From positions 2,170,001 through 2,234,000 of the forward strand of contig NZ_AP019846.1 in NCBI RefSeq assembly GCF_007990635.1: a stretch of DNA of 64,000 bases, written 5' to 3'. The notes under the pieces are model-generated. The model saw only the letters and a program-made list of their open reading frames with translations, was not told the origin of the DNA and made no database searches. A program made the position numbers and the translations under genes. The DNA comes from Leptotrichia hongkongensis. Lineage in GTDB: Bacteria; Fusobacteriota; Fusobacteriia; Fusobacteriales; Leptotrichiaceae. Shown in pieces: positions 1 to 64,000 of this stretch (position 1 is the stretch's first letter; each line of letters begins with the position of its first letter).

Positions 1-458
1 AAACTACAGCAAAAGAAATTTTGGATGATTTTCCACAAATTGATGCCTTTATTTCAGGAGTTGGAACTGCTGGAACTTTATCAGGTGTTGGAAAAAGATT
101 AAAAGAAGAAAGACCTGGAGTGCAAGTATTTGCTGTAGAACCTGCAACTTCCGCAGTATTATCAGGGGAACAGCCTGGAAAACATTCTCAACAAGGGCTT
201 GGAGCAGGTTTTATTCCTGGAAACTATGATGCTAATCTTGTAGACGGAATTATAAAAATAACTAATGAACAAGCAATAGAATTTGCAACAAGAGCTTCAA
301 AAGAAAACGGATTATTTGTAGGAATTTCTTCTGGAAGTGCAATTGCAGCGGCTTACGAAGTAGCTAAAAAATTAGGAAAAGGTAAAAAAGTATTAGCCGT
401 TTTACCTGATGGCGGAGAAAAATATCTATCAGTAGAAGTATTCAGAAAGAGTCTATAA
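1..458 (+). CDS. cysK: Cysteine synthase A, C-terminal part (cut by window edge)
   Basis: O-acetylserine sulfhydrylase, which makes cysteine from O-acetylserine and sulfide with pyridoxal phosphate (PLP). The open frame runs in from the left edge (codons begin at base 3), so about 151 C-terminal residues are visible and the PLP lysine lies outside. The sequence shows the glycine loop GVGTAGT that holds the PLP phosphate, the GLGAGFIP segment, and GISSGSA near the C-terminus, all typical of CysK. Serine acetyltransferase follows on the same strand but has its own promoter. The TTG at 21 is an internal codon, not a start. Confidence 0.95.
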   Translation, partial: TTAKEILDDFPQIDAFISGVGTAGTLSGVGKRLKEERPGVQVFAVEPATSAVLSGEQPGKHSQQGLGAGFIPGNYDANLVDGIIKITNEQAIEFATRASKENGLFVGISSGSAIAAAYEVAKKLGKGKKVLAVLPDGGEKYLSVEVFRKSL

Positions 459-482
459 AATTAATACAGTTTATCTAATTTG

Positions 483-533
483 GGCAAGGATTCTCTAATT
501 ATGAGATGAATTGCCTATTTTCATACTTTTTAA
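483..533 (+). terminator. Possible terminator after cysK
   Basis: GGCAA pairs with TTGCC around an inner TCTC/GAGA stem, followed by a T-rich stretch. The stem is weak and interrupted, so this is tentative. Confidence 0.35.
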
Positions 534-554
534 AAAAAATTATACAATAAAAAG

Positions 555-583
555 TTGTTTTTAAAACAGTTTTATTATATAAT
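555..583 (+). promoter_or_regulatory. Sigma-70-type promoter before cysE
   Basis: TTGTTT (555-560), a 17-base spacer and a perfect TATAAT (578-583). It lies about 25 bases before the cysE start. Confidence 0.6.
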
Positions 584-607
584 CTTAACATATAAATTTT
601 AAGGAGT

Positions 608-1156
608 GTGATTATTATTTTTAAATGGTTAATAAGTGAAATAAATAATATTGCAGAAAAAGATCCAGCTGTAAAACATAAAATAGAAGTTTTTCTTTAT
701 CCATCATTACATGCTATTATTAATCATAAAATTGCTCATTTTTTTCAAAAACGGAAATTATATTTTTTCGCAAGACTTATTTCTCAAATTTCTCGTTTTT
801 TTACAGGAATAGAGATTCATCCAGCCGCAAAACTAGGAAATAAAATATTCTTTGATCACGGAATGGGAATTGTAGTTGGAGAGACTGCTGAAATAGGAGA
901 TAATTGTGTTATATATCATGGTGTAACTCTCGGGGGTGTAAGCACATCCAAAGTCAAACGGCATCCTACACTAAAAAATAACGTTTCTGTAGGAGCTGGA
1001 GCAAAATTGCTTGGAAACATAGTAATCGGAAACAACGTAAGAATTGGAGCAAATTCAGTCGTTTTAAAAGATATTCCTGATGAAGCTGTAGCAGTAGGTA
1101 TTCCAGCTAGAATTATTCCAAAAACAGAAGAAGACTACTATATGTGGCATATTTAA
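608..1156 (+). CDS. cysE: Serine O-acetyltransferase
   Basis: Acetylates serine with acetyl-CoA to give O-acetylserine, the substrate of the CysK encoded just upstream. The 182 residues match a short-form enzyme: a helical N-terminal part (about 1-65), then a left-handed beta-helix of hexapeptide repeats (about 70-170) with the catalytic motifs [17 protein letters not shown] and HGVTLGG. The start is uncertain. AAGGAG (601-606) ends one base before the GTG at 608, too close for normal initiation, and the next three codons are ATT. Either GTG 608 or an unusual ATT start 3-9 bases later is used. Confidence 0.93.
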
Positions 1157-1202
1157 CTAAAATTTCAAAAAATAGAAACTTAAATTCAAATATCAAAAAA
1201 AT

Positions 1203-1231
1203 TTGACAATCAAAGTAAAATATGATATATT
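1203..1231 (+). promoter_or_regulatory. Promoter before flavodoxin
   Basis: Perfect TTGACA (1203-1208), a 17-base spacer and TATATT (1226-1231). The roughly 155-base leader before the flavodoxin start shows no clear regulatory structure. Confidence 0.6.
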
Positions 1232-1388
1232 TTTTATATAAAAATTTTAATAAGTAAAGTGAGAGTTTTAAATAAAACAATTTATTTCATTTCTTTTATT
1301 TAAAAGAAAATCAAAATGTATTATCTAAAAAATAGATAACCACATGAAAACAATATTTAAAACCAAACTACAAATACGGAGGGATAAA

Positions 1389-1883
1389 ATGGCAAAAGTA
1401 GGAATTTTTTTCGGATCAACAACAGGAGTAACTGAAGATATTGCTCATAAAATTGCAGAAAAAATAGACGGAGCAGAAGTTTTTAATATTGATGGAAATG
1501 AGGATAAATTAGAAGATTATGATGTACTGCTTTTAGGAGCTTCTACATGGGGATTTGGAGACTTGCAGGATGACTGGGCAGCGGTTGTAGATGACTTGGC
1601 AAGTAAAGACTTTAGCGGAAAAAAAGTAGGATACTTTGGAAGTGGAGATCAAGGTACTTTCTCTGATACATTTATGGACGGAATTGCTATCATTGATGAA
1701 GAAATCCAAAAAACTGGTGCAACAATTATTGGAAAAACTTCAACTGAAGGATATGAATTCAACGAATCAAGAGCAGCAAAAAATAATGAATTTTTAGGAC
1801 TGGCTTTAGATGAAGTCAATCAATCTGAATTAACAGATGAAAGAATTGACGCATGGGTTGAACAAATCAAAAAAGAATTTTAA
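1389..1883 (+). CDS. fld: Long-chain flavodoxin
   Basis: FMN-binding electron carrier that can replace ferredoxin, often when iron is low. It is 164 residues, the long-chain class. The sequence shows the phosphate loop GSTTGVTE (about 9-16), the FMN-stacking tryptophan region STWGFGDLQDDW (about 53-64) and the second flavin loop SGDQGTFSDTF (about 86-96). The ATG at 1389 is chosen because GGAGGG (1378-1383) lies six bases before it; an in-frame ATG at 1344 would add 15 residues not expected in a flavodoxin. It is a single-gene unit with its own promoter and terminator. Confidence 0.95.
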   Translation: MAKVGIFFGSTTGVTEDIAHKIAEKIDGAEVFNIDGNEDKLEDYDVLLLGASTWGFGDLQDDWAAVVDDLASKDFSGKKVGYFGSGDQGTFSDTFMDGIAIIDEEIQKTGATIIGKTSTEGYEFNESRAAKNNEFLGLALDEVNQSELTDERIDAWVEQIKKEF

Positions 1884-2029
1884 TAACTAACTATGTCTGT
1901 GAAAAATATTTTTTCAAATAAACTAATTATTTTCACAAAAGACAAACATAAATATAATTTTAGCTATATATTTATATATAACTAAGATAAATCAATTTTC
2001 ACAAGTTGATTTTCTCTCCAAAAATAAAG

Positions 2030-2057
2030 AAGGCGTTCATAAGAACGTCTTTTTTTG
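2030..2057 (+). terminator. Terminator after flavodoxin
   Basis: Nine-base-pair stem AAGGCGTTC/GAACGTCTT with loop ATAA, followed by seven T. Confidence 0.85.
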
Positions 2058-2078
2058 ATTTTTTCAAGGTTTCTAACT

Positions 2079-2536
2079 TATACTAAATCTTGAATAAATT
2101 TTTATAATAGGGGTATTTGATAGCTAATTCATAATCATTCAACTTTTTTATTTTCGTAGGATTGCTAATTGGTATAAATCCTTATTTTACAGTAAAGATT
2201 TATCCTAATAATTAAAATTGTGACAAAATTAACCTATGACTAATCTATAATGTTTTTCTAAACTAACAAAAACAAATAGTTTCCCATCAAAAAAAATGCT
2301 ACAACAGATTATTTTATACCAGGTCTTGTTAAAAAAACCAAAATTATAGTAAAACTAGTTTAAAACAGAACTCAAAAATTATGACTATTTTACTCAAACC
2401 CTAAATTATATAATTTCTAGAAGTTTAATTTTAAATGGGTTCGAATATATATCTCAAAATTACTTGAAAACATTAATTTTATATCCTTTATTTAGAAAAG
2501 TTTTCAATAAATTCGTTATTTAGATGAGGATTAATA
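2079..2536. repeat. 400-bp-type repeat (copy B1), split by a smaller repeat
   Basis: Non-coding element that also occurs at 12584-12978 (nearly complete, opposite orientation) and 50913-51153 (deleted). Its ends are related to inverted TATACTAAACCC...ATTTAAA termini. Recognisable blocks are CATAATCATTCAAC, TTTTCGTAGGATTGCT and TATCCTTTATT.AGAAAAG. This copy is diverged and carries a 107-bp repeat of the other family at 2345-2451 between its central and right parts. With the flanks it fills most of the gene-free stretch 1884-2687. Confidence 0.75.
2345..2451 (+). repeat. 106-bp repeat (copy A1), nested inside B1
   Basis: Begins TATAGTAAAAC and ends ATGGGTTCGAATATATA. Four further copies lie at 8686-8791, 12346-12450, 55583-55688 and 58057-58161. 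Both ends start with TATA, and the outer 22 bases form an imperfect inverted repeat, as in a miniature transposable element with a TA target. Confidence 0.8.
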
Positions 2537-2612
2537 CTAAAATTAGAAATTTATCTTTTTTACACATTTTCACTTCAATTTTAAAAATTTTGAAAAAAAA
2601 TCAAAAAAATAC

Positions 2613-2640
2613 TTGGTTTTTTTATATTATATGGTATACT
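2613..2640 (+). promoter_or_regulatory. Promoter before small exported protein
   Basis: TTGGTT (2613-2618), a 16-base spacer and TATACT (2635-2640), 48 bases before the start codon. Confidence 0.5.
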
Positions 2641-2687
2641 GTAATTGTAAACGGTAATATAAAAATTTAAAAAAGGAGCTGATTAGC

Positions 2688-2978
2688 ATGAAAAAATTAA
2701 TTCTAGTAGGATTTTTAGCATTTGGAGCATTAGGATTCTCAAGATTTGTAAACGAATGTCAAGTTACTAGTAAAGCAAAAGGAAGAGCAACTTGTGAAAG
2801 TTTGGAATCTGGAAAAACATTCCAATTTACAAGCGGTAAATTATCTTCAATTTCAAAAGGATCTACTTATAAAATTTATTTTGAAGGAAATGGATACAAA
2901 GGGTTACGTCTAACTAAGGCTACTCTTGTTTCTTCTGACGATTCTTCAGATTACGATGATTCTGAGGGAGATGACTAA
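2688..2978 (+). CDS. Small exported protein, unknown function
   Basis: 96 residues with an N-terminal secretion signal (residues 1-17, ending about GALGFS) and a short mature domain holding two cysteines (about 24 and 37) that could form a disulfide. It ends in an acidic serine/aspartate tail (SSDDSSDYDDSEGDD). AAGGAG lies nine bases before the ATG. A promoter precedes it and a two-way terminator follows, so it is a single-gene unit. I recognise no family; the mature part could be a small beta-rich domain (weak inference). Confidence 0.75.
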   Translation: MKKLILVGFLAFGALGFSRFVNECQVTSKAKGRATCESLESGKTFQFTSGKLSSISKGSTYKIYFEGNGYKGLRLTKATLVSSDDSSDYDDSEGDD

Positions 2979-3003
2979 TTAATTATCTCTTTAATAAATG
3001 TAT

Positions 3004-3041
3004 AAAAAAAACTCTAAGTTTTTATAAACCTAGAGTTTTTT
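3004..3041. terminator. Two-way terminator between the small exported protein and lysS
   Basis: AAAACTCTA (3008-3016) pairs with TAGAGTTTT (3031-3039), with A-runs on one side and T-runs on the other. It can end transcription of both convergent genes. Confidence 0.8.
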
Positions 3042-3053
3042 ATTTATATTAAA

Positions 3054-4538
3054 TTATAATTCGATATCTTCTTTTCTTAAAGTTGGGAATAAAATAACAT
3101 CTCTAATTGAAGCAGAATTCGTCTGTAACATAACTAGTCTGTCGATTCCTATTCCAAGCCCTCCTGCTGGTGGCATTCCATATTCTAAGGCACGGATATA
3201 GTCTAAATCCATTCCTTGTGCTTCATCATCTCCAGCTTCCTTCAATTTCACCTGTTCTTCAAATCTTTCCTTCTGATCTCTCGGATCATTTAATTCTGAA
3301 TAAGCATTGGCAAACTCTCTTCCTGAAATAAACAATTCAAATCTGTCTACCCATTCAGTTTCACCTTTTTGGTTTTTTGAAAGCGGAGAAATTTCTTTTG
3401 GATATTCTGTAATAAATGTTGGATTTAATAAAGTTCCCTCGACTTTTTCTTCAAATATCAAGTTTAAAATTCCATATTTTGTATAAGTTTTGTCTTTTTC
3501 TAGCGGAATATTCATTTCTTTTGCTTTATTTATAGCATCTTCATCACTGCTAACTGTGTCAAAATCAAATCCAGTTGTTTCTTTTACAATGTCCTTCATT
3601 GTAACACGTCTCCAAGGCTTTGCCATATTAATAGTCTTATCTTCATATTCAATCTCATATTTACCATGAAGCTCAAATGTCAAGCTTGAAATCAAATCTT
3701 CTGTCAAGTCCATCATATCATTAAAATCAGCATAAGCCTGATACAGTTCCATCATTGTAAATTCTGGATTGTGTTTTATTGAAATTCCTTCATTTCTAAA
3801 ACTTCTGTTTATTTCGAATACTTTTTCAAATCCACCTACAAGCAGTCTTTTTAAGTATAATTCAGGTGCTATTCTCAAAAACAGCTCCATATCAAGTGCA
3901 TTATGGTGTGTTACAAATGGTCTTGCTGTAGCCCCTCCAGCAACTGGGTGCATCATTGGAGTTTCCACTTCTGTAAATCCTTGTTTTTCAAGATAGCTTC
4001 TAAAAAATCTTATAATTTGGAATCTTTTTTTCATAGTATCCATAACTTCCCTGTTCATTACAAGATCCACATATCTTTGTCTGTAACGAGTTTCGATGTT
4101 AGTTAACCCATGAAATTTTTCTGGAAGTGGACGTACATTTTTAGATAATACTTCAAAAGAATCTACTCTTAAAGTCAATTCTCCAGTATTAGTTCTAAAA
4201 AGTTTCCCTTCAAGTCCAATAAAATCTCCAAGTCCCATTTTTTTATAAATTTCGTACTGTTCTTCTCCAACTTCATCTTTTTTTACATAGTATTGAATTT
4301 TCCCAGTTGGATCCTGAATTTGTCCAAATCCATTTTTCCCCATTCTTCTAAAGGCAACGATTCTTCCAGCTGTTTTAAATACTTTATCACAAGTTTCATC
4401 GTATTGATTTATTTCTGCAATATCATTTAATTTTTCATATTTTCGGCCATACGGTTCAATTCCTATTTCTTTCAGTTCTTCTACTTTTTTTAATTTTTCT
4501 TTTATAATACCATTATCATTGTGGTTTTGATTGCTCAT
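3054..4538 (-). CDS. lysS: Lysyl-tRNA synthetase, class II
   Basis: Charges tRNA-Lys. At 494 residues it has the usual length. The N-terminal OB-fold anticodon-binding domain (about 50-150) is followed by the class II core: motif 2 around [14 protein letters not shown] (about 246-259) and motif 3 [13 protein letters not shown] near the C-terminus. The start is supported by AAAGGA about eight bases upstream. It is the last gene of a minus-strand run: the DUF1934-like gene ends 20 bases before it. Confidence 0.97.
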
Positions 4539-4558
4539 CTATTTTTCCTTTCTGCTTT

Positions 4559-4930
4559 TTAATTATCTAACATTTGTATTTCTAAATTTATACTATTTAT
4601 CACTTCATTACCATCTATTATATCATATTCCAGCATTATTTTTCCATTTTCTTTTTCAAATTTTTTTGTAAAAATTTCATATTTCCCACGAAATTTTGTT
4701 GTAATGAAAGTAAACGAAGTATTTTTATCTTTTTTGAATATCTGCTTGAAATTGATTTCGCCGTGTCGGTAAATTTCAATGGAATCAATTTTATCAACAA
4801 TCTTACATTTTCCATATTCATCTTTGTAATGATATTCTTTTTTTTCATCAACAATTATTATTTTTTCCAGTTCAAATAACTTTTCATAATTTTCTTTAAA
4901 TTTATCCAAACTTTTTATTTTTATTTTCAT
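4559..4930 (-). CDS. DUF1934-like small beta-barrel protein
   Basis: 123 residues, cytoplasmic, with no signal or membrane segment. The order of features resembles DUF1934 (YwiB-type, a calycin-like barrel): IDSIEIYRHGEINFKQIF in the middle, then TTKFRGKYEIFTKKFE, then the closing strand KIMLEYDI. The biochemical role of the family is not established. It sits between a DUF1292-like gene and lysS with short gaps, so it is probably co-transcribed with these housekeeping genes. The assignment is from remembered family pattern only. Confidence 0.7.
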   Translation of the reverse strand: MKIKIKSLDKFKENYEKLFELEKIIIVDEKKEYHYKDEYGKCKIVDKIDSIEIYRHGEINFKQIFKKDKNTSFTFITTKFRGKYEIFTKKFEKENGKIMLEYDIIDGNEVINSINLEIQMLDN

Positions 4931-4954
4931 TTTTTTCCTTAAATATTTTGGTTT

Positions 4955-5386
4955 TTATTCATCTTCATCATCAAAGAAATCATCTAAAAATTCAGATAAA
5001 TCCTCATCATCTTCGTCTTCATTGTCAAAAAATCCATTTTCATCATTATTATCATCATTTAATGAATCAAAATTTCTTTCATCAAATTCTCCATCCACAT
5101 TTTCATTTTTGTCGTATTCTCCGAAATCTTCGTTCCAATACATGTAATCCTTGTCAGACCCATAATATTCATCATTCCATATTTCAAGAACTTGATCTTC
5201 CTCATCTTCATCCAAATCATACAGTTCCTCTTCAATACTGTCATAGTAAAAAACCTTTTTTTCCCCAGTTTCATCATCGCAAACTAAATATTCCTTATCT
5301 CCTACCGTAATATTTGAAAGGCACGTATATCCTTCAACGTCACCCTCATTATTGATTTTTTCAAATTCTTCCCCAGCAGAATACAT
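4955..5386 (-). CDS. DUF1292-like acidic protein
   Basis: 143 residues. The first half (about 1-80) resembles DUF1292 (YrzB family), with ITVGDKEYLVCDDETGEKKVFYY and a run of Glu/Asp. The C-terminal half is an extremely acidic, low-complexity Asp/Glu/Asn tail ending DDFFDDEDE, much longer than in small family members. Function unknown; such genes often sit near translation or RNA genes. The GGAGG-type site just before the ATG overlaps the intergenic space to rlmH (12 bases), which indicates co-transcription. Confidence 0.7.
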   Translation of the reverse strand: MYSAGEEFEKINNEGDVEGYTCLSNITVGDKEYLVCDDETGEKKVFYYDSIEEELYDLDEDEEDQVLEIWNDEYYGSDKDYMYWNEDFGEYDKNENVDGEFDERNFDSLNDDNNDENGFFDNEDEDDEDLSEFLDDFFDDEDE

Positions 5387-5398
5387 AATCTCCCTCCG

Positions 5399-5869
5399 TT
5401 ATTTATGATATTTTATATTATTATTAATTGAAACCCATCTGTATAGTTGCTCTGTTAAAATTAATCGCATAAGTTGATGTGGAAAAGTCATTGGCGAAAA
5501 ACATAATCTGAAATCCACAATTTTTCGTAAATTATCATTTACACCATTTGAACCGCCTATTATAAAATTAATTTCACTGCTTATCATAGAAATTTCTTCA
5601 ATTTTTTGTGCCATTTCTTCTGAATCAAGCATTTTTCCTTTTAAATCAAGTAAAATATTGTATGAATAACTTTTTTTTGAGATTGCATTTATTATTCTTT
5701 CAGTCTCAGAATTTATTGCATTTTCAATACCTTTGTTATCATCTTCTTCAGCAAGTTCTATAATTTCGAGTTTAATGTACTTTGATAACCTTTTTAAAAA
5801 TTCATTTATTCCCTCTTTTATATATTTTTCTTTTATTTTTCCAATACACACTACATTAATTCTTATCAT
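5399..5869 (-). CDS. rlmH: 23S rRNA pseudouridine-1915 N3-methyltransferase
   Basis: SPOUT-family methyltransferase that modifies pseudouridine 1915 in helix 69 of 23S rRNA using S-adenosylmethionine. It is 156 residues, the family's usual length. The knot motifs are visible: NFIIGGSNGV (about 101-110) and SPMTFPHQLMRLILTEQLYR (about 125-144), ending in the typical YHK. It lies 60 bases after the end of mutL and 12 bases before the DUF1292-like gene. Confidence 0.95.
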   Translation of the reverse strand: MIRINVVCIGKIKEKYIKEGINEFLKRLSKYIKLEIIELAEEDDNKGIENAINSETERIINAISKKSYSYNILLDLKGKMLDSEEMAQKIEEISMISSEINFIIGGSNGVNDNLRKIVDFRLCFSPMTFPHQLMRLILTEQLYRWVSINNNIKYHK

Positions 5870-5929
5870 ATTTTTTCCTTATTGTCAAAAGTTTTTTCAT
5901 TTTTTTACTAAATTTCTCAATTTTTACCT

Positions 5930-6793
5930 TTATTTTCTTCTTCCAAACATTTTATCCAAATCATTTCTAGAAAGTTTTACAATAATTGGACGTCCATGCG
6001 GACACGTATATTTCCCAACTTCGTGAATCCTTCGAACCATATTCTGCATTTCAAATGTGTCAAGTTTTTGTCCAGCCTTCACGGCTCCTTTGCATGACAT
6101 CGAAATAATAATATTTTCCCGCAAATCCTTTATTTCAACTTCATTTTTCAAATCCATAAGTAACTGTAAAAATACATTTTCAATGCTATCCCGAAAATCA
6201 AAGGCAGGCACGGCACGAATGACAACTTCATCTTCTGAAAATTCATCAATGTCAAATCCAAAATCTTTAAAAATGTCAACATTTTCAAAAATAATATTTT
6301 TTTCAATTTGTGTAACTTCCATTTTTAACGGTAATAATAAATGCTGTGATTCAATTTTATTATTATAAAACTTGTCCTTTAGCTCTTCATACAAAATTCT
6401 CTCATGGATAATATGCTGATCATAAATTTCCAGTTCGTCATCTCTGCGAACAAGAATATATGTGTCAAAAATCTGCCCTAGAATATCATAATGAAACTGC
6501 TTTCCGATATGTTTTTCAAACGTTCCGACTTTATAATGGGATTCATTTTCAGTATTTTCATTTATAGTATCAAAATTTCTATATTCAGTAGTATTTTTAT
6601 AATTCTCAAAATCACTTCTTTTATCCCAATTTTTCGTAGAATATTCATTCTTTGTCTTAAAGTTTTCCACATTGTTTTCCACAGTCATTTTTGAATCATC
6701 ATTCATCTTATTCCATATTTCATCAACGCTTAAATCATTTTCGTTTTTGTTTTTTATAAAGTTTTCACCATTTGAAAAACTATCATTACTCAT
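5930..6793 (-). CDS. mutL: MutL, C-terminal part (downstream of a frameshift)
   Basis: C-terminal dimerisation and endonuclease part of the mismatch-repair protein MutL, 287 residues as an independent frame. It contains the metal-binding endonuclease motif DQHIIHERILYEE (DQHA-x2-E-x4-E type), SCKGAVKAG and CPHGRPI, so it belongs to the nicking class of MutL found where MutH is absent. The ATG overlaps the N-terminal frame's stop (ATGA), but the frame is open seven codons further upstream. A normal MutL is one polypeptide, so this is half of a split gene. One additional base in the A5 run at 6809-6813 would join the halves into about 691 residues. Confidence 0.9.
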   Translation of the reverse strand: MSNDSFSNGENFIKNKNENDLSVDEIWNKMNDDSKMTVENNVENFKTKNEYSTKNWDKRSDFENYKNTTEYRNFDTINENTENESHYKVGTFEKHIGKQFHYDILGQIFDTYILVRRDDELEIYDQHIIHERILYEELKDKFYNNKIESQHLLLPLKMEVTQIEKNIIFENVDIFKDFGFDIDEFSEDEVVIRAVPAFDFRDSIENVFLQLLMDLKNEVEIKDLRENIIISMSCKGAVKAGQKLDTFEMQNMVRRIHEVGKYTCPHGRPIIVKLSRNDLDKMFGRRK

Positions 6794-8004
6794 ATTTTCA
6801 GAACTATCAAAAACTCAGAATTTTTATCATTTTTATTAAAATCATCCGCTGAAAAATTATCTTTCTCATTTAAATTTTTAGTATTTTCTAAACTTTTTCC
6901 GTCAAAAGTTTCCAAACTTATAACTTTTTGATTTTCCCCCTTCAAAACATCATGAGAAAACAAATCATCCTTTTCCAAAGCGACATTCTCATTAATATTC
7001 ATATTTTTCTTTATCAAGTCAATATTAGGTTGCCAGTTTTCTCTGTCATTGTAGTAAAAAAAGTCATCAATTGCTGATTTTATTTCATTATAAACAATTT
7101 TATCATTTGAGAATTTTATTATTTTTTTGGATGGGTGAACGTTTACATCTATTTCTTTTGGATCAGCATTGTAAAAAATAATTGCAAATGGATATTTCCC
7201 CTTCATTAATTTAGTGTAATAGCCGTCTATAACAGCACGTTCAATAGTTGCTGACTTTACATATCGGTTATTTACAAAAGTAAACATAAAGTCCTTTGAA
7301 CTTCGTAAAATTTCTACGTTACCTAAATATCCATATTCAAATTTTTTCAAATTTCTCAAAACTGACTTTCCAAATAATTCAAGAATTGTATTATCAATCC
7401 CTTTTCCACTTGTCTTTATCGTACTTTTCCCAGCGAGTTCCAGCGAAAAAGCCACATTACTGTTTGAAAGTGCTTCCTTTAGTACAATATCCCTAATTTT
7501 ACCGTATTCTGTTGACATTTTGCGTAAAAATTTCCGTCTGGCAGGCGTATTGTAAAATAAATCCCTGACTTCCATTTCTGTACCGACATTTCTCGAAACT
7601 TCCTCAAACTTTCTCACAACTCCGCCATAACAGCCAATTTTGTATCCTACAGGACTATTTTCAGAACGTGTAGTAATCGTAAGCTTAGACACCGCCGCAA
7701 TAGACGACAAAGCCTCTCCACGAAACCCATAAGTGTTTAAATTAAAAACATCTTCCTTTTCCTTAATTTTAGAAGTAGCATGCCGTTCCACCGACAAAAG
7801 AGTATCGTCCTTATCCATCCCAATTCCGTTATCACTTACTTTAACATCCGTTCCAGCTTTAAAAACCTCAATTTTTATCATTGTAGCCTTCGCATCCAGC
7901 GAGTTCTCAATCATCTCCTTAATCATCGAAGCTGGATTTTCCACAACTTCCCCAGCGGCAATAATATTTGACACTTTTTCATCAAGTATTTTTATATATC
8001 CCAC
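6790..8004 (-). CDS. mutL: MutL, N-terminal ATPase part (ends at a frameshift)
   Basis: N-terminal GHKL ATPase of MutL, 404 residues. Visible motifs: catalytic Glu30 and Asn34 in KEMIENSLDA, DNGIGM (about 58-63), YGFRGEAL (about 91-98), and the transducer-domain sequence HPSKKIIKF. The frame continues into an Asn/Lys/Glu/Asp-rich linker and stops after FLIVLKI, right after a run of five T on the coding strand. Linker sequence and the endonuclease domain continue in the next frame. Either the gene is inactivated or switchable, or a base was missed in the run. The upstream membrane-protein gene ends 19 bases before the start. Confidence 0.93.
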   Translation of the reverse strand: MGYIKILDEKVSNIIAAGEVVENPASMIKEMIENSLDAKATMIKIEVFKAGTDVKVSDNGIGMDKDDTLLSVERHATSKIKEKEDVFNLNTYGFRGEALSSIAAVSKLTITTRSENSPVGYKIGCYGGVVRKFEEVSRNVGTEMEVRDLFYNTPARRKFLRKMSTEYGKIRDIVLKEALSNSNVAFSLELAGKSTIKTSGKGIDNTILELFGKSVLRNLKKFEYGYLGNVEILRSSKDFMFTFVNNRYVKSATIERAVIDGYYTKLMKGKYPFAIIFYNADPKEIDVNVHPSKKIIKFSNDKIVYNEIKSAIDDFFYYNDRENWQPNIDLIKKNMNINENVALEKDDLFSHDVLKGENQKVISLETFDGKSLENTKNLNEKDNFSADDFNKNDKNSEFLIVLKI

Positions 8005-8023
8005 AATTTCTCCTCCTTTTTCA

Positions 8024-8581
8024 TCAGTTTTTCTTTTTTAAGACAAATACAGCTATCATACAGACAATTAATCCAGCAACTGCAGGCTTTAACATTGACA
8101 ATGCACTATTGCCAGTTAAAAGGTAGCTGTTAAATATTTTAAGAATTGCAGTTGCTATTAAAATTAATAAAAGTAATTTCCAGTTTTTTGTCAAAGTTGA
8201 AACTATTATAAAAATAAAAAAAATTATAACAGTAAAAAACAGGGCAATTTTATCCATTGTCCATCCACTTTTCAAATAATTTGCTTCAAAATTTAAAAAT
8301 TTTACAATTTCAGGATTAATTATATTTGGCTTTGGAAACCAGAACATGCTCGTAAACAGACCAAAAATAGAAATTGAAATTCCTGAAAACCTCTTTTTGT
8401 ATGCACTCCAGATTATTGGAATAATAAATAGTGGTCTAATATACCAGCTTAGTATATTATGGTGTCGCTGAAATGCCCACATAAAAAATATGTTATTACT
8501 AAAAAATAAATAAATTAAAATTATTGTCATAATTCCAAATAATATACCTATAGCTATGTCAAATTTTCTTGATTTATCCAT
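8024..8581 (-). CDS. Membrane protein, unknown function
   Basis: 185 residues with about five to six hydrophobic segments: near 9-28, 45-60, 65-83, 112-127, 131-150 and 160-182. A conserved-looking loop FQRHHNILSWYIRPLF (about 38-53) resembles a motif I have seen in uncharacterised small membrane proteins, but I cannot name the family. It sits 19 bases upstream of mutL and probably heads this operon. No signal peptide or enzyme motif is apparent. Confidence 0.7.
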   Translation of the reverse strand: MDKSRKFDIAIGILFGIMTIILIYLFFSNNIFFMWAFQRHHNILSWYIRPLFIIPIIWSAYKKRFSGISISIFGLFTSMFWFPKPNIINPEIVKFLNFEANYLKSGWTMDKIALFFTVIIFFIFIIVSTLTKNWKLLLLILIATAILKIFNSYLLTGNSALSMLKPAVAGLIVCMIAVFVLKKKN

Positions 8582-8685
8582 TATTCAAAATCCTTTCCAA
8601 AATATATTTTAACTCTTTCAATATTAAACTGATAAAATCAAACAATTTTAGGAATTATCATAATTTTTTATTTTCAATTTCAAAT

Positions 8686-8791
8686 TATACTCAAACCTAC
8701 TTAAAATTAAACTACTAAAAATTATATAAATTTAGGGTTTGAGTAAAATAGTCATAACTTTTAAGTTTTGTTTTAAAGCAGTTTTACTATA
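8686..8791 (-). repeat. 106-bp repeat (copy A2)
   Basis: Inverted relative to A1: starts TATACTCAAACC and ends GCAGTTTTACTATA. Within it ACTCAAACCTA can pair with AGGGTTTGAGT, and AGTAAAAT with GTTTTACT, giving two adjacent hairpins. It occupies most of the gap between the membrane-protein gene and mvaD. Confidence 0.8.
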
Positions 8792-8801
8792 ATTTTCACA
8801 A

Positions 8802-9785
8802 TTATAATTTCACAGTCTTGCTCACAATAATCTTATACTTTTCTTCAAAAATTTCTGCTAATTTTTCTAAATCCTCTTCCAAACAAAGTACCTTCACATT
8901 AGGCCCTGCATCCATTGTAAAATAGCATTTTTTGCCATTATTTCTCAAATTTTTTACAAAATCCATTGCTTCATAAGTTTTTTCATTAAAATATGTAAAT
9001 GGAGGATTTGCAGTTTCTGTTGTCTTGTGCATTCTAAGAGCATTCTCTTCTGTCAAAATTCCGACTTTTTCAAAATTATTTTCAGCAAGATATTTTTTCA
9101 TATTTACAAAGTCAATTTCCGATTGTTTTACCCACTCATCAAAATATGTTGAAGTTTTGGCACAAAGCTCCATTCCATTTCGGCTTGAAATTTCCTTTTT
9201 ATTTTCATTCAGCACAAGCACAATCATCGCCAGTTTCAAATCTGTCCTTACCTCATAAATTTCTCCAGTATCCTTATCCCAAGCAGCAATAGGTCCAAAA
9301 AAGCTTCTCGAAGATGAACCAGAACCAAATTTTGAAATCTGTGCAAGTTCAGATTGCGTATAGTTTTTTCCAAAAAGTTCATTACAAGCCTTTATTACAG
9401 CCGATAAACCACTGGAACTAGAAGAAAGTCCCGCAGCTGTGGGCATATTATTTGTTGTAGAAATTTTCACCTTCTGACTTCTATTTTCCCTGAATAAATC
9501 TACAACTTTACTAATCTTTTCTGTATGCACACTATCCTGTAATTCTCCATTCAAATAAAACAAATCTGTCATGTCGGCATATTTATCTTTACAATTTTCG
9601 CTTTTTATATCTTTTTCAACTGCAATTTTAATATCTTCATCATTTATAAATTCCAGCTCTGTTTCTGTAAACATATCGTTAAGAGTAAGGGAAATACTGC
9701 TTGTAGAAGGTATCATTTTTTCTGCATCTTTTTTCCCCCAGTATTTTACAATCGCAATATTAGCATAAGATTTGACTTTTACCAT
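8802..9785 (-). CDS. mvaD: Diphosphomevalonate decarboxylase
   Basis: GHMP-kinase-fold enzyme that turns mevalonate diphosphate into isopentenyl diphosphate with ATP. It is 327 residues, normal length. Motifs: SYANIAIVKYWGKKD (about 6-20), the phosphate loop MPTAAGLSSSSSGLSA (about 108-123), and MDAGPNVKVLC (about 295-305). It lies 21 bases after the mevalonate kinase gene and is clearly its operon partner. GGAG precedes the ATG. Phosphomevalonate kinase, which acts between the two, is not in the window. Confidence 0.96.
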   Translation of the reverse strand: MVKVKSYANIAIVKYWGKKDAEKMIPSTSSISLTLNDMFTETELEFINDEDIKIAVEKDIKSENCKDKYADMTDLFYLNGELQDSVHTEKISKVVDLFRENRSQKVKISTTNNMPTAAGLSSSSSGLSAVIKACNELFGKNYTQSELAQISKFGSGSSSRSFFGPIAAWDKDTGEIYEVRTDLKLAMIVLVLNENKKEISSRNGMELCAKTSTYFDEWVKQSEIDFVNMKKYLAENNFEKVGILTEENALRMHKTTETANPPFTYFNEKTYEAMDFVKNLRNNGKKCYFTMDAGPNVKVLCLEEDLEKLAEIFEEKYKIIVSKTVKL

Positions 9786-9806
9786 TTTTACTCCTTTATT
9801 TTCTTA

Positions 9807-10703
9807 TTAAATTTTCTCCACCCAAATATTCTCTGCCCCACATTTTAACAATTCATCTTTTATTTTTTCTACAATTTCCATATTTTTAGCAAGTGCGATT
9901 ACACAGCCTCCTAATCCTCCGCCAGAAATTTTTGCCCCACTTGCTCCGTTTTCGATTGCTGTTTTTACAAATAAGTCTGTTTTTTCAATTGTTATATTCA
10001 AGTTTCGGAGTTTTGTATTTGCTTTTGTCATAATTTTTCCTATTTTATCAACTTTTTCTTCTTTGGATCCAATATTTTCAGTTAAGATTTTAATTATTTC
10101 ATCTGTCAATTCACCTAGTTTCTTTAAAGAAATATCGGCTTTACTTCCTAAATTTTTCACATTCTGAATTGCCTCACTAGTATTTCCGTAAATGCCTGTA
10201 TCTGCAATTACAAGATATGCACCAAGATTTAAGTCAATGTAAGAAAATCCCTTATTTTTTATGAATTTTATGGCTTTATCGCTTAGGCATGTTTTGGCAT
10301 CTATCCCGCTCGGAGTTTTATGAGCCACGATTTCCGCCGCATGAACTAGTTTTTCCAGTAATTCATCATCCAGATTTTTCTCAAAATAGTCAAATACTGC
10401 TCGGATTGCAGCAATACTGACTGCAGCTGAAGAGCCCATACCACGTTTGGGTGGAATCTGGGAAACTACTTTGTATTTTATTTTTGCATTTTCTTTTTTT
10501 AAATGTCTTAATGCAGTAAAAACTGCAACTGAAAGAGTATCTGTCTTGTTATAAAAAAAGCTAGTTTTTGCTTCTTCGACTACACATTCAATTTCAATCT
10601 TTTTTAGTGGAATAGCAATGGCAGGATAACCATAAACGACAGAATGTTCCCCAATTAATATGATTTTACTATGTGATTTCCCGATACCTTTTTTCATCTG
10701 CAC
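9807..10703 (-). CDS. mvk: Mevalonate kinase
   Basis: Phosphorylates mevalonate in the mevalonate route to isoprenoids. About 298 residues with the three GHMP motifs: KIILIGEHSVVYGYPAIAIPL (about 13-33), PPKRGMGSSAAVSIA (about 84-98) and GAKISGGGLGGCVIAL (about 258-273). Two starts are possible: GTG at 10703 (five bases after AAGGAG) or ATG at 10697 (eleven bases after). It is the first gene of a two-gene operon with mvaD. Confidence 0.95.
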   Translation of the reverse strand: MQMKKGIGKSHSKIILIGEHSVVYGYPAIAIPLKKIEIECVVEEAKTSFFYNKTDTLSVAVFTALRHLKKENAKIKYKVVSQIPPKRGMGSSAAVSIAAIRAVFDYFEKNLDDELLEKLVHAAEIVAHKTPSGIDAKTCLSDKAIKFIKNKGFSYIDLNLGAYLVIADTGIYGNTSEAIQNVKNLGSKADISLKKLGELTDEIIKILTENIGSKEEKVDKIGKIMTKANTKLRNLNITIEKTDLFVKTAIENGASGAKISGGGLGGCVIALAKNMEIVEKIKDELLKCGAENIWVEKI

Positions 10704-10871
10704 TCAATCTCCTTAAAGTTACGACTATTATTTTCAAACTCCCATATTTCAAATCTTCATAAATTTCGTATTAAAAGAGTTCGTTTATAAATTGTAAGTT
10801 AATTATACTAAAAAAATTGAGATAATCCAATATTTTTTGTTAACATAATTTGTAAATATATAATTTTATTT

Positions 10872-12254
10872 TTATTTTGTCTTTATTCTTAATAGTCTGT
10901 CTTTCAAATTTTCTAATTTTTCTGATAATTTTACTCTTCTAGTTTTCAGCTTTTCACTATAAATTTTTTTTAAGTAAATCAAATTGCTGTCATAATATTC
11001 CTTTGCCTCTTTTAAATCTAAAAGCTCATAACTTTTTTCTATTTTTTTACCATTTTCAATATAATTTATCGTTATTTTTTGTATATTCTCTATATTTTCC
11101 AATTTTTCTTCTTCTAATGTCACAACATCATAAAAATCCTGATTTTCATAAACTCTATATAAATCCTTGTTTCCTGGCAATGATGTTTTTCCACTTTCAT
11201 CAGAAATTTTCATTACGTCATTTTCATTAATTTTAGACATTTTATATACAGTGCTTATTTCTCTTTCTGGCAATGCTATGGCATCTCCTACTCCAAATAC
11301 ATCAACTTCTGCCTGATTTTTTATTAGATTTGCTATTTTTTTGTCGTCAAGTCCGCTCGTTAATACAATTTTCGCCTTGTAAAGTCCATTTTTATCCAGT
11401 ATTTTCCTACATTCTTTTGACAATTTCTCCAAATTTCCCGAATCTATCCTTATTCCATACATTCCTTCGTATTTATCATCTATGCCATTATCTTTAAATG
11501 CCTTCACAGCACTAATTATTCCTCTCTCAAGAGTGTCATAAGTATCAATTAGCATTATAAGAGCCTGATTTTTGTTCCTATACATTTTTATAAAAGCGTC
11601 AAAAGCCTTGTATTCGGCACTTTCTCCCATTCCAAAAGTTTGGATAAAGCCATGTGTCATCGTTCCTGTACTTTTCAAGTCATAAAGATATTCTGCCGCA
11701 AGATTTGAGTGAGATATGCAGCCAGCTACATAGCTAGCTTTTGTCATTGTCATCGCCGCATCAAATCCAGCTGTTCTTCTTGTTCCAAATGAAAGCACTC
11801 CCCTTCCTTCAGCCGCTAGCACAATTTTAGAAGTGACTGTTGCCGCAAGTGTCTGAAAATGAAGAATATTCAAAATAGGCGTTTCAAGGATTTTCCCTTG
11901 TATAAGTGGAGCAGTAATCGTTAGTATTGGCTCATTTGAAAATATAATTTCTCCATCTCGTACCCCTTTTATCGTACCTGTAAATTTCATATTCGCAATA
12001 TATTCGATAAAATCAGAATTATCAAATATTTTTGACAAATATTTCTTCTTATCGTCATAAGAAGTTTCGTTAAGTATCTCGATAAGCTCAAGAACATCAG
12101 ATATCCCATATACTACAGCATAGTCATTTTCTTTTTTTGTACGCAAAAATACATCAAAAGTTGCAATTTCATTTTGCATATTATTTTTTAAATAAATCTC
12201 ACTTTCTGTGTACTGATACCTGTCTGAATTTAAAAATTTAAAAAATTTTTCCAT
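10872..12254 (-). CDS. pncB: Nicotinate phosphoribosyltransferase
   Basis: Joins nicotinate to phosphoribosyl pyrophosphate, the first step of the Preiss-Handler salvage route to NAD. 460 residues. Characteristic segments: LNSDRYQYTESEIYL at the N-terminus, SFGTRRTAGFDAA (about 150-162), GTMTHGFIQTFGMGE (about 190-204), YGIRIDSGNL (about 265-274) and DVFGVGDAIALP (about 310-321). The last 70 or so residues form a charged, Lys/Glu-rich helical tail. A GAGGT site precedes the ATG. It appears to be transcribed alone. Confidence 0.95.
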   Translation of the reverse strand: MEKFFKFLNSDRYQYTESEIYLKNNMQNEIATFDVFLRTKKENDYAVVYGISDVLELIEILNETSYDDKKKYLSKIFDNSDFIEYIANMKFTGTIKGVRDGEIIFSNEPILTITAPLIQGKILETPILNILHFQTLAATVTSKIVLAAEGRGVLSFGTRRTAGFDAAMTMTKASYVAGCISHSNLAAEYLYDLKSTGTMTHGFIQTFGMGESAEYKAFDAFIKMYRNKNQALIMLIDTYDTLERGIISAVKAFKDNGIDDKYEGMYGIRIDSGNLEKLSKECRKILDKNGLYKAKIVLTSGLDDKKIANLIKNQAEVDVFGVGDAIALPEREISTVYKMSKINENDVMKISDESGKTSLPGNKDLYRVYENQDFYDVVTLEEEKLENIENIQKITINYIENGKKIEKSYELLDLKEAKEYYDSNLIYLKKIYSEKLKTRRVKLSEKLENLKDRLLRIKTK

Positions 12255-12345
12255 AAAATAACCTCATTTTGTATTTTTTTCTATTATCTCATATTTTAGC
12301 TTTATTTAAAAGAAAATAATTTTTATTTTAATTCTATAAAATAAA

Positions 12346-12450
12346 TATAGTAAAACTAGTTTAAAACAAAACTCAAAAATTATGACTATTTTACTCAAAC
12401 CCTAAATTATATAATTTCTATCAGTTCAATTTTAAATGGGTTCGAGTATA
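12346..12450 (+). repeat. 106-bp repeat (copy A3)
   Basis: Same orientation as A1 and nearly identical to it, from TATAGTAAAACTAGTTTAAAAC to GGGTTCGAGTATA. It lies in the gene-free stretch 12255-13192, upstream of pncB, and does not interrupt another repeat here. Confidence 0.8.
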
Positions 12451-12583
12451 TATTAAAAAAATAATCATAATACACTAAAAATTATTTTAAAATTATGGCT
12501 TTTCTATCTGTAGTTAACTTTTAAAAAAATTGAAATAAAATTTTTAAAATAACAGATTAGTCAAAATATAGTTTCTTTGGTTT

Positions 12584-12978
12584 TATACTAAACCCTATTT
12601 AAATGACGAATTTATTATAAACTTTTCTAATAAAGAATATAAATCTAATATTTTCAAATAATTTAAGATATAATTTTCATTTTTTAAACAGAATCTAGTA
12701 TAAATAACTCGTCAGAGCATTTTTCTGTGCTGGCAAAACTGTTTGAGCATAGTGAGTTTTTTGTCAGTACAGAAAAATGTCGTAGACTAGCCATAGGTTA
12801 TTGCGTAGCAATCTTGCCAAATGTTTTGATTATCAGGATAAACCTTTACTGCAAGATAAGGATTTGCGGCAATGAGCAATCCTACGAAAATAATAATAAA
12901 AAATGAATGATTATGAATTAGCTATTGAACAACTCTATTATAAAAATTTATTCTCACTTTTAAATGGGGTTTAGTATT
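12584..12978 (-). repeat. 400-bp repeat, most complete copy (B2)
   Basis: Bounded by inverted ends: TATACTAAACCCTATTTAAA on the left and TTTAAATGGGGTTTAGTATT on the right. It contains a long stem-loop (12717-12780) in which 22 bases from GCATTTTTCTG to GGCAAAA pair with TTTTGTC to AAAAATGT, allowing G-T pairs. No convincing open frame is present. Diverged or deleted copies are at 2079-2536 and 50913-51153, with an end fragment at 58010-58056. It looks like a non-autonomous mobile element. Confidence 0.78.
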
Positions 12979-13192
12979 AATTTAAAAAACATATAAATAG
13001 GATTTTATTATCAATAATAGTAAAATTAATTACAATAGAATAGAAAACGAAAAGATTTATTTTTTATCTGTAATGAAAAACGAGTCTATAAAATATGTTT
13101 TGAAAAGCTGGAATTTTTATCAAAATATTTTATTATAAAAAAAACTACTGAAAACAGCAGCTTGTTTATATCTTATACTATTTAATTTTAAA

Positions 13193-13267
13193 TGGCTGGG
13201 CTGAATGGATTCGAACCATTGCATGCTGGAGTCAAAGTCCAGTGCCTTACCGCTTGGCGACAGCCCA
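13193..13267 (-). tRNA. tRNA-Gln (anticodon UUG)
   Basis: The minus strand folds as a cloverleaf: acceptor TGGGCTG/CAGCCCA, anticodon stem CTGGA/TCCAG with loop CTTTGAC (anticodon TTG), and T-loop GGTTCGAATCC. The discriminator base is G and the terminal CCA is encoded. It decodes CAA and CAG. No other tRNA is next to it. Confidence 0.96.
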
Positions 13268-13386
13268 ACAATATCTCTACAAGACAAGAACTATTATACA
13301 AAATAAATTTGATTTTGTCAACTATTTTTTAAACTTTTTTATCTAAAGTATGTATAGTTGTCAAACATTTGTTACAAAAATATTTT

Positions 13387-13433
13387 AAAAGTCTGTCTAA
13401 TTATTAATATATTTTATTCCTAGACAGACTTTT
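13387..13433. terminator. Strong two-way terminator
   Basis: Thirteen-base arms AAAAGTCTGTCTA and TAGACAGACTTTT are perfect complements. It lies directly downstream of the exported-protein gene at 13452-14108 and ends that minus-strand unit. Confidence 0.85.
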
Positions 13434-13451
13434 ATTGTTTCAAAATATTTT

Positions 13452-14108
13452 TTAATTACTACCTTTTATTATTTTTTCTAGGTTTTCTGCCTTCCATTTA
13501 CCATTTACTTTTTTAAGTATTGCTGGTAAATCTTGCACTATTACTTCTTCTTCAGTAACTTTTTTGGCTTCTTGTTCAAACATATTTATTCTTTCTTGAA
13601 TTGCAATATTGTAGTAATTTCGTTTTATAGGTTCATTTCCTTTTTTTCTCATAATTTCTTCAAATTCATCTCTGCTAATTTTTGATTTTTCTAAAATTTT
13701 TCTTTCTGTTTCTTCATCCAAATCCAACATATCTGAAACTGTTCTTAAGCTCTTAGATCTTATATCATAAATTGCTTCTGCTTCTTCATCTGAAATGTAA
13801 TTTATTTGTTTTATATCAAATTTTAATCTTGTTTCATTTGCTGTAATTCTCGAAATTTCTCTTACATATTTTTCTACAATTTCTCTTTTTAAAGAATTGC
13901 TTATTACATAATCTTTAAACAGTCTATTATAAGCTTCTTTTTCAAGCTTTTTCTCATTATCTCTTATTCCTTCATTTACAATTGTAAAAAAATACGATTG
14001 CAGCCTGCTTCGAAGCATTTTCTGTATTGCTCTGTCTTCAGTAGAATTGTTTACTGCAAAAATATTTCCTGCCATTACCATCATAATCAAAAATAATATT
14101 TTTTTCAT
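13452..14108 (-). CDS. Exported protein, paralogue 1 of 3, unknown function
   Basis: 218 residues with a signal peptide (MKKILFLIMMVMAGNIFA, residues 1-18) and a hydrophilic, helix-rich mature part. Shared landmarks with the two genes upstream: DYVISNSLKREI (about 68-79), KQINYISDEEAEAIYDI, a MLDLDEETERKILEK stretch and the closing KKVNGKWKAE. The last motif recalls the C-terminal strand of NTF2-like exported proteins, a weak structural guess. AAGGAG precedes the ATG. It is the third gene of a tandem triplet beginning at the end of cbiF. Confidence 0.75.
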   Translation of the reverse strand: MKKILFLIMMVMAGNIFAVNNSTEDRAIQKMLRSRLQSYFFTIVNEGIRDNEKKLEKEAYNRLFKDYVISNSLKREIVEKYVREISRITANETRLKFDIKQINYISDEEAEAIYDIRSKSLRTVSDMLDLDEETERKILEKSKISRDEFEEIMRKKGNEPIKRNYYNIAIQERINMFEQEAKKVTEEEVIVQDLPAILKKVNGKWKAENLEKIIKGSN

Positions 14109-14192
14109 ATCGACTCCTTATTTTTTAAATTATTTATAAACTTTTAAAATTTATTTCTATTAAATTATACCACATTTTTTTATAAAAGTTGC

Positions 14193-14876
14193 TTATTTTT
14201 CTACTTGCCATCTGCCGTTCACTTTTTTTAGCATAACTGATATATCTTCTAATAAACTTTCCTCTTCTTTTGTTTCTTTTATTTCTTTATTAAGAAGAGT
14301 TATCATTTCATCCAATAATGTGTAATAGAATTTTTTCTTTAATTCCTCATTTCCTTTGCTTTTCATTATTTTTTCTGTTTCTTCCATATTTTTAGCTCCT
14401 ACTTTTGCCAAAAATTCTTTTTCCAGCTTTTCATCAAAGTCCAACATATCCCAAACTTTATCTATATTTTTAATTTTTATATCATAATCTACCTCAACTT
14501 GATTTTGAGAAATATAATTAATTTTTTTTACCACAACTTTAGGTTTAACAGCACTAAACACAAACTTCAGCATTTCATCAGTAAATTTTTTCCCGATTTC
14601 CTTTTTCAAACTATTACTTAACACATAATCCTTTTCAAATAAACTATCTGTAGAAAATTTTGAAGCCTCTTTATTCATCTCTGCTTTCATAGCACTCGTA
14701 ACCATATCTACAAATGGCTGCATTCCGATTTGAACAGCATTTTCAATCTCGTTTCTCTCACTTTCTGATATTCTGCTTGTTGCTGTAGTTCTTGCACTTT
14801 TAGTCTTTTGTGACTTTGGTGCTGCCAACATATTTCCCATTACTGCCAGCATTAATACAAATAATAATTTTTTCAT
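14193..14876 (-). CDS. Exported protein, paralogue 2 of 3, unknown function
   Basis: 227 residues with a signal peptide ending about ANMLAA-type sequence (residues 1-19), then a basic, Ser/Thr-rich stretch (about 20-40). The family landmarks are present: DYVLSNSLKKEIGKKF, VKKINYISQNQVEVDYDI, MLDFDEKLEKEFLAK and the end LKKVNGRWQVEK. It is closer in sequence to paralogue 1 than to paralogue 3. A good site (GAGGAG) lies before the ATG. It is not recognised as a named family and is probably a periplasmic protein. Confidence 0.75.
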   Translation of the reverse strand: MKKLLFVLMLAVMGNMLAAPKSQKTKSARTTATSRISESERNEIENAVQIGMQPFVDMVTSAMKAEMNKEASKFSTDSLFEKDYVLSNSLKKEIGKKFTDEMLKFVFSAVKPKVVVKKINYISQNQVEVDYDIKIKNIDKVWDMLDFDEKLEKEFLAKVGAKNMEETEKIMKSKGNEELKKKFYYTLLDEMITLLNKEIKETKEEESLLEDISVMLKKVNGRWQVEK

Positions 14877-14966
14877 AAAATCTCCTCGCTTTATCTTTTA
14901 GTTACCTTATAAGAAGTATAACACATTTTTTAAAAATATTAAAATTTATTATTTTTTTAAATAAAA

Positions 14967-15007
14967 AACACGATTATCAAACTATTATCCAGTTTTTTAA
15001 TCATGTT
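14967..15007 (-). terminator. Terminator after exported paralogue 3
   Basis: On the minus strand AACATGATTA pairs with TAATCGTGTT (one mismatch), followed by a T-run. It could partly separate paralogue 3 from paralogue 2. Confidence 0.6.
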
Positions 15008-15015
15008 ATTTTTTA

Positions 15016-15642
15016 TCACTTCATTTTTTTTAACATTTCTTCAAATTTTTCTGCATCCTTAAATTTCCATTCATTCCCGATTTTATTTAATTCATCCGTT
15101 ACTTTATCTGTCACATAATTCTTAGGATTTCGCATTCCTTCTCTTAACATTTCCTTCATTATATCTTTCCATTTTTTTACTTCTGAAAGACTAACAAAAT
15201 CTTCATCGTCTTTTATTTCATATCCATATTTTTTAAAAAATCTTTTTTTAATTTCTTTTTCATCTAAAATTTTATCCAAATCAAGAATAACTACTTCATA
15301 AGTAACAGAAACCTTTGTATTTGATAAATATTTTACAGTTTTTATATTAAAGTTAAATATTTCAGAAAAAAAACTAGAAAATTCTTTTGGTAGCAATTGC
15401 ATACTCTCTTTTTCTTCTTTACTCATTTCATTATTTACTTTACTTGCTACAGGAAAATAATATGAAATCATTTCTTTTAACACTTTCTTAGGATATTTAC
15501 TCACTGTTTCTTCAATTTTCTTATTCTCCAAATCAATCTGCTCTTTTGACAAAGTAACATTTTTTTGCTTTATTACTTGATACTGCCCTGCAAAAATTTG
15601 CATGGAAAATATAAATAGAATTATTGTTATTAGTTTTTTCAT
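15016..15642 (-). CDS. Exported protein, paralogue 3 of 3, coupled to cbiF
   Basis: 208 residues with a signal peptide (MKKLITIILFIFSMQIFA). The mature part follows the same plan as the two genes downstream, more diverged: VKYLSNTKVSVTYEV for the central strand, a LDKILDEKEIKKRFFKKYG stretch, and KIGNEWKFKD at the end. Its ATG overlaps the cbiF stop by one base (TAATG) and its ribosome site lies inside the cbiF end, so translation is coupled to a cobalamin gene. Whether it has any role in corrinoid or cobalt handling is unknown. Confidence 0.75.
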   Translation of the reverse strand: MKKLITIILFIFSMQIFAGQYQVIKQKNVTLSKEQIDLENKKIEETVSKYPKKVLKEMISYYFPVASKVNNEMSKEEKESMQLLPKEFSSFFSEIFNFNIKTVKYLSNTKVSVTYEVVILDLDKILDEKEIKKRFFKKYGYEIKDDEDFVSLSEVKKWKDIMKEMLREGMRNPKNYVTDKVTDELNKIGNEWKFKDAEKFEEMLKKMK

Positions 15643-16403
15643 TATTCCTTAATTCCCTTTCTAAACTCATGTGAAAATGCCTTATCGTAAAGTTTAGACT
15701 TAGAATATTCGTTCCCCATAAAGTTTCCTACAAGAATTTGTGCTGTTTTTGTGATTTTTTCCTTTTTCACAAGTTCGGCAATGTTTTCTAATGTTCCCAT
15801 AACAATTTTCTGATCTTCCCAAGTTGCTCTTTGAACAATTGCAATTGGCGTTGTTTTATCATAATGCTTTAATAATCTTTTTACAACTTCATCAATCATT
15901 TGCACAGATAGGAATATTGCCATCGAACATTTATGCGAAGCAAGGCTTTCAAGACTTTCTGCTTCAGGAACAGATGTTCTTCCTTCCAACCTTGTACAGA
16001 TTATTGTCTGACTCACATCTGGCAAAGTAAATTCTTTTTTTATTGCAGCAGCAGCAGCCACAAATGAACTCACTCCTGGAATTACTTCATATTCAATCCC
16101 ATATTCATCCAAAATATCCATTTGTTCCCTTATTGCACCATAAATGCTCGGATCCCCAGTATGCACCCTTGCTACCTGTTTTCCCTTTTTCTGTGCCTTT
16201 ATCGTAACTTCCATCACTTCGTCCAAGTTCATTGAAGCAGAATTATAAATTTCAGCTCCATCCTTATGGCAATCAATAACCTCTTTTGGAACCAACGACC
16301 CCGCATAAATTATTACATCTGCTTCCTTTACAATTTTTTGCCCTTTTACTGTAATCAATTCAGGATCTCCTGGTCCTGCTCCTATGAAGTATACTTTTTT
16401 CAT
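15642..16403 (-). CDS. cbiF: Cobalt-precorrin-4 C11-methyltransferase
   Basis: Adds the C-11 methyl group during corrin ring synthesis using S-adenosylmethionine. 253 residues from ATG 16403, chosen because AGAGG lies about seven bases before it; the frame is open further upstream but lacks a site there. Motifs of the tetrapyrrole methylase family: KVYFIGAGPGDPELITVKG at the N-terminus, ARVHTGDPSIYGAIREQMD (about 80-98), VIPGVSSFVAAAAA and TICTR-like IICTRLEGRT. The exported triplet follows with a one-base overlap, while upstream lies a decayed gene instead of another cbi gene. Confidence 0.95.
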   Translation of the reverse strand: MKKVYFIGAGPGDPELITVKGQKIVKEADVIIYAGSLVPKEVIDCHKDGAEIYNSASMNLDEVMEVTIKAQKKGKQVARVHTGDPSIYGAIREQMDILDEYGIEYEVIPGVSSFVAAAAAIKKEFTLPDVSQTIICTRLEGRTSVPEAESLESLASHKCSMAIFLSVQMIDEVVKRLLKHYDKTTPIAIVQRATWEDQKIVMGTLENIAELVKKEKITKTAQILVGNFMGNEYSKSKLYDKAFSHEFRKGIKE

Positions 16404-16489
16404 AAAATTACCTCTTTCTTTTTTAATTTTTTTATTTTTATAATATTTCATTTATTTGAAAACTTACTGATATTTCTGTATTCAAATAT

Positions 16490-16742
16490 ATTTTTTATCA
16501 TAAGATGTACTAAAAATTTTATAATAATGGAATTATCTCAATTTTCAGGACACTGTCTGTAATTTTTGATATTTTAAGTAAAATTTTCTCATATTAAATA
16601 AATTTGATTTTGAAAAGTCCTTTTCATATTCTTTTGACAATTCTTTTAAAAGTTTTTTCCTATATTCCACTCTCTCATTATTTTTCTGATTATCTTCTAT
16701 AATAACTTTCCAAATTTTCCAATAAGTCTGCATAAGAATATG
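16490..16742 (-). pseudogene. Remnant of a YhcG-type (DUF1016/PDDEXK) gene
   Basis: A 62-codon open piece contains MQTYWKIWKVI, ERVEYRKKLLKELSKEYE and DFSKSNLFNMRKFYL, which closely follow the N-terminal domain of DUF1016/YhcG proteins. After QTVS there is a stop. The next codons still read like the family (KLR, stop, FHYYKIFSTSYD), so the gene has decayed by point stops and lost its C-terminal nuclease domain. Upstream, a TAA four codons before the first ATG also interrupts the frame. It sits between cbiF and the membrane-protein gene. Confidence 0.7.
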
Positions 16743-16936
16743 TTAATCTTTACAGACACATGTTTTCTCACATTTTTCAGTAATTCTTTAATTTATAAAC
16801 AAAACATATTATTTTCGATTTCTATTTCAAAAGTTTGACTTAATTCTGTGTATCTTTTTTCTTTGTATCGTAAATTCCTTTTACAATTGTTTCTGCTAGT
16901 CCTTAAATTGCCATTAAAAATGAAAAAATATTTTTT

Positions 16937-17428
16937 TCATAATAATTTCTTCTTCCTTTTATTATTTATTTTCAAAGTTCCCAAATAAAATCCCATATTA
17001 ACAATCATCGCATAAACAAAGTACCTCGACTCTAACGACTTTATAATCCCAAATTTTTCGAGACTATTTTCCCCTTCTTCAAAATACATCAAAACTTTGT
17101 AGGGGAAAGTATAAATTATTGCGTGATAGTCTTCTTTATACCAATTAAACCCCATAAAAATAAATATTCCCATAATTATTAGACAACCTGCTATTGTCAG
17201 TATTCTTACAACTTCAATTTCTTCTTTATCAAAATATTTTTTTATAAAAAATCCAAAACAAACATTAATAATAAAAAATGGAATTAAAATACTAAATTGG
17301 CTCATATCTCCATAAATTCCAAACATACTTTTTACCATTTCGACAAAAATTCCAAAGCAAATTGCAAAACCAGGAATTAAAAAGTACATTGAAATAAACC
17401 ATAATATAATTTTTGAAACTTTGGACAA
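16937..17428 (-). pseudogene. Membrane protein, C-terminal part (after a frameshift)
   Basis: 163 residues when read from a TTG at 17428, with about four to five hydrophobic segments and a basic end (NNKRKKKLL). There is no ribosome site before the TTG. The frame stays open upstream for about 44 more codons (reading ...FINTLIVFRIDIIGVIKLCFYNGLFILAILQ), up to the point where the other membrane frame at 17547-17807 ends. Removing one base from the A5 run at 17551-17555 fuses both into one reading frame of 289 residues. No known family is recognised. Confidence 0.6.
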
Positions 17429-17546
17429 ATAACTTTTTACTGTTACTTTACTTTGAAGTATTGCTAAAATGAAAAGTCCGTTGTAAAAACACAGTTTTAT
17501 AACCCCAATAATGTCTATTCTAAAGACGATAAGGGTATTGATAAAA

Positions 17547-17807
17547 TTATAAAAATATCGGTAATTTCAAAATTTTGTCATTTTCATAATTTTTACTTTT
17601 CCCCATTGAATAAAATATCCATCCAAAAATTATTCCTGTTATTGCTGAAAATATTCCACCAAATAATAACCGAAATGGCAAATCAAAGCCATAATCCCAA
17701 TCATATTTTCCAATCCAAAAATAATACATAAATAATAAAATTTGTAAAACTATAAATATTATTATTTTAGGTTTTAACTTTTTTACGCTTTTAGAAATCT
17801 CTTCCAT
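17547..17807 (-). pseudogene. Membrane protein, N-terminal part (before a frameshift)
   Basis: 86 residues starting MEEISKSVKKLK, with two membrane segments (about 14-32 and 45-68). The ATG lies inside the end of cbiL (25-base overlap), so translation may be coupled. The frame stops after KLPIFL just past a five-T run on the coding strand, and membrane-protein sequence continues in another frame through 17428 to 16937. Considered with that piece, it is one broken gene or contains a sequencing slip. Confidence 0.6.
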
Positions 17808-18511
17808 TCATCTATTCCCTGTTTTTTAAGAATTAATGTAGAAAAATAATGTACACTTTCAACATTTTCAATATCTGTAATAATTTCTTCATTTTCTTTC
17901 CCACAGTTTGAAACAATAACTATATTTTCTTTATTTCCTGTTTCAATAATCGCTCTTTTTATTCTCTCAAAATCTCGGCTTATTTTCATTAACACTAGAT
18001 TTTCGTTATTTTCAATTTCTTTATGAACATCAGTTTTTCTGCTGACAGACACTATTTTTAAATCTTCATCTCCAACCATAAGCGGTATATTAAGCCTTGC
18101 CGCAATACTGTTAAACGAAGTTATTCCCGCAATAGTTTCAACTTCCACATCATCTGAAATATGTTCCAATACATAAGTATAAGTACTATAAGTCATCGGA
18201 TCACCTATTGTTAAAAACGCTACATTTTTACCTTTTTCCAATTCAGCACTTATTACATCCGCATTATTTTTTCTAAAAACTTTTCTCGCTTCCACATCTC
18301 TTATCATAGGAAATTCCAAAAATAGCTGCTCTACTTCTGGTTTTACATATTCTTTTACAATATTAAAGGCTGTACTTCCTTCTCCGCTTTTTGCCTCAGG
18401 CAGTACTATCACATCTACTTCATGCAGTCTTTTTGCTGCTTTAACTGTTATATTTTCAGGATCTCCTACTCCTACACCAATACCATAAAATTTACCTAAT
18501 TTACTAGCCAT
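17783..18511 (-). CDS. cbiL: Cobalt-precorrin-2 C20-methyltransferase
   Basis: Methylates C-20 of cobalt-factor II/precorrin-2 with S-adenosylmethionine, the first committed corrin step after cobalt insertion. 242 residues. Family motifs: GKFYGIGVGVGDPENITVKA (about 6-25), PEAKSGEGSTAFNI, AFLTIGDPMTYSTYTYV (about 98-114) and ETIAGITSFNSIAARL. A GAGGAG site precedes the ATG. The neighbouring gene overlaps its end. The 442 bases upstream, toward cbiD, hold only debris, so the operon may be interrupted there. Confidence 0.95.
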   Translation of the reverse strand: MASKLGKFYGIGVGVGDPENITVKAAKRLHEVDVIVLPEAKSGEGSTAFNIVKEYVKPEVEQLFLEFPMIRDVEARKVFRKNNADVISAELEKGKNVAFLTIGDPMTYSTYTYVLEHISDDVEVETIAGITSFNSIAARLNIPLMVGDEDLKIVSVSRKTDVHKEIENNENLVLMKISRDFERIKRAIIETGNKENIVIVSNCGKENEEIITDIENVESVHYFSTLILKKQGIDEWKRFLKA

Positions 18512-18953
18512 TTTTTCTCCTCTAATTTATTTTTTCTACACTATAAATATACTTTATTGCATTTTCAACTTCTTTTCTTGAAGTAGAATAAGTTTTTTTA
18601 TTATCTTCATAATAATCATATTCATAGCATTTATGTTTAAAATTTTCTATTTTAAAATCATTCAAATTCAGCTTCTTTTCTTCTCGTTGTTATTATTTCC
18701 CAGGTCTATATTTTTAATGCTTTTTTTTAATTATATAATTTTCAGGAATACATTCCGCAAATTTTAGAATTTTGAATTTTTTTTAGGAATATAATCCTGT
18801 AATTTAAAAATTATCAATGAGGTTTTACTAACTTTTACTTCTTCGTAAATTTAATTAAACTTTTTTATAAACTATATACATTACAGTATATAGCCCGTTT
18901 TTTTGCCCTATTGGCAATAACCATAACAACTTCTCTATCCTTAAAGTTATTTT
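18512..18953 (-). other. Gene-free gap between cbiD and cbiL
   Basis: No complete gene. On the minus strand two short coding-like pieces appear: one reading DREVVMVIANRAKKRAIY just after cbiD (about 18880-18945), and an open stretch of about 50 codons ending EVENAIKYIYSVEKIN just before cbiL (about 18524-18670). Neither has a convincing start plus ribosome site, and several stops separate them. The region could be a decayed gene in a place where other genomes carry further cbi genes, but the pieces do not match any cbi protein I recognise. Confidence 0.4.
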
Positions 18954-20060
18954 TTAAAAATTATCAAAAAAGTGCTTACTATGCCCTATAACTTCTTTTT
19001 CAGCTGATAAAATCAATGTTTCCACTTCCAGATTCCATCCATTTTTTCTGCAATGTTCCTCACATTTTTGTTTTGCTTTTTCAGCTAGCAAGTTAAAGAC
19101 TTCTTTTTTTTCAATGTACCCAGAAGCCTCTTCAGTTGTATTCGATTCCAGAATTTTATAGACATTTTCTAGCTTTTCACCCACTAACAATGCGTTTGCA
19201 GCCAAAATTTCCATTTTTGCATCAGAAACTCGACTGTGTGTATGAAAAATTCCTCCTGCCACTTTTACAAATTTTCCTAATTCTCCAATAAAATAAATTT
19301 TCTTAACTTCAAATTCACATGCCTTGTCAAACATATATCCCACAAAATTACTGATTACAACACCCTCTTCAGACTTTTCTGGAAATTCCTTTTTCAAAAA
19401 CATTTTTCCTCTATTTCCAAAAAGAAATATCGCTGTTTTTGTATTAAAATATGTTAAATTTTGCTTCAGCTCTATTGCAAGGGAAGCCTTCCATGACTCT
19501 TCAGACATCGGACGTACAATTCCCATTGTTCCAAGAATAGAAATTCCGCCAATAATTCCTAATTTCCCATTCATTGTTTTTTTGGCAGCTTCTTCACCCA
19601 GAGGCACGCTAATTTCAACATCTACTCCTTTTCCAGATGGAAGAAGTTCTTTCACAATACCAGTCAGCATTTTCATTGGCGTTGGATTTATTGCTGATTT
19701 TCCAACTTCAACAGGAAGTCCAATTTTTGTGACTTTTCCGACTCCTTTTCCTCCAAAAATATTGATTTTATCATCTTCTCTAAAACTTACTTTTGATATG
19801 ATTTCTAGACCGTGTGTCGCATCAGGGTCATCTCCCCCATCTTTTATGACAGTTGCTGTTGCATAATCCTCTGTCTTTTCAAAAGACTTAATCTTAATTT
19901 TTATCTTTTTACCTGCTGGAACATCTATTTCAACTTCTTCGACTTTTTCAGCTTTTCCTAGTAAAAGTAACAGTGCCGCCTTAGTCGCTGCTGTTGCCGA
20001 ACTTCCTGTGGTATAGCCATATCGCAGTTTTCTACCGTTAAAATATACATAATTTTCCAT
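18954..20060 (-). CDS. cbiD: Cobalt-precorrin-5B C1-methyltransferase
   Basis: Anaerobic-pathway methyltransferase acting at C-1 in corrin synthesis. 368 residues. The N-terminus KLRYGYTTGSSATAATKAAL (about 11-30) is the hallmark of CbiD, followed by VIKDGGDDPDATHGLEI (about 71-87), GGISILGTMGIVRPMSEES and the C-terminal HTHSRVSDAKMEILA. It lies 134 bases after cbiC. Its presence, with cbiK, indicates the oxygen-independent (early cobalt insertion) route. Confidence 0.96.
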   Translation of the reverse strand: MENYVYFNGRKLRYGYTTGSSATAATKAALLLLLGKAEKVEEVEIDVPAGKKIKIKIKSFEKTEDYATATVIKDGGDDPDATHGLEIISKVSFREDDKINIFGGKGVGKVTKIGLPVEVGKSAINPTPMKMLTGIVKELLPSGKGVDVEISVPLGEEAAKKTMNGKLGIIGGISILGTMGIVRPMSEESWKASLAIELKQNLTYFNTKTAIFLFGNRGKMFLKKEFPEKSEEGVVISNFVGYMFDKACEFEVKKIYFIGELGKFVKVAGGIFHTHSRVSDAKMEILAANALLVGEKLENVYKILESNTTEEASGYIEKKEVFNLLAEKAKQKCEEHCRKNGWNLEVETLILSAEKEVIGHSKHFFDNF

Positions 20061-20194
20061 TTTTATTTCTCCACAATTATACTAAAATATATCTGAAAAT
20101 GCTCAAAACTAATAAATTTTCAGTGTTTTTGATTAAATAAAATCAAAATACTAAAAATAAATTTTGGATTTTCAGATATTTACAAATTCATTTA

Positions 20195-20851
20195 TTAATT
20201 ATTAAAATATTTATCTCTTTCATACATTTGATAAAGGATTCCGTGCATTACACCAACTGCAACTGTACTTCCACCTTTTGTTCCATTTGTTCGTATAAAC
20301 GGAACATTGTATTTTGAAAGTTCTGCTTTAGATTCAGGACATCCCACAAATCCAACTGGAACTCCAACTATCAATTTCGGTACATTTTCCCCTTCTTTTT
20401 TCATTTTTTCAAGTAATGTAAACAATGCTGTTGGAGCATTTCCGATTACAAAAATTTTTGTTTGCGGATCTTTTAACGCTCTTTCCAATCCAACCATCGA
20501 ACGTGTAATTCCTCTTTCCTTCGCTTCTCTAGCCACATCCGGATCTGCCACTAGACAATATGCCTCTGCTCCAAATTTTTTCAGACCATTTTTATTCAAT
20601 CCATTAACAATCATGTTTGTATCACAATAAATTTTGCAATTTCCAGCTTCTAATGCTTCTTTTGCTGATTCAATTGGATTATTATGAAATTCAACAATGT
20701 TCACATAATCAAAATCTCCAGTTGTATGAATCAATCTTTTTACGATTAATTGCTCTTCTTCACTAAAATGGTCTGCTTTCCCAGCCAACCCTTCTGTAAT
20801 CATCTCAAAACTCCTTACCTCAATCGATTTTGGATCTTTAATATATGACAT
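20195..20851 (-). CDS. cbiC: Cobalt-precorrin-8 methylmutase
   Basis: Moves the methyl group from C-11 to C-12 to give cobyrinate. 218 residues, standard length. Visible: SIEVRSFEMI near the N-terminus, the catalytic-histidine region LIHTTGDFDYV (about 40-50), GNAPTALFTLLE, VPVGFVGCPESK and the final GTKGGSTVAVGVMHG. The gene is preceded by a GGAG site. It lies between cbiA (upstream, 139-base gap) and cbiD on the same strand. Confidence 0.96.
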   Translation of the reverse strand: MSYIKDPKSIEVRSFEMITEGLAGKADHFSEEEQLIVKRLIHTTGDFDYVNIVEFHNNPIESAKEALEAGNCKIYCDTNMIVNGLNKNGLKKFGAEAYCLVADPDVAREAKERGITRSMVGLERALKDPQTKIFVIGNAPTALFTLLEKMKKEGENVPKLIVGVPVGFVGCPESKAELSKYNVPFIRTNGTKGGSTVAVGVMHGILYQMYERDKYFNN

Positions 20852-20990
20852 AATTTATTCTCCTTTTATTTATTTGAATATGTTAATAACTTTATTTTTT
20901 ACTTTTGTTTATTTAATAATATTTTTTCATCTATATTTCTAATTTGTTTTCACGCAAAAGCAATGAACAACGTACTCTTACTTGAAAAAG

Positions 20991-22334
20991 CTACAGCTTT
21001 TCTATCAAGTATTTAAAAAACTCTATATTTGAATAAAACGAAATATGCGGGTATCCTGCTAGAAGACTATTTTTTCTATATCCGCAAACCCAATTTCTTC
21101 CATCATTTTTTTCTATTTTATAAAATTTTTCTTTTTCATTATCTACAGAAATTTCTGAATAATGAAATTCGTGTCCTTTTGTACAAATTCCATTTTCGGC
21201 TTTTATATTTATATATCCAAATCTTCCGATATTCAGCCTATTTTTCATAGAAATTTCCACATCTATCAGTCCACAGAAATCTCCACTATTTCCATCTAGC
21301 AAATTCAGTTTATTTGTTAAGTAGATAAATCCGCCACATTCTCCGTAGATTTTTACTCCATTTTCATAAGCCTGCTTTATACTTTCCTTCATAGATACAT
21401 TTTCAGACAATTCTTTCCAGTAAAGTTCAGGATAACCTCCACCAAGATAAATCATATCAAGATTTTCTGGTATTTTTTCGTCTTTTACAGGGCTAAATTC
21501 TACTATTTCTAATCCTGAAAATCTCATCAGTTCCAGATTTGACTCATAGTAAAATGAAAATGCACCATCTTTAGCAACTCCAACACGTTTTCCTTTATAT
21601 TTATTCTTTAAGTCCTTTATTGGCTCAAAACTGTCCATACTGCTTTTTGTTTCAAATTCTTCTGCTATTTCGTAAATTTTTTCTAAATCTAAGCAATTTT
21701 GTGCAATTTCCTTAAACAGCTGTTTCTTTTCCTCAAGCTCTTTTGAACCTTTCAATTCAAAAGCCTGTTTTAATCCCAGATGTCTGCTTTCCACCGATAA
21801 TTTCTCATTTTTCGGCAAATATCCTACGCATTCTATCCCCGTAAATCTTTCTACCGCTTCCTTCAAGTTCAAGTATAGTTTTTCAGAAGAAACATTATTT
21901 AAAATAATGCCCTTTATTTTAACATTTTTATCAAACAGCTTGAAACCCAAAACTTCGGCAGCTATGCTTGTGGAGATTCCTTTTGCGTTAACTACAAGAA
22001 TTACTGGTATATCAAGTATTCTTGATACATGAGCTGTACTAAAATTATCCTTTTCATGCCCAATTCCATCATAAAGCCCCATAACTCCCTCAACTATAGC
22101 GATATTGCTTCCTTTCGCTCCTGTTTCAAATATATGCCTTAACGTACTTTCATCAAACATAAAAGCATCTAAATTACGAGATTTATTTCCCGTGAACAAC
22201 TCATGATAACCAGGGTCGATGTAGTCTGGACCAACTTTAAAAGGTGCCACATTTTCAAAAGCTGACATCAATATGCTGCTTACTGTAGTCTTTCCACCAC
22301 CACTCATTGCTCCCGATATAAGTATTTTTTTCAT
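20991..22334 (-). CDS. cbiA: Cobyrinate a,c-diamide synthase
   Basis: ATP- and glutamine-dependent amidation of the a and c side chains. 447 residues: an N-terminal synthetase domain with ISGAMSGGGKTTVSS (Walker-type loop, about 6-20) and VEGVMGLYDG (about 80-89), then a C-terminal class I glutamine amidotransferase domain with the nucleophile in GECGGFIYL (about 333-341) and a late histidine in AGYPHISF. It overlaps cbiO by four bases (ATGA), so the two genes are translated together. Confidence 0.96.
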   Translation of the reverse strand: MKKILISGAMSGGGKTTVSSILMSAFENVAPFKVGPDYIDPGYHELFTGNKSRNLDAFMFDESTLRHIFETGAKGSNIAIVEGVMGLYDGIGHEKDNFSTAHVSRILDIPVILVVNAKGISTSIAAEVLGFKLFDKNVKIKGIILNNVSSEKLYLNLKEAVERFTGIECVGYLPKNEKLSVESRHLGLKQAFELKGSKELEEKKQLFKEIAQNCLDLEKIYEIAEEFETKSSMDSFEPIKDLKNKYKGKRVGVAKDGAFSFYYESNLELMRFSGLEIVEFSPVKDEKIPENLDMIYLGGGYPELYWKELSENVSMKESIKQAYENGVKIYGECGGFIYLTNKLNLLDGNSGDFCGLIDVEISMKNRLNIGRFGYINIKAENGICTKGHEFHYSEISVDNEKEKFYKIEKNDGRNWVCGYRKNSLLAGYPHISFYSNIEFFKYLIEKL

Positions 22335-23137
22335 AGCAAGTTTTTTTCCTCCAAAAATTTATAATAATCATTTTCATCAAGATTTTTATACTTGAGATAA
22401 CTTTTTATTTTCAGTACATTTGGAATATTCAAATTTAATTTCTTCAAAAATTCAAAATCCTCAAAAACCTCGTCCCTGCTCCCTTGCCGTACAATTCTCC
22501 CTTTTTCAAGGACATAGATATAGTCAGCAAATTCATAGGCAAAATCTGTATCGTGAGTTGATACCACCATTGTTTTTCCTGCTTTGGAAAAATTATCTAG
22601 AATTTCTGATACTCTTTTTGTATTTTTAGAATCAAGCCATGCAGTTGGTTCATCTAGAATAAGAAGTTCTGGCTCCATTGCCGTAATTGCAGCTATTGAG
22701 ACTCTTTTTTTCTGTCCATAGCTCAGATGATGACAAGGTCTATCTTTTAAATCTGTTATATTGATTTCTTTCATTGCCCTGTTTACATTTTTTTCTACTT
22801 CCTCTTTAGAATATCCAAGATTTTCAGGTCCGTAAGCTACTTCCTGAAATACTAAAGGTGCAAAAATCTGTATTTCAGGATCCTGAAAAATTATCCCGAC
22901 TTTTTTTCTCAATTCTTCGAGATTTTTCTTTTTATGCTCTATTTTTTTCTCTTCAAAATAAATATTTCCCTTTTGTGCTTTCAAAAGTCCATTCATTATT
23001 AAAAATAATGTTGATTTTCCTGAGCCATTTTCCCCAAGAAATAATGTTTTTTTCCCTTTTTCAATATTTAAAGTTACATCTTTTAGAGCCTCTGTTTCTT
23101 CATCATATGAAAAAGTTATATTTTCAAGTCTAAGCAT
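22331..23137 (-). CDS. cbiO: Cobalt ECF transporter ATPase
   Basis: ATP-binding subunit that powers the CbiMNQ cobalt importer. 268 residues with all ABC motifs: Walker A GENGSGKST (about 36-44), Q-loop FQDPEIQIF (about 84-92), signature LSYGQKKRV (about 138-146), Walker B LLILDEPTAW and the switch histidine in STHDTDFA. The order cbiM-N-Q-O is conserved, and cbiA follows with an overlap, which ties metal uptake to corrin synthesis. Confidence 0.95.
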   Translation of the reverse strand: MLRLENITFSYDEETEALKDVTLNIEKGKKTLFLGENGSGKSTLFLIMNGLLKAQKGNIYFEEKKIEHKKKNLEELRKKVGIIFQDPEIQIFAPLVFQEVAYGPENLGYSKEEVEKNVNRAMKEINITDLKDRPCHHLSYGQKKRVSIAAITAMEPELLILDEPTAWLDSKNTKRVSEILDNFSKAGKTMVVSTHDTDFAYEFADYIYVLEKGRIVRQGSRDEVFEDFEFLKKLNLNIPNVLKIKSYLKYKNLDENDYYKFLEEKNLL

Positions 23138-23188
23138 TGTATTTTACCACCAAATATAAATTTATTATAACTATTATTATTACGAATA

Positions 23189-23833
23189 TTATTTCAAACC
23201 CAATTTTTTTATATTTTCTATGAGAAAAATAAACTCCTTTCCCATTCTTGATTCCACAGCCTTTATAGAATTCAGATTATAGTAGTATGTTTTTTTTAGT
23301 ATAGCAACTACTAGCATTGGAAATGATTTCATCCCATTTTTAAAACTGCTGTATCCTAGTCTTACTTCCTGTGCATTATGTAATTTTTCCTTATTTTCAA
23401 ATAATAAAAATATATATCTGTAAATTAGTAAAAACATTTCCCTAAATATTTTAGGAAATTTCAGCTTTGCAAATATATAGTCCAAATCTATAATTGGAGT
23501 AGAACAAATAAGGAAATAAACTACAGCTATCGAGGAAAATGAACGTAGCAAAAATGTCCATATATCCGCTTTTATAAACAGCAAGGAAATTACAGTTGTC
23601 AAAATAAATAAAGCCGGAATAAAGTTCAGCTTTAACAAGTCACCTATTTTCACTTTTACGACAAACAAAAGAAGTAAATTAAACAGTATAAAATTAAAAA
23701 CAAATACTATTTTACTTCCAGTATAAAGTAAAAATACTAATGTCGTCATTGACAATATAAACTTTACTCCGGGGTTTATATTTTTTATGGGATTTGTGTA
23801 AGATACCTTATCTATCAGCATTTTTTCTTTCAC
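23189..23833 (-). CDS. cbiQ: Cobalt ECF transporter transmembrane subunit
   Basis: T-component of the ECF cobalt importer, 214 residues, with four to five hydrophobic segments between about 25 and 120. The cytoplasmic coupling region appears as FREMFLLIYRYIFLLFE followed by AQEVRLGYSSFKNGMKSF, matching the conserved short-motif helices of CbiQ that contact the ATPase. It overlaps cbiN by 26 bases. Confidence 0.92.
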   Translation of the reverse strand: MKEKMLIDKVSYTNPIKNINPGVKFILSMTTLVFLLYTGSKIVFVFNFILFNLLLLFVVKVKIGDLLKLNFIPALFILTTVISLLFIKADIWTFLLRSFSSIAVVYFLICSTPIIDLDYIFAKLKFPKIFREMFLLIYRYIFLLFENKEKLHNAQEVRLGYSSFKNGMKSFPMLVVAILKKTYYYNLNSIKAVESRMGKEFIFLIENIKKLGLK

Positions 23834-24110
23834 CTTTGAAATAGCCTAATACATACCCTACAATTCCTGCACCTAATGCCGCCTGTAATGCAAACAGCAG
23901 ACTTTCAGTTTCATCTCCTGGTAATTCTATTAAATTTTTAGCCCATGGCTCATAATCAGGTTTTATAGTTTTTATTACTTCTTCTCCCTTGTCATCAGAT
24001 CCTCCAAATTCAGATTTTACAAGAAGCAAAGGAATAACACCTATTAAAATTATTGCAATTATTAAAATAATATTCTTTTTAAATACACTTTTGTTTTTAT
24101 TTTCCGACAT
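23808..24110 (-). CDS. cbiN: Cobalt transport protein CbiN
   Basis: Small auxiliary membrane protein that, with CbiM, determines cobalt import. 100 residues with two membrane helices (about 13-30 and 70-90) and between them an exterior loop ending in EPWAKNLIELPGDETESLLFALQAALGAG-type sequence typical of CbiN. It shares one base with cbiM upstream and overlaps cbiQ downstream, so translation is coupled. Confidence 0.93.
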   Translation of the reverse strand: MSENKNKSVFKKNIILIIAIILIGVIPLLLVKSEFGGSDDKGEEVIKTIKPDYEPWAKNLIELPGDETESLLFALQAALGAGIVGYVLGYFKGERKNADR

Positions 24111-24817
24111 TAAGCTTCCACCTCTTTTACGCTATATTTTTCAAGTATATTCATCACCACGTTTGTAAGTAGCCCTTCGATAACTGCAAGAGGAACCTGA
24201 GTTACTGCAAATACCGCTCCAAATTTGATAAATGAAGCAACTACTCCACCTTGTGGAGATGGATATGCAAGTGCAAGCTGAATTGATGTTACCACATAAG
24301 TCGCAAGATCTCCTAACGCTGCTGCCAAAAATACCGCTAACGCCTTATTCTTTTTCTCAAATCCTTTATACACTAAATATGATACAATTGGTCCTGCAAT
24401 TGCCATTGAAACAGCGTTTGCTCCCAAAGTTGTAAATCCTCCGTGTGCAAGCAATCCTGCTTGAAATATTAATACGATTGTTCCAAGAATGGAAGTTACA
24501 AAAGGTCCGTATAATATAGTAGATAGCCCTACTCCTGTAGGATGTGATGAACTTCCTGTAACTGATGGAATTTTTAGTGCCGACAATACAAATATAAATG
24601 CACCCGCTAATGCAAGCGTCATTTTTTCCCGCACGCTCCCTTTAGAAACAGATTGAAGCTTCTTTATTCCTATTATCCAAAACGGAATACACACTGCAAA
24701 CCATACTATAACCCAATTTAAAGGTAAAAAACCTTCCATAATGTGCATTGAATAACCATTTACACCTATTAACAGCATGCTGGTTAAAACCAAAAACAAT
24801 AATGTTCTCTTTTTCAT
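24110..24817 (-). CDS. cbiM: Cobalt ECF transporter substrate-binding subunit
   Basis: S-component that binds Co(II). 235 residues: a cleavable-looking N-terminal hydrophobic segment (about 4-22), then [12 protein letters not shown], whose methionine and histidine form the metal site at the mature N-terminus in this family. The conserved [17 protein letters not shown] (about 90-106) and [24 protein letters not shown] follow. First gene of the cbiMNQO-cbiA-cbiC-cbiD block, behind a promoter, a cobalamin riboswitch and a terminator, so uptake is shut off when cobalamin is plentiful. Confidence 0.96.
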
Positions 24818-24860
24818 TTTCTCTCCTTCTCCAAATTTAATTTAACCTTCGGCAAGTTCC

Positions 24861-24883
24861 AAAAAAAAATCAGCCAAAGCTGA
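24861..24883 (-). terminator. Riboswitch-controlled terminator before cbiM
   Basis: On the minus strand TCAGC-TTTG-GCTGA is followed by eight or nine T, 44 bases before the cbiM start. Its position between aptamer and gene makes it the likely expression platform: it terminates when the cofactor is bound. Confidence 0.7.
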
Positions 24884-25027
24884 AGCCAATACACGTCAAA
24901 ACTTCCACAACAATAACTATATCACCATCGTATAGTACGCTTATGGAACAAATCACCGTTGATTTATTTTTACATTGATGTATATTAAATCTTCCCTTCC
25001 CAGAAAATTTTATATAAAAAATTATTA

Positions 25028-25180
25028 GGCAAGTCTCCTGACTAACTTCATCCTACTCGTACCCTTCCCAAAATATCCAAGATATCTCAGTGGTTTTGTG
25101 TACTTTCGTCAGCTTCACAGTAGTGGGGGCTGTATCGGATTCTAACCGATTTCCTTATTAAGTTTGTAAAACACCTATAA
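25028..25180 (-). ncRNA. Cobalamin riboswitch 1 (before cbiMNQO)
   Basis: Reading the minus strand, the conserved blocks of the adenosylcobalamin riboswitch appear in order: TATAGGTG, AATAAGGAAATC, GAATCCGATACAGCCCCC, ACTACTGTGA, GACGAAAGTA, CCACTGAG, GGGAAGGGTACGAGTAGGATGA and the B12 box AGTCAGGAGACTTGCC. A promoter lies just upstream and a terminator downstream. A GGGAAGGGA copy repeats about 20 bases after the aptamer, as it does in riboswitch 2. Confidence 0.95.
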
Positions 25181-25192
25181 TTCTTTACTATT

Positions 25193-25220
25193 ATTATACT
25201 CTCTTTCTTATATTTGTCAA
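25193..25220 (-). promoter_or_regulatory. Promoter of the cbiM riboswitch operon
   Basis: On the minus strand, perfect TTGACA (25220-25215), a 16-base spacer and perfect TATAAT (25198-25193), about a dozen bases before the aptamer. Confidence 0.75.
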
Positions 25221-25275
25221 CCCTAAAAAAGGATATTTTTTTCAAATTTAAATAATTTATTAATATGATATTGGA

Positions 25276-25327
25276 GTATACAAAATATTGTTGACAAATA
25301 TTATAAAATAATTTATAATAAGTATAC
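25276..25327 (+). promoter_or_regulatory. Promoter with two flanking GTATAC sites
   Basis: A consensus promoter: TTGACA (25291-25296), 17 bases, TATAAT (25314-25319). The palindrome GTATAC occurs at 25276-25281 and again at 25322-25327, on either side of the core promoter. The two sites could be operators for the MarR-family regulator encoded in this operon; that is an inference. Confidence 0.7.
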
Positions 25328-25350
25328 ATATAATATAAGGAGGAAATATA

Positions 25351-25758
25351 ATGGAATTTAGTTTTACTTTAAAAATCAAAGCAAAAAAAGAAGATGCATG
25401 GGAATACTATGCAAATATTGAAAAATGGTATGATTGGGAAAAAGACTTAAAAAATATCACATTAAAAGGTGAATTTAAGACAGGTTCATGTGGAACTATG
25501 GAACTTGAAGGAATGCCCCCTATGGAATATAAACTTACTCTTGTAAAACCTTTTGAAGAATTTTGGGATAAAACAGAAACTCCGCTTGGAGATATTCTTT
25601 TTGGTCATCAAATAATTGATAACAACGATGGAAGCATAAATATAAAACATACTGTAATTTTGGACAGTGAAGATGAACAGCATTTAGAATTTTTAAGCCA
25701 AGTTTTTTCAGATGTCCCTCAATCTATATTTATTCTAAAAAATTACTTGGAAAGATAA
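25351..25758 (+). CDS. SRPBCC-fold protein
   Basis: 135 residues resembling the polyketide-cyclase/START-like SRPBCC superfamily: an opening strand (FSFTLKIKAKKEDAWEYYANIEKWYDWEKD, read in parts about 3-32), GMPPMEYKLTLVKPFEEFWDK in the middle and a long C-terminal helix. Such proteins bind small hydrophobic ligands; the ligand here is unknown. AAGGAGG lies seven bases before the ATG. The MarR gene follows 12 bases later, so a ligand-sensing or detoxifying pair is plausible. Confidence 0.75.
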   Translation: MEFSFTLKIKAKKEDAWEYYANIEKWYDWEKDLKNITLKGEFKTGSCGTMELEGMPPMEYKLTLVKPFEEFWDKTETPLGDILFGHQIIDNNDGSINIKHTVILDSEDEQHLEFLSQVFSDVPQSIFILKNYLER

Positions 25759-25770
25759 GGTGATTGATAC

Positions 25771-26214
25771 TTGTTTACATCAAAATATAAAGATAATTCA
25801 GAAAAATCAACAGGATTGTTATTTATGAGAGTATACAATAAATGGCATTCTATTATAAAAAAAGAACTAAAGAAAATGAACTTAACACACCCTCAATTTG
25901 TTGTTTTAGCTTCACTTGCTTATTTATCACAAAACGGTAATGAAATCACACAAATTATGATTTCAAAACTCGCAGGAATAGATGTTATGACAATATCTCA
26001 AATATTAAGTTTATTAGAAAAACAGAATTTTGTAAAAAGAAAAGAACATTCAAAAGATACAAGGGCAAAAGCAGTTATTTTGAACAAAAAAGGAGAAGAA
26101 GTATTACAAAAAGCTGTTCCGTTAGTTGAGCAAATTGATGAAGTTTTTTTCGGAAAATTGGATAGGGATGAAAAACAATTTAAACATTTTCTTGCTAGAT
26201 TAAATGAAGAATAA
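25771..26214 (+). CDS. MarR-family transcription regulator
   Basis: 147 residues, winged helix-turn-helix. Visible: LTHPQFVVLASLAYLSQ (about 38-54), a recognition-helix region ISKLAGIDVMTISQILSLLEKQNFVKRKEHSKDTRAKAV (read in pieces, about 67-105) and a C-terminal dimer helix. The start is TTG, supported by AAGGTGA nine bases before it. It probably represses its own operon with the SRPBCC gene; the effector is unknown. Confidence 0.88.
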   Translation: MFTSKYKDNSEKSTGLLFMRVYNKWHSIIKKELKKMNLTHPQFVVLASLAYLSQNGNEITQIMISKLAGIDVMTISQILSLLEKQNFVKRKEHSKDTRAKAVILNKKGEEVLQKAVPLVEQIDEVFFGKLDRDEKQFKHFLARLNEE

Positions 26215-26302
26215 GAAATATTATCTATAATTAATGATTATGTCAAAATTATTATTTTTATTATTATATTTAAAATTCAAAAAATAAAACAGAATTTTAT
26301 TC

Positions 26303-26340
26303 AAAAGGATTATTGACACCAAAATGTTATAATCCTTTTT
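26303..26340 (+). terminator. Terminator after the MarR gene
   Basis: AAAAGGATTAT pairs with ATAATCCTTTT and is followed by more T. Confidence 0.85.
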
Positions 26341-26483
26341 TATAATTTATCAAAATATTCCTCAAAATTTTTTTGTAAATTACATTAAATTCTTATATAG
26401 TTAATTCGCTCATAAATTATACTATTTCATAAATGCTATACTTTTATTTTATAATCCAAATTGCTCAAAATCCAATTTCTTAT

Positions 26484-27239
26484 TTAAAAAAATTTTAATC
26501 TCTTCATCATTTCTAAAAGTTCTAAAATATCTTCATCTATTTTATCGTGTTCAATTTCAATCTTTTTTAAATCAATTACATAAAAATATTTTTCCATAGT
26601 AACTACTAAATACTCTGAATCAATATATTCAAAATTAGAATAACTTGGTTTTAATACATAAGATAAAACAAAAGAACCATCTTGATTTTCTAGTTTATTA
26701 AAACTTTCTAATGCTTTAAATTTATCATTTATTTCTTTTATCCTTTTTTCTATTTGATTATATATTTCATATTTTATTTCTTTATTTTCAATAAATTTAG
26801 TTGTATATAAAGGTTCTTTTTTCATTTGTTGAATATCTAATAGTGAGTATTCTTTTTCCATTTGATTATACAGCCTATTTTTTTGATTCCCAGTAAATAT
26901 AGTTACATATAATGGTTCTTTTTCCAATTTCTGACTATCTAATAATGGAACATACGCGTATTCTTTTTCTATTTTTGAAGGTAAAACTATAAATCTTTCT
27001 ACTTTTGTTTCCTTTTTTAGTTCAATATAGTCTAATTCAAAATCTCCAAAAAAGCTAATATCTTTTGAATTTTTACAAATTTTTGAATTAATTTTAGTTA
27101 TTTCTATTTTTTTCTCAGAATAAGATTTAGGCTTATAAATCCATTCAGGAGTAAGATTCATCGTGCAAGGAAAATCTAAAGAAGTTCCAAATAAATAAAT
27201 TTGAGTAATAAATAATAACAAAAACTTCATATTTCTCAT
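26484..27239 (-). CDS. Exported protein with an internal tandem duplication
   Basis: About 251 residues from ATG 27239, which lies ten bases after AGGAGG; a TTG at 27248 is too close to the site. A hydrophobic signal (MKFLLLFITQIYLFG) is followed by a mature part with three cysteines. Two adjacent copies of about 34 residues share LLD.Q...KEPLY.T.F and YNQ.EK (about 100-170). The remainder looks beta-rich. No family is recognised. It is transcribed toward the ABC operon but separated from it by a terminator. Confidence 0.7.
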   Translation of the reverse strand: MRNMKFLLLFITQIYLFGTSLDFPCTMNLTPEWIYKPKSYSEKKIEITKINSKICKNSKDISFFGDFELDYIELKKETKVERFIVLPSKIEKEYAYVPLLDSQKLEKEPLYVTIFTGNQKNRLYNQMEKEYSLLDIQQMKKEPLYTTKFIENKEIKYEIYNQIEKRIKEINDKFKALESFNKLENQDGSFVLSYVLKPSYSNFEYIDSEYLVVTMEKYFYVIDLKKIEIEHDKIDEDILELLEMMKRLKFF

Positions 27240-27313
27240 TAAATTCAATCCTCCTATATATAAATGTATAAATTAAATACACAAATATTATAGCATATTA
27301 TAATAAATAAAAA

Positions 27314-27342
27314 CAAAAAAGAGCAGTATTTTTCTGCTCTTC
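27314..27342 (-). terminator. Terminator region upstream of the exported protein gene
   Basis: AAGAGCAG and CTGCTCTT form an eight-base-pair stem; on the minus strand it is followed by seven T. It lies 72 bases upstream of the exported-protein start and downstream of nothing on that strand but the ABC operon is on its other side, so its target is uncertain; the plus-strand side would act poorly. Confidence 0.6.
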
Positions 27343-27451
27343 AAAATTTTTATTTTACATACATTTTTTATATCGTCTTGTTTGCCTCATTACAAGTAGA
27401 TTCTTTTTATAATTATATCATTAAAATTTACAAAGAATTTTTCACAAAAAC

Positions 27452-28255
27452 CTACTTAACTTCCACCATTTCCCCACGTACAGGAAATATTGCACTCAAT
27501 AACGACTTCGTATATGGATGTTTTGCTTTTTCAGAAATTTGTCCGCCTTCTATTACTTCCACCACATCTCCGTGATACATTACTACGATTTCGTGTGCAA
27601 AAGACTCTATTAGTGCAATGTCGTGACATATAAAAATCATTGTTATGTTTTTTTCTTTTTGTAATTTTACAAGAAGTTCCACTATGTTTTTTTGAATGGA
27701 AACATCAAGTGCGGAAGTTGCCTCATCGCATATAAGTATCTCTGGCTCAAGCGAAATTGCTCTTGCGATTCCAAGCCTTTGTCTTTGCCCACCACTCATA
27801 TTTTGAGGATACTTTGTTACAAATTCTTCAGGCAAGTCAACCATTTTAAGAAGTTCTATAGCTTTTTGCTTTCTTTCCGATCTTTTTAGTCTACTATAAT
27901 TCAATAATGGCTCTGTGAGGATTTTCATAACGTTCATTTTGGGATTAAAAGCTGACCATGGATCTTGAAAGACTATTTGGATATTTTGTCTATTTTCCCA
28001 CACTTCCTGTTTTGTAAACTTACTTATATCCCTTCCGTGATATAAAATCTCTCCAGAGGTTGGCTTTTCCAAGTCCATAAGCATATTTACAAGTGTTGTT
28101 TTTCCTGATCCTGATTCTCCAACAATTCCCAAAGTTTTTCCTTTATGAATTTTTAAATTCACTTTATTACAAGCCACTACTTTTTTATCATTTAATTTTT
28201 CATAAATTTTTGTAAGATTTTTTGTTTCAAGAATTACGTCATTAATATTAGACAA
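27452..28255 (-). CDS. ABC transporter ATPase (nickel/peptide type, second subunit)
   Basis: ATP-binding subunit of the OppF/NikE class, 267 residues. Walker A GESGSGKTT (about 41-49), Q-loop FQDPWSAFNPKM, signature NMSGGQRQRLGIARA, Walker B ILICDEATSALD, and a C-terminal oligopeptide-type tail with HPYTKSLLSAIFPVRGE. I place the start at TTG 28255, six bases after GGAGGTGA, instead of the TTG at 28270 inside that site. Last gene of a five-gene operon behind cobalamin riboswitch 2, hence a likely part of a cobalt or corrinoid-related importer. Confidence 0.88.
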   Translation of the reverse strand: MSNINDVILETKNLTKIYEKLNDKKVVACNKVNLKIHKGKTLGIVGESGSGKTTLVNMLMDLEKPTSGEILYHGRDISKFTKQEVWENRQNIQIVFQDPWSAFNPKMNVMKILTEPLLNYSRLKRSERKQKAIELLKMVDLPEEFVTKYPQNMSGGQRQRLGIARAISLEPEILICDEATSALDVSIQKNIVELLVKLQKEKNITMIFICHDIALIESFAHEIVVMYHGDVVEVIEGGQISEKAKHPYTKSLLSAIFPVRGEMVEVK

Positions 28256-29033
28256 GCCTTTCACCTCCAATTTCAGGCACAGCTTCTAGCAATTTTTTAG
28301 TATATTCACTTTTTGGATTTTCTATAACTTCATTTTTATTACCTGCATCAACTATTTTTCCATTCTGCATAACAATTATTTTATCTGAAATATATGCAGC
28401 AACTCCCAGATTGTGAGTTACCATTATGATAGAAGTGTCAAATTTTTTTCTGAGATCCATTATTTCCTTTACTATTTGAGCCTGTGTTATAACATCTAAT
28501 GCACTTGTAGGCTCATCTGCCAGAATAATTTTTGGATGGAAAGTTAGTGCCATTGCTATTCCTACACGCTGTTTCATTCCACCTGACAGTTGGTGCGGAT
28601 AGCTTTTCATAATGATTTCAGGATCTGGCAAGTTTACTTTGGAAAACATATCTTCTGCTTTTTCTTCAGCTTCTTTTGCTGACATTTTGGAATGTGTCTG
28701 AATGTATTCGACAAACTGTTTTCCTATTTTTCTTATTGGATTAAGAGTTCCTCCTGAATCCTGTGAAATCATAGTTATTTCAGTCCCTCGCAGTTCCCTC
28801 CATTGATTAAGGCTTTTACTGAGCATTGATTCTCCATTATAAATTATATCGCCTGAAATTATTTTCCCTCCATTTGGCAATAGTCCCAAAATAGAAGAAA
28901 GAACGGTAGATTTTCCACTACCGCTTTCCCCAACTATTGTTATTATTTCACCTTTTTTCAATGAAAGAGAAAAATTTTCAACTACTGGATCCTTATCTCC
29001 ATACTGAATTGTCAAATCTTTTATCTCCAACAT
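28248..29033 (-). CDS. ABC transporter ATPase (nickel/peptide type, first subunit)
   Basis: OppD/NikD-class ATPase, 261 residues. Walker A GESGSGKST (about 35-43), Q-loop ISQDSGGTLNPI, signature QLSGGMKQRVGIAMA, Walker B IILADEPTSALD and switch histidine VTHNLG. It is shorter than typical OppD (about 330) and lacks the long iron-sulfur-type C-terminal extension, which is more like NikD. AAGGAG precedes the ATG. It follows the binding-protein gene by nine bases and overlaps the second ATPase gene. Confidence 0.9.
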   Translation of the reverse strand: MLEIKDLTIQYGDKDPVVENFSLSLKKGEIITIVGESGSGKSTVLSSILGLLPNGGKIISGDIIYNGESMLSKSLNQWRELRGTEITMISQDSGGTLNPIRKIGKQFVEYIQTHSKMSAKEAEEKAEDMFSKVNLPDPEIIMKSYPHQLSGGMKQRVGIAMALTFHPKIILADEPTSALDVITQAQIVKEIMDLRKKFDTSIIMVTHNLGVAAYISDKIIVMQNGKIVDAGNKNEVIENPKSEYTKKLLEAVPEIGGERLV

Positions 29034-29042
29034 AAATTCTCC

Positions 29043-30608
29043 TTAATTAGCTTTTGCTACATCTTTTGTTATCCAGTAGTAATCCATTGGATACATTTTA
29101 AGTCCTGTTACTGCTTTGTTGCTGTAAAGGAATGTAGTTTCATATCCAAAGAACATTGTAGCAGCATCGTTCATTATTAACTGCTGTATTTTTACAATCA
29201 GGTCTTTTCTCTTAGCTTTGTCAAATTCTTTTGATAACTCATCAAGCATTTTGTCAACTTCAGGGTTTGAATAACCTGTTTTGTTTGTTTCTGCTTTGCT
29301 GTACCAGTTTTCATGCAAGTATTTTTCAGGATCTCCAGTATTTGCAGCAAGTACGTTCCAAATTAACATATCAAAGTTTGAATCGTCTCTCATACTCAAA
29401 ACTGTTTCATAACTCACAGGCTTTAATGTTACTTTGATTCCAATTTCCTTCATATCTGTCTGAAATGCCTGAGCATAGATTCCTAATTCTTCTCTACTTG
29501 TATAAATTACAAAGTTCAAGTCAAGTTTTGATCCATCAGGACGTTCTACAAATCCATCTCCATCCACATCTTTATAACCTGCATCTGCTAATAATTTTTT
29601 AGCACTTTCACGATTATAAGCATTTTCATCCTTTAATTCATTAAATCCGAAGTCCAATGTCGGAGGTACTGGTGCTTTTCCTGGAGTTGCTCCACCTTGT
29701 AATAAGTTTTGTGTATAGTTTTCTCTATTTGCACCTCTTATTATTGCTTCTCTTAATACTTTATCTTTAAGTCCTTTAGTTTGATTCATAAAGGCATAAG
29801 TTGATCTAAGTGATTTCAATTCATTTATTACAATATTTTTATCCCCTTCAAAATCAGCCTTATTAGTAACTTTCAAGTTGTACGCTACATCAATTTCTCC
29901 TGATTTTAACGATAATGCTCTTGTATTTTGATCATTTATATCTTTAAATGTTACTTTTGCCAATTTTGCTTTTCCATTCCAATACTTTTCATTTCTTACA
30001 ACAACTGTCTGTTCACCAGGCTTAAATTCTTGAACAATAAACGGTCCTGTTGATATTGGTCCTTTTTGAGCAAATTCATCTGTATTAACTGATGTATCAA
30101 CTATTAAGAATAATGGATCTGCCAATGATTCAGGCAATATTGCTACAGGCTCTTTTGTTTTTATTTTCAATTCTTGTCCATTGGCTTCTATTGAAGCATA
30201 TTTAAAGAATGATTCTGCTCTTTTATTTTTAGCAAATACTCTTTCTATTGATTTTTTTACTGCTTCTGCTGTCAATGGATGTCCATTTGAGAAAGTTACT
30301 CCATCTCTTATTTTAAAAGTCCACTCTAATTTATCATTACTTAATTTCCAGCTTTCAGCAAGCAATGGCTGCAAGTTACCTTTTTCATCAAAAATTGTCA
30401 AGTTCTCTCCAACACCATAACGAGTTACAACCCAGCTAAAATATTGATCTGTAGGCTCAAGCGTATCTGCAAACGAAGTTACTCCAACTACAAGTTCATC
30501 TGGATTAGTTTTACTTTTTGCAGAACCACCTTTTCCACCACATGCTACAAGCAGCATCAATACTGCTAAAATTAAAATTAAAAATTTACTTTTACGATTT
30601 TTTAACAT
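29043..30608 (-). CDS. Binding lipoprotein of nickel/peptide-type ABC transporter
   Basis: Solute-binding family 5 (NikA/DppA-like) lipoprotein, 521 residues. A signal ending LVACG (lipid-attached Cys about 23), then VVGVTSFADTLEPTD, NLTIFDEKGNLQPLLAESW, FKIRDGVTFSNGHPLTAEAV, and ISTGPFIVQEFKPGE as typical family stretches. The ligand cannot be read from sequence; control by a cobalamin riboswitch suggests cobalt, or a cobalt chelate. Gene order is permease-permease-binding protein-ATPase-ATPase. Confidence 0.9.
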   Translation of the reverse strand: MLKNRKSKFLILILAVLMLLVACGGKGGSAKSKTNPDELVVGVTSFADTLEPTDQYFSWVVTRYGVGENLTIFDEKGNLQPLLAESWKLSNDKLEWTFKIRDGVTFSNGHPLTAEAVKKSIERVFAKNKRAESFFKYASIEANGQELKIKTKEPVAILPESLADPLFLIVDTSVNTDEFAQKGPISTGPFIVQEFKPGEQTVVVRNEKYWNGKAKLAKVTFKDINDQNTRALSLKSGEIDVAYNLKVTNKADFEGDKNIVINELKSLRSTYAFMNQTKGLKDKVLREAIIRGANRENYTQNLLQGGATPGKAPVPPTLDFGFNELKDENAYNRESAKKLLADAGYKDVDGDGFVERPDGSKLDLNFVIYTSREELGIYAQAFQTDMKEIGIKVTLKPVSYETVLSMRDDSNFDMLIWNVLAANTGDPEKYLHENWYSKAETNKTGYSNPEVDKMLDELSKEFDKAKRKDLIVKIQQLIMNDAATMFFGYETTFLYSNKAVTGLKMYPMDYYWITKDVAKAN

Positions 30609-30650
30609 TCTTTTCTCCCTATATATTTTATTTTTTGTTACTTTTTTTAA

Positions 30651-31472
30651 TTATTCACTTTTTATATCAACTAAATCTCTTACCGAATCTCCCAGCATGT
30701 TGAATATAATTACAACAATTACTATTGCTAGCCCTGGATACATCATCATCCAAGGAGCTCTGCTAAGTGTTGTTCTACCTTCGTTAAGCATTGCTCCCCA
30801 TTCTGGTGTTGGAGGCTGTGCTCCAAATCCTAGGAATGAAAGTGCCGCTATTTCCAGCATTAATGTCCCCATATCTGAAACTGCTGTTACTATCATCGTT
30901 GTAATCATATTTGGAATTATATATTTAAATATTACTGAATAATCCCTGCTTCCTGTTATTTTTGCCGCTTCTACATACAGTTCCTGCTTTATCTTAAGAA
31001 CCATGCTCCTTGCAAGCCTTGCGTATTTTGTCCAAGTAACTGCCGCTATTGCTATAATTGAATTTTTCACACTTGGATTCAAAAGTCCAGCTATCGCTAT
31101 AGCAAGAATTAATCCCGGAAATGCAATCATCATATCTCCAAGTCTCATTATTACTGTATCAACAATTCCTCCAAAATATCCTGCAACTACTCCCAGTATA
31201 GTTCCTACAGAAAAAATTATAAACATCAAAGTCAAAGTCATGAATATCGAGTATCTTGAACCATATATAACTCTTGAAAACAAATCTCTTCCAAGCTGAT
31301 CCGTTCCAAAAATATACTGTTTTGATGGACGTTGCAAACTTGGCGCTAATTGTTTAAAAGGATTATTAGGCACTATAAATGGTGCAAAAATTGCAATTAA
31401 TACCACAATGACTGCAAGCGCCAGAAATATTTTCAGTTGTGTATTTTTTCCAACAAATTTTAATTTATTCAA
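30651..31472 (-). CDS. ABC transporter permease (nickel/peptide type, C subunit)
   Basis: Inner-membrane permease of the DppC/NikC class, 273 residues, about six hydrophobic segments. Characteristic pieces: FGTDQLGRDLFSRVIYGSRYS (about 55-75) and the EAA-type loop EAAKITGSRDYSVIFKYIIPN (about 160-180) that contacts the ATPases. The start is TTG at 31472, with GAGGAGGT nine bases before it. Two bases separate it from the stop of the B subunit gene. Confidence 0.92.
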   Translation of the reverse strand: MNKLKFVGKNTQLKIFLALAVIVVLIAIFAPFIVPNNPFKQLAPSLQRPSKQYIFGTDQLGRDLFSRVIYGSRYSIFMTLTLMFIIFSVGTILGVVAGYFGGIVDTVIMRLGDMMIAFPGLILAIAIAGLLNPSVKNSIIAIAAVTWTKYARLARSMVLKIKQELYVEAAKITGSRDYSVIFKYIIPNMITTMIVTAVSDMGTLMLEIAALSFLGFGAQPPTPEWGAMLNEGRTTLSRAPWMMMYPGLAIVIVVIIFNMLGDSVRDLVDIKSE

Positions 31473-31474
31473 AC

Positions 31475-32416
31475 CTAAATTACCTCCTCAACCCTTGCAT
31501 CCAGATATTTATAAGAAATATCTACCGCAATATTTACAATTAGATATAAGAAAGCAATTATAAGCACATAAGCCTGTATCAAAGGATAATCCTGAGATGA
31601 AATCGCCTTTACTGCCATTCTTCCCATTCCTGGCCAGTTATAAACTATTTCTACAACTGCAGTTCCTCCCAGAAGGCTTCCTAATGAAAGTCCTAGAAGT
31701 GTTATTATTGGAAGCATTGCATTAGGCAGTACATGTTTCCATAAAATATCTCTTTCTTTTATTCCTCTCATTCTAGCCCCTGTCACATAACTTTTTCCAA
31801 GTTCTTCAAGGAATATATGTCTTATTTGACGTATATACTTAGCTGACATTGCTATCGCTATTGTAAATGCAGGTAAAATCATTGAACCAAAATCAGCATT
31901 TCCGCCTGAAACTGATACCAATCCTAGTTGCACTCCAAAAATACTCAAAAATACTAGCCCTAGCCAGAAACTAGGTACAGACATTCCCATAAATGTTATC
32001 ATTCTTATCAAATAATCTTGCCATTTATTTTCTTTTACTGCCGCAAGTATTCCAAGCGGTATCGACATTGCACACATCATAAAAAGTGACAGAAAAGATA
32101 ATGATAATGTAGGCATGAATGCCTGAGCAATTTTCTGAATTACAGGTATTCTTAGTGAATACGATTTACCAAAGTTTCCTTGCAGCACTCCAAACAGCCA
32201 TTTCCAGTATTGGATGTAGAAAGGCTGGTTAAGCCCAAGTTCCGCCCTAGTTTGAGCCAGAAGTTCAGGCGTTGGAATAAGTCCACACTCTGTCAGCATT
32301 ACTTGTGCAGGGTCTCCCGGCGAAATATACATAAGACAGAAAGTAAAAAAACTTATTCCAAAAAGTACAATTAATATTTGTGTAGCATATTTTGCTATTT
32401 TTTTATTCTTCGTCAT
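31475..32416 (-). CDS. ABC transporter permease (nickel/peptide type, B subunit)
   Basis: Permease of the DppB/NikB class, 313 residues, with an N-terminal helix ILIVLFGISFFTFCLMYISPGDPA and the loop GARMRGIKERDILWKHVLPNA (about 218-238). First gene after cobalamin riboswitch 2. The ATG at 32416 is far (28 bases) from the only good ribosome site (GGAGG); a perfect inverted repeat GTGATA-AG-TATCAC lies between and could shorten the distance as a hairpin. No in-frame ATG, GTG or TTG lies nearer the site. Confidence 0.9.
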   Translation of the reverse strand: MTKNKKIAKYATQILIVLFGISFFTFCLMYISPGDPAQVMLTECGLIPTPELLAQTRAELGLNQPFYIQYWKWLFGVLQGNFGKSYSLRIPVIQKIAQAFMPTLSLSFLSLFMMCAMSIPLGILAAVKENKWQDYLIRMITFMGMSVPSFWLGLVFLSIFGVQLGLVSVSGGNADFGSMILPAFTIAIAMSAKYIRQIRHIFLEELGKSYVTGARMRGIKERDILWKHVLPNAMLPIITLLGLSLGSLLGGTAVVEIVYNWPGMGRMAVKAISSQDYPLIQAYVLIIAFLYLIVNIAVDISYKYLDARVEEVI

Positions 32417-32552
32417 TGGTCTAAACTCGTGATACTTATCACTTCCTCCTTCAAAAAATATGACTATTTTATTTATCTCATAGTATTAGTTATATTTTAT
32501 TATTCCTATACTAATAAGAGATTTTTTTATATTTTTAAAATTTTATATAAAC

Positions 32553-32580
32553 AAAAAAATCCAACTCAGAAAATTGAACT
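32553..32580 (-). terminator. Terminator between riboswitch 2 and the ABC operon
   Basis: On the minus strand AGTTCAA and TTGGATT pair (with G-T) around TTTTCTGAG, followed by a T-run, about 137 bases before the first permease gene. Likely expression platform of riboswitch 2. Confidence 0.6.
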
Positions 32581-32682
32581 AAAATTTATATATTAAAACA
32601 GATGGATAGTATTTATGCAGATTTACAGCAGTTTTTATATATTAAATTTTTCCCTTCCCGAAAAATAAAATTTTTTAATATA

Positions 32683-32834
32683 GGCAAGTCTCCTGACTAA
32701 CTTCATCCTACTCATACCCTTCCCAAAATATAATTATATTCCAGTGGTTTTTCAGTACTTTCGTCAGTATCACAGTAGAGGTGGCTGTACCAGATTCTAA
32801 CTAGTTTCCTTATTAAGTTTTACAACACCTATAA
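32683..32834 (-). ncRNA. Cobalamin riboswitch 2 (before the nickel/peptide-type ABC operon)
   Basis: Same conserved blocks as riboswitch 1 on the minus strand: TATAGGTG, AATAAGGAAACTAG, AATCTGGTACAGCC, CTACTGTGATACTGACGAAAG, CCACTGGAA, GGGAAGGGTATGAGTAGGATGA and the B12 box AGTCAGGAGACTTGCC. It begins about 33 bases after the cbiK stop. No strong promoter is seen in between, so transcripts may also enter from cbiK. Confidence 0.94.
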
Positions 32835-32866
32835 AATTATAAATTTAAAATTATTCTTTTGCTATA

Positions 32867-33607
32867 TTAATAAACTTCTTCTAATTTATCCATAAACATT
32901 TCACGTATAAACTGATATTCTCCCATTCCCTTTAATAAAGGTGTTACTTCGTATCCTTCATTCTCAAGAACAGTTTTCCATGAATCATCCTCATCAGAAG
33001 CCATATCATTTTTGGCATGATCTCCTGCCACAATCATAAACGGCTTTAACAGTATTTTCTTAAATCCTCTTCCTTTTAACTTCTGGATAACATCTTCAAT
33101 TGTAACTTTTCCTTCAACTGTTGCTACAAAAATATTATCTTTTCCAGCTTTCTCATATTCCTCTTGAAGCCGTTGATATGTAATGTCTGCGACACTTTCA
33201 GATCCGTGACCCATAAATACAATGGCATCATTTCCTTCAAGATTGTTAAATTCTTCATTGCTCACAACTTTTTTAAAGTCTTCATCAGTTGTTAAAAGTG
33301 GTTTTGAAATTTTTCCATATTTGTTATTAAGTTTTGAATACTCAATTCCATCTAGAATATGTAAAGACATTGTGATAATCTCATCATATCCTTTATTTTT
33401 TAAGGCTTCTAGCCCTTCCTCCTGATCAAATATGTGGATTCCTTCTTTTCTTTCCACTATTCGTCTTATAACTCCTGAAGTGTAGGCTCTTTCCACATTT
33501 TCAGTTCCATATTTTGCTTCCACTTCTTTTTGAATCGAGTCAAGGCATTTTTCTCTTGTATCCTTATGCGATGTACCAAAACTTGTTACTAAAATCGCCT
33601 TTCTCAT
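32867..33607 (-). CDS. cbiK: Sirohydrochlorin cobaltochelatase (anaerobic type)
   Basis: Inserts Co(II) into sirohydrochlorin at the start of the anaerobic cobalamin pathway. 246 residues from ATG 33607, eight bases after AAAGGAAG (a GTG six bases earlier abuts the site). The sequence has KAILVTSFGTSHKDTREK at the N-terminus and the three metal ligands expected from Salmonella CbiK: His134 in FMGHGSE, Glu165 in ATVEGK and His197 in VAGDHAKNDM. No secretion signal. Located upstream of riboswitch 2. Confidence 0.95.
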   Translation of the reverse strand: MRKAILVTSFGTSHKDTREKCLDSIQKEVEAKYGTENVERAYTSGVIRRIVERKEGIHIFDQEEGLEALKNKGYDEIITMSLHILDGIEYSKLNNKYGKISKPLLTTDEDFKKVVSNEEFNNLEGNDAIVFMGHGSESVADITYQRLQEEYEKAGKDNIFVATVEGKVTIEDVIQKLKGRGFKKILLKPFMIVAGDHAKNDMASDEDDSWKTVLENEGYEVTPLLKGMGEYQFIREMFMDKLEEVY

Positions 33608-33896
33608 AAACACTTCCTTTCCATCTAAAATTATTTACCTTACTGAATCTTTTAAATTTGATTATCAAACTATTCTATATATTTATATTATAATCGTTTT
33701 TTTCTTCTTTTGCAACTATTTTTTTAAATTTATTTAACATTTTTTCTACTGGATATAATTTTTTTGCTTTCCCTCAAACCTATTATTTATAGTCATCTTT
33801 TTCAATTTTCTTTGAAAATTATATTTTTATAGTAAAATTTAGATTAAATAAAAAAGGTATATAAATATATATACCCACATTTTAAATCTTTAAAAT

Positions 33897-34388
33897 TTAT
33901 TTTACTTTTGATTTTACATTTTGAAACAATCCTTCTACAAATTCTGCTTTAGTTGTATCACTTCCAGAAATTTTTACAGTTCCTACTATTTCCCGTGCAA
34001 AAGGGTACACATTGTAAGTCCATCCATTCTTTGTAGTAATTTGACGAATATTTTTATTTTCTGATGCCGCTACTTCTGTAACTTCTACCTGTCCTTTGTA
34101 TTTGTTTTTTTCAAATAGCTTCAAAATACTTACAAGTGCAGATTCATCGTGTTTTTCTATAATAAACTCAACTTTATCTGCTCCTGAAAGGTTTTGATAC
34201 ATCTGTTTTGCAAAATCTCCGTCCTTTTTCATTCCAAAGAGAAGATTTGCAAGTCCTCCTCTATTTATTGTTCCTGATATTATTGGACTTTCATAATTGT
34301 CATTAATAACTCCAATTACAACTTTGTCAAAAGCTGAAAACGATAGTGTTCCAAAAATAATAAATAATGCTAAAATTAACTTTTTCAT
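33897..34388 (-). CDS. Exported protein, unknown function
   Basis: 163 residues with a clear signal peptide (MKKLILALFIIFGTLSFSA) and a mature region that begins FDKVVIGVINDNYESPIISG. No cysteines and no membrane segment after the signal, so probably soluble in the periplasm or at the outer membrane. AAGGAG precedes the ATG. It lies 61 bases downstream of ffh and could share its transcript. Not recognised. Confidence 0.7.
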   Translation of the reverse strand: MKKLILALFIIFGTLSFSAFDKVVIGVINDNYESPIISGTINRGGLANLLFGMKKDGDFAKQMYQNLSGADKVEFIIEKHDESALVSILKLFEKNKYKGQVEVTEVAASENKNIRQITTKNGWTYNVYPFAREIVGTVKISGSDTTKAEFVEGLFQNVKSKVK

Positions 34389-34449
34389 TTGTGTCTCTCC
34401 TTTTTTATTTTCTCCAGTTTTATAAAAAATTTTAGTTGATATTATATTT

Positions 34450-35787
34450 CTATCTTCTTCTGCCCTTCATAAATCCTCCACCAAGTCCTGGAATACCGCC
34501 ACTGTTAAACATTTTCATCATCTGTTTCATTTGCTCAAACTGCTTTATCAATTTATTTACGTCATTTACCTGAACTCCGCTTCCTTTGGCAATTCTCATT
34601 TTACGGCTTCCGTTTTTTAGAAGTTTTGGATCACGTCTTTCTTGAACTGTCATTGAAAAAATGATTGCTTCGACCTTTTTCATTTCTTTTTCAGCCATTC
34701 CCATGTCAATCATGCTAGTGTCAACTCCTGGTATCATTTTCATAATTCCAGCAATTGATCCCATTTTTCTTATCATTTTAAACTGCTTTAAAAAATCTTC
34801 AAAGTCAAACTGGTTCTTTCTAAATTTTTCTTCCATTTTCTTGGCTTCTTTTTCATCAATAGCTTCCTGTGCCTTTTCTACAAGTGAAACGACATCTCCC
34901 ATTCCAAGAATACGTGAAGCAAGCCTATCTGGGTGAAATGGTGCAATATCATCCAGTTTTTCCCCTTCACTTATAAATTTAATTGGCTTTCCTGCAACTT
35001 CCTTTACTGAAAGGGCAGCCCCTCCACGAGTATCTCCATCCAGCTTTGTAAGCACAACTCCAGTAATATCAAGCTGTTCATTAAACTCTTTTGCCACATT
35101 AACTGCATCCTGTCCCGTCATTCCATCAACTACAAGCAAAATTTCATTTGGATTAAAACTGTCCTTTATATCTTGCAGTTCATTCATAAGCTGTTCATCA
35201 ATGTGAAGTCTTCCCGCCGTATCAATAATAACATAAGTCGCATGTTCATTTTTTGAAGCCTCAATTCCCTGTTTTACAATTTCCACCGCATCTGTACTTT
35301 CATCAATCGTAAATACAGGAACTTTCACTTGCTCTCCTAATACCTTCAATTGCTTTTTCGCAGCAGGTCTATAAACATCTGCTCCAATCAGAAATGGCTT
35401 TTCTCCTTTTGATTTTAGATGTTTTGCTAATTTCCCAGAAAATGTAGTTTTCCCAGCCCCTTGAAGTCCGGAAAGCATTACAATAGTAGGGTTTTTATCA
35501 GCTTTTGCGATTGAAACATTTGATCCTCCTAGCACTTCCACAAGTTCATCATTTACAATCTTGATAAATTGCTGTGTAGGATTAACTCCACTAATAACAT
35601 GTTCCCCTAGTGCCTTTTCCCGAATTTTTGCTACAAAGTTCTTAGCCACTCCATAGTTTACATCCGCTTCAAGCAATGCTAACCGTACTTCCCTCAAAGC
35701 ATCCTTCATATTGCTCTCTGTCAACTTTCCCTGTCCGCTGACTTTTTTAAATATATCCTTAAATCTGTCTCCTAAATTATTAAACAT
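34450..35787 (-). CDS. ffh: Signal recognition particle GTPase Ffh
   Basis: SRP54 homologue that binds signal sequences on the ribosome and targets them to FtsY. 445 residues: N-domain (about 1-90), G-domain with GLQGAGKTTFSGKLA (about 105-119), DTAGRLHIDE and TKLDGDTRGG, and a methionine-rich M-domain from about 300 ending in FMKGRRR with MKQMMKMFNSGG. GGAG precedes the ATG. No SRP RNA was recognised nearby. Confidence 0.97.
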   Translation of the reverse strand: MFNNLGDRFKDIFKKVSGQGKLTESNMKDALREVRLALLEADVNYGVAKNFVAKIREKALGEHVISGVNPTQQFIKIVNDELVEVLGGSNVSIAKADKNPTIVMLSGLQGAGKTTFSGKLAKHLKSKGEKPFLIGADVYRPAAKKQLKVLGEQVKVPVFTIDESTDAVEIVKQGIEASKNEHATYVIIDTAGRLHIDEQLMNELQDIKDSFNPNEILLVVDGMTGQDAVNVAKEFNEQLDITGVVLTKLDGDTRGGAALSVKEVAGKPIKFISEGEKLDDIAPFHPDRLASRILGMGDVVSLVEKAQEAIDEKEAKKMEEKFRKNQFDFEDFLKQFKMIRKMGSIAGIMKMIPGVDTSMIDMGMAEKEMKKVEAIIFSMTVQERRDPKLLKNGSRKMRIAKGSGVQVNDVNKLIKQFEQMKQMMKMFNSGGIPGLGGGFMKGRRR

Positions 35788-36083
35788 TATTAACTTTTCT
35801 CCTTGATTTTGTATATTTTTTTAATTTTACTGTGTATAGGATAACATATTATGGTGAAAAAGACAATAAGCATAGCAGGTTATTTATGAATTTGCAAAAA
35901 ATATGATTTAATAAATGGAATTCAAATAAAAATCATAAGAATAATAAACTTTTATTCACTAAAATATATCCAATCCTTTAAAATCAGACTAATTAAAGAC
36001 TAATAAATCAGGATTTTGAGCTTATATTCTAAAATAATTTTAAAAATAAGTTTATCATAAAACTAGAAATGAGGTAAATAAAT

Positions 36084-37298
36084 ATGAAAAAAATAAATTT
36101 TATAAAAAAAGAAAATAAAAAATTTGCATTATTGTCAATGTTGTTCTTAATTTTAAGCTGTTCCAACAAAACTGAAAATAATTCTGAAAATAAAAGCAAT
36201 ACAGCAAATGTTGAACAGCAGAAGACAATTTCCCAGGAAGAACTGCAAAAATATACTAAAAATGCCGTTCAAACTCAAGATGCCTTTGTAAGTGTTCATA
36301 ACAGCGTAAAAGATTCAATTGTAAATATCAGAACTAAAAAGACAGTGACAGTAAATACTTATAACCCATTGGAAGAGTTGTTATATGGACGTTCTGGAGG
36401 ACAGGAAAAACGTGAATCAGGATCACTTGGTTCAGGATTCGTTGTTTCAAAGGACGGATATATTGTTACAAATAACCACGTTATTGACGGTGCAGACGAA
36501 ATTTATGTAAAATTCTCAAATGGACGTGAATACCGTACAAAACTTGTAGGAACTTCACCTGAAGTTGACATTGCCGTACTAAAAATTAATTCAAACGAGA
36601 CTTTTAAACCATTAGAATTTGCAAATTCGGATCAAGTCCAAATCGGACAGTGGTCAATAGCCTTTGGAAATCCATTGGGATTGAACGACTCGATGACAGT
36701 TGGAATTGTAAGTGCTGCAGGACGTAGCTCACTTGGAATTGAAGAAATAGAAAACTTTATTCAAACAGATGCCGCTATCAATCAGGGAAATAGTGGAGGT
36801 CCATTAATTGACATAACAGGAAAAGTTATTGGAGTAAACACTGCGATTTATTCACAAAGCGGAGGAAGTGTAGGAATCGGATTTGCTATTCCAGCAAACT
36901 TGGTAATGACGGTAAAAGACTCAATTATTGCAAACGGTAAATTTGAAAAACCATATATTGGAGTATATTTAGATAATTTAGATGAAAACAAAGTAAAAGC
37001 TCTTAACTTAAAATCATCAAATGGTGTATTCATAGGAAATGTTGTTCCAAATGGTCCAGCCGCAGCTGCAGGAATAACTAGAAATGATGTTATTACAGCT
37101 GTTGATGGAAAAAGCGTAAACTCTGCAGGTGCATTTGTTGGAGAAATAGCCGCTAAAAAAGTAGGACAAACTATAAAATTAACTGTCCTTAGAAATGGAC
37201 AGTCAATAGAAATACCAGTAAATCTTATAAAAACTCCAAACGCTATTGAGCAGCAACGTATTATACAACAAAGACAGCAACAGCAACTTGGAAGATAA
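36084..37298 (+). CDS. HtrA/DegP-type serine protease, lipoprotein
   Basis: Envelope quality-control protease. 404 residues: lipoprotein signal with Cys26 (LILSCS), a low-complexity Asn/Ser/Glu linker (about 28-60), a trypsin-like domain with His132 (TNNHVIDG), Asp162 (EVDIAVLKI) and Ser237 (QGNSGGPL), then one PDZ domain (about 290-385) and a Gln-rich tail. One PDZ and a lipid anchor make it closer to DegS or HtrA-type than to two-PDZ DegP. Transcribed alone on the plus strand. Confidence 0.93.
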   Translation: MKKINFIKKENKKFALLSMLFLILSCSNKTENNSENKSNTANVEQQKTISQEELQKYTKNAVQTQDAFVSVHNSVKDSIVNIRTKKTVTVNTYNPLEELLYGRSGGQEKRESGSLGSGFVVSKDGYIVTNNHVIDGADEIYVKFSNGREYRTKLVGTSPEVDIAVLKINSNETFKPLEFANSDQVQIGQWSIAFGNPLGLNDSMTVGIVSAAGRSSLGIEEIENFIQTDAAINQGNSGGPLIDITGKVIGVNTAIYSQSGGSVGIGFAIPANLVMTVKDSIIANGKFEKPYIGVYLDNLDENKVKALNLKSSNGVFIGNVVPNGPAAAAGITRNDVITAVDGKSVNSAGAFVGEIAAKKVGQTIKLTVLRNGQSIEIPVNLIKTPNAIEQQRIIQQRQQQQLGR

Positions 37299-37314
37299 TA
37301 AAAAAGACGAAAAA

Positions 37315-37347
37315 AGTATCTCAATCATTGATTGGGGTATTTTTTTA
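37315..37347 (+). terminator. Terminator after the HtrA gene
   Basis: GTATCTCAATC pairs with GATTGGGGTAT around ATT (two G-T pairs), followed by seven T. Confidence 0.8.
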
Positions 37348-37365
37348 CAAAATTAAAGCAATAAA

Positions 37366-37404
37366 AAATGGAGAAAACTCTTTATTGTAAGTTTAACTCC
37401 ATTT
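37366..37404 (-). terminator. Terminator after tpx
   Basis: AAATGGAG/CTCCATTT stem; on the minus strand it is followed by a T-run, seven bases after the tpx stop. Confidence 0.75.
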
Positions 37405-37410
37405 ATTTTT

Positions 37411-37929
37411 TTATTTAGTTAATTCTTTTATTACTTCCAACGCTTTTTCGTAATCTGGATGTTCTCCAACTTCTTTTACATATTCTACATATTTAATAAT
37501 TCCGTCTTTATCTACAATAATAGTTCCTCTTGACAATAATCTTAATTCTTTTATTACAAATCCATATTTTGTTCCAAAATCTAACTCTTTATGGTCTGAA
37601 GCCGTTAAAGCGTTTTTTATTCCTTTATCTGCACAATATCTTCCTAATGCAAATGGTAAATCAGCTGAAATTGTAAGCAATTGAACATCATCTCCAAAAC
37701 TTGCAGCTTCCTGATTAAATCTAGCCAGCTGTAAAGCACATACTCCAGTATCAACTGATGGAAATACTGCTATTACAACAACCTTTCCTTTATAGTCACT
37801 TAATTTTACTTCCTTTAGTTCTGGTGATAAAACTGTAAAGTCTGGCGCTACTTCTCCAGCTTTCACTTCTGTTCCCACAAGAGTTACAGGATTTCCCTTG
37901 AATGTTACTTTATTTTTTATTTCTGCCAT
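37411..37929 (-). CDS. tpx: Thiol peroxidase
   Basis: Atypical two-cysteine peroxiredoxin that reduces lipid and other hydroperoxides with thioredoxin. 172 residues. Peroxidatic Cys64 lies in FPSVDTGVCALQLARFN and resolving Cys99 in GRYCADKGI, matching Cys61/Cys95 of the E. coli enzyme. DKDGIIKYVEYV is the typical C-terminal strand. Own terminator; a GGAG site lies before the ATG. Confidence 0.96.
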   Translation of the reverse strand: MAEIKNKVTFKGNPVTLVGTEVKAGEVAPDFTVLSPELKEVKLSDYKGKVVVIAVFPSVDTGVCALQLARFNQEAASFGDDVQLLTISADLPFALGRYCADKGIKNALTASDHKELDFGTKYGFVIKELRLLSRGTIIVDKDGIIKYVEYVKEVGEHPDYEKALEVIKELTK

Positions 37930-38156
37930 TATTCCTTCTCCTTTACTTTAATAATTATAATTTTTTAATTTTAAATATTTGTAAATAATTTTTATTACTT
38001 TTAAAAGTAAAATACCATAGCTTCATATAAAAACAAAACTTGAATAGAACAACTATAATTGAAGAATTTGTTTTTAAAATAATTTGATTACAGCTTTTAT
38101 ATTTACAACTATCTACTTTTTGTAATTATAACATATTTAAAATTGTTTGTATAGTA

Positions 38157-38181
38157 AAATTATTTGATTTACAAATAATTT
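38157..38181 (-). terminator. AT-rich hairpin at the end of the ArsR-type gene
   Basis: AAATTATTTG and CAAATAATTT are perfect ten-base arms with loop ATTTA, overlapping the stop codon; on the minus strand several T follow. AT-only pairs make it weak. Confidence 0.4.
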
Positions 38182-38554
38182 ATTTCTTTTCTAAAATATG
38201 TGTCATCCCTTGTTCCACGATATGCTTTATATGATCGTCTTCCAGCGAGTAATACACAATTTTCCCTTCTTTTCTATACTTAACAAATCTTCCTTGCTTT
38301 AGGACTCTTAGCTGATGTGAAATAGCAGATTGAGTCATTTTCAAAAGATTTGCAATATCGTATACGCACATTTCTTCTTGAAATAAGGCACTTAATATTC
38401 TCATTCTAGTTGTATCTCCTAGTATCTTAAAAAAGTCTGCCAAATCATACACAACTTCCTCTTCTGGCATCATTTTTTCGACCTTTTCCACAATATCCTT
38501 ATGAATAGCCTTTATTTCATAATTTTCATTTTCTTCTTCCAGTATTTTATTCAT
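38180..38554 (-). CDS. ArsR/SmtB-family metal-sensing repressor
   Basis: 124 residues from ATG 38554 (GGGAGG four bases before; an earlier ATG at 38578 lies upstream of that site). Winged helix-turn-helix with the recognition region VYDIANLLKMTQSAISHQLRVLKQG (read in pieces, about 64-88). The last helix carries Asp106-x-His108-x10-His119-x2-Glu122, the alpha-5 site pattern of SmtB, so zinc, cobalt or nickel is the likely signal. A lone Cys63 does not make a CadC site. No metal pump is adjacent; its target is unknown. Confidence 0.9.
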   Translation of the reverse strand: MNKILEEENENYEIKAIHKDIVEKVEKMMPEEEVVYDLADFFKILGDTTRMRILSALFQEEMCVYDIANLLKMTQSAISHQLRVLKQGRFVKYRKEGKIVYYSLEDDHIKHIVEQGMTHILEKK

Positions 38555-38757
38555 TTTCCCTCCCAACTTTTGAGACATATATTGTTATTATACCATGTAT
38601 TTAAATAAGTGCAAAATTAGATTTTTTCTTTTACCAACTAAGATAAAAAAAAGTGAAAATTTACTAAAAAATTGTTATAATGTAACAAGTTACTTTTGTA
38701 TTTTTACTAAAAAATCTAAATAAAAATGATAATTTTAATAAAACAAGGAGAGACTTT

Positions 38758-39615
38758 CTGAAAAGAAACAAATATAAATTATTAATTTTAGCCAGTATTA
38801 CGGCTTTTTCTATTATTTCATTTGGATTATCTAACAAAAACATGACCAAAACACCTTCAAAACCTGATACTGAAGAGGCATCTAAAAAAGCTGGTCTTAC
38901 AATTTCGAAGGCAGAACTGGATGTTGTAGCTGATAAGATTTTTAAAAATGAAGCCGGTGGAAAAAAAGAAGATATTGTATATTGGAATATCGGAGAAGAT
39001 TTTCCCTCTCTTGGAATTGGACATTTTATATGGTACAGGGAAGGGCAAAGAGGAAAATTTGCAGAAAGCTTTCCACAGCTGGTAGCTTATTATAGGGCTC
39101 ACAATATAAAATTACCTAAGATTATGGAAGAAAATGAATATTCGCCTTGGGCAAACAGAGATGAACTTTTTAGACAAAAAAGAATTTTGAACAAAGACAT
39201 TATTGAATTGACAAATTTTCTTTATAATACGAAGGATGTTCAAGTTTCATTTATTTTTGAGCGTCTTGAAAATTCTTTGGAAAAAATGCTTGAAATTGCT
39301 GATAATCCAGAAAATGTAAAAAAACAATTTTACCGTGTTGCAAAATCTCCAAATGGTCTTTATCCTTTAATTGACTATGTTAATTTCAAGGGAGAAGGAA
39401 CTACAAGAACAGAAACTTATAAGGGTGATGGCTGGGGACTTCTTCAAGTTCTGGAAAATATGAAAGGGACTGAAACTGGAAAAGCGGCTCTTATAGAATT
39501 TAGCAATTCTGCAAAATTTGTCCTTGAAAGACGTGTAAAAAATTCTGATCCTGAAAAAAATGAAAAAAAATGGCTAGCAGGATGGTTAAATCGTTGTGAT
39601 ACATATAAAAATTAG
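38758..39615 (+). CDS. Exported protein with an apparent CTG start
   Basis: 285 residues if read from CTG 38758. That codon lies seven bases after AAGGAG and opens a good signal peptide (KRNKYKLLILASITAFSIISFG). The first ATG (38842) would lose the signal and has no ribosome site. The mature part has KIFKNEAGGKKEDIVYWN and NIGEDFPSLGIGHFIWYREG, a strongly conserved-looking block I associate with uncharacterised periplasmic proteins. A muramidase-like fold with an acidic catalytic residue is possible but unproven. Confidence 0.75.
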   Translation: MKRNKYKLLILASITAFSIISFGLSNKNMTKTPSKPDTEEASKKAGLTISKAELDVVADKIFKNEAGGKKEDIVYWNIGEDFPSLGIGHFIWYREGQRGKFAESFPQLVAYYRAHNIKLPKIMEENEYSPWANRDELFRQKRILNKDIIELTNFLYNTKDVQVSFIFERLENSLEKMLEIADNPENVKKQFYRVAKSPNGLYPLIDYVNFKGEGTTRTETYKGDGWGLLQVLENMKGTETGKAALIEFSNSAKFVLERRVKNSDPEKNEKKWLAGWLNRCDTYKN

Positions 39616-39660
39616 TTTAATCAGTTAAAAATTTTTAAAACAATATTTTATAGATAAATA

Positions 39661-39712
39661 AATAGTCTAAATTTTTATATTTAATTTTAATATAAGTTTA
39701 GACTATTTTTAT
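39661..39712 (+). terminator. Terminator after the exported protein
   Basis: AATAGTCTAAA (39661-39671) pairs with TTTAGACTATT (39697-39707), followed by T. Confidence 0.8.
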
Positions 39713-39819
39713 TTGTATTTTATTACTTAAAATTCAGTAAAATATATTGTATTTAGAGAATCATTATTTATCCATAAAAAAAATTAATAGTAAAAAAATA
39801 TTTTTATAAATAAATTTGC

Positions 39820-39849
39820 TTGCAAATATTACTATATATAAGATATAAT
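39820..39849 (+). promoter_or_regulatory. Promoter of the opp operon
   Basis: TTGCAA (39820-39825), an 18-base spacer and TATAAT (39844-39849), 36 bases before oppB. Confidence 0.6.
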
Positions 39850-39884
39850 ATACATATATAAAATTTTAGCGAAAGGAAGCGAGT

Positions 39885-40862
39885 ATGAAAAATATTTTAA
39901 AGTTTTTAATTAAAAGAATCGCAATGGGGCTTGTAACGTTGTGGCTAGTTATTACTATTACATTTTTTCTGATACATATGTTACCTGGTGATCCGTTTCA
40001 AAGTGAAAAAGCGATACCACCTAAAGTAAAGGAAAATCTAATGGCAAAATACCATTTGGATCGTCCACTTGGGGAACAATATGTTGAATATCTAAAAAAC
40101 ATAGCAAAAGGAGATTTGGGAGCATCCATGAAAGTTCGTGGAAGAACTGTTAATGATGTTATTAACAAAAGTTTTCTGACATCTGCAGATTTAGGAGCAA
40201 GATCTATTATATTTGCACTAGCTCTTGGAATTCCGCTTGGAATTATTGCAGCTCTTAAAAGAGGAAAATTTCAAGATAGGCTTTCAATGATTGTTGCAAT
40301 AATTGGAATATCTGTTCCAAGTTTTGTATTGGCAGGACTTATGCAGAAGTATTTTGTTGATGTGCATAACGGTATTTTAATTGATAAATTTAATCTGCCT
40401 CTTGTAAGAATTTTATTATCGGGATGGGACAGACCTGAGAAAAAAATATTGCCAGTTATTGCACTTGGACTTTACACAGTAGCATTAATTGCACGTTTAT
40501 TGAGAGACAAAATGATAGAGGTAATGGGTCAGGATTATATAAGGCTGGCTATTGCAAAAGGAGTAAAACCAAAAAATATCGTATTTAGACACGCTTTAAG
40601 AAATGCAATTTTACCAATTATTACAATAATGGGTCCAACAATTGCAGCAGTTCTTACAGGATCGTTTGTAATTGAAAAGATGTTTTCAATTCCTGGATTA
40701 GGAAAATATTTTGTTGACAGTATCAATGATAGGGATTATACAATGGTACTTGGAGTTACGGTATTTTATGCAATATTCCTAATCGTTATGATGATACTTG
40801 TAGATATTGTATATGTTTTAGTTGATCCTAAAATTAAACTTGGAAAAGGAGATGAGGTATAG
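39885..40862 (+). CDS. oppB: Oligopeptide ABC transporter permease OppB
   Basis: Inner-membrane channel subunit, 325 residues, six hydrophobic segments starting with one at about 10-30. The N-terminal segment ends HMLPGDPF, typical of OppB. The ATPase-contact loop is IRLAIAKGVKPKNIVFRHALRNA (read in pieces, about 220-245). It starts the operon oppB-oppC-oppD-oppF followed by four oppA genes. The stop overlaps the next start by one base. Confidence 0.93.
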   Translation: MKNILKFLIKRIAMGLVTLWLVITITFFLIHMLPGDPFQSEKAIPPKVKENLMAKYHLDRPLGEQYVEYLKNIAKGDLGASMKVRGRTVNDVINKSFLTSADLGARSIIFALALGIPLGIIAALKRGKFQDRLSMIVAIIGISVPSFVLAGLMQKYFVDVHNGILIDKFNLPLVRILLSGWDRPEKKILPVIALGLYTVALIARLLRDKMIEVMGQDYIRLAIAKGVKPKNIVFRHALRNAILPIITIMGPTIAAVLTGSFVIEKMFSIPGLGKYFVDSINDRDYTMVLGVTVFYAIFLIVMMILVDIVYVLVDPKIKLGKGDEV

Positions 40863-41827
40863 TGGCAGAAAATATAAAAAAAATTATAACTGAAAATGAT
40901 TATATCCCAACGCCTGAAGACTTTCAAATTGTAGGTCCTGACACCAATCAAAGCGAAGTAATCTACAAACCAAGTTTAACATTCTGGCAGGATGGATGGA
41001 GAAGATTCAAGAAAAATAAATTAGCTTTGTCATTTTTGGGAATAACTCTTGTTTTCTTATTTTTAGCAATATTTGGACAAAGTTTGACAAAATATTCTTA
41101 TAGAGCTCAAGATTTATCAGCTAAATTTTTAAGCCCAGCGAAAGGGCTTGCAAAAGGACATTATTTAGGAACTGATAATTTAGGACGTGATTTATTTGCA
41201 AGACTTTCACAAGGGATAAGAATTTCAATGGAATTATCTTTGATAACAGCTGCAATCTGTGTTGTTTTCGGAACAATTTATGGAGCTGTATCAGCATATT
41301 TTGGTGGGATTATTGACACGATAATGACTAGAATTGTAGAAATATTATTAATTATTCCATCAATGATTTATATAATCTTGTTAATGGTTGTAATGGGAAA
41401 CAGTGTAAAAACAATAATTATCGCAATGTCTCTTACAAGATGGTTAAATTATTCACTGTTAGTACGTGGAGAAGTCCTAAAAATAAAGGAAAATGAGTTT
41501 GTATTAGCTTCAAAATCACTTGGTGGAAACTTTTTATGGATAACTCTAAAACACTTAATTCCAAATACATTAAGTGTAATAATAATAAGACTTACAACAG
41601 ATATACCAAACATTATCTTTACTGAAGCATTTTTAAGTTTCATTGGGCTTGGAGTACCAATTCCACAGGCTTCACTTGGAAACTTGGTATTTGATGGTTT
41701 CGTAAATATGACTTCGTATCCATATTTATTCATTATTCCATCAGTTGTAATTTCATTAATTACATTGGCATTTAATATAGTTGGAGATGCTTTAAATGAT
41801 GCATTAAATCCAAAACTAAGAGATTAA
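40862..41827 (+). CDS. oppC: Oligopeptide ABC transporter permease OppC
   Basis: Second permease subunit, 321 residues, with an N-terminal cytoplasmic extension (about 1-50), then LGTDNLGRDLFARLSQGIRIS (in pieces) and the contact loop LASKSLGGNFLWITLKHLIPN. The start is GTG at 40862, overlapping the oppB stop (TAGTG), so translation is coupled; AAAGGAG lies inside the end of oppB. Confidence 0.93.
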   Translation: MAENIKKIITENDYIPTPEDFQIVGPDTNQSEVIYKPSLTFWQDGWRRFKKNKLALSFLGITLVFLFLAIFGQSLTKYSYRAQDLSAKFLSPAKGLAKGHYLGTDNLGRDLFARLSQGIRISMELSLITAAICVVFGTIYGAVSAYFGGIIDTIMTRIVEILLIIPSMIYIILLMVVMGNSVKTIIIAMSLTRWLNYSLLVRGEVLKIKENEFVLASKSLGGNFLWITLKHLIPNTLSVIIIRLTTDIPNIIFTEAFLSFIGLGVPIPQASLGNLVFDGFVNMTSYPYLFIIPSVVISLITLAFNIVGDALNDALNPKLRD

Positions 41828-41915
41828 AAATTTAAAATTTTAAAAATTTTATAAAATTTACTATTCTATAATTTAATATTATTTTTCTTAATTTCATTTA
41901 TTTTAGTTTATTTAA

Positions 41916-41943
41916 GCAAGGGTATCAAACGCCATACCCTTGC
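41916..41943. repeat. Short palindrome (family D, copy 1)
   Basis: GCAAGGGTAT-CAAACGCC-ATACCCTTGC, a perfect ten-base-pair stem. Related hairpins lie at 49184-49203 and 50853-50880, all in this locus. No T-run follows, so it is not an ordinary terminator. Confidence 0.7.
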
Positions 41944-41956
41944 ATCCCCGCTTTAC

Positions 41957-42087
41957 GCAAAACTTTCTTATAAAGAAAAAATAAAACTCGATTTTGAATA
42001 TAAGTTATTTTAATACGAATAACCGTATATAATTCAAAATATGTTTCAAAATCTCAAACAGTTATTTTTTCTTTAACGAAATTTTGC
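41957..42087. repeat. Long imperfect inverted repeat between oppC and oppD
   Basis: The left arm, from GCAAAACTTTCTTATAAAG through GATTTTGAATATAAGTTATT, is answered by a right arm from AATAACCGTATATAATTCAAAAT through TTATTTTTTCTTTAACG to ATTTTGC. The fold has some bulges. With the palindrome just before it, it fills much of the 379-base gap between oppC and oppD; a transcript through the operon could form a large stem here. Confidence 0.6.
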
Positions 42088-42206
42088 TTTAATAATTAAA
42101 TAAAAAAGTTAAATGAATTAAAAATAAATAGAGTTAATAAAGAAAAAGTATTTAGTTATAAAAGTTATGTAAAAACAATCCATATTAATACAGAGAGGAT
42201 TAGAGA

Positions 42207-43256
42207 ATGGGAAAAAAATTATTAGAAGTAAAAGACTTGAGTGTTTCTTTTAATACGTATGCTGGAGAAGTTCAGGCTCTTAGAGGTATTAGCTTTTCTG
42301 TGGACCGAGGGGAAACACTTGCAATTGTTGGAGAGTCTGGTTCGGGTAAATCGGTTACCGTACAGACAATTATGAGATTAATACCGGTGCCTCCAGGAGA
42401 AATAAAAAATGGGGAAATCCTTTTTGAAGGCGAAGATTTAGTAAAGGCTTCCATTGAAAGAATGAGAGAGCTTCGTGGCGGAAAAATAGGAATGATATTT
42501 CAAGATCCTATGACATCGCTTAATCCAACAATTAAAGTTGGAAAGCAGATTATGGAAGGAATTTTGATTCATAAAAATGTAACAAAGGAAGAGGCAAAGC
42601 AGCAAGCCATTGAAATGCTTAGAAAAGTTGGTATTCCTAAACCTGAAGAAAGATTTCATCAATATCCACATGAATTTTCTGGAGGAATGCGGCAAAGGGC
42701 TGTTATAGCCATTGCTCTTTCGTGTGAACCGGACTTATTGATTTGTGATGAGCCAACAACGGCTTTGGATGTTACAATTCAAGCACAAATACTGGATTTG
42801 ATAAATGAACTGAAAAAAGAATTAAATATTGCCGTAATACTTATAACGCACGATTTGGGAGTAGTTGCTGAAACTGCTGACAGAGTGGTTGTCATGTATG
42901 CCGGGGAAAAGCTGGAAGAAGCTCCTGTAAGGGAATTATTTAAGAATCCAAAGCATCCTTACACTTGGGGACTTTTGAAATCTCTGCCAAGACTGGATAT
43001 GAAAATGGGTGAAAAATTGGCTTCTATTCCAGGAACTCCTCCAGATTTATTAAAACCGCCTGTAGGAGATCCATTTGCACCACGTTCTGAATATGCAATG
43101 AAAATTGACTATGAAAGAAAACCTCCAATGATTGATTTAGGAAATGGACATTTTGTAAAATCGTGGCTTTATGTTGACGGTGCTCCAAAAATAAAATCTC
43201 CTTTTGAATCAGAGGAATCTGATGAATTACAAAATGAAGGAATGGAGGGGAAATAA
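42207..43256 (+). CDS. oppD: Oligopeptide ABC transporter ATPase OppD
   Basis: ATP-binding subunit, 349 residues. Walker A GESGSGKSV (about 39-47), Q-loop FQDPMTSLNPTI, signature FSGGMRQRAVIA, Walker B LLICDEPTTALD, switch histidine ITHDLG. The C-terminal oligopeptide extension contains the HPYTWGLLKSLPRLD segment and GTPPDLLKPPVGDPFAPR; the usual cysteines that bind iron-sulfur in some OppD are not seen. One-base overlap with oppF (TAATG). Confidence 0.94.
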   Translation: MGKKLLEVKDLSVSFNTYAGEVQALRGISFSVDRGETLAIVGESGSGKSVTVQTIMRLIPVPPGEIKNGEILFEGEDLVKASIERMRELRGGKIGMIFQDPMTSLNPTIKVGKQIMEGILIHKNVTKEEAKQQAIEMLRKVGIPKPEERFHQYPHEFSGGMRQRAVIAIALSCEPDLLICDEPTTALDVTIQAQILDLINELKKELNIAVILITHDLGVVAETADRVVVMYAGEKLEEAPVRELFKNPKHPYTWGLLKSLPRLDMKMGEKLASIPGTPPDLLKPPVGDPFAPRSEYAMKIDYERKPPMIDLGNGHFVKSWLYVDGAPKIKSPFESEESDELQNEGMEGK

Positions 43257-44206
43257 TGTCAGTTAACGAAAATAAAAAAGAAAAACTAATAGAAATGAAA
43301 AACTTAAAAAAATATTTCCCAATGAAAAAAAGACAAGTCCTAAAGGCTGTGGAAAATGTTACAATGGACATTTACAAAGGTGAAATTTTAAGTCTTGTAG
43401 GAGAATCAGGTTCTGGAAAAACTACACTTGGAAGAACTGTCAGCAGACTTTATACAAAGACAAATGGAGATATTTTATTTAACGGAAAACCAGTAGAATC
43501 TTATGGAAGAAAAGAATTTACAAAAAAAGTCCAGATGATATTTCAAGATCCGCAGGCTTCCCTTAATCCAAGAATGACTGTCGGAGATATTATTGCTGAA
43601 GGAATTGATATTCACAAGCTAGCAAGTTCAAAACAGGAAAGAATGGAAAGAGTTTACAGCCTTTTGGAAATTGTTGGACTAAATAGGGAGCATGCAAGCC
43701 GTTTCCCGCATGAATTTTCTGGAGGGCAAAGACAGAGAATTGGGATTGCAAGAGCATTAGCCGTTGATCCAGAAGTATTAGTGTGTGATGAGCCAATTTC
43801 GGCTCTAGATGTGTCAATTCAGGCACAAGTTGTAAATTTATTAAAGGATTTGCAAAAAGAAAGAAATTTGACTTTACTATTTATTGCACATGATTTGTCA
43901 ATGGTAAAATATATTTCAGACAGAGTAGCAGTTATGTATCGTGGAAAAGTAGTAGAACTGGGAACTCCAGAAGTTGTTTACAGCGACCCTGTTCATAGCT
44001 ACACAAAGTCTCTTATTTCCGCTGTACCAATAGCAGATCCTGATTTCAAGAAAACATCAAAAATTGATATGGATGAATCATATTTAAGAAGTCCAATGGG
44101 AGATGCTTCTGAAATAGGTATTATCCCTGAAACTCCTGAATTAACTGAATATAAGCCAGGACACTTTGTGGAAACTTCTTTCTTAAAGGAAAAAGGACTT
44201 ATTTAA
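43256..44206 (+). CDS. oppF: Oligopeptide ABC transporter ATPase OppF
   Basis: Second ATPase, 316 residues. Walker A GESGSGKTT (about 46-54), Q-loop FQDPQASLNPRM, signature EFSGGQRQRIGIARA, Walker B VLVCDEPISALD, switch histidine IAHDLS, and the tail HSYTKSLISAVPIADP. OppD and OppF form the asymmetric ATPase pair. GAGG precedes the start, in the end of oppD. Confidence 0.94.
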   Translation: MSVNENKKEKLIEMKNLKKYFPMKKRQVLKAVENVTMDIYKGEILSLVGESGSGKTTLGRTVSRLYTKTNGDILFNGKPVESYGRKEFTKKVQMIFQDPQASLNPRMTVGDIIAEGIDIHKLASSKQERMERVYSLLEIVGLNREHASRFPHEFSGGQRQRIGIARALAVDPEVLVCDEPISALDVSIQAQVVNLLKDLQKERNLTLLFIAHDLSMVKYISDRVAVMYRGKVVELGTPEVVYSDPVHSYTKSLISAVPIADPDFKKTSKIDMDESYLRSPMGDASEIGIIPETPELTEYKPGHFVETSFLKEKGLI

Positions 44207-44276
44207 AAAATATTTTAATGTTTCAAAATAATTTATTTATAAAAAATCAAAATTTTAGAAAGGAAATATCAGAATT

Positions 44277-45875
44277 ATGAAAAAAAGTTTTTTAGTACTT
44301 TGCTTACTTATATCAATGTTTATCATCTCTTGTGGAAAATCTGGCAATGATGGTAAATCAGCAGCATTTAACATCGAAGCTGAACCAACATCTTTAGATC
44401 CCCAAGTTTTAACTGATATAAGCGGATTTATGGTTACAAATATGACTTATGAGCCTCTTGTGAGACTAAACGAAAAAAATGAAGTTGTTCCTGCTGGAGC
44501 TGAAAGCTGGACTAAATCAGAAGATGGAAAAGTATGGACATTTAAAATCAGACAAGGAATGAAATGGAGCAACGGAGATCCTGTTACAGGAAAAGACTAC
44601 TTTAACGGAATCAAAAGAGGAATCGATCCTAAAACTCGATCTGAATATTCAATACTTACTTTCTACATTGAAAATGCAGAGAACTTTAATAATGGAACTA
44701 TAAAAGACTTTGGACAAGTTGGAGTAAAATTAAAAGACGACTATACACTTGAATTTACTTTATCAAAACCTGCACCATTCTTTATAAAAACATTAATTAT
44801 GCCAGTTTACTTCCCAGTTAATGAAAAAGCATTGGCCACTAATGGCGAAGCGTACGCAACTGCAGCTGATAAATCAATTTATAATGGGCCATTTATAATG
44901 GAAGAATGGGAACATAATAGTAAAGTTGTTATGAAGAAAAATCCTAATTACTGGAATGCTCAAAATATAAAATTAGATACGCTTACAGCAGCAATTGTAG
45001 CAGATTTTGACGCAGCTACAAACTTCTTCGAAAACAAAGAACTAGATTTAACAAGAATTTCTGTAGAAAAAATGGAAAGTTACAAAGGAAAACCAGAATT
45101 ACATACAGTTCCTGATGGAAGAGTGTACTATTTTGGATTTAACCGTTCACATCCTGTGTTAAAAAATATAAAAATTAGACAAGCTCTATCTCTTGCAATA
45201 GACAGAAAACAGCTTGTTGACAGTGTTCTAAACGGAGTAGGACTTCCTGCCTCAGGAGTTGTTGCACTTGGAAATGCTGGGGAAAAAGGTGATTTTAGAA
45301 AAGAAGCTGGAGATTTATTTGCACAATTCTCAAACACTACTCCAAAACAGTTGTTTGATGAAGGATTAAAAGAATTAAATATTACTCCTGCACAAGTTAA
45401 GTTAAAATTAACTGTTGACGAAAAGGGAACTGGTAAAAAAGAAGCAGAATTTTATCAAGCTCAATGGAAAGAAAAATTAGGAATTGATGTAGAAGTAGAA
45501 GTTCTGACTACTAAAGAAAGAATTGCACGTGCAAAAGCTGGAGAATTTGACATAGTAAGATACGGTTGGGGACCTGATTATGCAGATCCTATGACTTATT
45601 TGGAAATTTTCCACTCAAAGGCAAAAGATATTAACTTTGCTAAATATTCAAATCCTGAGTATGACAAATTAATTGACTTGGCTAAAGTTAACCAAGATAA
45701 TAAAACTAGAATGGATGCGATGAAAAAAGCAGAAAAATTATTATCAGATGACTTTACATATTCAGCACTTTACTATCAAGTAGGGGTATATTTAATAAAT
45801 CCTAACTTAAAAGGTGTTGTTTTACGTTCAGTTGGAGATTCTGTAGACTTTTATAGCGCTTATATCACAAAATAA
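44277..45875 (+). CDS. oppA: Oligopeptide-binding lipoprotein, copy 1
   Basis: Solute-binding family 5 lipoprotein, 532 residues. Signal with lipid-attached Cys in FIISCGKSG (about 19). Family stretches: EAEPTSLDPQVLTD, WTFKIRQGMKWSNGDPVTGKDY, YNGPFIMEEWEHN, and VRYGWGPDYADPMTYLEIF, typical of OppA. The most divergent of four tandem copies. GAAAGGA lies before the ATG. Confidence 0.92.
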   Translation: MKKSFLVLCLLISMFIISCGKSGNDGKSAAFNIEAEPTSLDPQVLTDISGFMVTNMTYEPLVRLNEKNEVVPAGAESWTKSEDGKVWTFKIRQGMKWSNGDPVTGKDYFNGIKRGIDPKTRSEYSILTFYIENAENFNNGTIKDFGQVGVKLKDDYTLEFTLSKPAPFFIKTLIMPVYFPVNEKALATNGEAYATAADKSIYNGPFIMEEWEHNSKVVMKKNPNYWNAQNIKLDTLTAAIVADFDAATNFFENKELDLTRISVEKMESYKGKPELHTVPDGRVYYFGFNRSHPVLKNIKIRQALSLAIDRKQLVDSVLNGVGLPASGVVALGNAGEKGDFRKEAGDLFAQFSNTTPKQLFDEGLKELNITPAQVKLKLTVDEKGTGKKEAEFYQAQWKEKLGIDVEVEVLTTKERIARAKAGEFDIVRYGWGPDYADPMTYLEIFHSKAKDINFAKYSNPEYDKLIDLAKVNQDNKTRMDAMKKAEKLLSDDFTYSALYYQVGVYLINPNLKGVVLRSVGDSVDFYSAYITK

Positions 45876-45922
45876 TTTTAATTTACTAATTTAATACGCC
45901 AAAAGAAAGGGTGAGTGCAGGT

Positions 45923-47512
45923 ATGAAGAAAATATTACTAATCTTTACAATATTACTGGCTTTCGTTATTTCCTGTGGAAAAGGTGGAGATTCTGAAACA
46001 TTAAAGCTCAACTTAAAAGAAGAAGGGAAATCTTATGATCCACAGCTTGCAAATGATTCAACGGGAGAATTTGTGGATTCACTTATTGCTGAAACATTAA
46101 CAAGACAGGCAGAAGATGGAAAATCTATTCCTGGTGTGGCAGAAAAATGGGAACACAACGAAAATTCAACAGTGTGGACATTCCACTTGAGAAAAAATGC
46201 AAAATGGAGCAATGGTGATCCTATTACGGCAAAAGACTTTAGAGATGGTTGGGTTAGAGCATTAAAACCTGAAACAGCAGGAGAATATGCAGACAAATTA
46301 TTTTACATAAAAAATGCTGAACAATTTAACGCAGGAAAAATTAAAGATGAAAATCAGCTTGGTATAAAGGTTATCGATGATTACACACTAGAAGTAACAT
46401 TGAACAATCCTCTTACCTACTTTGATTCGATTGTAAGAATTCAGACTTATGCTCCTCTAAACAAAAAATTCTATGATAAAGTAGGAGAAAAATATATGAC
46501 ATCTCCTGAAACATCAATTTCATCAGGTGTATATGTAATAAAATCTTGGACAAGAGATTCAGAAATTGTATTCGAAAAAAATGAAAACTACTGGAATAAA
46601 GATAACATCAAATTAAAATCTATAAAGATGTTATTTATAAATGATCCTAATGCCAGCGTAAATGCTTTTAAAAATGGAGAAATTGACTCAACAAACATCT
46701 CTATTGAGCAGGCTAAGGAATTTAAGAATGACAAACGTAAACTGCTTACAAAAGATGGTTCTGTCTGGTATATGACATACAACATGAAAAATAAAGTTCT
46801 TGCGAACAAAAAAATTAGACAAGCTTTATCACTTGCTGTAGATAGAGAAAAATTGATTACAGATGTACTTGATAATACAGGAGAAGCTGCTTACACTTAT
46901 ACAACAAAAGGTGTTGGAATCAACGGTATTTCAAAAGATTTCTCTGAAGAAGCAGGAAAAATTTTCCCAGCTTACAATCCTCAAAAAGCAAAACAATTGC
47001 TAGCAGAAGGATTAAAAGAGCTAGGATTACAAAAATTGCCTGATTTAACAATGATTTTCAATGATTCTGGAAATAATAAGGTTATTTCTGAATATATTCA
47101 GGAAAGTTTAAGAACAAATTTAGGAGTAAACCTTAAAATTGAAGGAATGACATTCCAATCAAGACTAGATAAAATGCAACACAGAGATTATGAAATTGCT
47201 CTTGCAGGTTACAACGGAGATTATAACGATGCAATCACTTACCTAGATAGATTCCTGACAAAAGACGGAAATAATTTTTCAGATTACTCTAATCCTCGTT
47301 ACGATGAACTTGTGAAAAAAGTTAAAAGTTCTGGAAATCAGGAAGAAAGAGTTAAGAATATGATTGAAATGGAAAGAATAATTGCAGAAGATATGCCTGT
47401 GGGACTACTTTACTATAGACAAAATACAAAATTATTAAATCCAAGAGTTCATAACATTGTATTTAGTCCAATAGGAAAAGATTTCGTTTTGGATAATACT
47501 TATATAAAATAA
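45923..47512 (+). CDS. oppA: Oligopeptide-binding lipoprotein, copy 2
   Basis: About 529 residues from ATG 45923; a GTG at 45911 sits inside the ribosome site AAAGGGTG. Lipobox AFVISCG (Cys about 18). WTFHLRKNAKWSNGDPITAKDF, SSGVYVIKSWTRD and IALAGYNGDYNDAITYLDRF follow the OppA plan. In the last, NDAITYLD replaces the ADPMTYL/PDPITYL of its neighbours, near the ligand pocket, suggesting a shift in peptide preference. Confidence 0.9.
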   Translation: MKKILLIFTILLAFVISCGKGGDSETLKLNLKEEGKSYDPQLANDSTGEFVDSLIAETLTRQAEDGKSIPGVAEKWEHNENSTVWTFHLRKNAKWSNGDPITAKDFRDGWVRALKPETAGEYADKLFYIKNAEQFNAGKIKDENQLGIKVIDDYTLEVTLNNPLTYFDSIVRIQTYAPLNKKFYDKVGEKYMTSPETSISSGVYVIKSWTRDSEIVFEKNENYWNKDNIKLKSIKMLFINDPNASVNAFKNGEIDSTNISIEQAKEFKNDKRKLLTKDGSVWYMTYNMKNKVLANKKIRQALSLAVDREKLITDVLDNTGEAAYTYTTKGVGINGISKDFSEEAGKIFPAYNPQKAKQLLAEGLKELGLQKLPDLTMIFNDSGNNKVISEYIQESLRTNLGVNLKIEGMTFQSRLDKMQHRDYEIALAGYNGDYNDAITYLDRFLTKDGNNFSDYSNPRYDELVKKVKSSGNQEERVKNMIEMERIIAEDMPVGLLYYRQNTKLLNPRVHNIVFSPIGKDFVLDNTYIK

Positions 47513-47581
47513 TAAATAAAATTGTTTAATTTTGAAATTATTCAATAAATTTAATATAAAATTTTGAAGGAGAAAACTGTT

Positions 47582-49171
47582 ATGAAAAAAATATTAGCTA
47601 TGTTAATGATGCTGATTTTCGTTATTTCTTGCGGGAAAAGTGGCGGAAATAGCAAAACGTTTACTTTAAATTTGACGGATGAGCCAAAATCTATTGATCC
47701 GCAAATATCAACAGATATTGGTGGAGGAACTGTCAATGATCTTTTAATGGAAGGATTGACTAGAAAAGGAAAAAATGGAACATTTGAGCCAGGACTTGCT
47801 AAAAGCTGGGATAAATCGGCTGATGGATTAAAATGGACATTTCATTTAAGAGATAATCTAAAATGGAGCAATGGTGATCCAATTACTGCCCAAGACTTTA
47901 AAAACGGATGGCTTCGTGCATTAAAACCTGAAACAGCTTCTGAATATGCATATATGCTTTATCCAATAAAAAATGCAGAAAAATACAATAAAAAAGAAGG
48001 AACTGCAGAAGAAGTTGGAATAAAAGTTATCGACGATAAAACTTTGGAAGTAGAACTTGGAACTCCAGTTCCATATTTTGACAGCCTTGTAGCATTCAAA
48101 ACTTACATGCCATTAAATCAAAAATTCTTTGATGAAACAAAAGATTCATATTTTACAGAATCTGAAAAAACAATATCTTCAGGTGCCTACACAATGGAAA
48201 GCTGGACACATGGCTCAGAAATAGTATTCAAAAAAAATCCTAATTACTGGGATGCGCCTAATGTAAAAGTTGAAAATATTGTGTACAAAATAATACCTGA
48301 TAATAATTCAGCATTAAATGCATTTAATAACAAGGAAGTAGATGTAACTTCAATTACAGCTGAACAAGCAAAAGGATTTAAGGATAATCCAAAAATGGTT
48401 TCAAATAATGATGGATCAGTATGGTATCTATTATTTAACTTTAACAACAAAACACTAGCAAATGTAAAAATTAGAAAAGCTCTTCTTATGTCAATCGACA
48501 GAGAAGGTTTAGTAAAAAATGTATTAAATGGATATGGAACAGCGGCAAAAACTCTTGTTCCAAAAGGAATAGGAATAAAAGGATTGAATGACAAAGACTT
48601 TACAGAACAAGTTCCTACTTCAACATTAGCATACAATCCTGCAGAAGCTAAAAAATTATTAGCAGAAGGGCTGAAAGAAACAGGAGCAGCAAAATTCCCT
48701 AATATGTCAATGTTAATTAATGAAAGTGGAAATAATAAAGTTATTGCAGAATATATTCAAGAGCAATTAAGAAAAAATTTAGGTATTGAATTAAATCTGG
48801 AAATAATGACTGCTCAGGAAAGATTCTCAAGAATGAAACAAAAAAACTTTGACTTAGTTCTTGCAGGATGGTCTGGAGATTATCCTGACCCAATTACATA
48901 CTTAGATTTATTTGAATCAACAGGTGGAACTAACTATGGTTCATATAAAAACCCTCAATATGATGCTTTAGTTAAAACTGTCAGAGGTACAGCCGATCAA
49001 AACGTCAGAATTCCTGCACTTGTTAAACTTGAAGGATTAGTTGCGGAAGATTTACCAGTTGGTGTGCTTTTCCACAGAGAAAAACAATATTTAGTTGATG
49101 AAAGAGTTCAAGGACTTGGATTTGTTGCAGTTAGTGGAGAATACTATTTCGGAAATCTATCATTAAAATAA
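47582..49171 (+). CDS. oppA: Oligopeptide-binding lipoprotein, copy 3
   Basis: 529 residues from ATG 47582 with AAGGAG nine bases before (a TTG at 47564 lies upstream of the site). Lipobox IFVISCGKSGG. Family stretches: LTDEPKSIDPQISTDIGGGTV, WTFHLRDNLKWSNGDPITAQDF, SGAYTMESWTHGSE and LVLAGWSGDYPDPITYLDLF. Closest to copy 4, from which it differs mainly in the central part. Confidence 0.92.
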   Translation: MKKILAMLMMLIFVISCGKSGGNSKTFTLNLTDEPKSIDPQISTDIGGGTVNDLLMEGLTRKGKNGTFEPGLAKSWDKSADGLKWTFHLRDNLKWSNGDPITAQDFKNGWLRALKPETASEYAYMLYPIKNAEKYNKKEGTAEEVGIKVIDDKTLEVELGTPVPYFDSLVAFKTYMPLNQKFFDETKDSYFTESEKTISSGAYTMESWTHGSEIVFKKNPNYWDAPNVKVENIVYKIIPDNNSALNAFNNKEVDVTSITAEQAKGFKDNPKMVSNNDGSVWYLLFNFNNKTLANVKIRKALLMSIDREGLVKNVLNGYGTAAKTLVPKGIGIKGLNDKDFTEQVPTSTLAYNPAEAKKLLAEGLKETGAAKFPNMSMLINESGNNKVIAEYIQEQLRKNLGIELNLEIMTAQERFSRMKQKNFDLVLAGWSGDYPDPITYLDLFESTGGTNYGSYKNPQYDALVKTVRGTADQNVRIPALVKLEGLVAEDLPVGVLFHREKQYLVDERVQGLGFVAVSGEYYFGNLSLK

Positions 49172-49183
49172 GTTAAATTATAG

Positions 49184-49203
49184 GGGGTATCGTGTTATAC
49201 CCC
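49184..49203. repeat. Short palindrome (family D, copy 2)
   Basis: GGGGTAT-CGTGTT-ATACCCC between oppA copies 3 and 4. The loop is the complement of the loop type in copies 1 and 3 (AACACG), so this copy is inverted. Confidence 0.6.
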
Positions 49204-49259
49204 TTATTTAGTAGTTTAAAATTTTACAGAAATATCTAAAAATAGGAGGAAATAAATCA

Positions 49260-50846
49260 ATGAAAAAACTGTTTTTGATATTGACATTGCTAATGTTTGT
49301 ACTTTCGTGCGGAAGTAAAAATGGAAGTAATGGAAATACATTTACATTAAATATAGTAACTGAACCATCATCAATTGATCCGCAAATAACAACAGATGTT
49401 CCTGGTGGAACTGTTGATGAACTAATTTTAGAAGGCCTTTTAAGAAAAGACAAGACTGGAAAATCTGTTGCTGGTATTGCTGAAAAATGGGAAAAATCAG
49501 AAGACGGACTTATTTGGACGTTCCATTTAAGAGACGGTGTGAAATGGAGCAACGGAGATCCTGTTACTGCAAAGGACTTTAAAGCTGGATGGCTTCGTGG
49601 ATTAAATCCTGACACAGCAGGAAGTAATGCAAGTATGTTATTTGTAATAAAAAATGGAGAAAAATACAATTCTAAAAAAGCTTCAGAAAATGAAGTTGGA
49701 ATAAAAGTTGTTGATGATAAAACATTACAAGTAACTTTGGAAGCACCTACTCCATATTTTGATGATTTAGTTACGTTCAAATCATTTATGCCGTTAAACC
49801 AAAAATTCTACAACGAAGTAAAGGATAAATACTTTACAGATGCTGAATACACAATTTCAAACGGTCCTTACACTATGGAAAGCTGGACTCACGACTCAGA
49901 ATTAAAATTCAAAAAAAATCCTAACTACTGGGACGCATCTAATGTAAAAACTGACAATGTCGTATTAAAAATAATCGCTACAGATTCAGCTGTTAATGCT
50001 TTTAAAAACAAAGAAGTTGATGTAACTGCTATAACTTTTGAACAAGCAAAAGAATTTGCTGGAAAACCAGAACTTGTAAAAGCTGATGATGGCGGAATTT
50101 ACTACTTGCTATTCAACACAAAAGAAAATGTATTTAAAAATGCAAAAGTAAGACGTGCAATAACTATGGCAATAAATAGAGATGAACTTATAAACAAAGT
50201 TCTTGAAGGCTCTGAAAAAGCAACTAAAGCGTTCACTCCAACTGGAATTGGACTAAACGGCATTGCAAAAGATTTTGCACAGGAAGTTACAACTGACCAG
50301 CCTAAATTCAATGTTGAAGAAGCTAAGAAATTACTAGCAGAAGGACTTAGGGAAGAAGGATTAACAGAACTTCCAAGATTTGAAATTTTATTTAATGACA
50401 CAGGAAGCAGAAAAGCTATTGTCGAATACATTCAAGAAAACTTGAGAAATAACTTAGGAGCAAATGTCGAACTGGATGTTGTAACAGGTAAGGAACGTGT
50501 TGAAAGAACTAAAAAACGTGATTATCAAGTTGCTCTTATGAACTGGACTGGAGATTTCCTAGATCCAATCACATATTTAGATTTATTTGAAAGCACAAAT
50601 GCAAACAACCGTGGAGATTTCAAAAACGCAAGATATGACGAATTAACTAAAATTGTAAAAAGCTCTGCTGATCCAAAAGTAAGAGTTCCAGCAATGTTAG
50701 AAATGGAAAAACTTATCTCTGAAGAGCAACCAGTTACAATCTTATTCCAAAAACAAAAACTTTACTTAGTAAATCCAAAAGTTAAAAATCTAGGATTTGT
50801 ATCAATTGGTGGAGAGTTCTTTATAAGAGATGTTGTAATGAATTAA
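49260..50846 (+). CDS. oppA: Oligopeptide-binding lipoprotein, copy 4
   Basis: 528 residues. Lipobox LMFVLSCGSKNG. VTEPSSIDPQITTDVPGGTV, WTFHLRDGVKWSNGDPVTAKDF, SNGPYTMESWTHDSE and ALMNWTGDFLDPITYLDLF show OppA. Strong AGGAGG site 6-8 bases before the ATG. Last gene of the opp unit; a palindrome rather than a classic terminator follows. Confidence 0.92.
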   Translation: MKKLFLILTLLMFVLSCGSKNGSNGNTFTLNIVTEPSSIDPQITTDVPGGTVDELILEGLLRKDKTGKSVAGIAEKWEKSEDGLIWTFHLRDGVKWSNGDPVTAKDFKAGWLRGLNPDTAGSNASMLFVIKNGEKYNSKKASENEVGIKVVDDKTLQVTLEAPTPYFDDLVTFKSFMPLNQKFYNEVKDKYFTDAEYTISNGPYTMESWTHDSELKFKKNPNYWDASNVKTDNVVLKIIATDSAVNAFKNKEVDVTAITFEQAKEFAGKPELVKADDGGIYYLLFNTKENVFKNAKVRRAITMAINRDELINKVLEGSEKATKAFTPTGIGLNGIAKDFAQEVTTDQPKFNVEEAKKLLAEGLREEGLTELPRFEILFNDTGSRKAIVEYIQENLRNNLGANVELDVVTGKERVERTKKRDYQVALMNWTGDFLDPITYLDLFESTNANNRGDFKNARYDELTKIVKSSADPKVRVPAMLEMEKLISEEQPVTILFQKQKLYLVNPKVKNLGFVSIGGEFFIRDVVMN

Positions 50847-50852
50847 CTTAAC

Positions 50853-50880
50853 GTAAGGGCATCACACGACATGCCCTTAC
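50853..50880. repeat. Short palindrome (family D, copy 3)
   Basis: GTAAGGGCAT-CACACGAC-ATGCCCTTAC, perfect ten-base stem six bases after the last oppA stop. It may protect the 3' end of the opp transcript or act as a weak terminator. Confidence 0.65.
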
Positions 50881-50912
50881 AATTTTGATTGAGTAATTAT
50901 TTTAATTAAATT

Positions 50913-51153
50913 AATACTAAACCTCGTTTAAAAATTAAAATAAATTTTTATAATAGGGGTGTTCAACAGTTAATTCATAATCATTCAACTTTTTTATTTT
51001 CGTAGGATTGCTCATTGCCACACAGAAAAATGCTCTGACAGGTTATTTGTACTAGAATTTGATTGAAAAATTTAATTATTTAAAAATATTAGGTTTATAT
51101 CCTTTATTAGAAAAGTTTGTAATAAATTTGTTATTTAAATGAAGGTTAATATA
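50913..51153 (+). repeat. 400-bp-type repeat with an internal deletion (copy B3)
   Basis: Starts TAATACTAAACC, runs through CATAATCATTCAACTTTTTTATTTTCGTAGGATTGCTCATTGCC, read in parts, then jumps straight to CAGAAAAATGCTCTGACAGG and ends with TTATATCCTTTATTAGAAAAG and ATGAAGGTTAATATA. Compared with 12584-12978 about 155 central bases are absent, including one arm of the long stem. It fills most of the 351-base gap before the GmhB gene. Confidence 0.72.
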
Positions 51154-51197
51154 AAGTAAATTAGTGAATATTTTAATAAAAAAAGGAATATAATTTT

Positions 51198-51773
51198 ATG
51201 AAAAATAAATTTATCCTACTGGACAGAGATGGTGTAATAAATGTAGAAAAATCATATTTATATAAAATCGAAGATTTTGAATATGAAAAAAATGTAATTA
51301 AAGGACTTAAGGAATTACGTGATTTAGGGTATAAATTTGCGATTATAACAAATCAGTCTGGAATTGCGAGAGGATATTACACAGAAGAGGATTATTTAAA
51401 ATTGCAGGATTTTATTGAAAAAGATTTGTTAAAACATGGGATAAAGATTGAAAAATCATATTTTTGCCCACACCATCCAAATGGAACTCGAAAATATGGT
51501 ATTGAATGTAATTGCCGAAAGCCGAATACTGGTAATTTTGAACTAGCGATAAATGAATTTAATATTGATACTAAAAATTCTTTTATGATTGGCGATAGGC
51601 CAACTGATTTGATTCCGGCAGAAAAATTGGGGATTACTCCTGTTTTAATAAAAACAGGCTATGGATTGAAAAGTTTGGAAAAACTTGAAGAAACAGGGCT
51701 AAATCCTGTAGTTGTAAATGATATTCTAGATTTTTCAGAAAAATTGAAAAACAAAAAAATTATTATTGAGTAA
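51198..51773 (+). CDS. gmhB: D-glycero-D-manno-heptose-1,7-bisphosphate 7-phosphatase-like
   Basis: HAD-superfamily IIIA phosphatase, 191 residues. Catalytic Asp9 and Asp11 in LLDRDGVIN, TNQSGIARG (about 50-58), the zinc-binding loop CPHHPNGTRKYGIECNC (Cys and His ligands, about 90-106) and MIGDRPTDL (about 132-140). Probable role in ADP-heptose synthesis for lipopolysaccharide core, which fits a diderm; other HAD phosphatases of this subtype are possible. Single gene, AAAAGGAA site. Confidence 0.88.
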   Translation: MKNKFILLDRDGVINVEKSYLYKIEDFEYEKNVIKGLKELRDLGYKFAIITNQSGIARGYYTEEDYLKLQDFIEKDLLKHGIKIEKSYFCPHHPNGTRKYGIECNCRKPNTGNFELAINEFNIDTKNSFMIGDRPTDLIPAEKLGITPVLIKTGYGLKSLEKLEETGLNPVVVNDILDFSEKLKNKKIIIE

Positions 51774-51810
51774 AAATATAAAAAAGGTAAATTTACCTTC
51801 CTTATAAATG

Positions 51811-51846
51811 AAAAAGTTCTAATCTTTATTGACTAGAACTTTTTTT
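51811..51846. terminator. Two-way terminator between gmhB and cobA-hemD
   Basis: AAAAAGTTCTA pairs with TAGAACTTTTT, flanked by T on both strands' exits. A perfect 16-base palindrome AAGGTAAATTTACCTT lies just before it (51784-51799). Confidence 0.8.
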
Positions 51847-51853
51847 ACTATCT

Positions 51854-53338
51854 TTATTTTAGTGTTGTTAATATTTTTTCAAACAATCCTTCTTCTGTAT
51901 ATTTCTTAGGCTCTATTCCTACTTTCAATCCATATTTTTCAATAGTTTTTGTAGTAACAGGGCCAATAGAGACTATAACTTTATTTTTCAGAATCTCTTT
52001 TATTTCCTCATTTTCACTTAAGTTTATGCTATCAGCAAAGGCTTTAAATGTTGATGAGCTTAAGAACATTAAAATATCGCTTTCTTTTATGTATTTTTCT
52101 GCTTTTTCCTTTTCCACTTTAACTGTCTGAGTTTTATACACTACAAGTTTTTCATAATTTCGATTGTATAAATCTGAATATTTTTTTTCATTTACTGGAG
52201 AAATGTCAGATACTATAAACAGTATTTTTTCTCCTTCCTTAGTAAAATTCACACTTTCGCTTGCCAGTCTTTCCACAGTGTATTCTTCTGGATAAAAATC
52301 TGGAATTATTTTATATTTTTCAATTTCTTCAGCAGTTTTTTCTCCCACTACACCTATTTTAACATTTCCCAAAGAGCGAATATCCTTTACTTTTTTCATA
52401 AATCCAATAACAGAATTTATGCTGTTAAATAGAAGGGTACTGTATTCTTTCAAATCAGGCATTTCAAAGTCGACATATTCTATATTAATAAATGGAAGGC
52501 TCAAAGCCTGTCCGCCAAGTTCATTTATTTTATTTGATATATTTTGTTGTTTTTCCCTATTTCTTGTAACAAGAATATTTTTCCCAAATAACGGCTTATT
52601 CTCAAACCATTTCATTTTTTCCCGTAAATTCACCACTTCTCCAATTAAAATAATGGCAGGCGATTTTATATTATGTTCTTTTACTGTATTTACTATTGTT
52701 TCCAATGTTCCTGTGTAAGTTTTCTGTCTTGTCGTTGTTCCATCTTTTATTATTGCAACAGGGGTTTTTGGATTTTTTCCGTTATTTATTAAATTTTCTG
52801 CTATTTTTTCAAGATTGCTTAATCCCATTAAAAAAACCAAAGTTCCTTCCAATTTTGCAATAACTGGAAAATCAAGCTCTATTCCATTAAATTGCGTATG
52901 TCCAGTAAATACATGAAAAGAAGTATTAATTCCTCTGTGAGTAACAGGGATTCCAGCATAAGCTGGCACAGCGATTGAAGAAGTTATCCCCGGAATTACC
53001 TCAAAATCTATATTTTCAGCAACCAAAGCCTCTATTTCTTCTCCCCCTCGTCCAAATACAAAAGGATCTCCTCCTTTTAATCTTAGAACCGCAAGTCCTT
53101 CTTTACCTTTTTCAACTAATTTATTATTTATTTCTGCCTGCAATTTTCCTCCAGCAGTATTTTCTTTCCCCATATAAATCATTTCTACATCAGACTTTGC
53201 ATATTGTAAGATATTTTCATTTACAAGCCTGTCATAAACAATGCAATCAGCTTTTTCTATCACGTTTTTCAATTTTAAAGTTATAAGCCCCTCATCTCCA
53301 CAGCCTGCTCCTGCAATATAAACTTTACCTTTTCTCAT
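51854..53338 (-). CDS. cobA-hemD: Fused uroporphyrinogen-III methyltransferase / uroporphyrinogen-III synthase
   Basis: Two enzymes in one 494-residue chain. Residues about 1-245 are the SUMT domain making precorrin-2 (KVYIAGAGCGDEGLITLK, LRLKGGDPFVFGRGGEE, AYAGIPVTHRG). Residues about 250-494 are the HemD domain that cyclises hydroxymethylbilane to uroporphyrinogen III (LFGKNILVTRNREKQ, LLFNSINSVIGFM, FLSSSTFKAFAD). The fusion channels tetrapyrrole to the siroheme/cobalamin branch. It overlaps hemC by 14 bases. Confidence 0.95.
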   Translation of the reverse strand: MRKGKVYIAGAGCGDEGLITLKLKNVIEKADCIVYDRLVNENILQYAKSDVEMIYMGKENTAGGKLQAEINNKLVEKGKEGLAVLRLKGGDPFVFGRGGEEIEALVAENIDFEVIPGITSSIAVPAYAGIPVTHRGINTSFHVFTGHTQFNGIELDFPVIAKLEGTLVFLMGLSNLEKIAENLINNGKNPKTPVAIIKDGTTTRQKTYTGTLETIVNTVKEHNIKSPAIILIGEVVNLREKMKWFENKPLFGKNILVTRNREKQQNISNKINELGGQALSLPFINIEYVDFEMPDLKEYSTLLFNSINSVIGFMKKVKDIRSLGNVKIGVVGEKTAEEIEKYKIIPDFYPEEYTVERLASESVNFTKEGEKILFIVSDISPVNEKKYSDLYNRNYEKLVVYKTQTVKVEKEKAEKYIKESDILMFLSSSTFKAFADSINLSENEEIKEILKNKVIVSIGPVTTKTIEKYGLKVGIEPKKYTEEGLFEKILTTLK

Positions 53339-54293
53339 TTTTCATCTCCTCTTTTTTTATTTCTTCAGCCAATTTTTGTGCAGTTTCCTTTGGATTTTCC
53401 CTATTTCCTTCAACTTCTTTAAATATTCTGATTCCGTTATCATTAAACATTCCCTTTAATTTTAATGTATTTCCTTCAATAACCGATGAACAGCCTATCG
53501 GAGTATGGCATCCTCCATCAAAAATTTTTGAAAATTCTCTTTCAGCTTTACACATTATCGTAACTTCATCATCATTTATACTTTTCAGAAGGTGTCGTAT
53601 TTTATTATCATTTTCCCTGCATTGAATACACAAAATCCCTTGTCCTGGTGCTGGCATAAATGAATCTGTATCAAAATATTCAGTAATTCTGTTTTCCAGC
53701 CCAACTCTTTTTAATCCAGCCGCAGCCAGCACAATCGCATCATATTCCCCATCATCAAGTTTTTTCAGCCTTGTGTGAATATTACCTCGAATTGCTTTTA
53801 TTTTTACATCATTTCGCAAATTCAAAAGCTCCTTTTCCCGTCTTATGCTCCCTGTCCCAATTACAGAATTTTTATCAAGTTCTTTTAATTTTTTTCCATT
53901 TTTTGAAACAAACACATCCCGATTATCTTCTCTCATTGGAAAACACGCATTCAAAAGCCCTTCTGGAGTGTTCTGTGGCATATCCTTTAACGAATGTACC
54001 GCCAAATCTATTTTATTTTCCAGCATTTCCTTTTCAATTTCCTTCACAAACAAGTCCTTTTGCGTAGTTCCTTTTATTTTTGTAAAGTCTCTTAAATCCT
54101 TATCTCCCTTTGTAACTATAACTTTCAGTTCTATTTCTAACGGATTTTTTTTCTCAAATCCTTCAATTTCGCAAAAATTCTCCATACTTCTTAATTTATC
54201 ATATTTTTTAATAAGCATTTCCTTCACTTTTTCCGCTTGTGCAAGTGCCAAAATGCTTCCTCTAGTTCCAATAATTATTTTATTTGATTTCAT
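53325..54293 (-). CDS. hemC: Porphobilinogen deaminase
   Basis: Condenses four porphobilinogens into hydroxymethylbilane. 322 residues. IIIGTRGSILALAQAEKV (about 6-23), VHSLKDMPQNTPEGL (about 98-112), GTGSIRREKELLNLRND and the cofactor-bearing cysteine in FDGGCHTPIGCSSV (about 255-268). Overlaps hemA by four bases (ATGA) and cobA-hemD by 14, so the three are translated as a unit. hemB is not in the window. Confidence 0.96.
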   Translation of the reverse strand: MKSNKIIIGTRGSILALAQAEKVKEMLIKKYDKLRSMENFCEIEGFEKKNPLEIELKVIVTKGDKDLRDFTKIKGTTQKDLFVKEIEKEMLENKIDLAVHSLKDMPQNTPEGLLNACFPMREDNRDVFVSKNGKKLKELDKNSVIGTGSIRREKELLNLRNDVKIKAIRGNIHTRLKKLDDGEYDAIVLAAAGLKRVGLENRITEYFDTDSFMPAPGQGILCIQCRENDNKIRHLLKSINDDEVTIMCKAEREFSKIFDGGCHTPIGCSSVIEGNTLKLKGMFNDNGIRIFKEVEGNRENPKETAQKLAEEIKKEEMKNEKR

Positions 54294-55330
54294 CCATTTT
54301 CACCCATCTCAATATTTTTATGATTTGTATATTTATTTCTTTTTTCAAGTTTCTCTGCTATTTTTTTTAGCTGCTCCTCAATAATGTAAGAATATTTTTC
54401 TACAATTTCATCCCGTTTTTCCACATTTTTATTATATTCATCCCAAATATCCTCCAAATGATAAAGCGAAGCATTTTCAAACTCCCCAATACTTGCCTCA
54501 ATATCTCTAGGAACGGCTAAATCAAGGAAAAACCGTTTTTTCCCATCATTCAAAATATTTTGAATTTTCGCTGTTTCAAGAATCAAATGTGGTGCAGAAG
54601 TGGCACTTATTACAATATCCATATTTTTTATAACATTATATTTCTCGTTAAATTCTGCTGTCTGAACCTCTGGATACACTTTCTGCAATTCAATTGACCG
54701 TCGTAAACTTCTATTTGTCATTGTCAAATGGCAATTATTCATTTTGTGAAGAAGTGCAAGAATTGACTGGCTCAAATCTCCCACTCCAATTACAAATATT
54801 TTTTTATTTTCAAGACTCTCAAATTTTGTTCTTATAAATTTTACAGCTATCGAATCAAGTGAAATATTTTTTTCATTTATCTTGCTTTCCGCCCTAAATC
54901 TTTTCCCAGTTTCTATCGCCTGATTAAACATTATATTCAAAAATGAAGATGTAATATTTTTGTCAAGAGCGTCAAAATATGCTTTTTTAAGCTGTACAAG
55001 AATCTGATCCTCTCCCTTTATTATTGAATCCAGCCCACAAATCACCCGCAACAAATAATTCACGGCTTCAGCACCTTTATAGTCCTTCATCTTATCAATT
55101 CTAAAATCCCTCTTTAAACTCTCAATTTCAAATTCCTTGCTAACATCCAAATAAAGCTCTATCCTAAGGCAAGTTTCGACAGCCACATACCCCTTTATAA
55201 TCCTTTTTTCCAAATACCCCCTCAAAACATGTCTATACCCCTCTTTTACAAACTTTTCCCTTTCTTCCAAACTCAAATTTTTATAACTAAAACTCAGAAT
55301 ATAAAAATTTTTTACTAAATTTTCCTTCAT
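54290..55330 (-). CDS. hemA: Glutamyl-tRNA reductase
   Basis: First enzyme of the C5 route to aminolevulinate, acting on glutamyl-tRNA. 346 residues from ATG 55330 after GAGAGG; shorter than the usual 400-plus, lacking much of the C-terminal dimerisation domain. Catalytic Cys in VAVETCLRIELYL (about 50), the RAESKINEKNISLDSIAVKF region and the NADPH fold start KIFVIGVGDLSQSI. First gene of hemA-hemC-cobA-hemD. hemL is not seen here. Confidence 0.93.
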   Translation of the reverse strand: MKENLVKNFYILSFSYKNLSLEEREKFVKEGYRHVLRGYLEKRIIKGYVAVETCLRIELYLDVSKEFEIESLKRDFRIDKMKDYKGAEAVNYLLRVICGLDSIIKGEDQILVQLKKAYFDALDKNITSSFLNIMFNQAIETGKRFRAESKINEKNISLDSIAVKFIRTKFESLENKKIFVIGVGDLSQSILALLHKMNNCHLTMTNRSLRRSIELQKVYPEVQTAEFNEKYNVIKNMDIVISATSAPHLILETAKIQNILNDGKKRFFLDLAVPRDIEASIGEFENASLYHLEDIWDEYNKNVEKRDEIVEKYSYIIEEQLKKIAEKLEKRNKYTNHKNIEMGENG

Positions 55331-55582
55331 TTTTCCTCTCTCCAATTTTTATTTTATAGAATTTTGTAATTTTTTAAAATAATTTTTCTTAATTTCTATC
55401 TGCAAAATGAATATTACTAAATTTATTTATTATATGAAATGATGTATAAATTTTAGTATTCTAATTTTTTTATTTTTTCTCCTCACAGACGATTACCTAT
55501 ATTCTATTAATTTTTCCGTTTTTTGTCAATTCAATTTAATAATAAGATTCTCAAACATTCTAATCGTAAATTTATAACAAAA

Positions 55583-55688
55583 TATATTAAAACCTATTTA
55601 AAATTAAACTACTAAAAATTATATAAATTTAGGGTTTGAGTAAAATATTCATAACTTTTGAGTTTATTTTTAAAGCAGTTTTACTATA
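55583..55688 (-). repeat. 106-bp repeat (copy A4)
   Basis: Same orientation as A2. The left end is slightly altered (TATATTAAAACC). It lies in the 644-base gap between hemA and cobD. Confidence 0.8.
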
Positions 55689-55736
55689 AAATAATAGGGA
55701 ATATCTTATAAATCATAAGAATCCCCATTTAAAATA

Positions 55737-55937
55737 CTAATAAGCATATTTCGCAATCTCATCGACTATATCGCTTGTCATTTCATCTAACACATATTTT
55801 TTATTAGCTTTAATAGTTTTTCATTCTTCCTTAGGTTTATTTGCCTTTTCATCAGAGATATTTCCGCCAGTAGTGATTTTTACTTTATTAGTCGAAAAAT
55901 CAATACCAAGTTCTTTCTCGTTGTCAGAATTTCTCAT
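55737..55937 (-). pseudogene. Short broken reading frame downstream of cobD
   Basis: On the minus strand a 67-codon frame from ATG 55937 to TAG 55737 reads coding-like (KELGIDFSTNKVKITTGG, then DEMTSDIVDEIAKYAY) but has one internal TGA after about 38 codons. No family recognised. It is probably the remnant of a small gene; no clear ribosome site precedes the ATG. Confidence 0.4.
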
Positions 55938-55974
55938 ATGTAAATTGCTATCAAATCTGATAAGTTCAAATTTT

Positions 55975-57081
55975 TTATTCTAAAATTTCTCTCAAAGCCC
56001 TAGCAACCCTATCATTACTCTTTCTGTCCTTAATTGCCAGCCTAAAAAATCTTTCATCCAAAAATTTAAAATTGGACGCATCTCTTATCAAAATTCCTTC
56101 TTCCATCATCTTTTCCCGCAATTTTTTCACATTCAGTCCTTTAGAAATCAGCTCATCTTTTATTTTTACGCAAATAAAGTTTACTTCAGTCTTATAAGGC
56201 TTTATTCCTGAAATTTCATTCAGTCTTTCATACATGTATCTTTTTTCTTCTGTTATCCAGTTTAATGTTTTTTCTATATATTCTATATCATTAAGCACTG
56301 TTATTCCAGCCATTTCAGCGATATTGTTCACGCTCCACGGCTCTTTTTTTTCAGCGATTTTCTTTTCCAAATTTTTGTCAAAATAAATTCCATATCCCAA
56401 TCGTAATCCTGGAATAGCAAAAAATTTTGTAAATGCACGAGTTACAAACAAATTTTTCTTATTTTCCCCACTATTTACAATGCTTTCCTTTAGTCCATCC
56501 TCTAAAAATTCGATAAATGCCTCATCAATAAATAACTTTGTCTCATATCTATTGCATTCTCTCAAAATTTCCTCTGTTTCAGCCATTTTCAAAAATTTTC
56601 CAGTCGGATTATTCGGATTGCAAATTATTACCAAATCATATTTTTTCTCAAGTTCTTTTTTTAATTTCCCAATGTTAAGCCTAAACTCATCTTTTTCTTC
56701 TAATTCAAAATATTCAATTTCAATTTTCTGACTTTCAGAATTTTTACACGCTCTTACTGCCCTTTCATATTCCCCAAAAGTAGGCGATACAATCAGCACT
56801 TTTTCGGGCTTTATTACTTTTATGAACAAAAATATAGCTTCTGTTGCACCATTCCCCAGCACAATATTTTCCAGTTCAACTTTATTCAGATGAGCCAATT
56901 TTTCACGCAATTCCACATAGTCAGGATCAGGATACCTCTCAAGAATCCCAATATTTTCGATAATCTTCTGCTTTAAACTCTCTGGCACTCCGTAAGGATT
57001 GATATTTGAACTGTAATCCAGTATTTCTGTTATATTTTTTTCCCTGAATATTTTATAAATATTACCACCATGAAAATCCAT
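55975..57081 (-). CDS. cobD: Threonine-phosphate decarboxylase
   Basis: PLP enzyme of the aminotransferase I fold making (R)-1-aminopropan-2-ol phosphate, the cobalamin linker. 368 residues from ATG 57081 (GGAGG five bases before). Opens with DFHGGNIYKIF, the CobD hallmark that separates it from HisC. Also DYSSNINPYGVPESLK, CNPNNPTG (about 165-172), and the PLP-lysine region RAFTKFFAIPGLRLGYG (about 215-231). A HisC-like activity cannot be excluded. No histidine genes are nearby. Confidence 0.92.
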   Translation of the reverse strand: MDFHGGNIYKIFREKNITEILDYSSNINPYGVPESLKQKIIENIGILERYPDPDYVELREKLAHLNKVELENIVLGNGATEAIFLFIKVIKPEKVLIVSPTFGEYERAVRACKNSESQKIEIEYFELEEKDEFRLNIGKLKKELEKKYDLVIICNPNNPTGKFLKMAETEEILRECNRYETKLFIDEAFIEFLEDGLKESIVNSGENKKNLFVTRAFTKFFAIPGLRLGYGIYFDKNLEKKIAEKKEPWSVNNIAEMAGITVLNDIEYIEKTLNWITEEKRYMYERLNEISGIKPYKTEVNFICVKIKDELISKGLNVKKLREKMMEEGILIRDASNFKFLDERFFRLAIKDRKSNDRVARALREILE

Positions 57082-57366
57082 TTTTTCCTCCATTTTATGA
57101 AAATTGTTTTTATACAATCTCTCATCTTATTTTACATTAAAAATCTTTTAAAATCAAACATATATTTGAATATTTATAATTTTTTTGTTTATTTTTAAAT
57201 ATTTTTTACTATTATTATTTTTTTATTTTATAGATTATAATGTATAAAGTAAATTTGAATAATATAAAAAGTTATTGTCATTTTACTTTTTAAATAAGCA
57301 AGATATAAAGTGTTCAATTATAGACTCTAACTCTATTCGCTCAATTTATAATTAAACTACACTCAA

Positions 57367-57384
57367 AAAAAAAAAAAAAAAGAT
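57367..57384 (+). repeat. Run of 18 A upstream of a lipoprotein promoter
   Basis: An uninterrupted A18 tract, by far the longest homopolymer in the window, placed about 18 bases upstream of the putative -35 of the lipoprotein gene at 57463, where an UP element acts. It lies in the 345-base gap before that gene; nothing else is seen there. Confidence 0.85.
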
Positions 57385-57401
57385 AAAACAAATGAGAATT
57401 A

Positions 57402-57431
57402 AATCACAATATTTAGAACATAGAGTATAAT
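57402..57431 (+). promoter_or_regulatory. Promoter of the small lipoprotein pair
   Basis: TTAAAT (57402-57407), an 18-base spacer and TATAAT (57426-57431). Confidence 0.5.
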
Positions 57432-57462
57432 AAGAATAAAGAAAATAAATTAAAGGAGTTGA

Positions 57463-57768
57463 ATGTCTATGAAAGTAGTATTTAAAATTTTAGCTTTAAT
57501 TTTACTAGCATTAACAGTTACAAGCTGCGAATTGTTTAGTCCAAAATTTTGGGGAGAAGTAAAAAAAGATGACGTTTTGACAGGTAGATATTACGATACT
57601 GGAACAGGAGAAACCACAATTGAGAGACCACATTGTCTTTTAGATAGAAATGGACGTAAGAAAGAGTGCCGTAAAACACCTTATGAAAACAAAAGATTTA
57701 CAGGTTGTAGCGGATCAAATACAGGTATGCTTGGAACTGGAAGAATCTGTACGTATGAAGATTATTAA
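57463..57768 (+). CDS. Small lipoprotein, unknown function
   Basis: 101 residues. Lipoprotein signal with the lipobox LTVTSC (Cys about 22), then a short mature part with five further cysteines including HCLLDRNGRKKECRK, a glycine-rich GCSGSNTGMLGTGRIC and a tail EDY. The cysteine-rich mature domain suggests disulfides. Start ATG 57463 lies four bases after AAAGGAG; ATG 57469 is ten bases away. Preceded by the A18 tract and followed by a second small lipoprotein. Confidence 0.75.
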   Translation: MSMKVVFKILALILLALTVTSCELFSPKFWGEVKKDDVLTGRYYDTGTGETTIERPHCLLDRNGRKKECRKTPYENKRFTGCSGSNTGMLGTGRICTYEDY

Positions 57769-57807
57769 ACAATTACCTCAAATAAATAATAGTTAGGAGA
57801 GATTTTT

Positions 57808-57918
57808 ATGAACAAAATATTTAAAATATTAATTATAGTCTTACTAGGATTGACTTTAATCAGTTGTTCATCGCCAGATGTAATGGGATATGATGGAGAA
57901 GGATATTATCGTAATTAA
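57808..57918 (+). CDS. Mini-lipoprotein (36 residues)
   Basis: Very short gene: ATG at 57808 after TTAGGAGAG, stop at 57916-57918. The product is almost only a lipoprotein signal (MNKIFKILIIVLLGLTLISC) plus a 17-residue acidic tail SSPDVMGYDGEGYYRN. Its signal resembles that of the lipoprotein 40 bases upstream, with which it is probably co-transcribed; a terminator follows. Could be an entericidin-like small lipoprotein; function unknown. Confidence 0.7.
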   Translation: MNKIFKILIIVLLGLTLISCSSPDVMGYDGEGYYRN

Positions 57919-57957
57919 GATAAAAAAAGATATTATTTAATTCATAGATTGACTAGA

Positions 57958-57997
57958 CTGCACCCCAAAAATTATATATAGGAGGTGCAGTTTTTTT
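57958..57997 (+). terminator. Terminator of the small lipoprotein pair
   Basis: CTGCACC pairs with GGTGCAG, followed by seven T. Confidence 0.8.
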
Positions 57998-58009
57998 ATT
58001 AAGAGAATT

Positions 58010-58056
58010 TATACTAAACCCTATTTTGATACTGAATTCATTACAAACTTTTTCAA
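58010..58056 (+). repeat. End fragment of the 400-bp repeat (B4)
   Basis: Begins TATACTAAACCCTATTTTGAT and continues like the left end of 12584-12978 (GAATTCATTACAAACTTTT), then is cut by repeat A5. Confidence 0.65.
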
Positions 58057-58161
58057 TATACTCAAACCTATTTAAAATTAAACTACTAAATTATATAAAT
58101 TTTAGGTTTTAAGTAAAATAATCATAATTTTTGAATATTGTTTTAAAGTAGTTTTACTATA
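58057..58161 (-). repeat. 106-bp repeat (copy A5)
   Basis: Same orientation as A2 and A4, directly adjoining B4, so the same two elements meet here as at 2079-2536. Slightly shorter in the middle. Confidence 0.78.
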
Positions 58162-58201
58162 AATTATAAAATTATGTTTTTATTTTTATCATTTTAATTT
58201 C

Positions 58202-59707
58202 CTATTTTATCCCCATTATTTCATAAACCTTATCAATATCGACATTTTCTCGCAAAATTTGTGCCAATTTATCGTATTCCCTGTTTTTATATTCTTTGAA
58301 ACTAAAATCTTCATCGACTTTGTCTAGCCCTTTAAGTTTTCTTACTTCGTTCAGAAAATGATTTGTAAATTCAGAATTGTCAAATATTCCGTGAATATAG
58401 GTTCCGACAACATTGCCTTTTACAGCACCTTTTAGCTTTTCATCGTCAAAGATACATTTTATCTCGGTTTTTTCCTCATTTACAGGATAGCTGTAACCTT
58501 GATGTATTTCATAGCCTTTTATTTCAATGCCGTCCATTCCAGCGAGTATTCCGTCTGCATTTTTTATTTTATTTTCATACTGTGTTGTTGTTTTTGCCGT
58601 TTCCATAACTGTTTCTATGTCTAATAAATCTAAACCTGAGATTTCTTTTAGATTAGACTCAATATTTTGAGGATCCATTATTTTTTGTCCCAGTATTTGA
58701 AAACCGCCACAAATTCCAAATACTATCGTTCCTCTTTTTGCAAGCCTGATAATTTCCCTGCTTATATTTTTATCAATCAAGTCCTTCATGTCTTCCACAG
58801 TATTTTTAGAGCCAGGAATAATAATAATGTCCTCATCTCCAAGTTCAGAGCTTTTTGTAACGTATTTCAAGGAAACATCGTTATAATGGCTAAGTGCGTC
58901 AATGTCTGTAAAATTCGATATATGTTTTAGTTTAATAACTGAAATCCGAATTTTCCCTTCTTTTTTCACATTATACTTATCAATCCCTAGACTGTCCTCT
59001 TCCTCGATTCCAAGCGGTACAAACGGTACTACTCCCAGAACAGGTACATTTGTCAACTCTTCAATCATCTCAATTCCAGGAGTCAAAAGGCTCTTATCCC
59101 CCCTAAATTTGTTTATAATTACACCTTTTATACGTTTTCTTTCACTTTCCTCAAGAAGCATAATTGTCCCGTAAATTGCCGCAAAAACACCGCCTCTGTC
59201 AATATCAGCAACCAAAATAACAGGTGAATCAGCCATTTCCGCCATCCCTGTATTTACAATGTCATCTTCCTTCAAGTTAATCTCCGCAGGGCTTCCTGCC
59301 CCTTCCAGCACGCAAATATCGAAGTTATCCCTTATGTAATTGTACGCCGCCATTATATCCTTTTTTAAATTATGTTTATAGGCAAAATATTCCCTTGCAT
59401 CCATATTTTTGTAAACTTTTCCATTCACAATAACCTGTGATTTTCTGTCTGTTGTAGGTTTTAATAATATCGGATTCATAAATGCCTGAGGCTCGATATT
59501 AGCCGCTTCAGCCTGCACCACCTGAGCTCTCCCCATTTCTTTTCCATCCTTCGTAATAAACGAATTTAAAGCCATATTCTGTGACTTAAACGGCACAACG
59601 CTATACCCGTCCTGATAAAATATTCTGCAAAATCCTGCATTGATTATGCTTTTTCCCACATTAGAACCTGTCCCCAGCAACATTATATTTCTATGTTTTC
59701 TTCCCAT
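58202..59707 (-). CDS. cbiP: Cobyric acid synthase
   Basis: Amidates side chains b, d, e and g of adenosylcobyrinate diamide with glutamine and ATP. 501 residues. N-terminal domain: MLLGTGSNVGKSIINAGF (about 9-26), VPFKSQNMALNS (about 37-48), VLEGAGSPAEINL. C-terminal amidotransferase: nucleophile Cys in GICGGFQILG (about 332-341), with GYEIHQGYS and VGTYIHGIFDN. It stands apart from the main cbi block. Confidence 0.96.
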   Translation of the reverse strand: MGRKHRNIMLLGTGSNVGKSIINAGFCRIFYQDGYSVVPFKSQNMALNSFITKDGKEMGRAQVVQAEAANIEPQAFMNPILLKPTTDRKSQVIVNGKVYKNMDAREYFAYKHNLKKDIMAAYNYIRDNFDICVLEGAGSPAEINLKEDDIVNTGMAEMADSPVILVADIDRGGVFAAIYGTIMLLEESERKRIKGVIINKFRGDKSLLTPGIEMIEELTNVPVLGVVPFVPLGIEEEDSLGIDKYNVKKEGKIRISVIKLKHISNFTDIDALSHYNDVSLKYVTKSSELGDEDIIIIPGSKNTVEDMKDLIDKNISREIIRLAKRGTIVFGICGGFQILGQKIMDPQNIESNLKEISGLDLLDIETVMETAKTTTQYENKIKNADGILAGMDGIEIKGYEIHQGYSYPVNEEKTEIKCIFDDEKLKGAVKGNVVGTYIHGIFDNSEFTNHFLNEVRKLKGLDKVDEDFSFKEYKNREYDKLAQILRENVDIDKVYEIMGIK

Positions 59708-59810
59708 AAATACTGCTCCTATTTTAAATTTATCTAAAAAATTTATTTATTCCCATTAAAATAATTATAACAGATAAAAATGCCATAAGCAAATTGGATT
59801 TGTAAAAAAT

Positions 59811-60305
59811 TTATTTTCTTTTGAATTTTATTCTGTCTAATACTTTTTTGACTTTATCACTATGAAATGCTCCAATTATAAATGAAACATGCGATAATAT
59901 ACAAAATATATATTTTCTCCCATTTGTCAAACTAGACATTATCGAACTATGTTCATCTTCAAAAATAGCCCTAAACACAAAATAAATAAATATTACAATC
60001 ATTACCAAAATTAATGCTTTTTTATTCATTTTTTTTAGAAATCTTTTGCACAAATATCCTAAGAAGTACATAATTCCCAATATTATTATCAAGCAAAACA
60101 ACGAAAACACAATTATAAAAATCTTCAAAATCTGCTCTGGAGCTTCCAACAAAACCCCAGTAGAAAATAATGTAAAAATAAACCAAAACAAATATGCCAA
60201 CACTGGATATATTGCTGACTGAACTAAAAAATAAATTATTGTAAATAAAATTAATCCTAAAGGATTATTCTGTTTCGTCATAAGTTTGTCTGTATTTTTT
60301 TTCAT
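59811..60305 (-). CDS. Membrane protein, paralogue 1 of 3
   Basis: 164 residues, four hydrophobic segments (about 15-48, 60-90, 98-112, 130-145). It shares with the two genes upstream the start LGLILFTIIYFLVQ..IYP and the end AFHSDKVKKVLDRIKFKRK. The last roughly 50 bases of the three genes are nearly identical. Unknown family; GGAG site before the ATG. Confidence 0.7.
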   Translation of the reverse strand: MKKNTDKLMTKQNNPLGLILFTIIYFLVQSAIYPVLAYLFWFIFTLFSTGVLLEAPEQILKIFIIVFSLFCLIIILGIMYFLGYLCKRFLKKMNKKALILVMIVIFIYFVFRAIFEDEHSSIMSSLTNGRKYIFCILSHVSFIIGAFHSDKVKKVLDRIKFKRK

Positions 60306-60321
60306 TTTTCTTCTCCTTCTT

Positions 60322-60828
60322 TTATTTTTTTCTTTTAAATTTTATTCTGTCTAATACTTTCTTGACTTTATCGCTATGAAATGCTCCCATTATATACGAA
60401 ATATGAAATATAGTACAAAATATATACTTTTTCTCATCTATTAATGCATCAATTATTGAATTTTGATCTCCAACAACAGCTTTGTACAAAAAATAAATCA
60501 ATATTACAATCATTACGGTATTTAATCCTATTTTATTCATTTTTCCTAGAAAATCTTTATATAAATATCCTAAATAACACATAAATCCAGATAATATTAC
60601 CAAACAAACACAATAAAATAGATAATTTAAAACAACTTGAATTTCTTTTATTTTTAAAATTCCCAAAGCATCTGCTATTCCTCCAAAAATCAGCGCGAAA
60701 AAAAGCCAGAATAAAATTCCTAATAGCGGATATATCACATTCTGAACTAAAAAATAAATTATCGTAAATAAAATTAATCCTAAAAAATTATTTGGTTTTC
60801 TCACAAATTTATTTGTATTTTTTTCCAT
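60322..60828 (-). CDS. Membrane protein, paralogue 2 of 3
   Basis: 168 residues with the same four-segment plan: NNFLGLILFTIIYFLVQNVIYPLLG at the start and MGAFHSDKVKKVLDRIKFKRKK at the end, nearly identical to paralogue 1 in those parts and diverged between. Short gaps (16 and 18 bases) to both neighbours indicate one operon. Function unknown. Confidence 0.7.
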   Translation of the reverse strand: MEKNTNKFVRKPNNFLGLILFTIIYFLVQNVIYPLLGILFWLFFALIFGGIADALGILKIKEIQVVLNYLFYCVCLVILSGFMCYLGYLYKDFLGKMNKIGLNTVMIVILIYFLYKAVVGDQNSIIDALIDEKKYIFCTIFHISYIMGAFHSDKVKKVLDRIKFKRKK

Positions 60829-60846
60829 TTATTTTTTCTCCTTCTT

Positions 60847-61365
60847 TTATTTATTTTTTCTTTTAAATTTTATTCTATCTAATATTTTTTTGACTTTATC
60901 ACTAAAAAATACTCCGATTGTATAAAAAATATGTGATGCTGTACAGAAAATATGTATTTCCTGTGCTTTCGGTGCAAACATTGCTGTACTTTCATCTGTT
61001 TCTGTAAAAATTTTATACAAAAAATAGATTAAAATCGCTGTCATTACACAGCCTAATACAGTTTTATCCATTTTTTTCAAAAATTTACTGCACAAATATC
61101 CTAAGTAAAACACAAGCATAAGAACCGTTATTAAAGCAATTCCCGAAATTACAACAGCAATAGTGGTCATTGCCACTTGCGGAAGATGTAAAAATTCCAG
61201 AGCATTAATAATAATTCCTGCTAACGGCATCGCAAAAACCAGCCAGAACAAAAATGCCAATGCTGGATATATTGTTTTCTGAAAGAAAAAGTAAATCACT
61301 GTAAATAAAACTAATGCTAAAAAACTTTTTGCTTTTGACATAAATTTATTTTCATTTATTTTCAT
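60847..61365 (-). CDS. Membrane protein, paralogue 3 of 3
   Basis: 172 residues, the most diverged copy, with SFLALVLFTVIYFFFQKTIYPALAFLF at the start and FFSDKVKKILDRIKFKRKNK at the end. Four hydrophobic segments. It follows a larger membrane-protein gene by 15 bases and is first of the triplet. Not a recognised family. Confidence 0.7.
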   Translation of the reverse strand: MKINENKFMSKAKSFLALVLFTVIYFFFQKTIYPALAFLFWLVFAMPLAGIIINALEFLHLPQVAMTTIAVVISGIALITVLMLVFYLGYLCSKFLKKMDKTVLGCVMTAILIYFLYKIFTETDESTAMFAPKAQEIHIFCTASHIFYTIGVFFSDKVKKILDRIKFKRKNK

Positions 61366-61380
61366 CCTTTTTTCTCCTTA

Positions 61381-62109
61381 CTAATCTTTATTACTTTTTG
61401 TAATTTTTCTATTTTTTATAAACAGATAAATAATTTCTATAAGCAACATTACACTCCAAAACATCAAATAGAATGCTCTGTCTTTTTTATACTTTGTTTC
61501 CAATTTCTTGCTTAATTCTGAATTTAAAGAAATATTTTCATCTAAATCTCCTGTTTTATCTAATTGATATTGATATAAGATTTCTTTTTTACTCCCAAAT
61601 TTATCAACAAAGTACTCAGCATCCTGTAATTTTATTTCTTTTAAACCTAATCTTTTTTCTAAAGTTTTCTCATCTAAGTTATATTCAATCTTATTACCGT
61701 TAATCAAAAAATATGTTTCTGGTTTGACACCATATTTTCCTTCGTAAGAATCTGTTTCTTCTATATAACCAACCCAAGTATTATTAATTTTAGCTAATCC
61801 ATTTAAATACAAAATCAAATCTTCAGGCTTTGTCTTATCGACAAGTTTATAAACTTCATGCTCTGAATCCGAACTCAAAGTTCTTTTTATTAAAAAATTT
61901 TGTGATATTTTAATCTCACTGTTACGGTTAACTGTGTCATAAGGAAAACGAAGATACCTAACAAATAATAATGATAAAATTGTAAATGCGATAAGAAAAT
62001 TAAACTTTCGTTTTGAAACAAAAAACCAGAAAGTTAATAAAATTAATATTGGAATTATAAAAGGTGATAACAAGACAAATCCCCAAGTTATATTTGTATC
62101 TGCAAGCAT
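61381..62109 (-). CDS. Membrane protein with an exterior domain, unknown function
   Basis: 242 residues. Two hydrophobic segments near the N-terminus (about 9-30 and 36-50), a soluble mixed domain (about 60-205) containing PETYFLINGNKIEYNL and AEYFVDKFGSKKEILYQYQL, and one C-terminal segment (about 212-230). First gene of a four-gene membrane-protein operon with the triplet downstream. No family recognised. Confidence 0.65.
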   Translation of the reverse strand: MLADTNITWGFVLLSPFIIPILILLTFWFFVSKRKFNFLIAFTILSLLFVRYLRFPYDTVNRNSEIKISQNFLIKRTLSSDSEHEVYKLVDKTKPEDLILYLNGLAKINNTWVGYIEETDSYEGKYGVKPETYFLINGNKIEYNLDEKTLEKRLGLKEIKLQDAEYFVDKFGSKKEILYQYQLDKTGDLDENISLNSELSKKLETKYKKDRAFYLMFWSVMLLIEIIYLFIKNRKITKSNKD

Positions 62110-62144
62110 ATTTTCTCCTTAATTTCTATATATTTATGACCCTT

Positions 62145-62534
62145 TTATTTTTCAGAAATACTTTTTAAAAAACTCTCATAAATCTCAAGTTTATCATCAA
62201 GATTTTGTAAATATTTTTGCCACTTTTCAATTTCTATGTTTACATATTTTTTATGATTTGTCAAAATTTTTATTCTTTCTTTTATCGTTCCGTTCCCTTC
62301 ATATCGTAAATCTGAATATTTCTTAATTTCACTCAATTTCATTCCCATGTCTTTTAATCTTTTTAACATTTTTATCCATGCAATGTCAGTTTCATCATAT
62401 ATTCTTCTATTCTTTTCGTCTCTTTTTACACGAAATAGCTCCTTTTTTTCATAAAACCTTATTGTATATGGAGTTAAGCCTGTTTTTTCTGAAAATTCCT
62501 TTATTTGCATTGTTTTTTGTTCATTCTTTTTCAT
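62145..62534 (-). CDS. MerR-family transcription regulator
   Basis: 129 residues from ATG 62534 (GGAG site; a start at 62552 lies upstream of it). Helix-turn-helix MQIKEFSEKTGLTPYTIRFYEKKELF (read in pieces, about 8-34) with wing RRIYDETDIAWIKMLKRLKDMGMKLSEIKKY, then a coiled-coil dimer helix. No cysteine metal site; the AdhR/NmlR-like class is a fair guess. Divergent from a dehydrogenase whose promoter has the 19-base spacer MerR proteins act on. Confidence 0.88.
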   Translation of the reverse strand: MKKNEQKTMQIKEFSEKTGLTPYTIRFYEKKELFRVKRDEKNRRIYDETDIAWIKMLKRLKDMGMKLSEIKKYSDLRYEGNGTIKERIKILTNHKKYVNIEIEKWQKYLQNLDDKLEIYESFLKSISEK

Positions 62535-62560
62535 TTTATTTTCTCCTTTCAAAAAAGTTA

Positions 62561-62591
62561 TTGACTTATACTATACTCTAACTGCTATCCT
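62561..62591 (+). promoter_or_regulatory. MerR-type promoter with a 19-base spacer
   Basis: TTGACT (62561-62566), 19 bases, TATCCT (62586-62591). The spacer area holds an imperfect palindrome centred on TTATACTATACTCTAA (62565-62580), as expected for a MerR operator. Confidence 0.65.
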
Positions 62592-62621
62592 TTATTTATC
62601 AAATTTATGGAGGTAATAACT

Positions 62622-63401
62622 ATGAAAATAAAATATACTGTTATAACAGGAGCAAGTTCGGGAATAGGTAGAGCTGTGGCTCTAAAATTTGCAAAAAGAA
62701 ATAAAAATCTTATTCTGATTGCACGAAGAAAGAATTTACTAAAAGACTTAAAAAGCGAAATTTTGAAGAAAAATCCTAATTTGGACGTTCTTGTAATAGA
62801 TTTTGACTTAACTGATGTCGGTAAAATCCCTGAACTATATTCAAAATTAAAAAATTATCACATTGAAACTTTAATAAACAATGCAGGTTTTGGAATGTAT
62901 GGAGATGTAAAAGAGCAGTCTTTAAATAAAATTTCAGATATGCTTCATCTCAATGTAGAGGCATTAACTTTGCTATCTTCTTTATACGTCCAAGATTACC
63001 ACAACGAAAAAGGCTCCCAATTAATCAATATTTCCTCAGCAGGAGGCTACACAATCGTCCCAAACGCAATTGTCTACTGTGCCACAAAATTCTACGTAAA
63101 CGCCTTCACAGAAGGACTTGCACTAGAATTAAAGCAAAATAACGCACAATTAAAAGCAAAAGTCCTAGTACCCGCTGCAACCAAAACTAACTTTGGAAAT
63201 GTCGCAACTGGTAAAACTAATTTTGATTATGATAAATCTTATCCAAACTATCATACATCCGAAGAAATGGCAAATTTTCTCATTCAACTTTACGAAAGCG
63301 ACAAAACTGTCGGTTACATCAGCCGTGAAACTTTTGAATTTAACTTATCCGATGGATTTTTTCAAAATGCGTTTAGCTCTAAAAATAATGTGAAATTTTA
63401 A
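62622..63401 (+). CDS. Short-chain dehydrogenase/reductase
   Basis: 259 residues from ATG 62622; the ATG at 62607 contains the GGAGG ribosome site and is not used. Rossmann motif TGASSGIG (about 9-16), NNAGFGMYG (about 86-94), catalytic Ser in NISSAGG and Tyr/Lys in YCATKFY. ARRK after the second strand suggests NADP(H). Substrate unknown; likely controlled by the divergent MerR gene. Confidence 0.9.
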   Translation: MKIKYTVITGASSGIGRAVALKFAKRNKNLILIARRKNLLKDLKSEILKKNPNLDVLVIDFDLTDVGKIPELYSKLKNYHIETLINNAGFGMYGDVKEQSLNKISDMLHLNVEALTLLSSLYVQDYHNEKGSQLINISSAGGYTIVPNAIVYCATKFYVNAFTEGLALELKQNNAQLKAKVLVPAATKTNFGNVATGKTNFDYDKSYPNYHTSEEMANFLIQLYESDKTVGYISRETFEFNLSDGFFQNAFSSKNNVKF

Positions 63402-63475
63402 ATATTAGTTTTTATTATTGATTTTCCTAAAAAAATATTATAAAATATACAAAAATTATTATTTAGGAGTGATTT

Positions 63476-63760
63476 ATGAAAAAAATTATATTTGCATTGT
63501 TTTTACTGACTTTTAGTTTAAGTTTTTCTAATTCTGATATTGACATAATATCTAAAGAACTTTGGAGATGTACTCATTCCATCGATAAAACCTTTAAAGG
63601 ACTTACTTATGTAAAATTTTTAAATGAAGATGGTAAACCTTCTATTTCAATTAGTATATTAGACAATCGTGCAGCACTAAAAACAGGAAAAGTTACCCTT
63701 GAACTTTCACAATTAGATTATGAAGTAAAAGAAGTATTGTTAATTCCATTTATTTTATAA
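63476..63760 (+). CDS. Exported protein, possibly truncated
   Basis: 94 residues with a signal peptide (MKKIIFALFLLTFSLSFS), then DIISKELWRCTHSIDKTFKGLTYVKFL. After the stop, other frames read protein-like (INLNEKTNVF, then SNYKLSYSFDKKNRPKMDLYRISDNKKLCNL to a TAA near 63888), so the gene may once have been longer. GGAG precedes the ATG. Unknown family. Confidence 0.6.
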   Translation: MKKIIFALFLLTFSLSFSNSDIDIISKELWRCTHSIDKTFKGLTYVKFLNEDGKPSISISILDNRAALKTGKVTLELSQLDYEVKEVLLIPFIL

Positions 63761-64000
63761 ATTTGAATGAAAAAACAAATGTTTTTCTAATTATAAATTA
63801 TCTTATTCATTTGATAAAAAGAATAGACCTAAAATGGATTTATATCGTATTTCAGATAACAAAAAACTTTGTAACCTTATAACAAATTAAATTATCACAA
63901 ATACAAAAGATAATTAATAATTTTTAAGCAATGATTTCTTAGTGATTTTCGTTGCTTGATTTTTATGTATAAAATAATAATTTATAAATATTTTAAAATT

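Follow-up and report, generated by a model that had tools for sequence, protein, structure and literature searches.

BOX elements of Streptococcus, Correia and ERIC elements, the bcr1 repeat and GTAG/CGTC-tagged REPs are the described systems closest to the repeat family examined here. In Streptococcus suis, the same inner boxB type lies between two different pairs of end modules, according to the part of PMC3049150 that was available. Correia and ERIC elements are MITEs whose transcripts fold and can be cut by RNase, with mRNA levels altered (PMC10969869, available in part). We found no description of the Leptotrichia family treated below among the open-licence papers searched: it is not described in the available parts of PMC8040213, PMC3035221 and PMC5093955, and the main text of the study on tagged REPs (PMC3733652) contains neither the word Leptotrichia nor Fusobacter.

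Structure and location of the element

The locus lies in a window of 64,000 nucleotides (the whole stretch of DNA that was analysed) from the source genome, G000. The initial annotation had described a non-coding element with inverted ends and a 22-bp internal stem. Its ends and stem were recovered at the positions claimed, and the exact element measures 391 bp (12586-12976, plus strand), starting with TACTAAACCC, stopping with GGGTTTAGTA and lying between TTA repeats (Table 1). It is a long-form copy with a hairpin of type T1 (see below). The stem consists of Watson-Crick and G-T pairs alone, as had been stated, with 19 of the former and 3 of the latter among its 22 pairs. It is the only perfect stem of at least 22 pairs (loop of at most 60) in the 64-kb window, and each of six first-order Markov resamples of the window contained none. 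The predicted RNA fold of 12584-12978 reaches -99.3 kcal/mol, whereas shuffled sequences average -64.6 (z -7.24). Hairpin 1 scores 102.6 bits with the covariance model R1, of which this copy is itself a member.

The claim that no open frame accounts for the element also held, as none of the 19 ORFs of at least 80 aa listed for 6000-20000 overlaps it. Its neighbours are an ORF at 10872-12254 (minus), which, named from its letters alone, reads like a nicotinate phosphoribosyltransferase, and a tRNA gene at 13196-13267 (minus). Rfam matches over the window were limited to one tRNA and two cobalamin riboswitches (25011-25193 and 32666-32847, both minus), none of them in the element; over 12500-13050, six matches were returned, all below the gathering score. 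No terminator was called inside the element and by eye no U-run follows either hairpin, while promoter-like matches occur inside it on both strands.

Table 1. Parts of the 391-bp element and its flanking triplets, in window coordinates.
Feature	Position	Strand	Remarks
Left target duplication TTA	12583..12585	.	Duplication demonstrated by empty sites at two other copies, not at this one
Left terminal inverted repeat TACTAAACCCTATTTAAATG	12586..12605	+	
Left AT-rich arm	12606..12709	+	Evolves faster than the core (divergence 0.180 vs 0.091, 10 copies of the source genome)
Hairpin 1	12717..12780	+	Stem 12717-12738 with 12759-12780; loop carries CTGTTTGAGC..GAGTTT
Conserved linker TCGTAGACTAGCCATAGG	12780..12797	+	
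Optional module, ~56 bp	12800..12858	+	At one site, present or absent depending on species
Hairpin 2	12859..12883	+	AGGATT/AATCCT, loop around GGCAATGA; stem letters depend on type
A-rich stretch and right arm	12884..12956	+	
Right terminal inverted repeat	12957..12976	-	CTTTTAAATGGGGTTTAGTA on the plus strand
Right target duplication TTA	12977..12979	.	

The window holds further repeats. A repeat of ~60 bp at 12391-12451 adjoins the element and has related ends (TACTCAAACCC..GGGTTCGAGTA), and ends resembling TACTCAAACCTATTTAAA and TACTCGAACCCATTTAAA occur repeatedly in the source genome among the matches listed by the end-pattern search. At 2092-2536 (minus) lies another copy of the element, decayed and with its hairpin disrupted, and more end-like sequences, with 2-3 mismatches to the pattern of the terminal inverted repeat (TIR), were seen at 50915, 55585, 55716, 58012 and 58059. 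Elsewhere in the window, two overlapping minus-strand ORFs (5930-6793 and 6790-8004), going by their translations, look like two portions of a single MutL protein (C-terminal and N-terminal, respectively), as if mutL were frameshifted in the source genome.

Copy number and distribution

Where the initial annotation spoke of a best copy, this one proved to be one among many. A genome-wide search with it gave at least 56 element matches in the source genome (40 of 218 candidates scored), and the covariance model of hairpin 1 gave at least 70 (133 of 3592 candidates scored). The model matched in 12 of 13 Leptotrichia genomes, with 10 to at least 133 matches each (54 and 51 in G009 and G010), G007 being the sole genome of the genus without one, and in none of 20 other genomes of the family. 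Across 98 genomes of the phylum, 17 had matches, comprising the 12 in the genus and five outside it, the latter with 1-4 weak candidate matches each (best E values 6.5e-7 to 9.3e-6). Because these weak matches remain candidates, restriction to the genus is not proven. A T3-like pattern, scanned over a genome collection, hit a single stretch, which is in Leptotrichia. Phage and plasmid collections, from which records of this and near genomes may be absent, yielded no element match. A pattern for the linker (T1/T2 motif) matched one contig of a viral collection (L406 from IMG/VR, 97988 bases).

Insertion and mobility

Among 35 rows with full ends (orthologues included), the flanks read TNA on both sides in 33. 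The flanking triplets are identical in 22 of the 35, against an expectation of 15.2 when the middle base is shuffled (5 of 2000 shuffles as high). Since the middle base differs in 11 of the 33 TNA rows, many copies are without an intact duplication. Joined 140-base flanks of nine copies were searched against 13 genomes, and eight alignments were examined. Four of these are clean empty sites, for two copies and in four relatives: the site of L016 is empty in G010 and G006, with a single TTA left, and that of L013 is empty in G011 and G008, with a single TAA left. The remaining alignments comprise one with a remnant of ~60 bp and three too diverged at the junction. As the empty sites keep one TTA or TAA, insertion duplicates 3 bp, TNA. 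For the copy at 12586-12976 we found no empty site; in relatives with a matching left flank, the alignment breaks off short of the element, and the side with the tRNA is found in another place. The element is short, non-coding and multi-copy, with terminal inverted repeats and a target-site duplication seen at empty sites, all of which are marks of a MITE. Going by the clean empty sites of two other copies and their 3-bp TNA duplication, the family has the behaviour of a non-autonomous DNA transposon (MITE).

A parent transposase was sought with PF01609, Y1_Tnp and end patterns, a scope that covers part of the possible families. The PF01609 profile, searched over 13 genomes of the genus, had no match in the source genome, and no autonomous element with the same ends was found, either at the PF01609 loci or among the matches listed for end patterns in the source genome. 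The 3-bp TNA duplication, which we take to point to the IS1031 group of IS5, is shared with the IS5 family, but no IS5-type element found in the genus has these ends. The IS5-like element of G001 has differing ends (TAGGGCGTGTCTGAAAAC), and the Leptotrichia element is therefore not filed as an IS5 member.

Other mobile sequences were encountered beside the copies. The IS5-like element of G001 (L169:1427-2368) lies where a T2 copy ends, with a closely similar second T2 copy directly downstream. Two further repeat families, with many matches across the genus, lie in the flanks of L010 and L015 in the source genome (query blocks 704-834 and 1125-1275). A stretch of ~520 bp in the source genome (L005:2107-2627) is missing from the G006 counterpart (L088/L103), where the aligned flanks overlap by 8 bp, and is possibly another mobile element.

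Pairing and covariation in the hairpins

Hairpin 1 occurs in three types, T1, T2 and T3, in which the stem letters differ and the loop and linker are conserved: the loop CTGTYTGA..GAGTTT and the linker AGACNAGCC are common to all three in nearly all rows. From 322 fuzzy pattern matches (loci fetched), we obtained 140 T1 (109 distinct) and 21 T2 (18 distinct) hairpins; T3 was discovered via the shared loop. The remaining 161 scored too low to be classed; among the matches listed these were mostly unrelated sequence, together with some decayed or hairpin-less copies such as L022, L023, L232 and L274, so that badly decayed copies such as L023 stand outside the T1 and T2 figures.

The types were compared in 32 hairpins chosen for diversity (14 T1, 8 T2, 10 T3), whose cells are not independent. 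In this set 95.4% of 764 cells pair, against 45.5-57.2% with slid partners, and 171 cells are changed on both sides, against 55.9 after shuffling. None of 500 shuffles was as high for pairing, two-sided cells or covariation score, counts that are not probabilities because the sequences are related. Two-sided changes affect 15 of 24 pairs, which does not exceed what shuffling yields (mean 14.0; 160 of 500 as high), and RNAalifold independently gave 19 pairs, 15 of them with double changes. What separates the types amounts to a small number of events, each counted repeatedly. T3 alone has 98.7% of 229 cells paired and five pairs changed on both sides, against 1.7 when shuffled (0 of 500 as high). 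T1 alone is 97.1% paired, against 96.8% in shuffles (0 of 300 as high), and T2 alone, at 97.1% against 97.0%, is not above them (151 of 300 as high).

With signals in T1 and T2 weak or absent, the covariation evidence rests on the differences between types and on T3. The covariation check proposed in the initial annotation thus came out in favour of kept pairing for the types together and for T3, barely for T1 and not for T2. The same annotation had named, as an outcome that would count against it, a stem disrupted as often as the rest of the element, and here T1 gives a mixed answer. Its stem and loop show nearly equal numbers of substitutions per site (0.042 and 0.043), with 0.060 in the 5' flank and 0.021 in the 3' linker; among the 199 stem cells that changed, pairing survives in 127 and is lost in 72. 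Hairpin 2 also retains its fold with differing stem letters, in T1, T3 and two types of G012, around a loop like GGCRATGA. Pairing has thus been kept while letters changed, and comparison of the copies gives good evidence that the fold itself matters.

The hairpin module in a second mobile frame

G012 has 149 matches to the hairpin model (150 candidates scored), most of which are made up by ~70 head-to-head pairs spaced ~25 bp apart. The unit there is a reversed T3-like hairpin plus a T1-like hairpin between the ends GATGGTTTAAAA and TTTTACTCTGTC. Both ends were seen in 19 of 30 loci, where the units measure 457-480 bp apart from a single one of 432 bp; duplications in those 19 are exactly 10 bp in 13 and 9 or 11 bp in two, and four show none clearly. 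G005 likewise has a head-to-head T3-like/T1-like pair (L041). Since the G012 backbone has other ends and 10-bp duplications, the hairpin module is common to two mobile frames.

Genomic setting of the copies

In a survey of the neighbours of 59 elements (simple ORF rule, orthologues partly removed by hand), 57 are free of overlap by an ORF of at least 80 aa; 47 lie between co-directional genes, 9 between convergent and 3 between divergent ones. The optional module appears as a core indel of 56-57 bases between orthologous copies in 12 of 35 comparisons, some of the loci having been fetched twice. Several orthologous sites carry the element in opposite orientations. In-place inversion, as in a phase switch, was considered for nine such cases and rejected: identity within the element is 70-89%, with closer flanks, and the boundaries often differ. 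Given this low identity and the differing boundaries, the opposite orientations are read as separate or nested insertions.

Possible reasons for the kept fold

We consider it likely that this is a Leptotrichia family of MITE type with TNA duplications, carrying a folded module that selection has kept, most likely as RNA. The element has the TIR TACTAAACCCC and the 3-bp TNA target duplications of a non-autonomous transposon, and an IS5-type DDE transposase no longer present in the source genome probably mobilised it in trans. The folded module comprises, in order, hairpin 1, the linker, the optional insert of 56 bp, hairpin 2 and the A-rich tail. Selection would retain the module folding on the plus strand, most likely as RNA within a neighbouring transcript, where it may stabilise the RNA or offer RNases a place to cut, in the manner known from BOX, Correia and ERIC elements. 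The copies, their ends and distribution, the duplications at two empty sites, stems that covary (between types and in T3) and the presence of the module in a second backbone are observed, whereas the transposase, transcription and any influence on transcripts are inferred.

The initial annotation had taken the G-T pairs of the stem as a hint of RNA pairing. A G-T excess is indeed seen, but composition accounts for part of it: the 32 hairpins contain 99 G-T cells and 7 A-C cells, and the slid controls also favour G-T (620 vs 291 in total). Of the T1 Watson-Crick pairs altered by a transition to one or the other, 55 became G-T and 16 A-C (per distinct copy), or 13 vs 9 as distinct changes, and the figures for T2 are 13 and 6, or 8 vs 6 distinct changes. 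Folding as RNA instead of single-stranded DNA is thus only suggested by these counts, which are not decisive.

The fold could instead be needed as single-stranded DNA or a cruciform during spread of the element (for recognition, excision or replication), with copies decaying freely after insertion, which we regard as possible if rather unlikely. Divergence among copies fits such an account. Ten paralogues of the source genome (one of them T2, L024) differ by 0.180 and 0.202 in the arms and 0.091 in the core, and in twelve orthologous pairs the values differ little (0.041 and 0.032 in the arms, 0.025 in the core). Because the orthologous core is only slightly slower than the arms, any selection acting on individual copies is weak, and the core appears held together among paralogues more than conserved after insertion. 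This pattern fits selection during spread or gene conversion between copies as well as host use. There is also no clear orientation bias to transcription, with strands mixed and the 47 elements between co-directional genes split into 27 opposed and 20 in the same direction. On the other hand, on the plus strand the consensus stems of the three types contain no A-C and, respectively, 4, 3 and 2 G-T pairs, a pattern to which composition contributes, and a cruciform would be expected to favour perfect symmetry. No DDE-type MITE is known to need internal hairpins, which we count against a DNA fold. The mostly head-to-head hairpins of G012, as seen for CGTC palindromic repeats (PMC3733652, available in part), speak for it.

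The two frames invite a stronger form of the RNA reading, which we put forward tentatively and hold to be unlikely. The hairpin module could be a persisting RNA-acting cassette taken up by at least two MITE frames (3-bp TNA; 10-bp with GATGG ends in G012), its stems drifting in compensated pairs. It would act via the conserved loop and linker, to which, for example, a ribonuclease or an RNA-binding protein could attach.

It is improbable that the hairpin is a functionless palindrome whose symmetry stems from few founders and is refreshed by template switching or gene conversion. In G011, five copies (L086, L101, L117, L119, L120) have one variant of the 3' arm and linker in common, and at least one of them, L101, is orthologous to a normal copy of the source genome, which suggests gene conversion or assembly collapse. 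Pairing hardly above shuffles within T1 and not above them within T2 agrees with this view, as does the dependence among covariation cells that follows from there being few hairpin types. Hairpin 1 has also been lost from L022, L232 and L274, in the first two apparently between short direct repeats at the hairpin feet. Yet the compensated pairs of T3 (L294, L295, L041, L313/L314) exceed the shuffled number while loop and linker letters stay, and hairpin 2 keeps its fold through changes of its own stem letters.

Mobilisation by a Y1 (HUH) transposase, which would make this a REP or IS200/IS605-type element, is already disfavoured and very improbable: CGTC and GGAG letters near the hairpin foot, the head-to-head pairs of G012 and Y1_Tnp matches in 10 of 13 genomes of the genus recall it, but G000, G009 and G010 have no Y1_Tnp match despite 70, 54 and 51 hairpin matches, the inverted ends come with target duplications of 3 bp or 10 bp, and in place of the 20-40 bp palindrome with Y1 transposase of REP/RAYT systems (PMC3733652, in the part available) there is a hairpin of 64 nt.

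Comparison with known systems

The family is best described as MITEs that have preserved an internal fold, which makes it a variant of a kind already known. If our preferred reading, a module selected most likely as RNA, is right, then in most of the Leptotrichia genomes searched the copies of a fold kept through the rewriting of its letters number from ten to well over a hundred, and this fold travels in more than one transposon frame. Filled and empty sites, presence or absence of the optional module and three stem types would then form a natural experiment on the effect of MITE-borne hairpins on host transcripts.

The known systems resemble the family to different degrees, and the comparisons apply to the parts of the cited papers that were available. 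GTAG/CGTC-tagged REPs are likewise palindromic, often head-to-head and found mainly between co-directional and convergent genes, but their units of 20-40 bp sit in another frame (PMC3733652). Like the Leptotrichia element, bcr1 is a repeat of one bacterial group (Bacillus cereus) that is listed with a conserved structure, although at 147-167 bp and in another host (PMC2267715). For Correia elements, cleavage is named at the TIRs, whereas the conserved fold in Leptotrichia is the internal hairpin (PMC10969869). By analogy, BOX elements of Streptococcus are the nearest known kind in build: they too are multi-copy and modular, with a predicted fold, an optional inner module and one module in two frames (PMC3049150). 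Unlike BOX, the Leptotrichia element has inverted ends, 3-bp duplications, empty sites and wholesale differences in stem letters; the two are likened by build.
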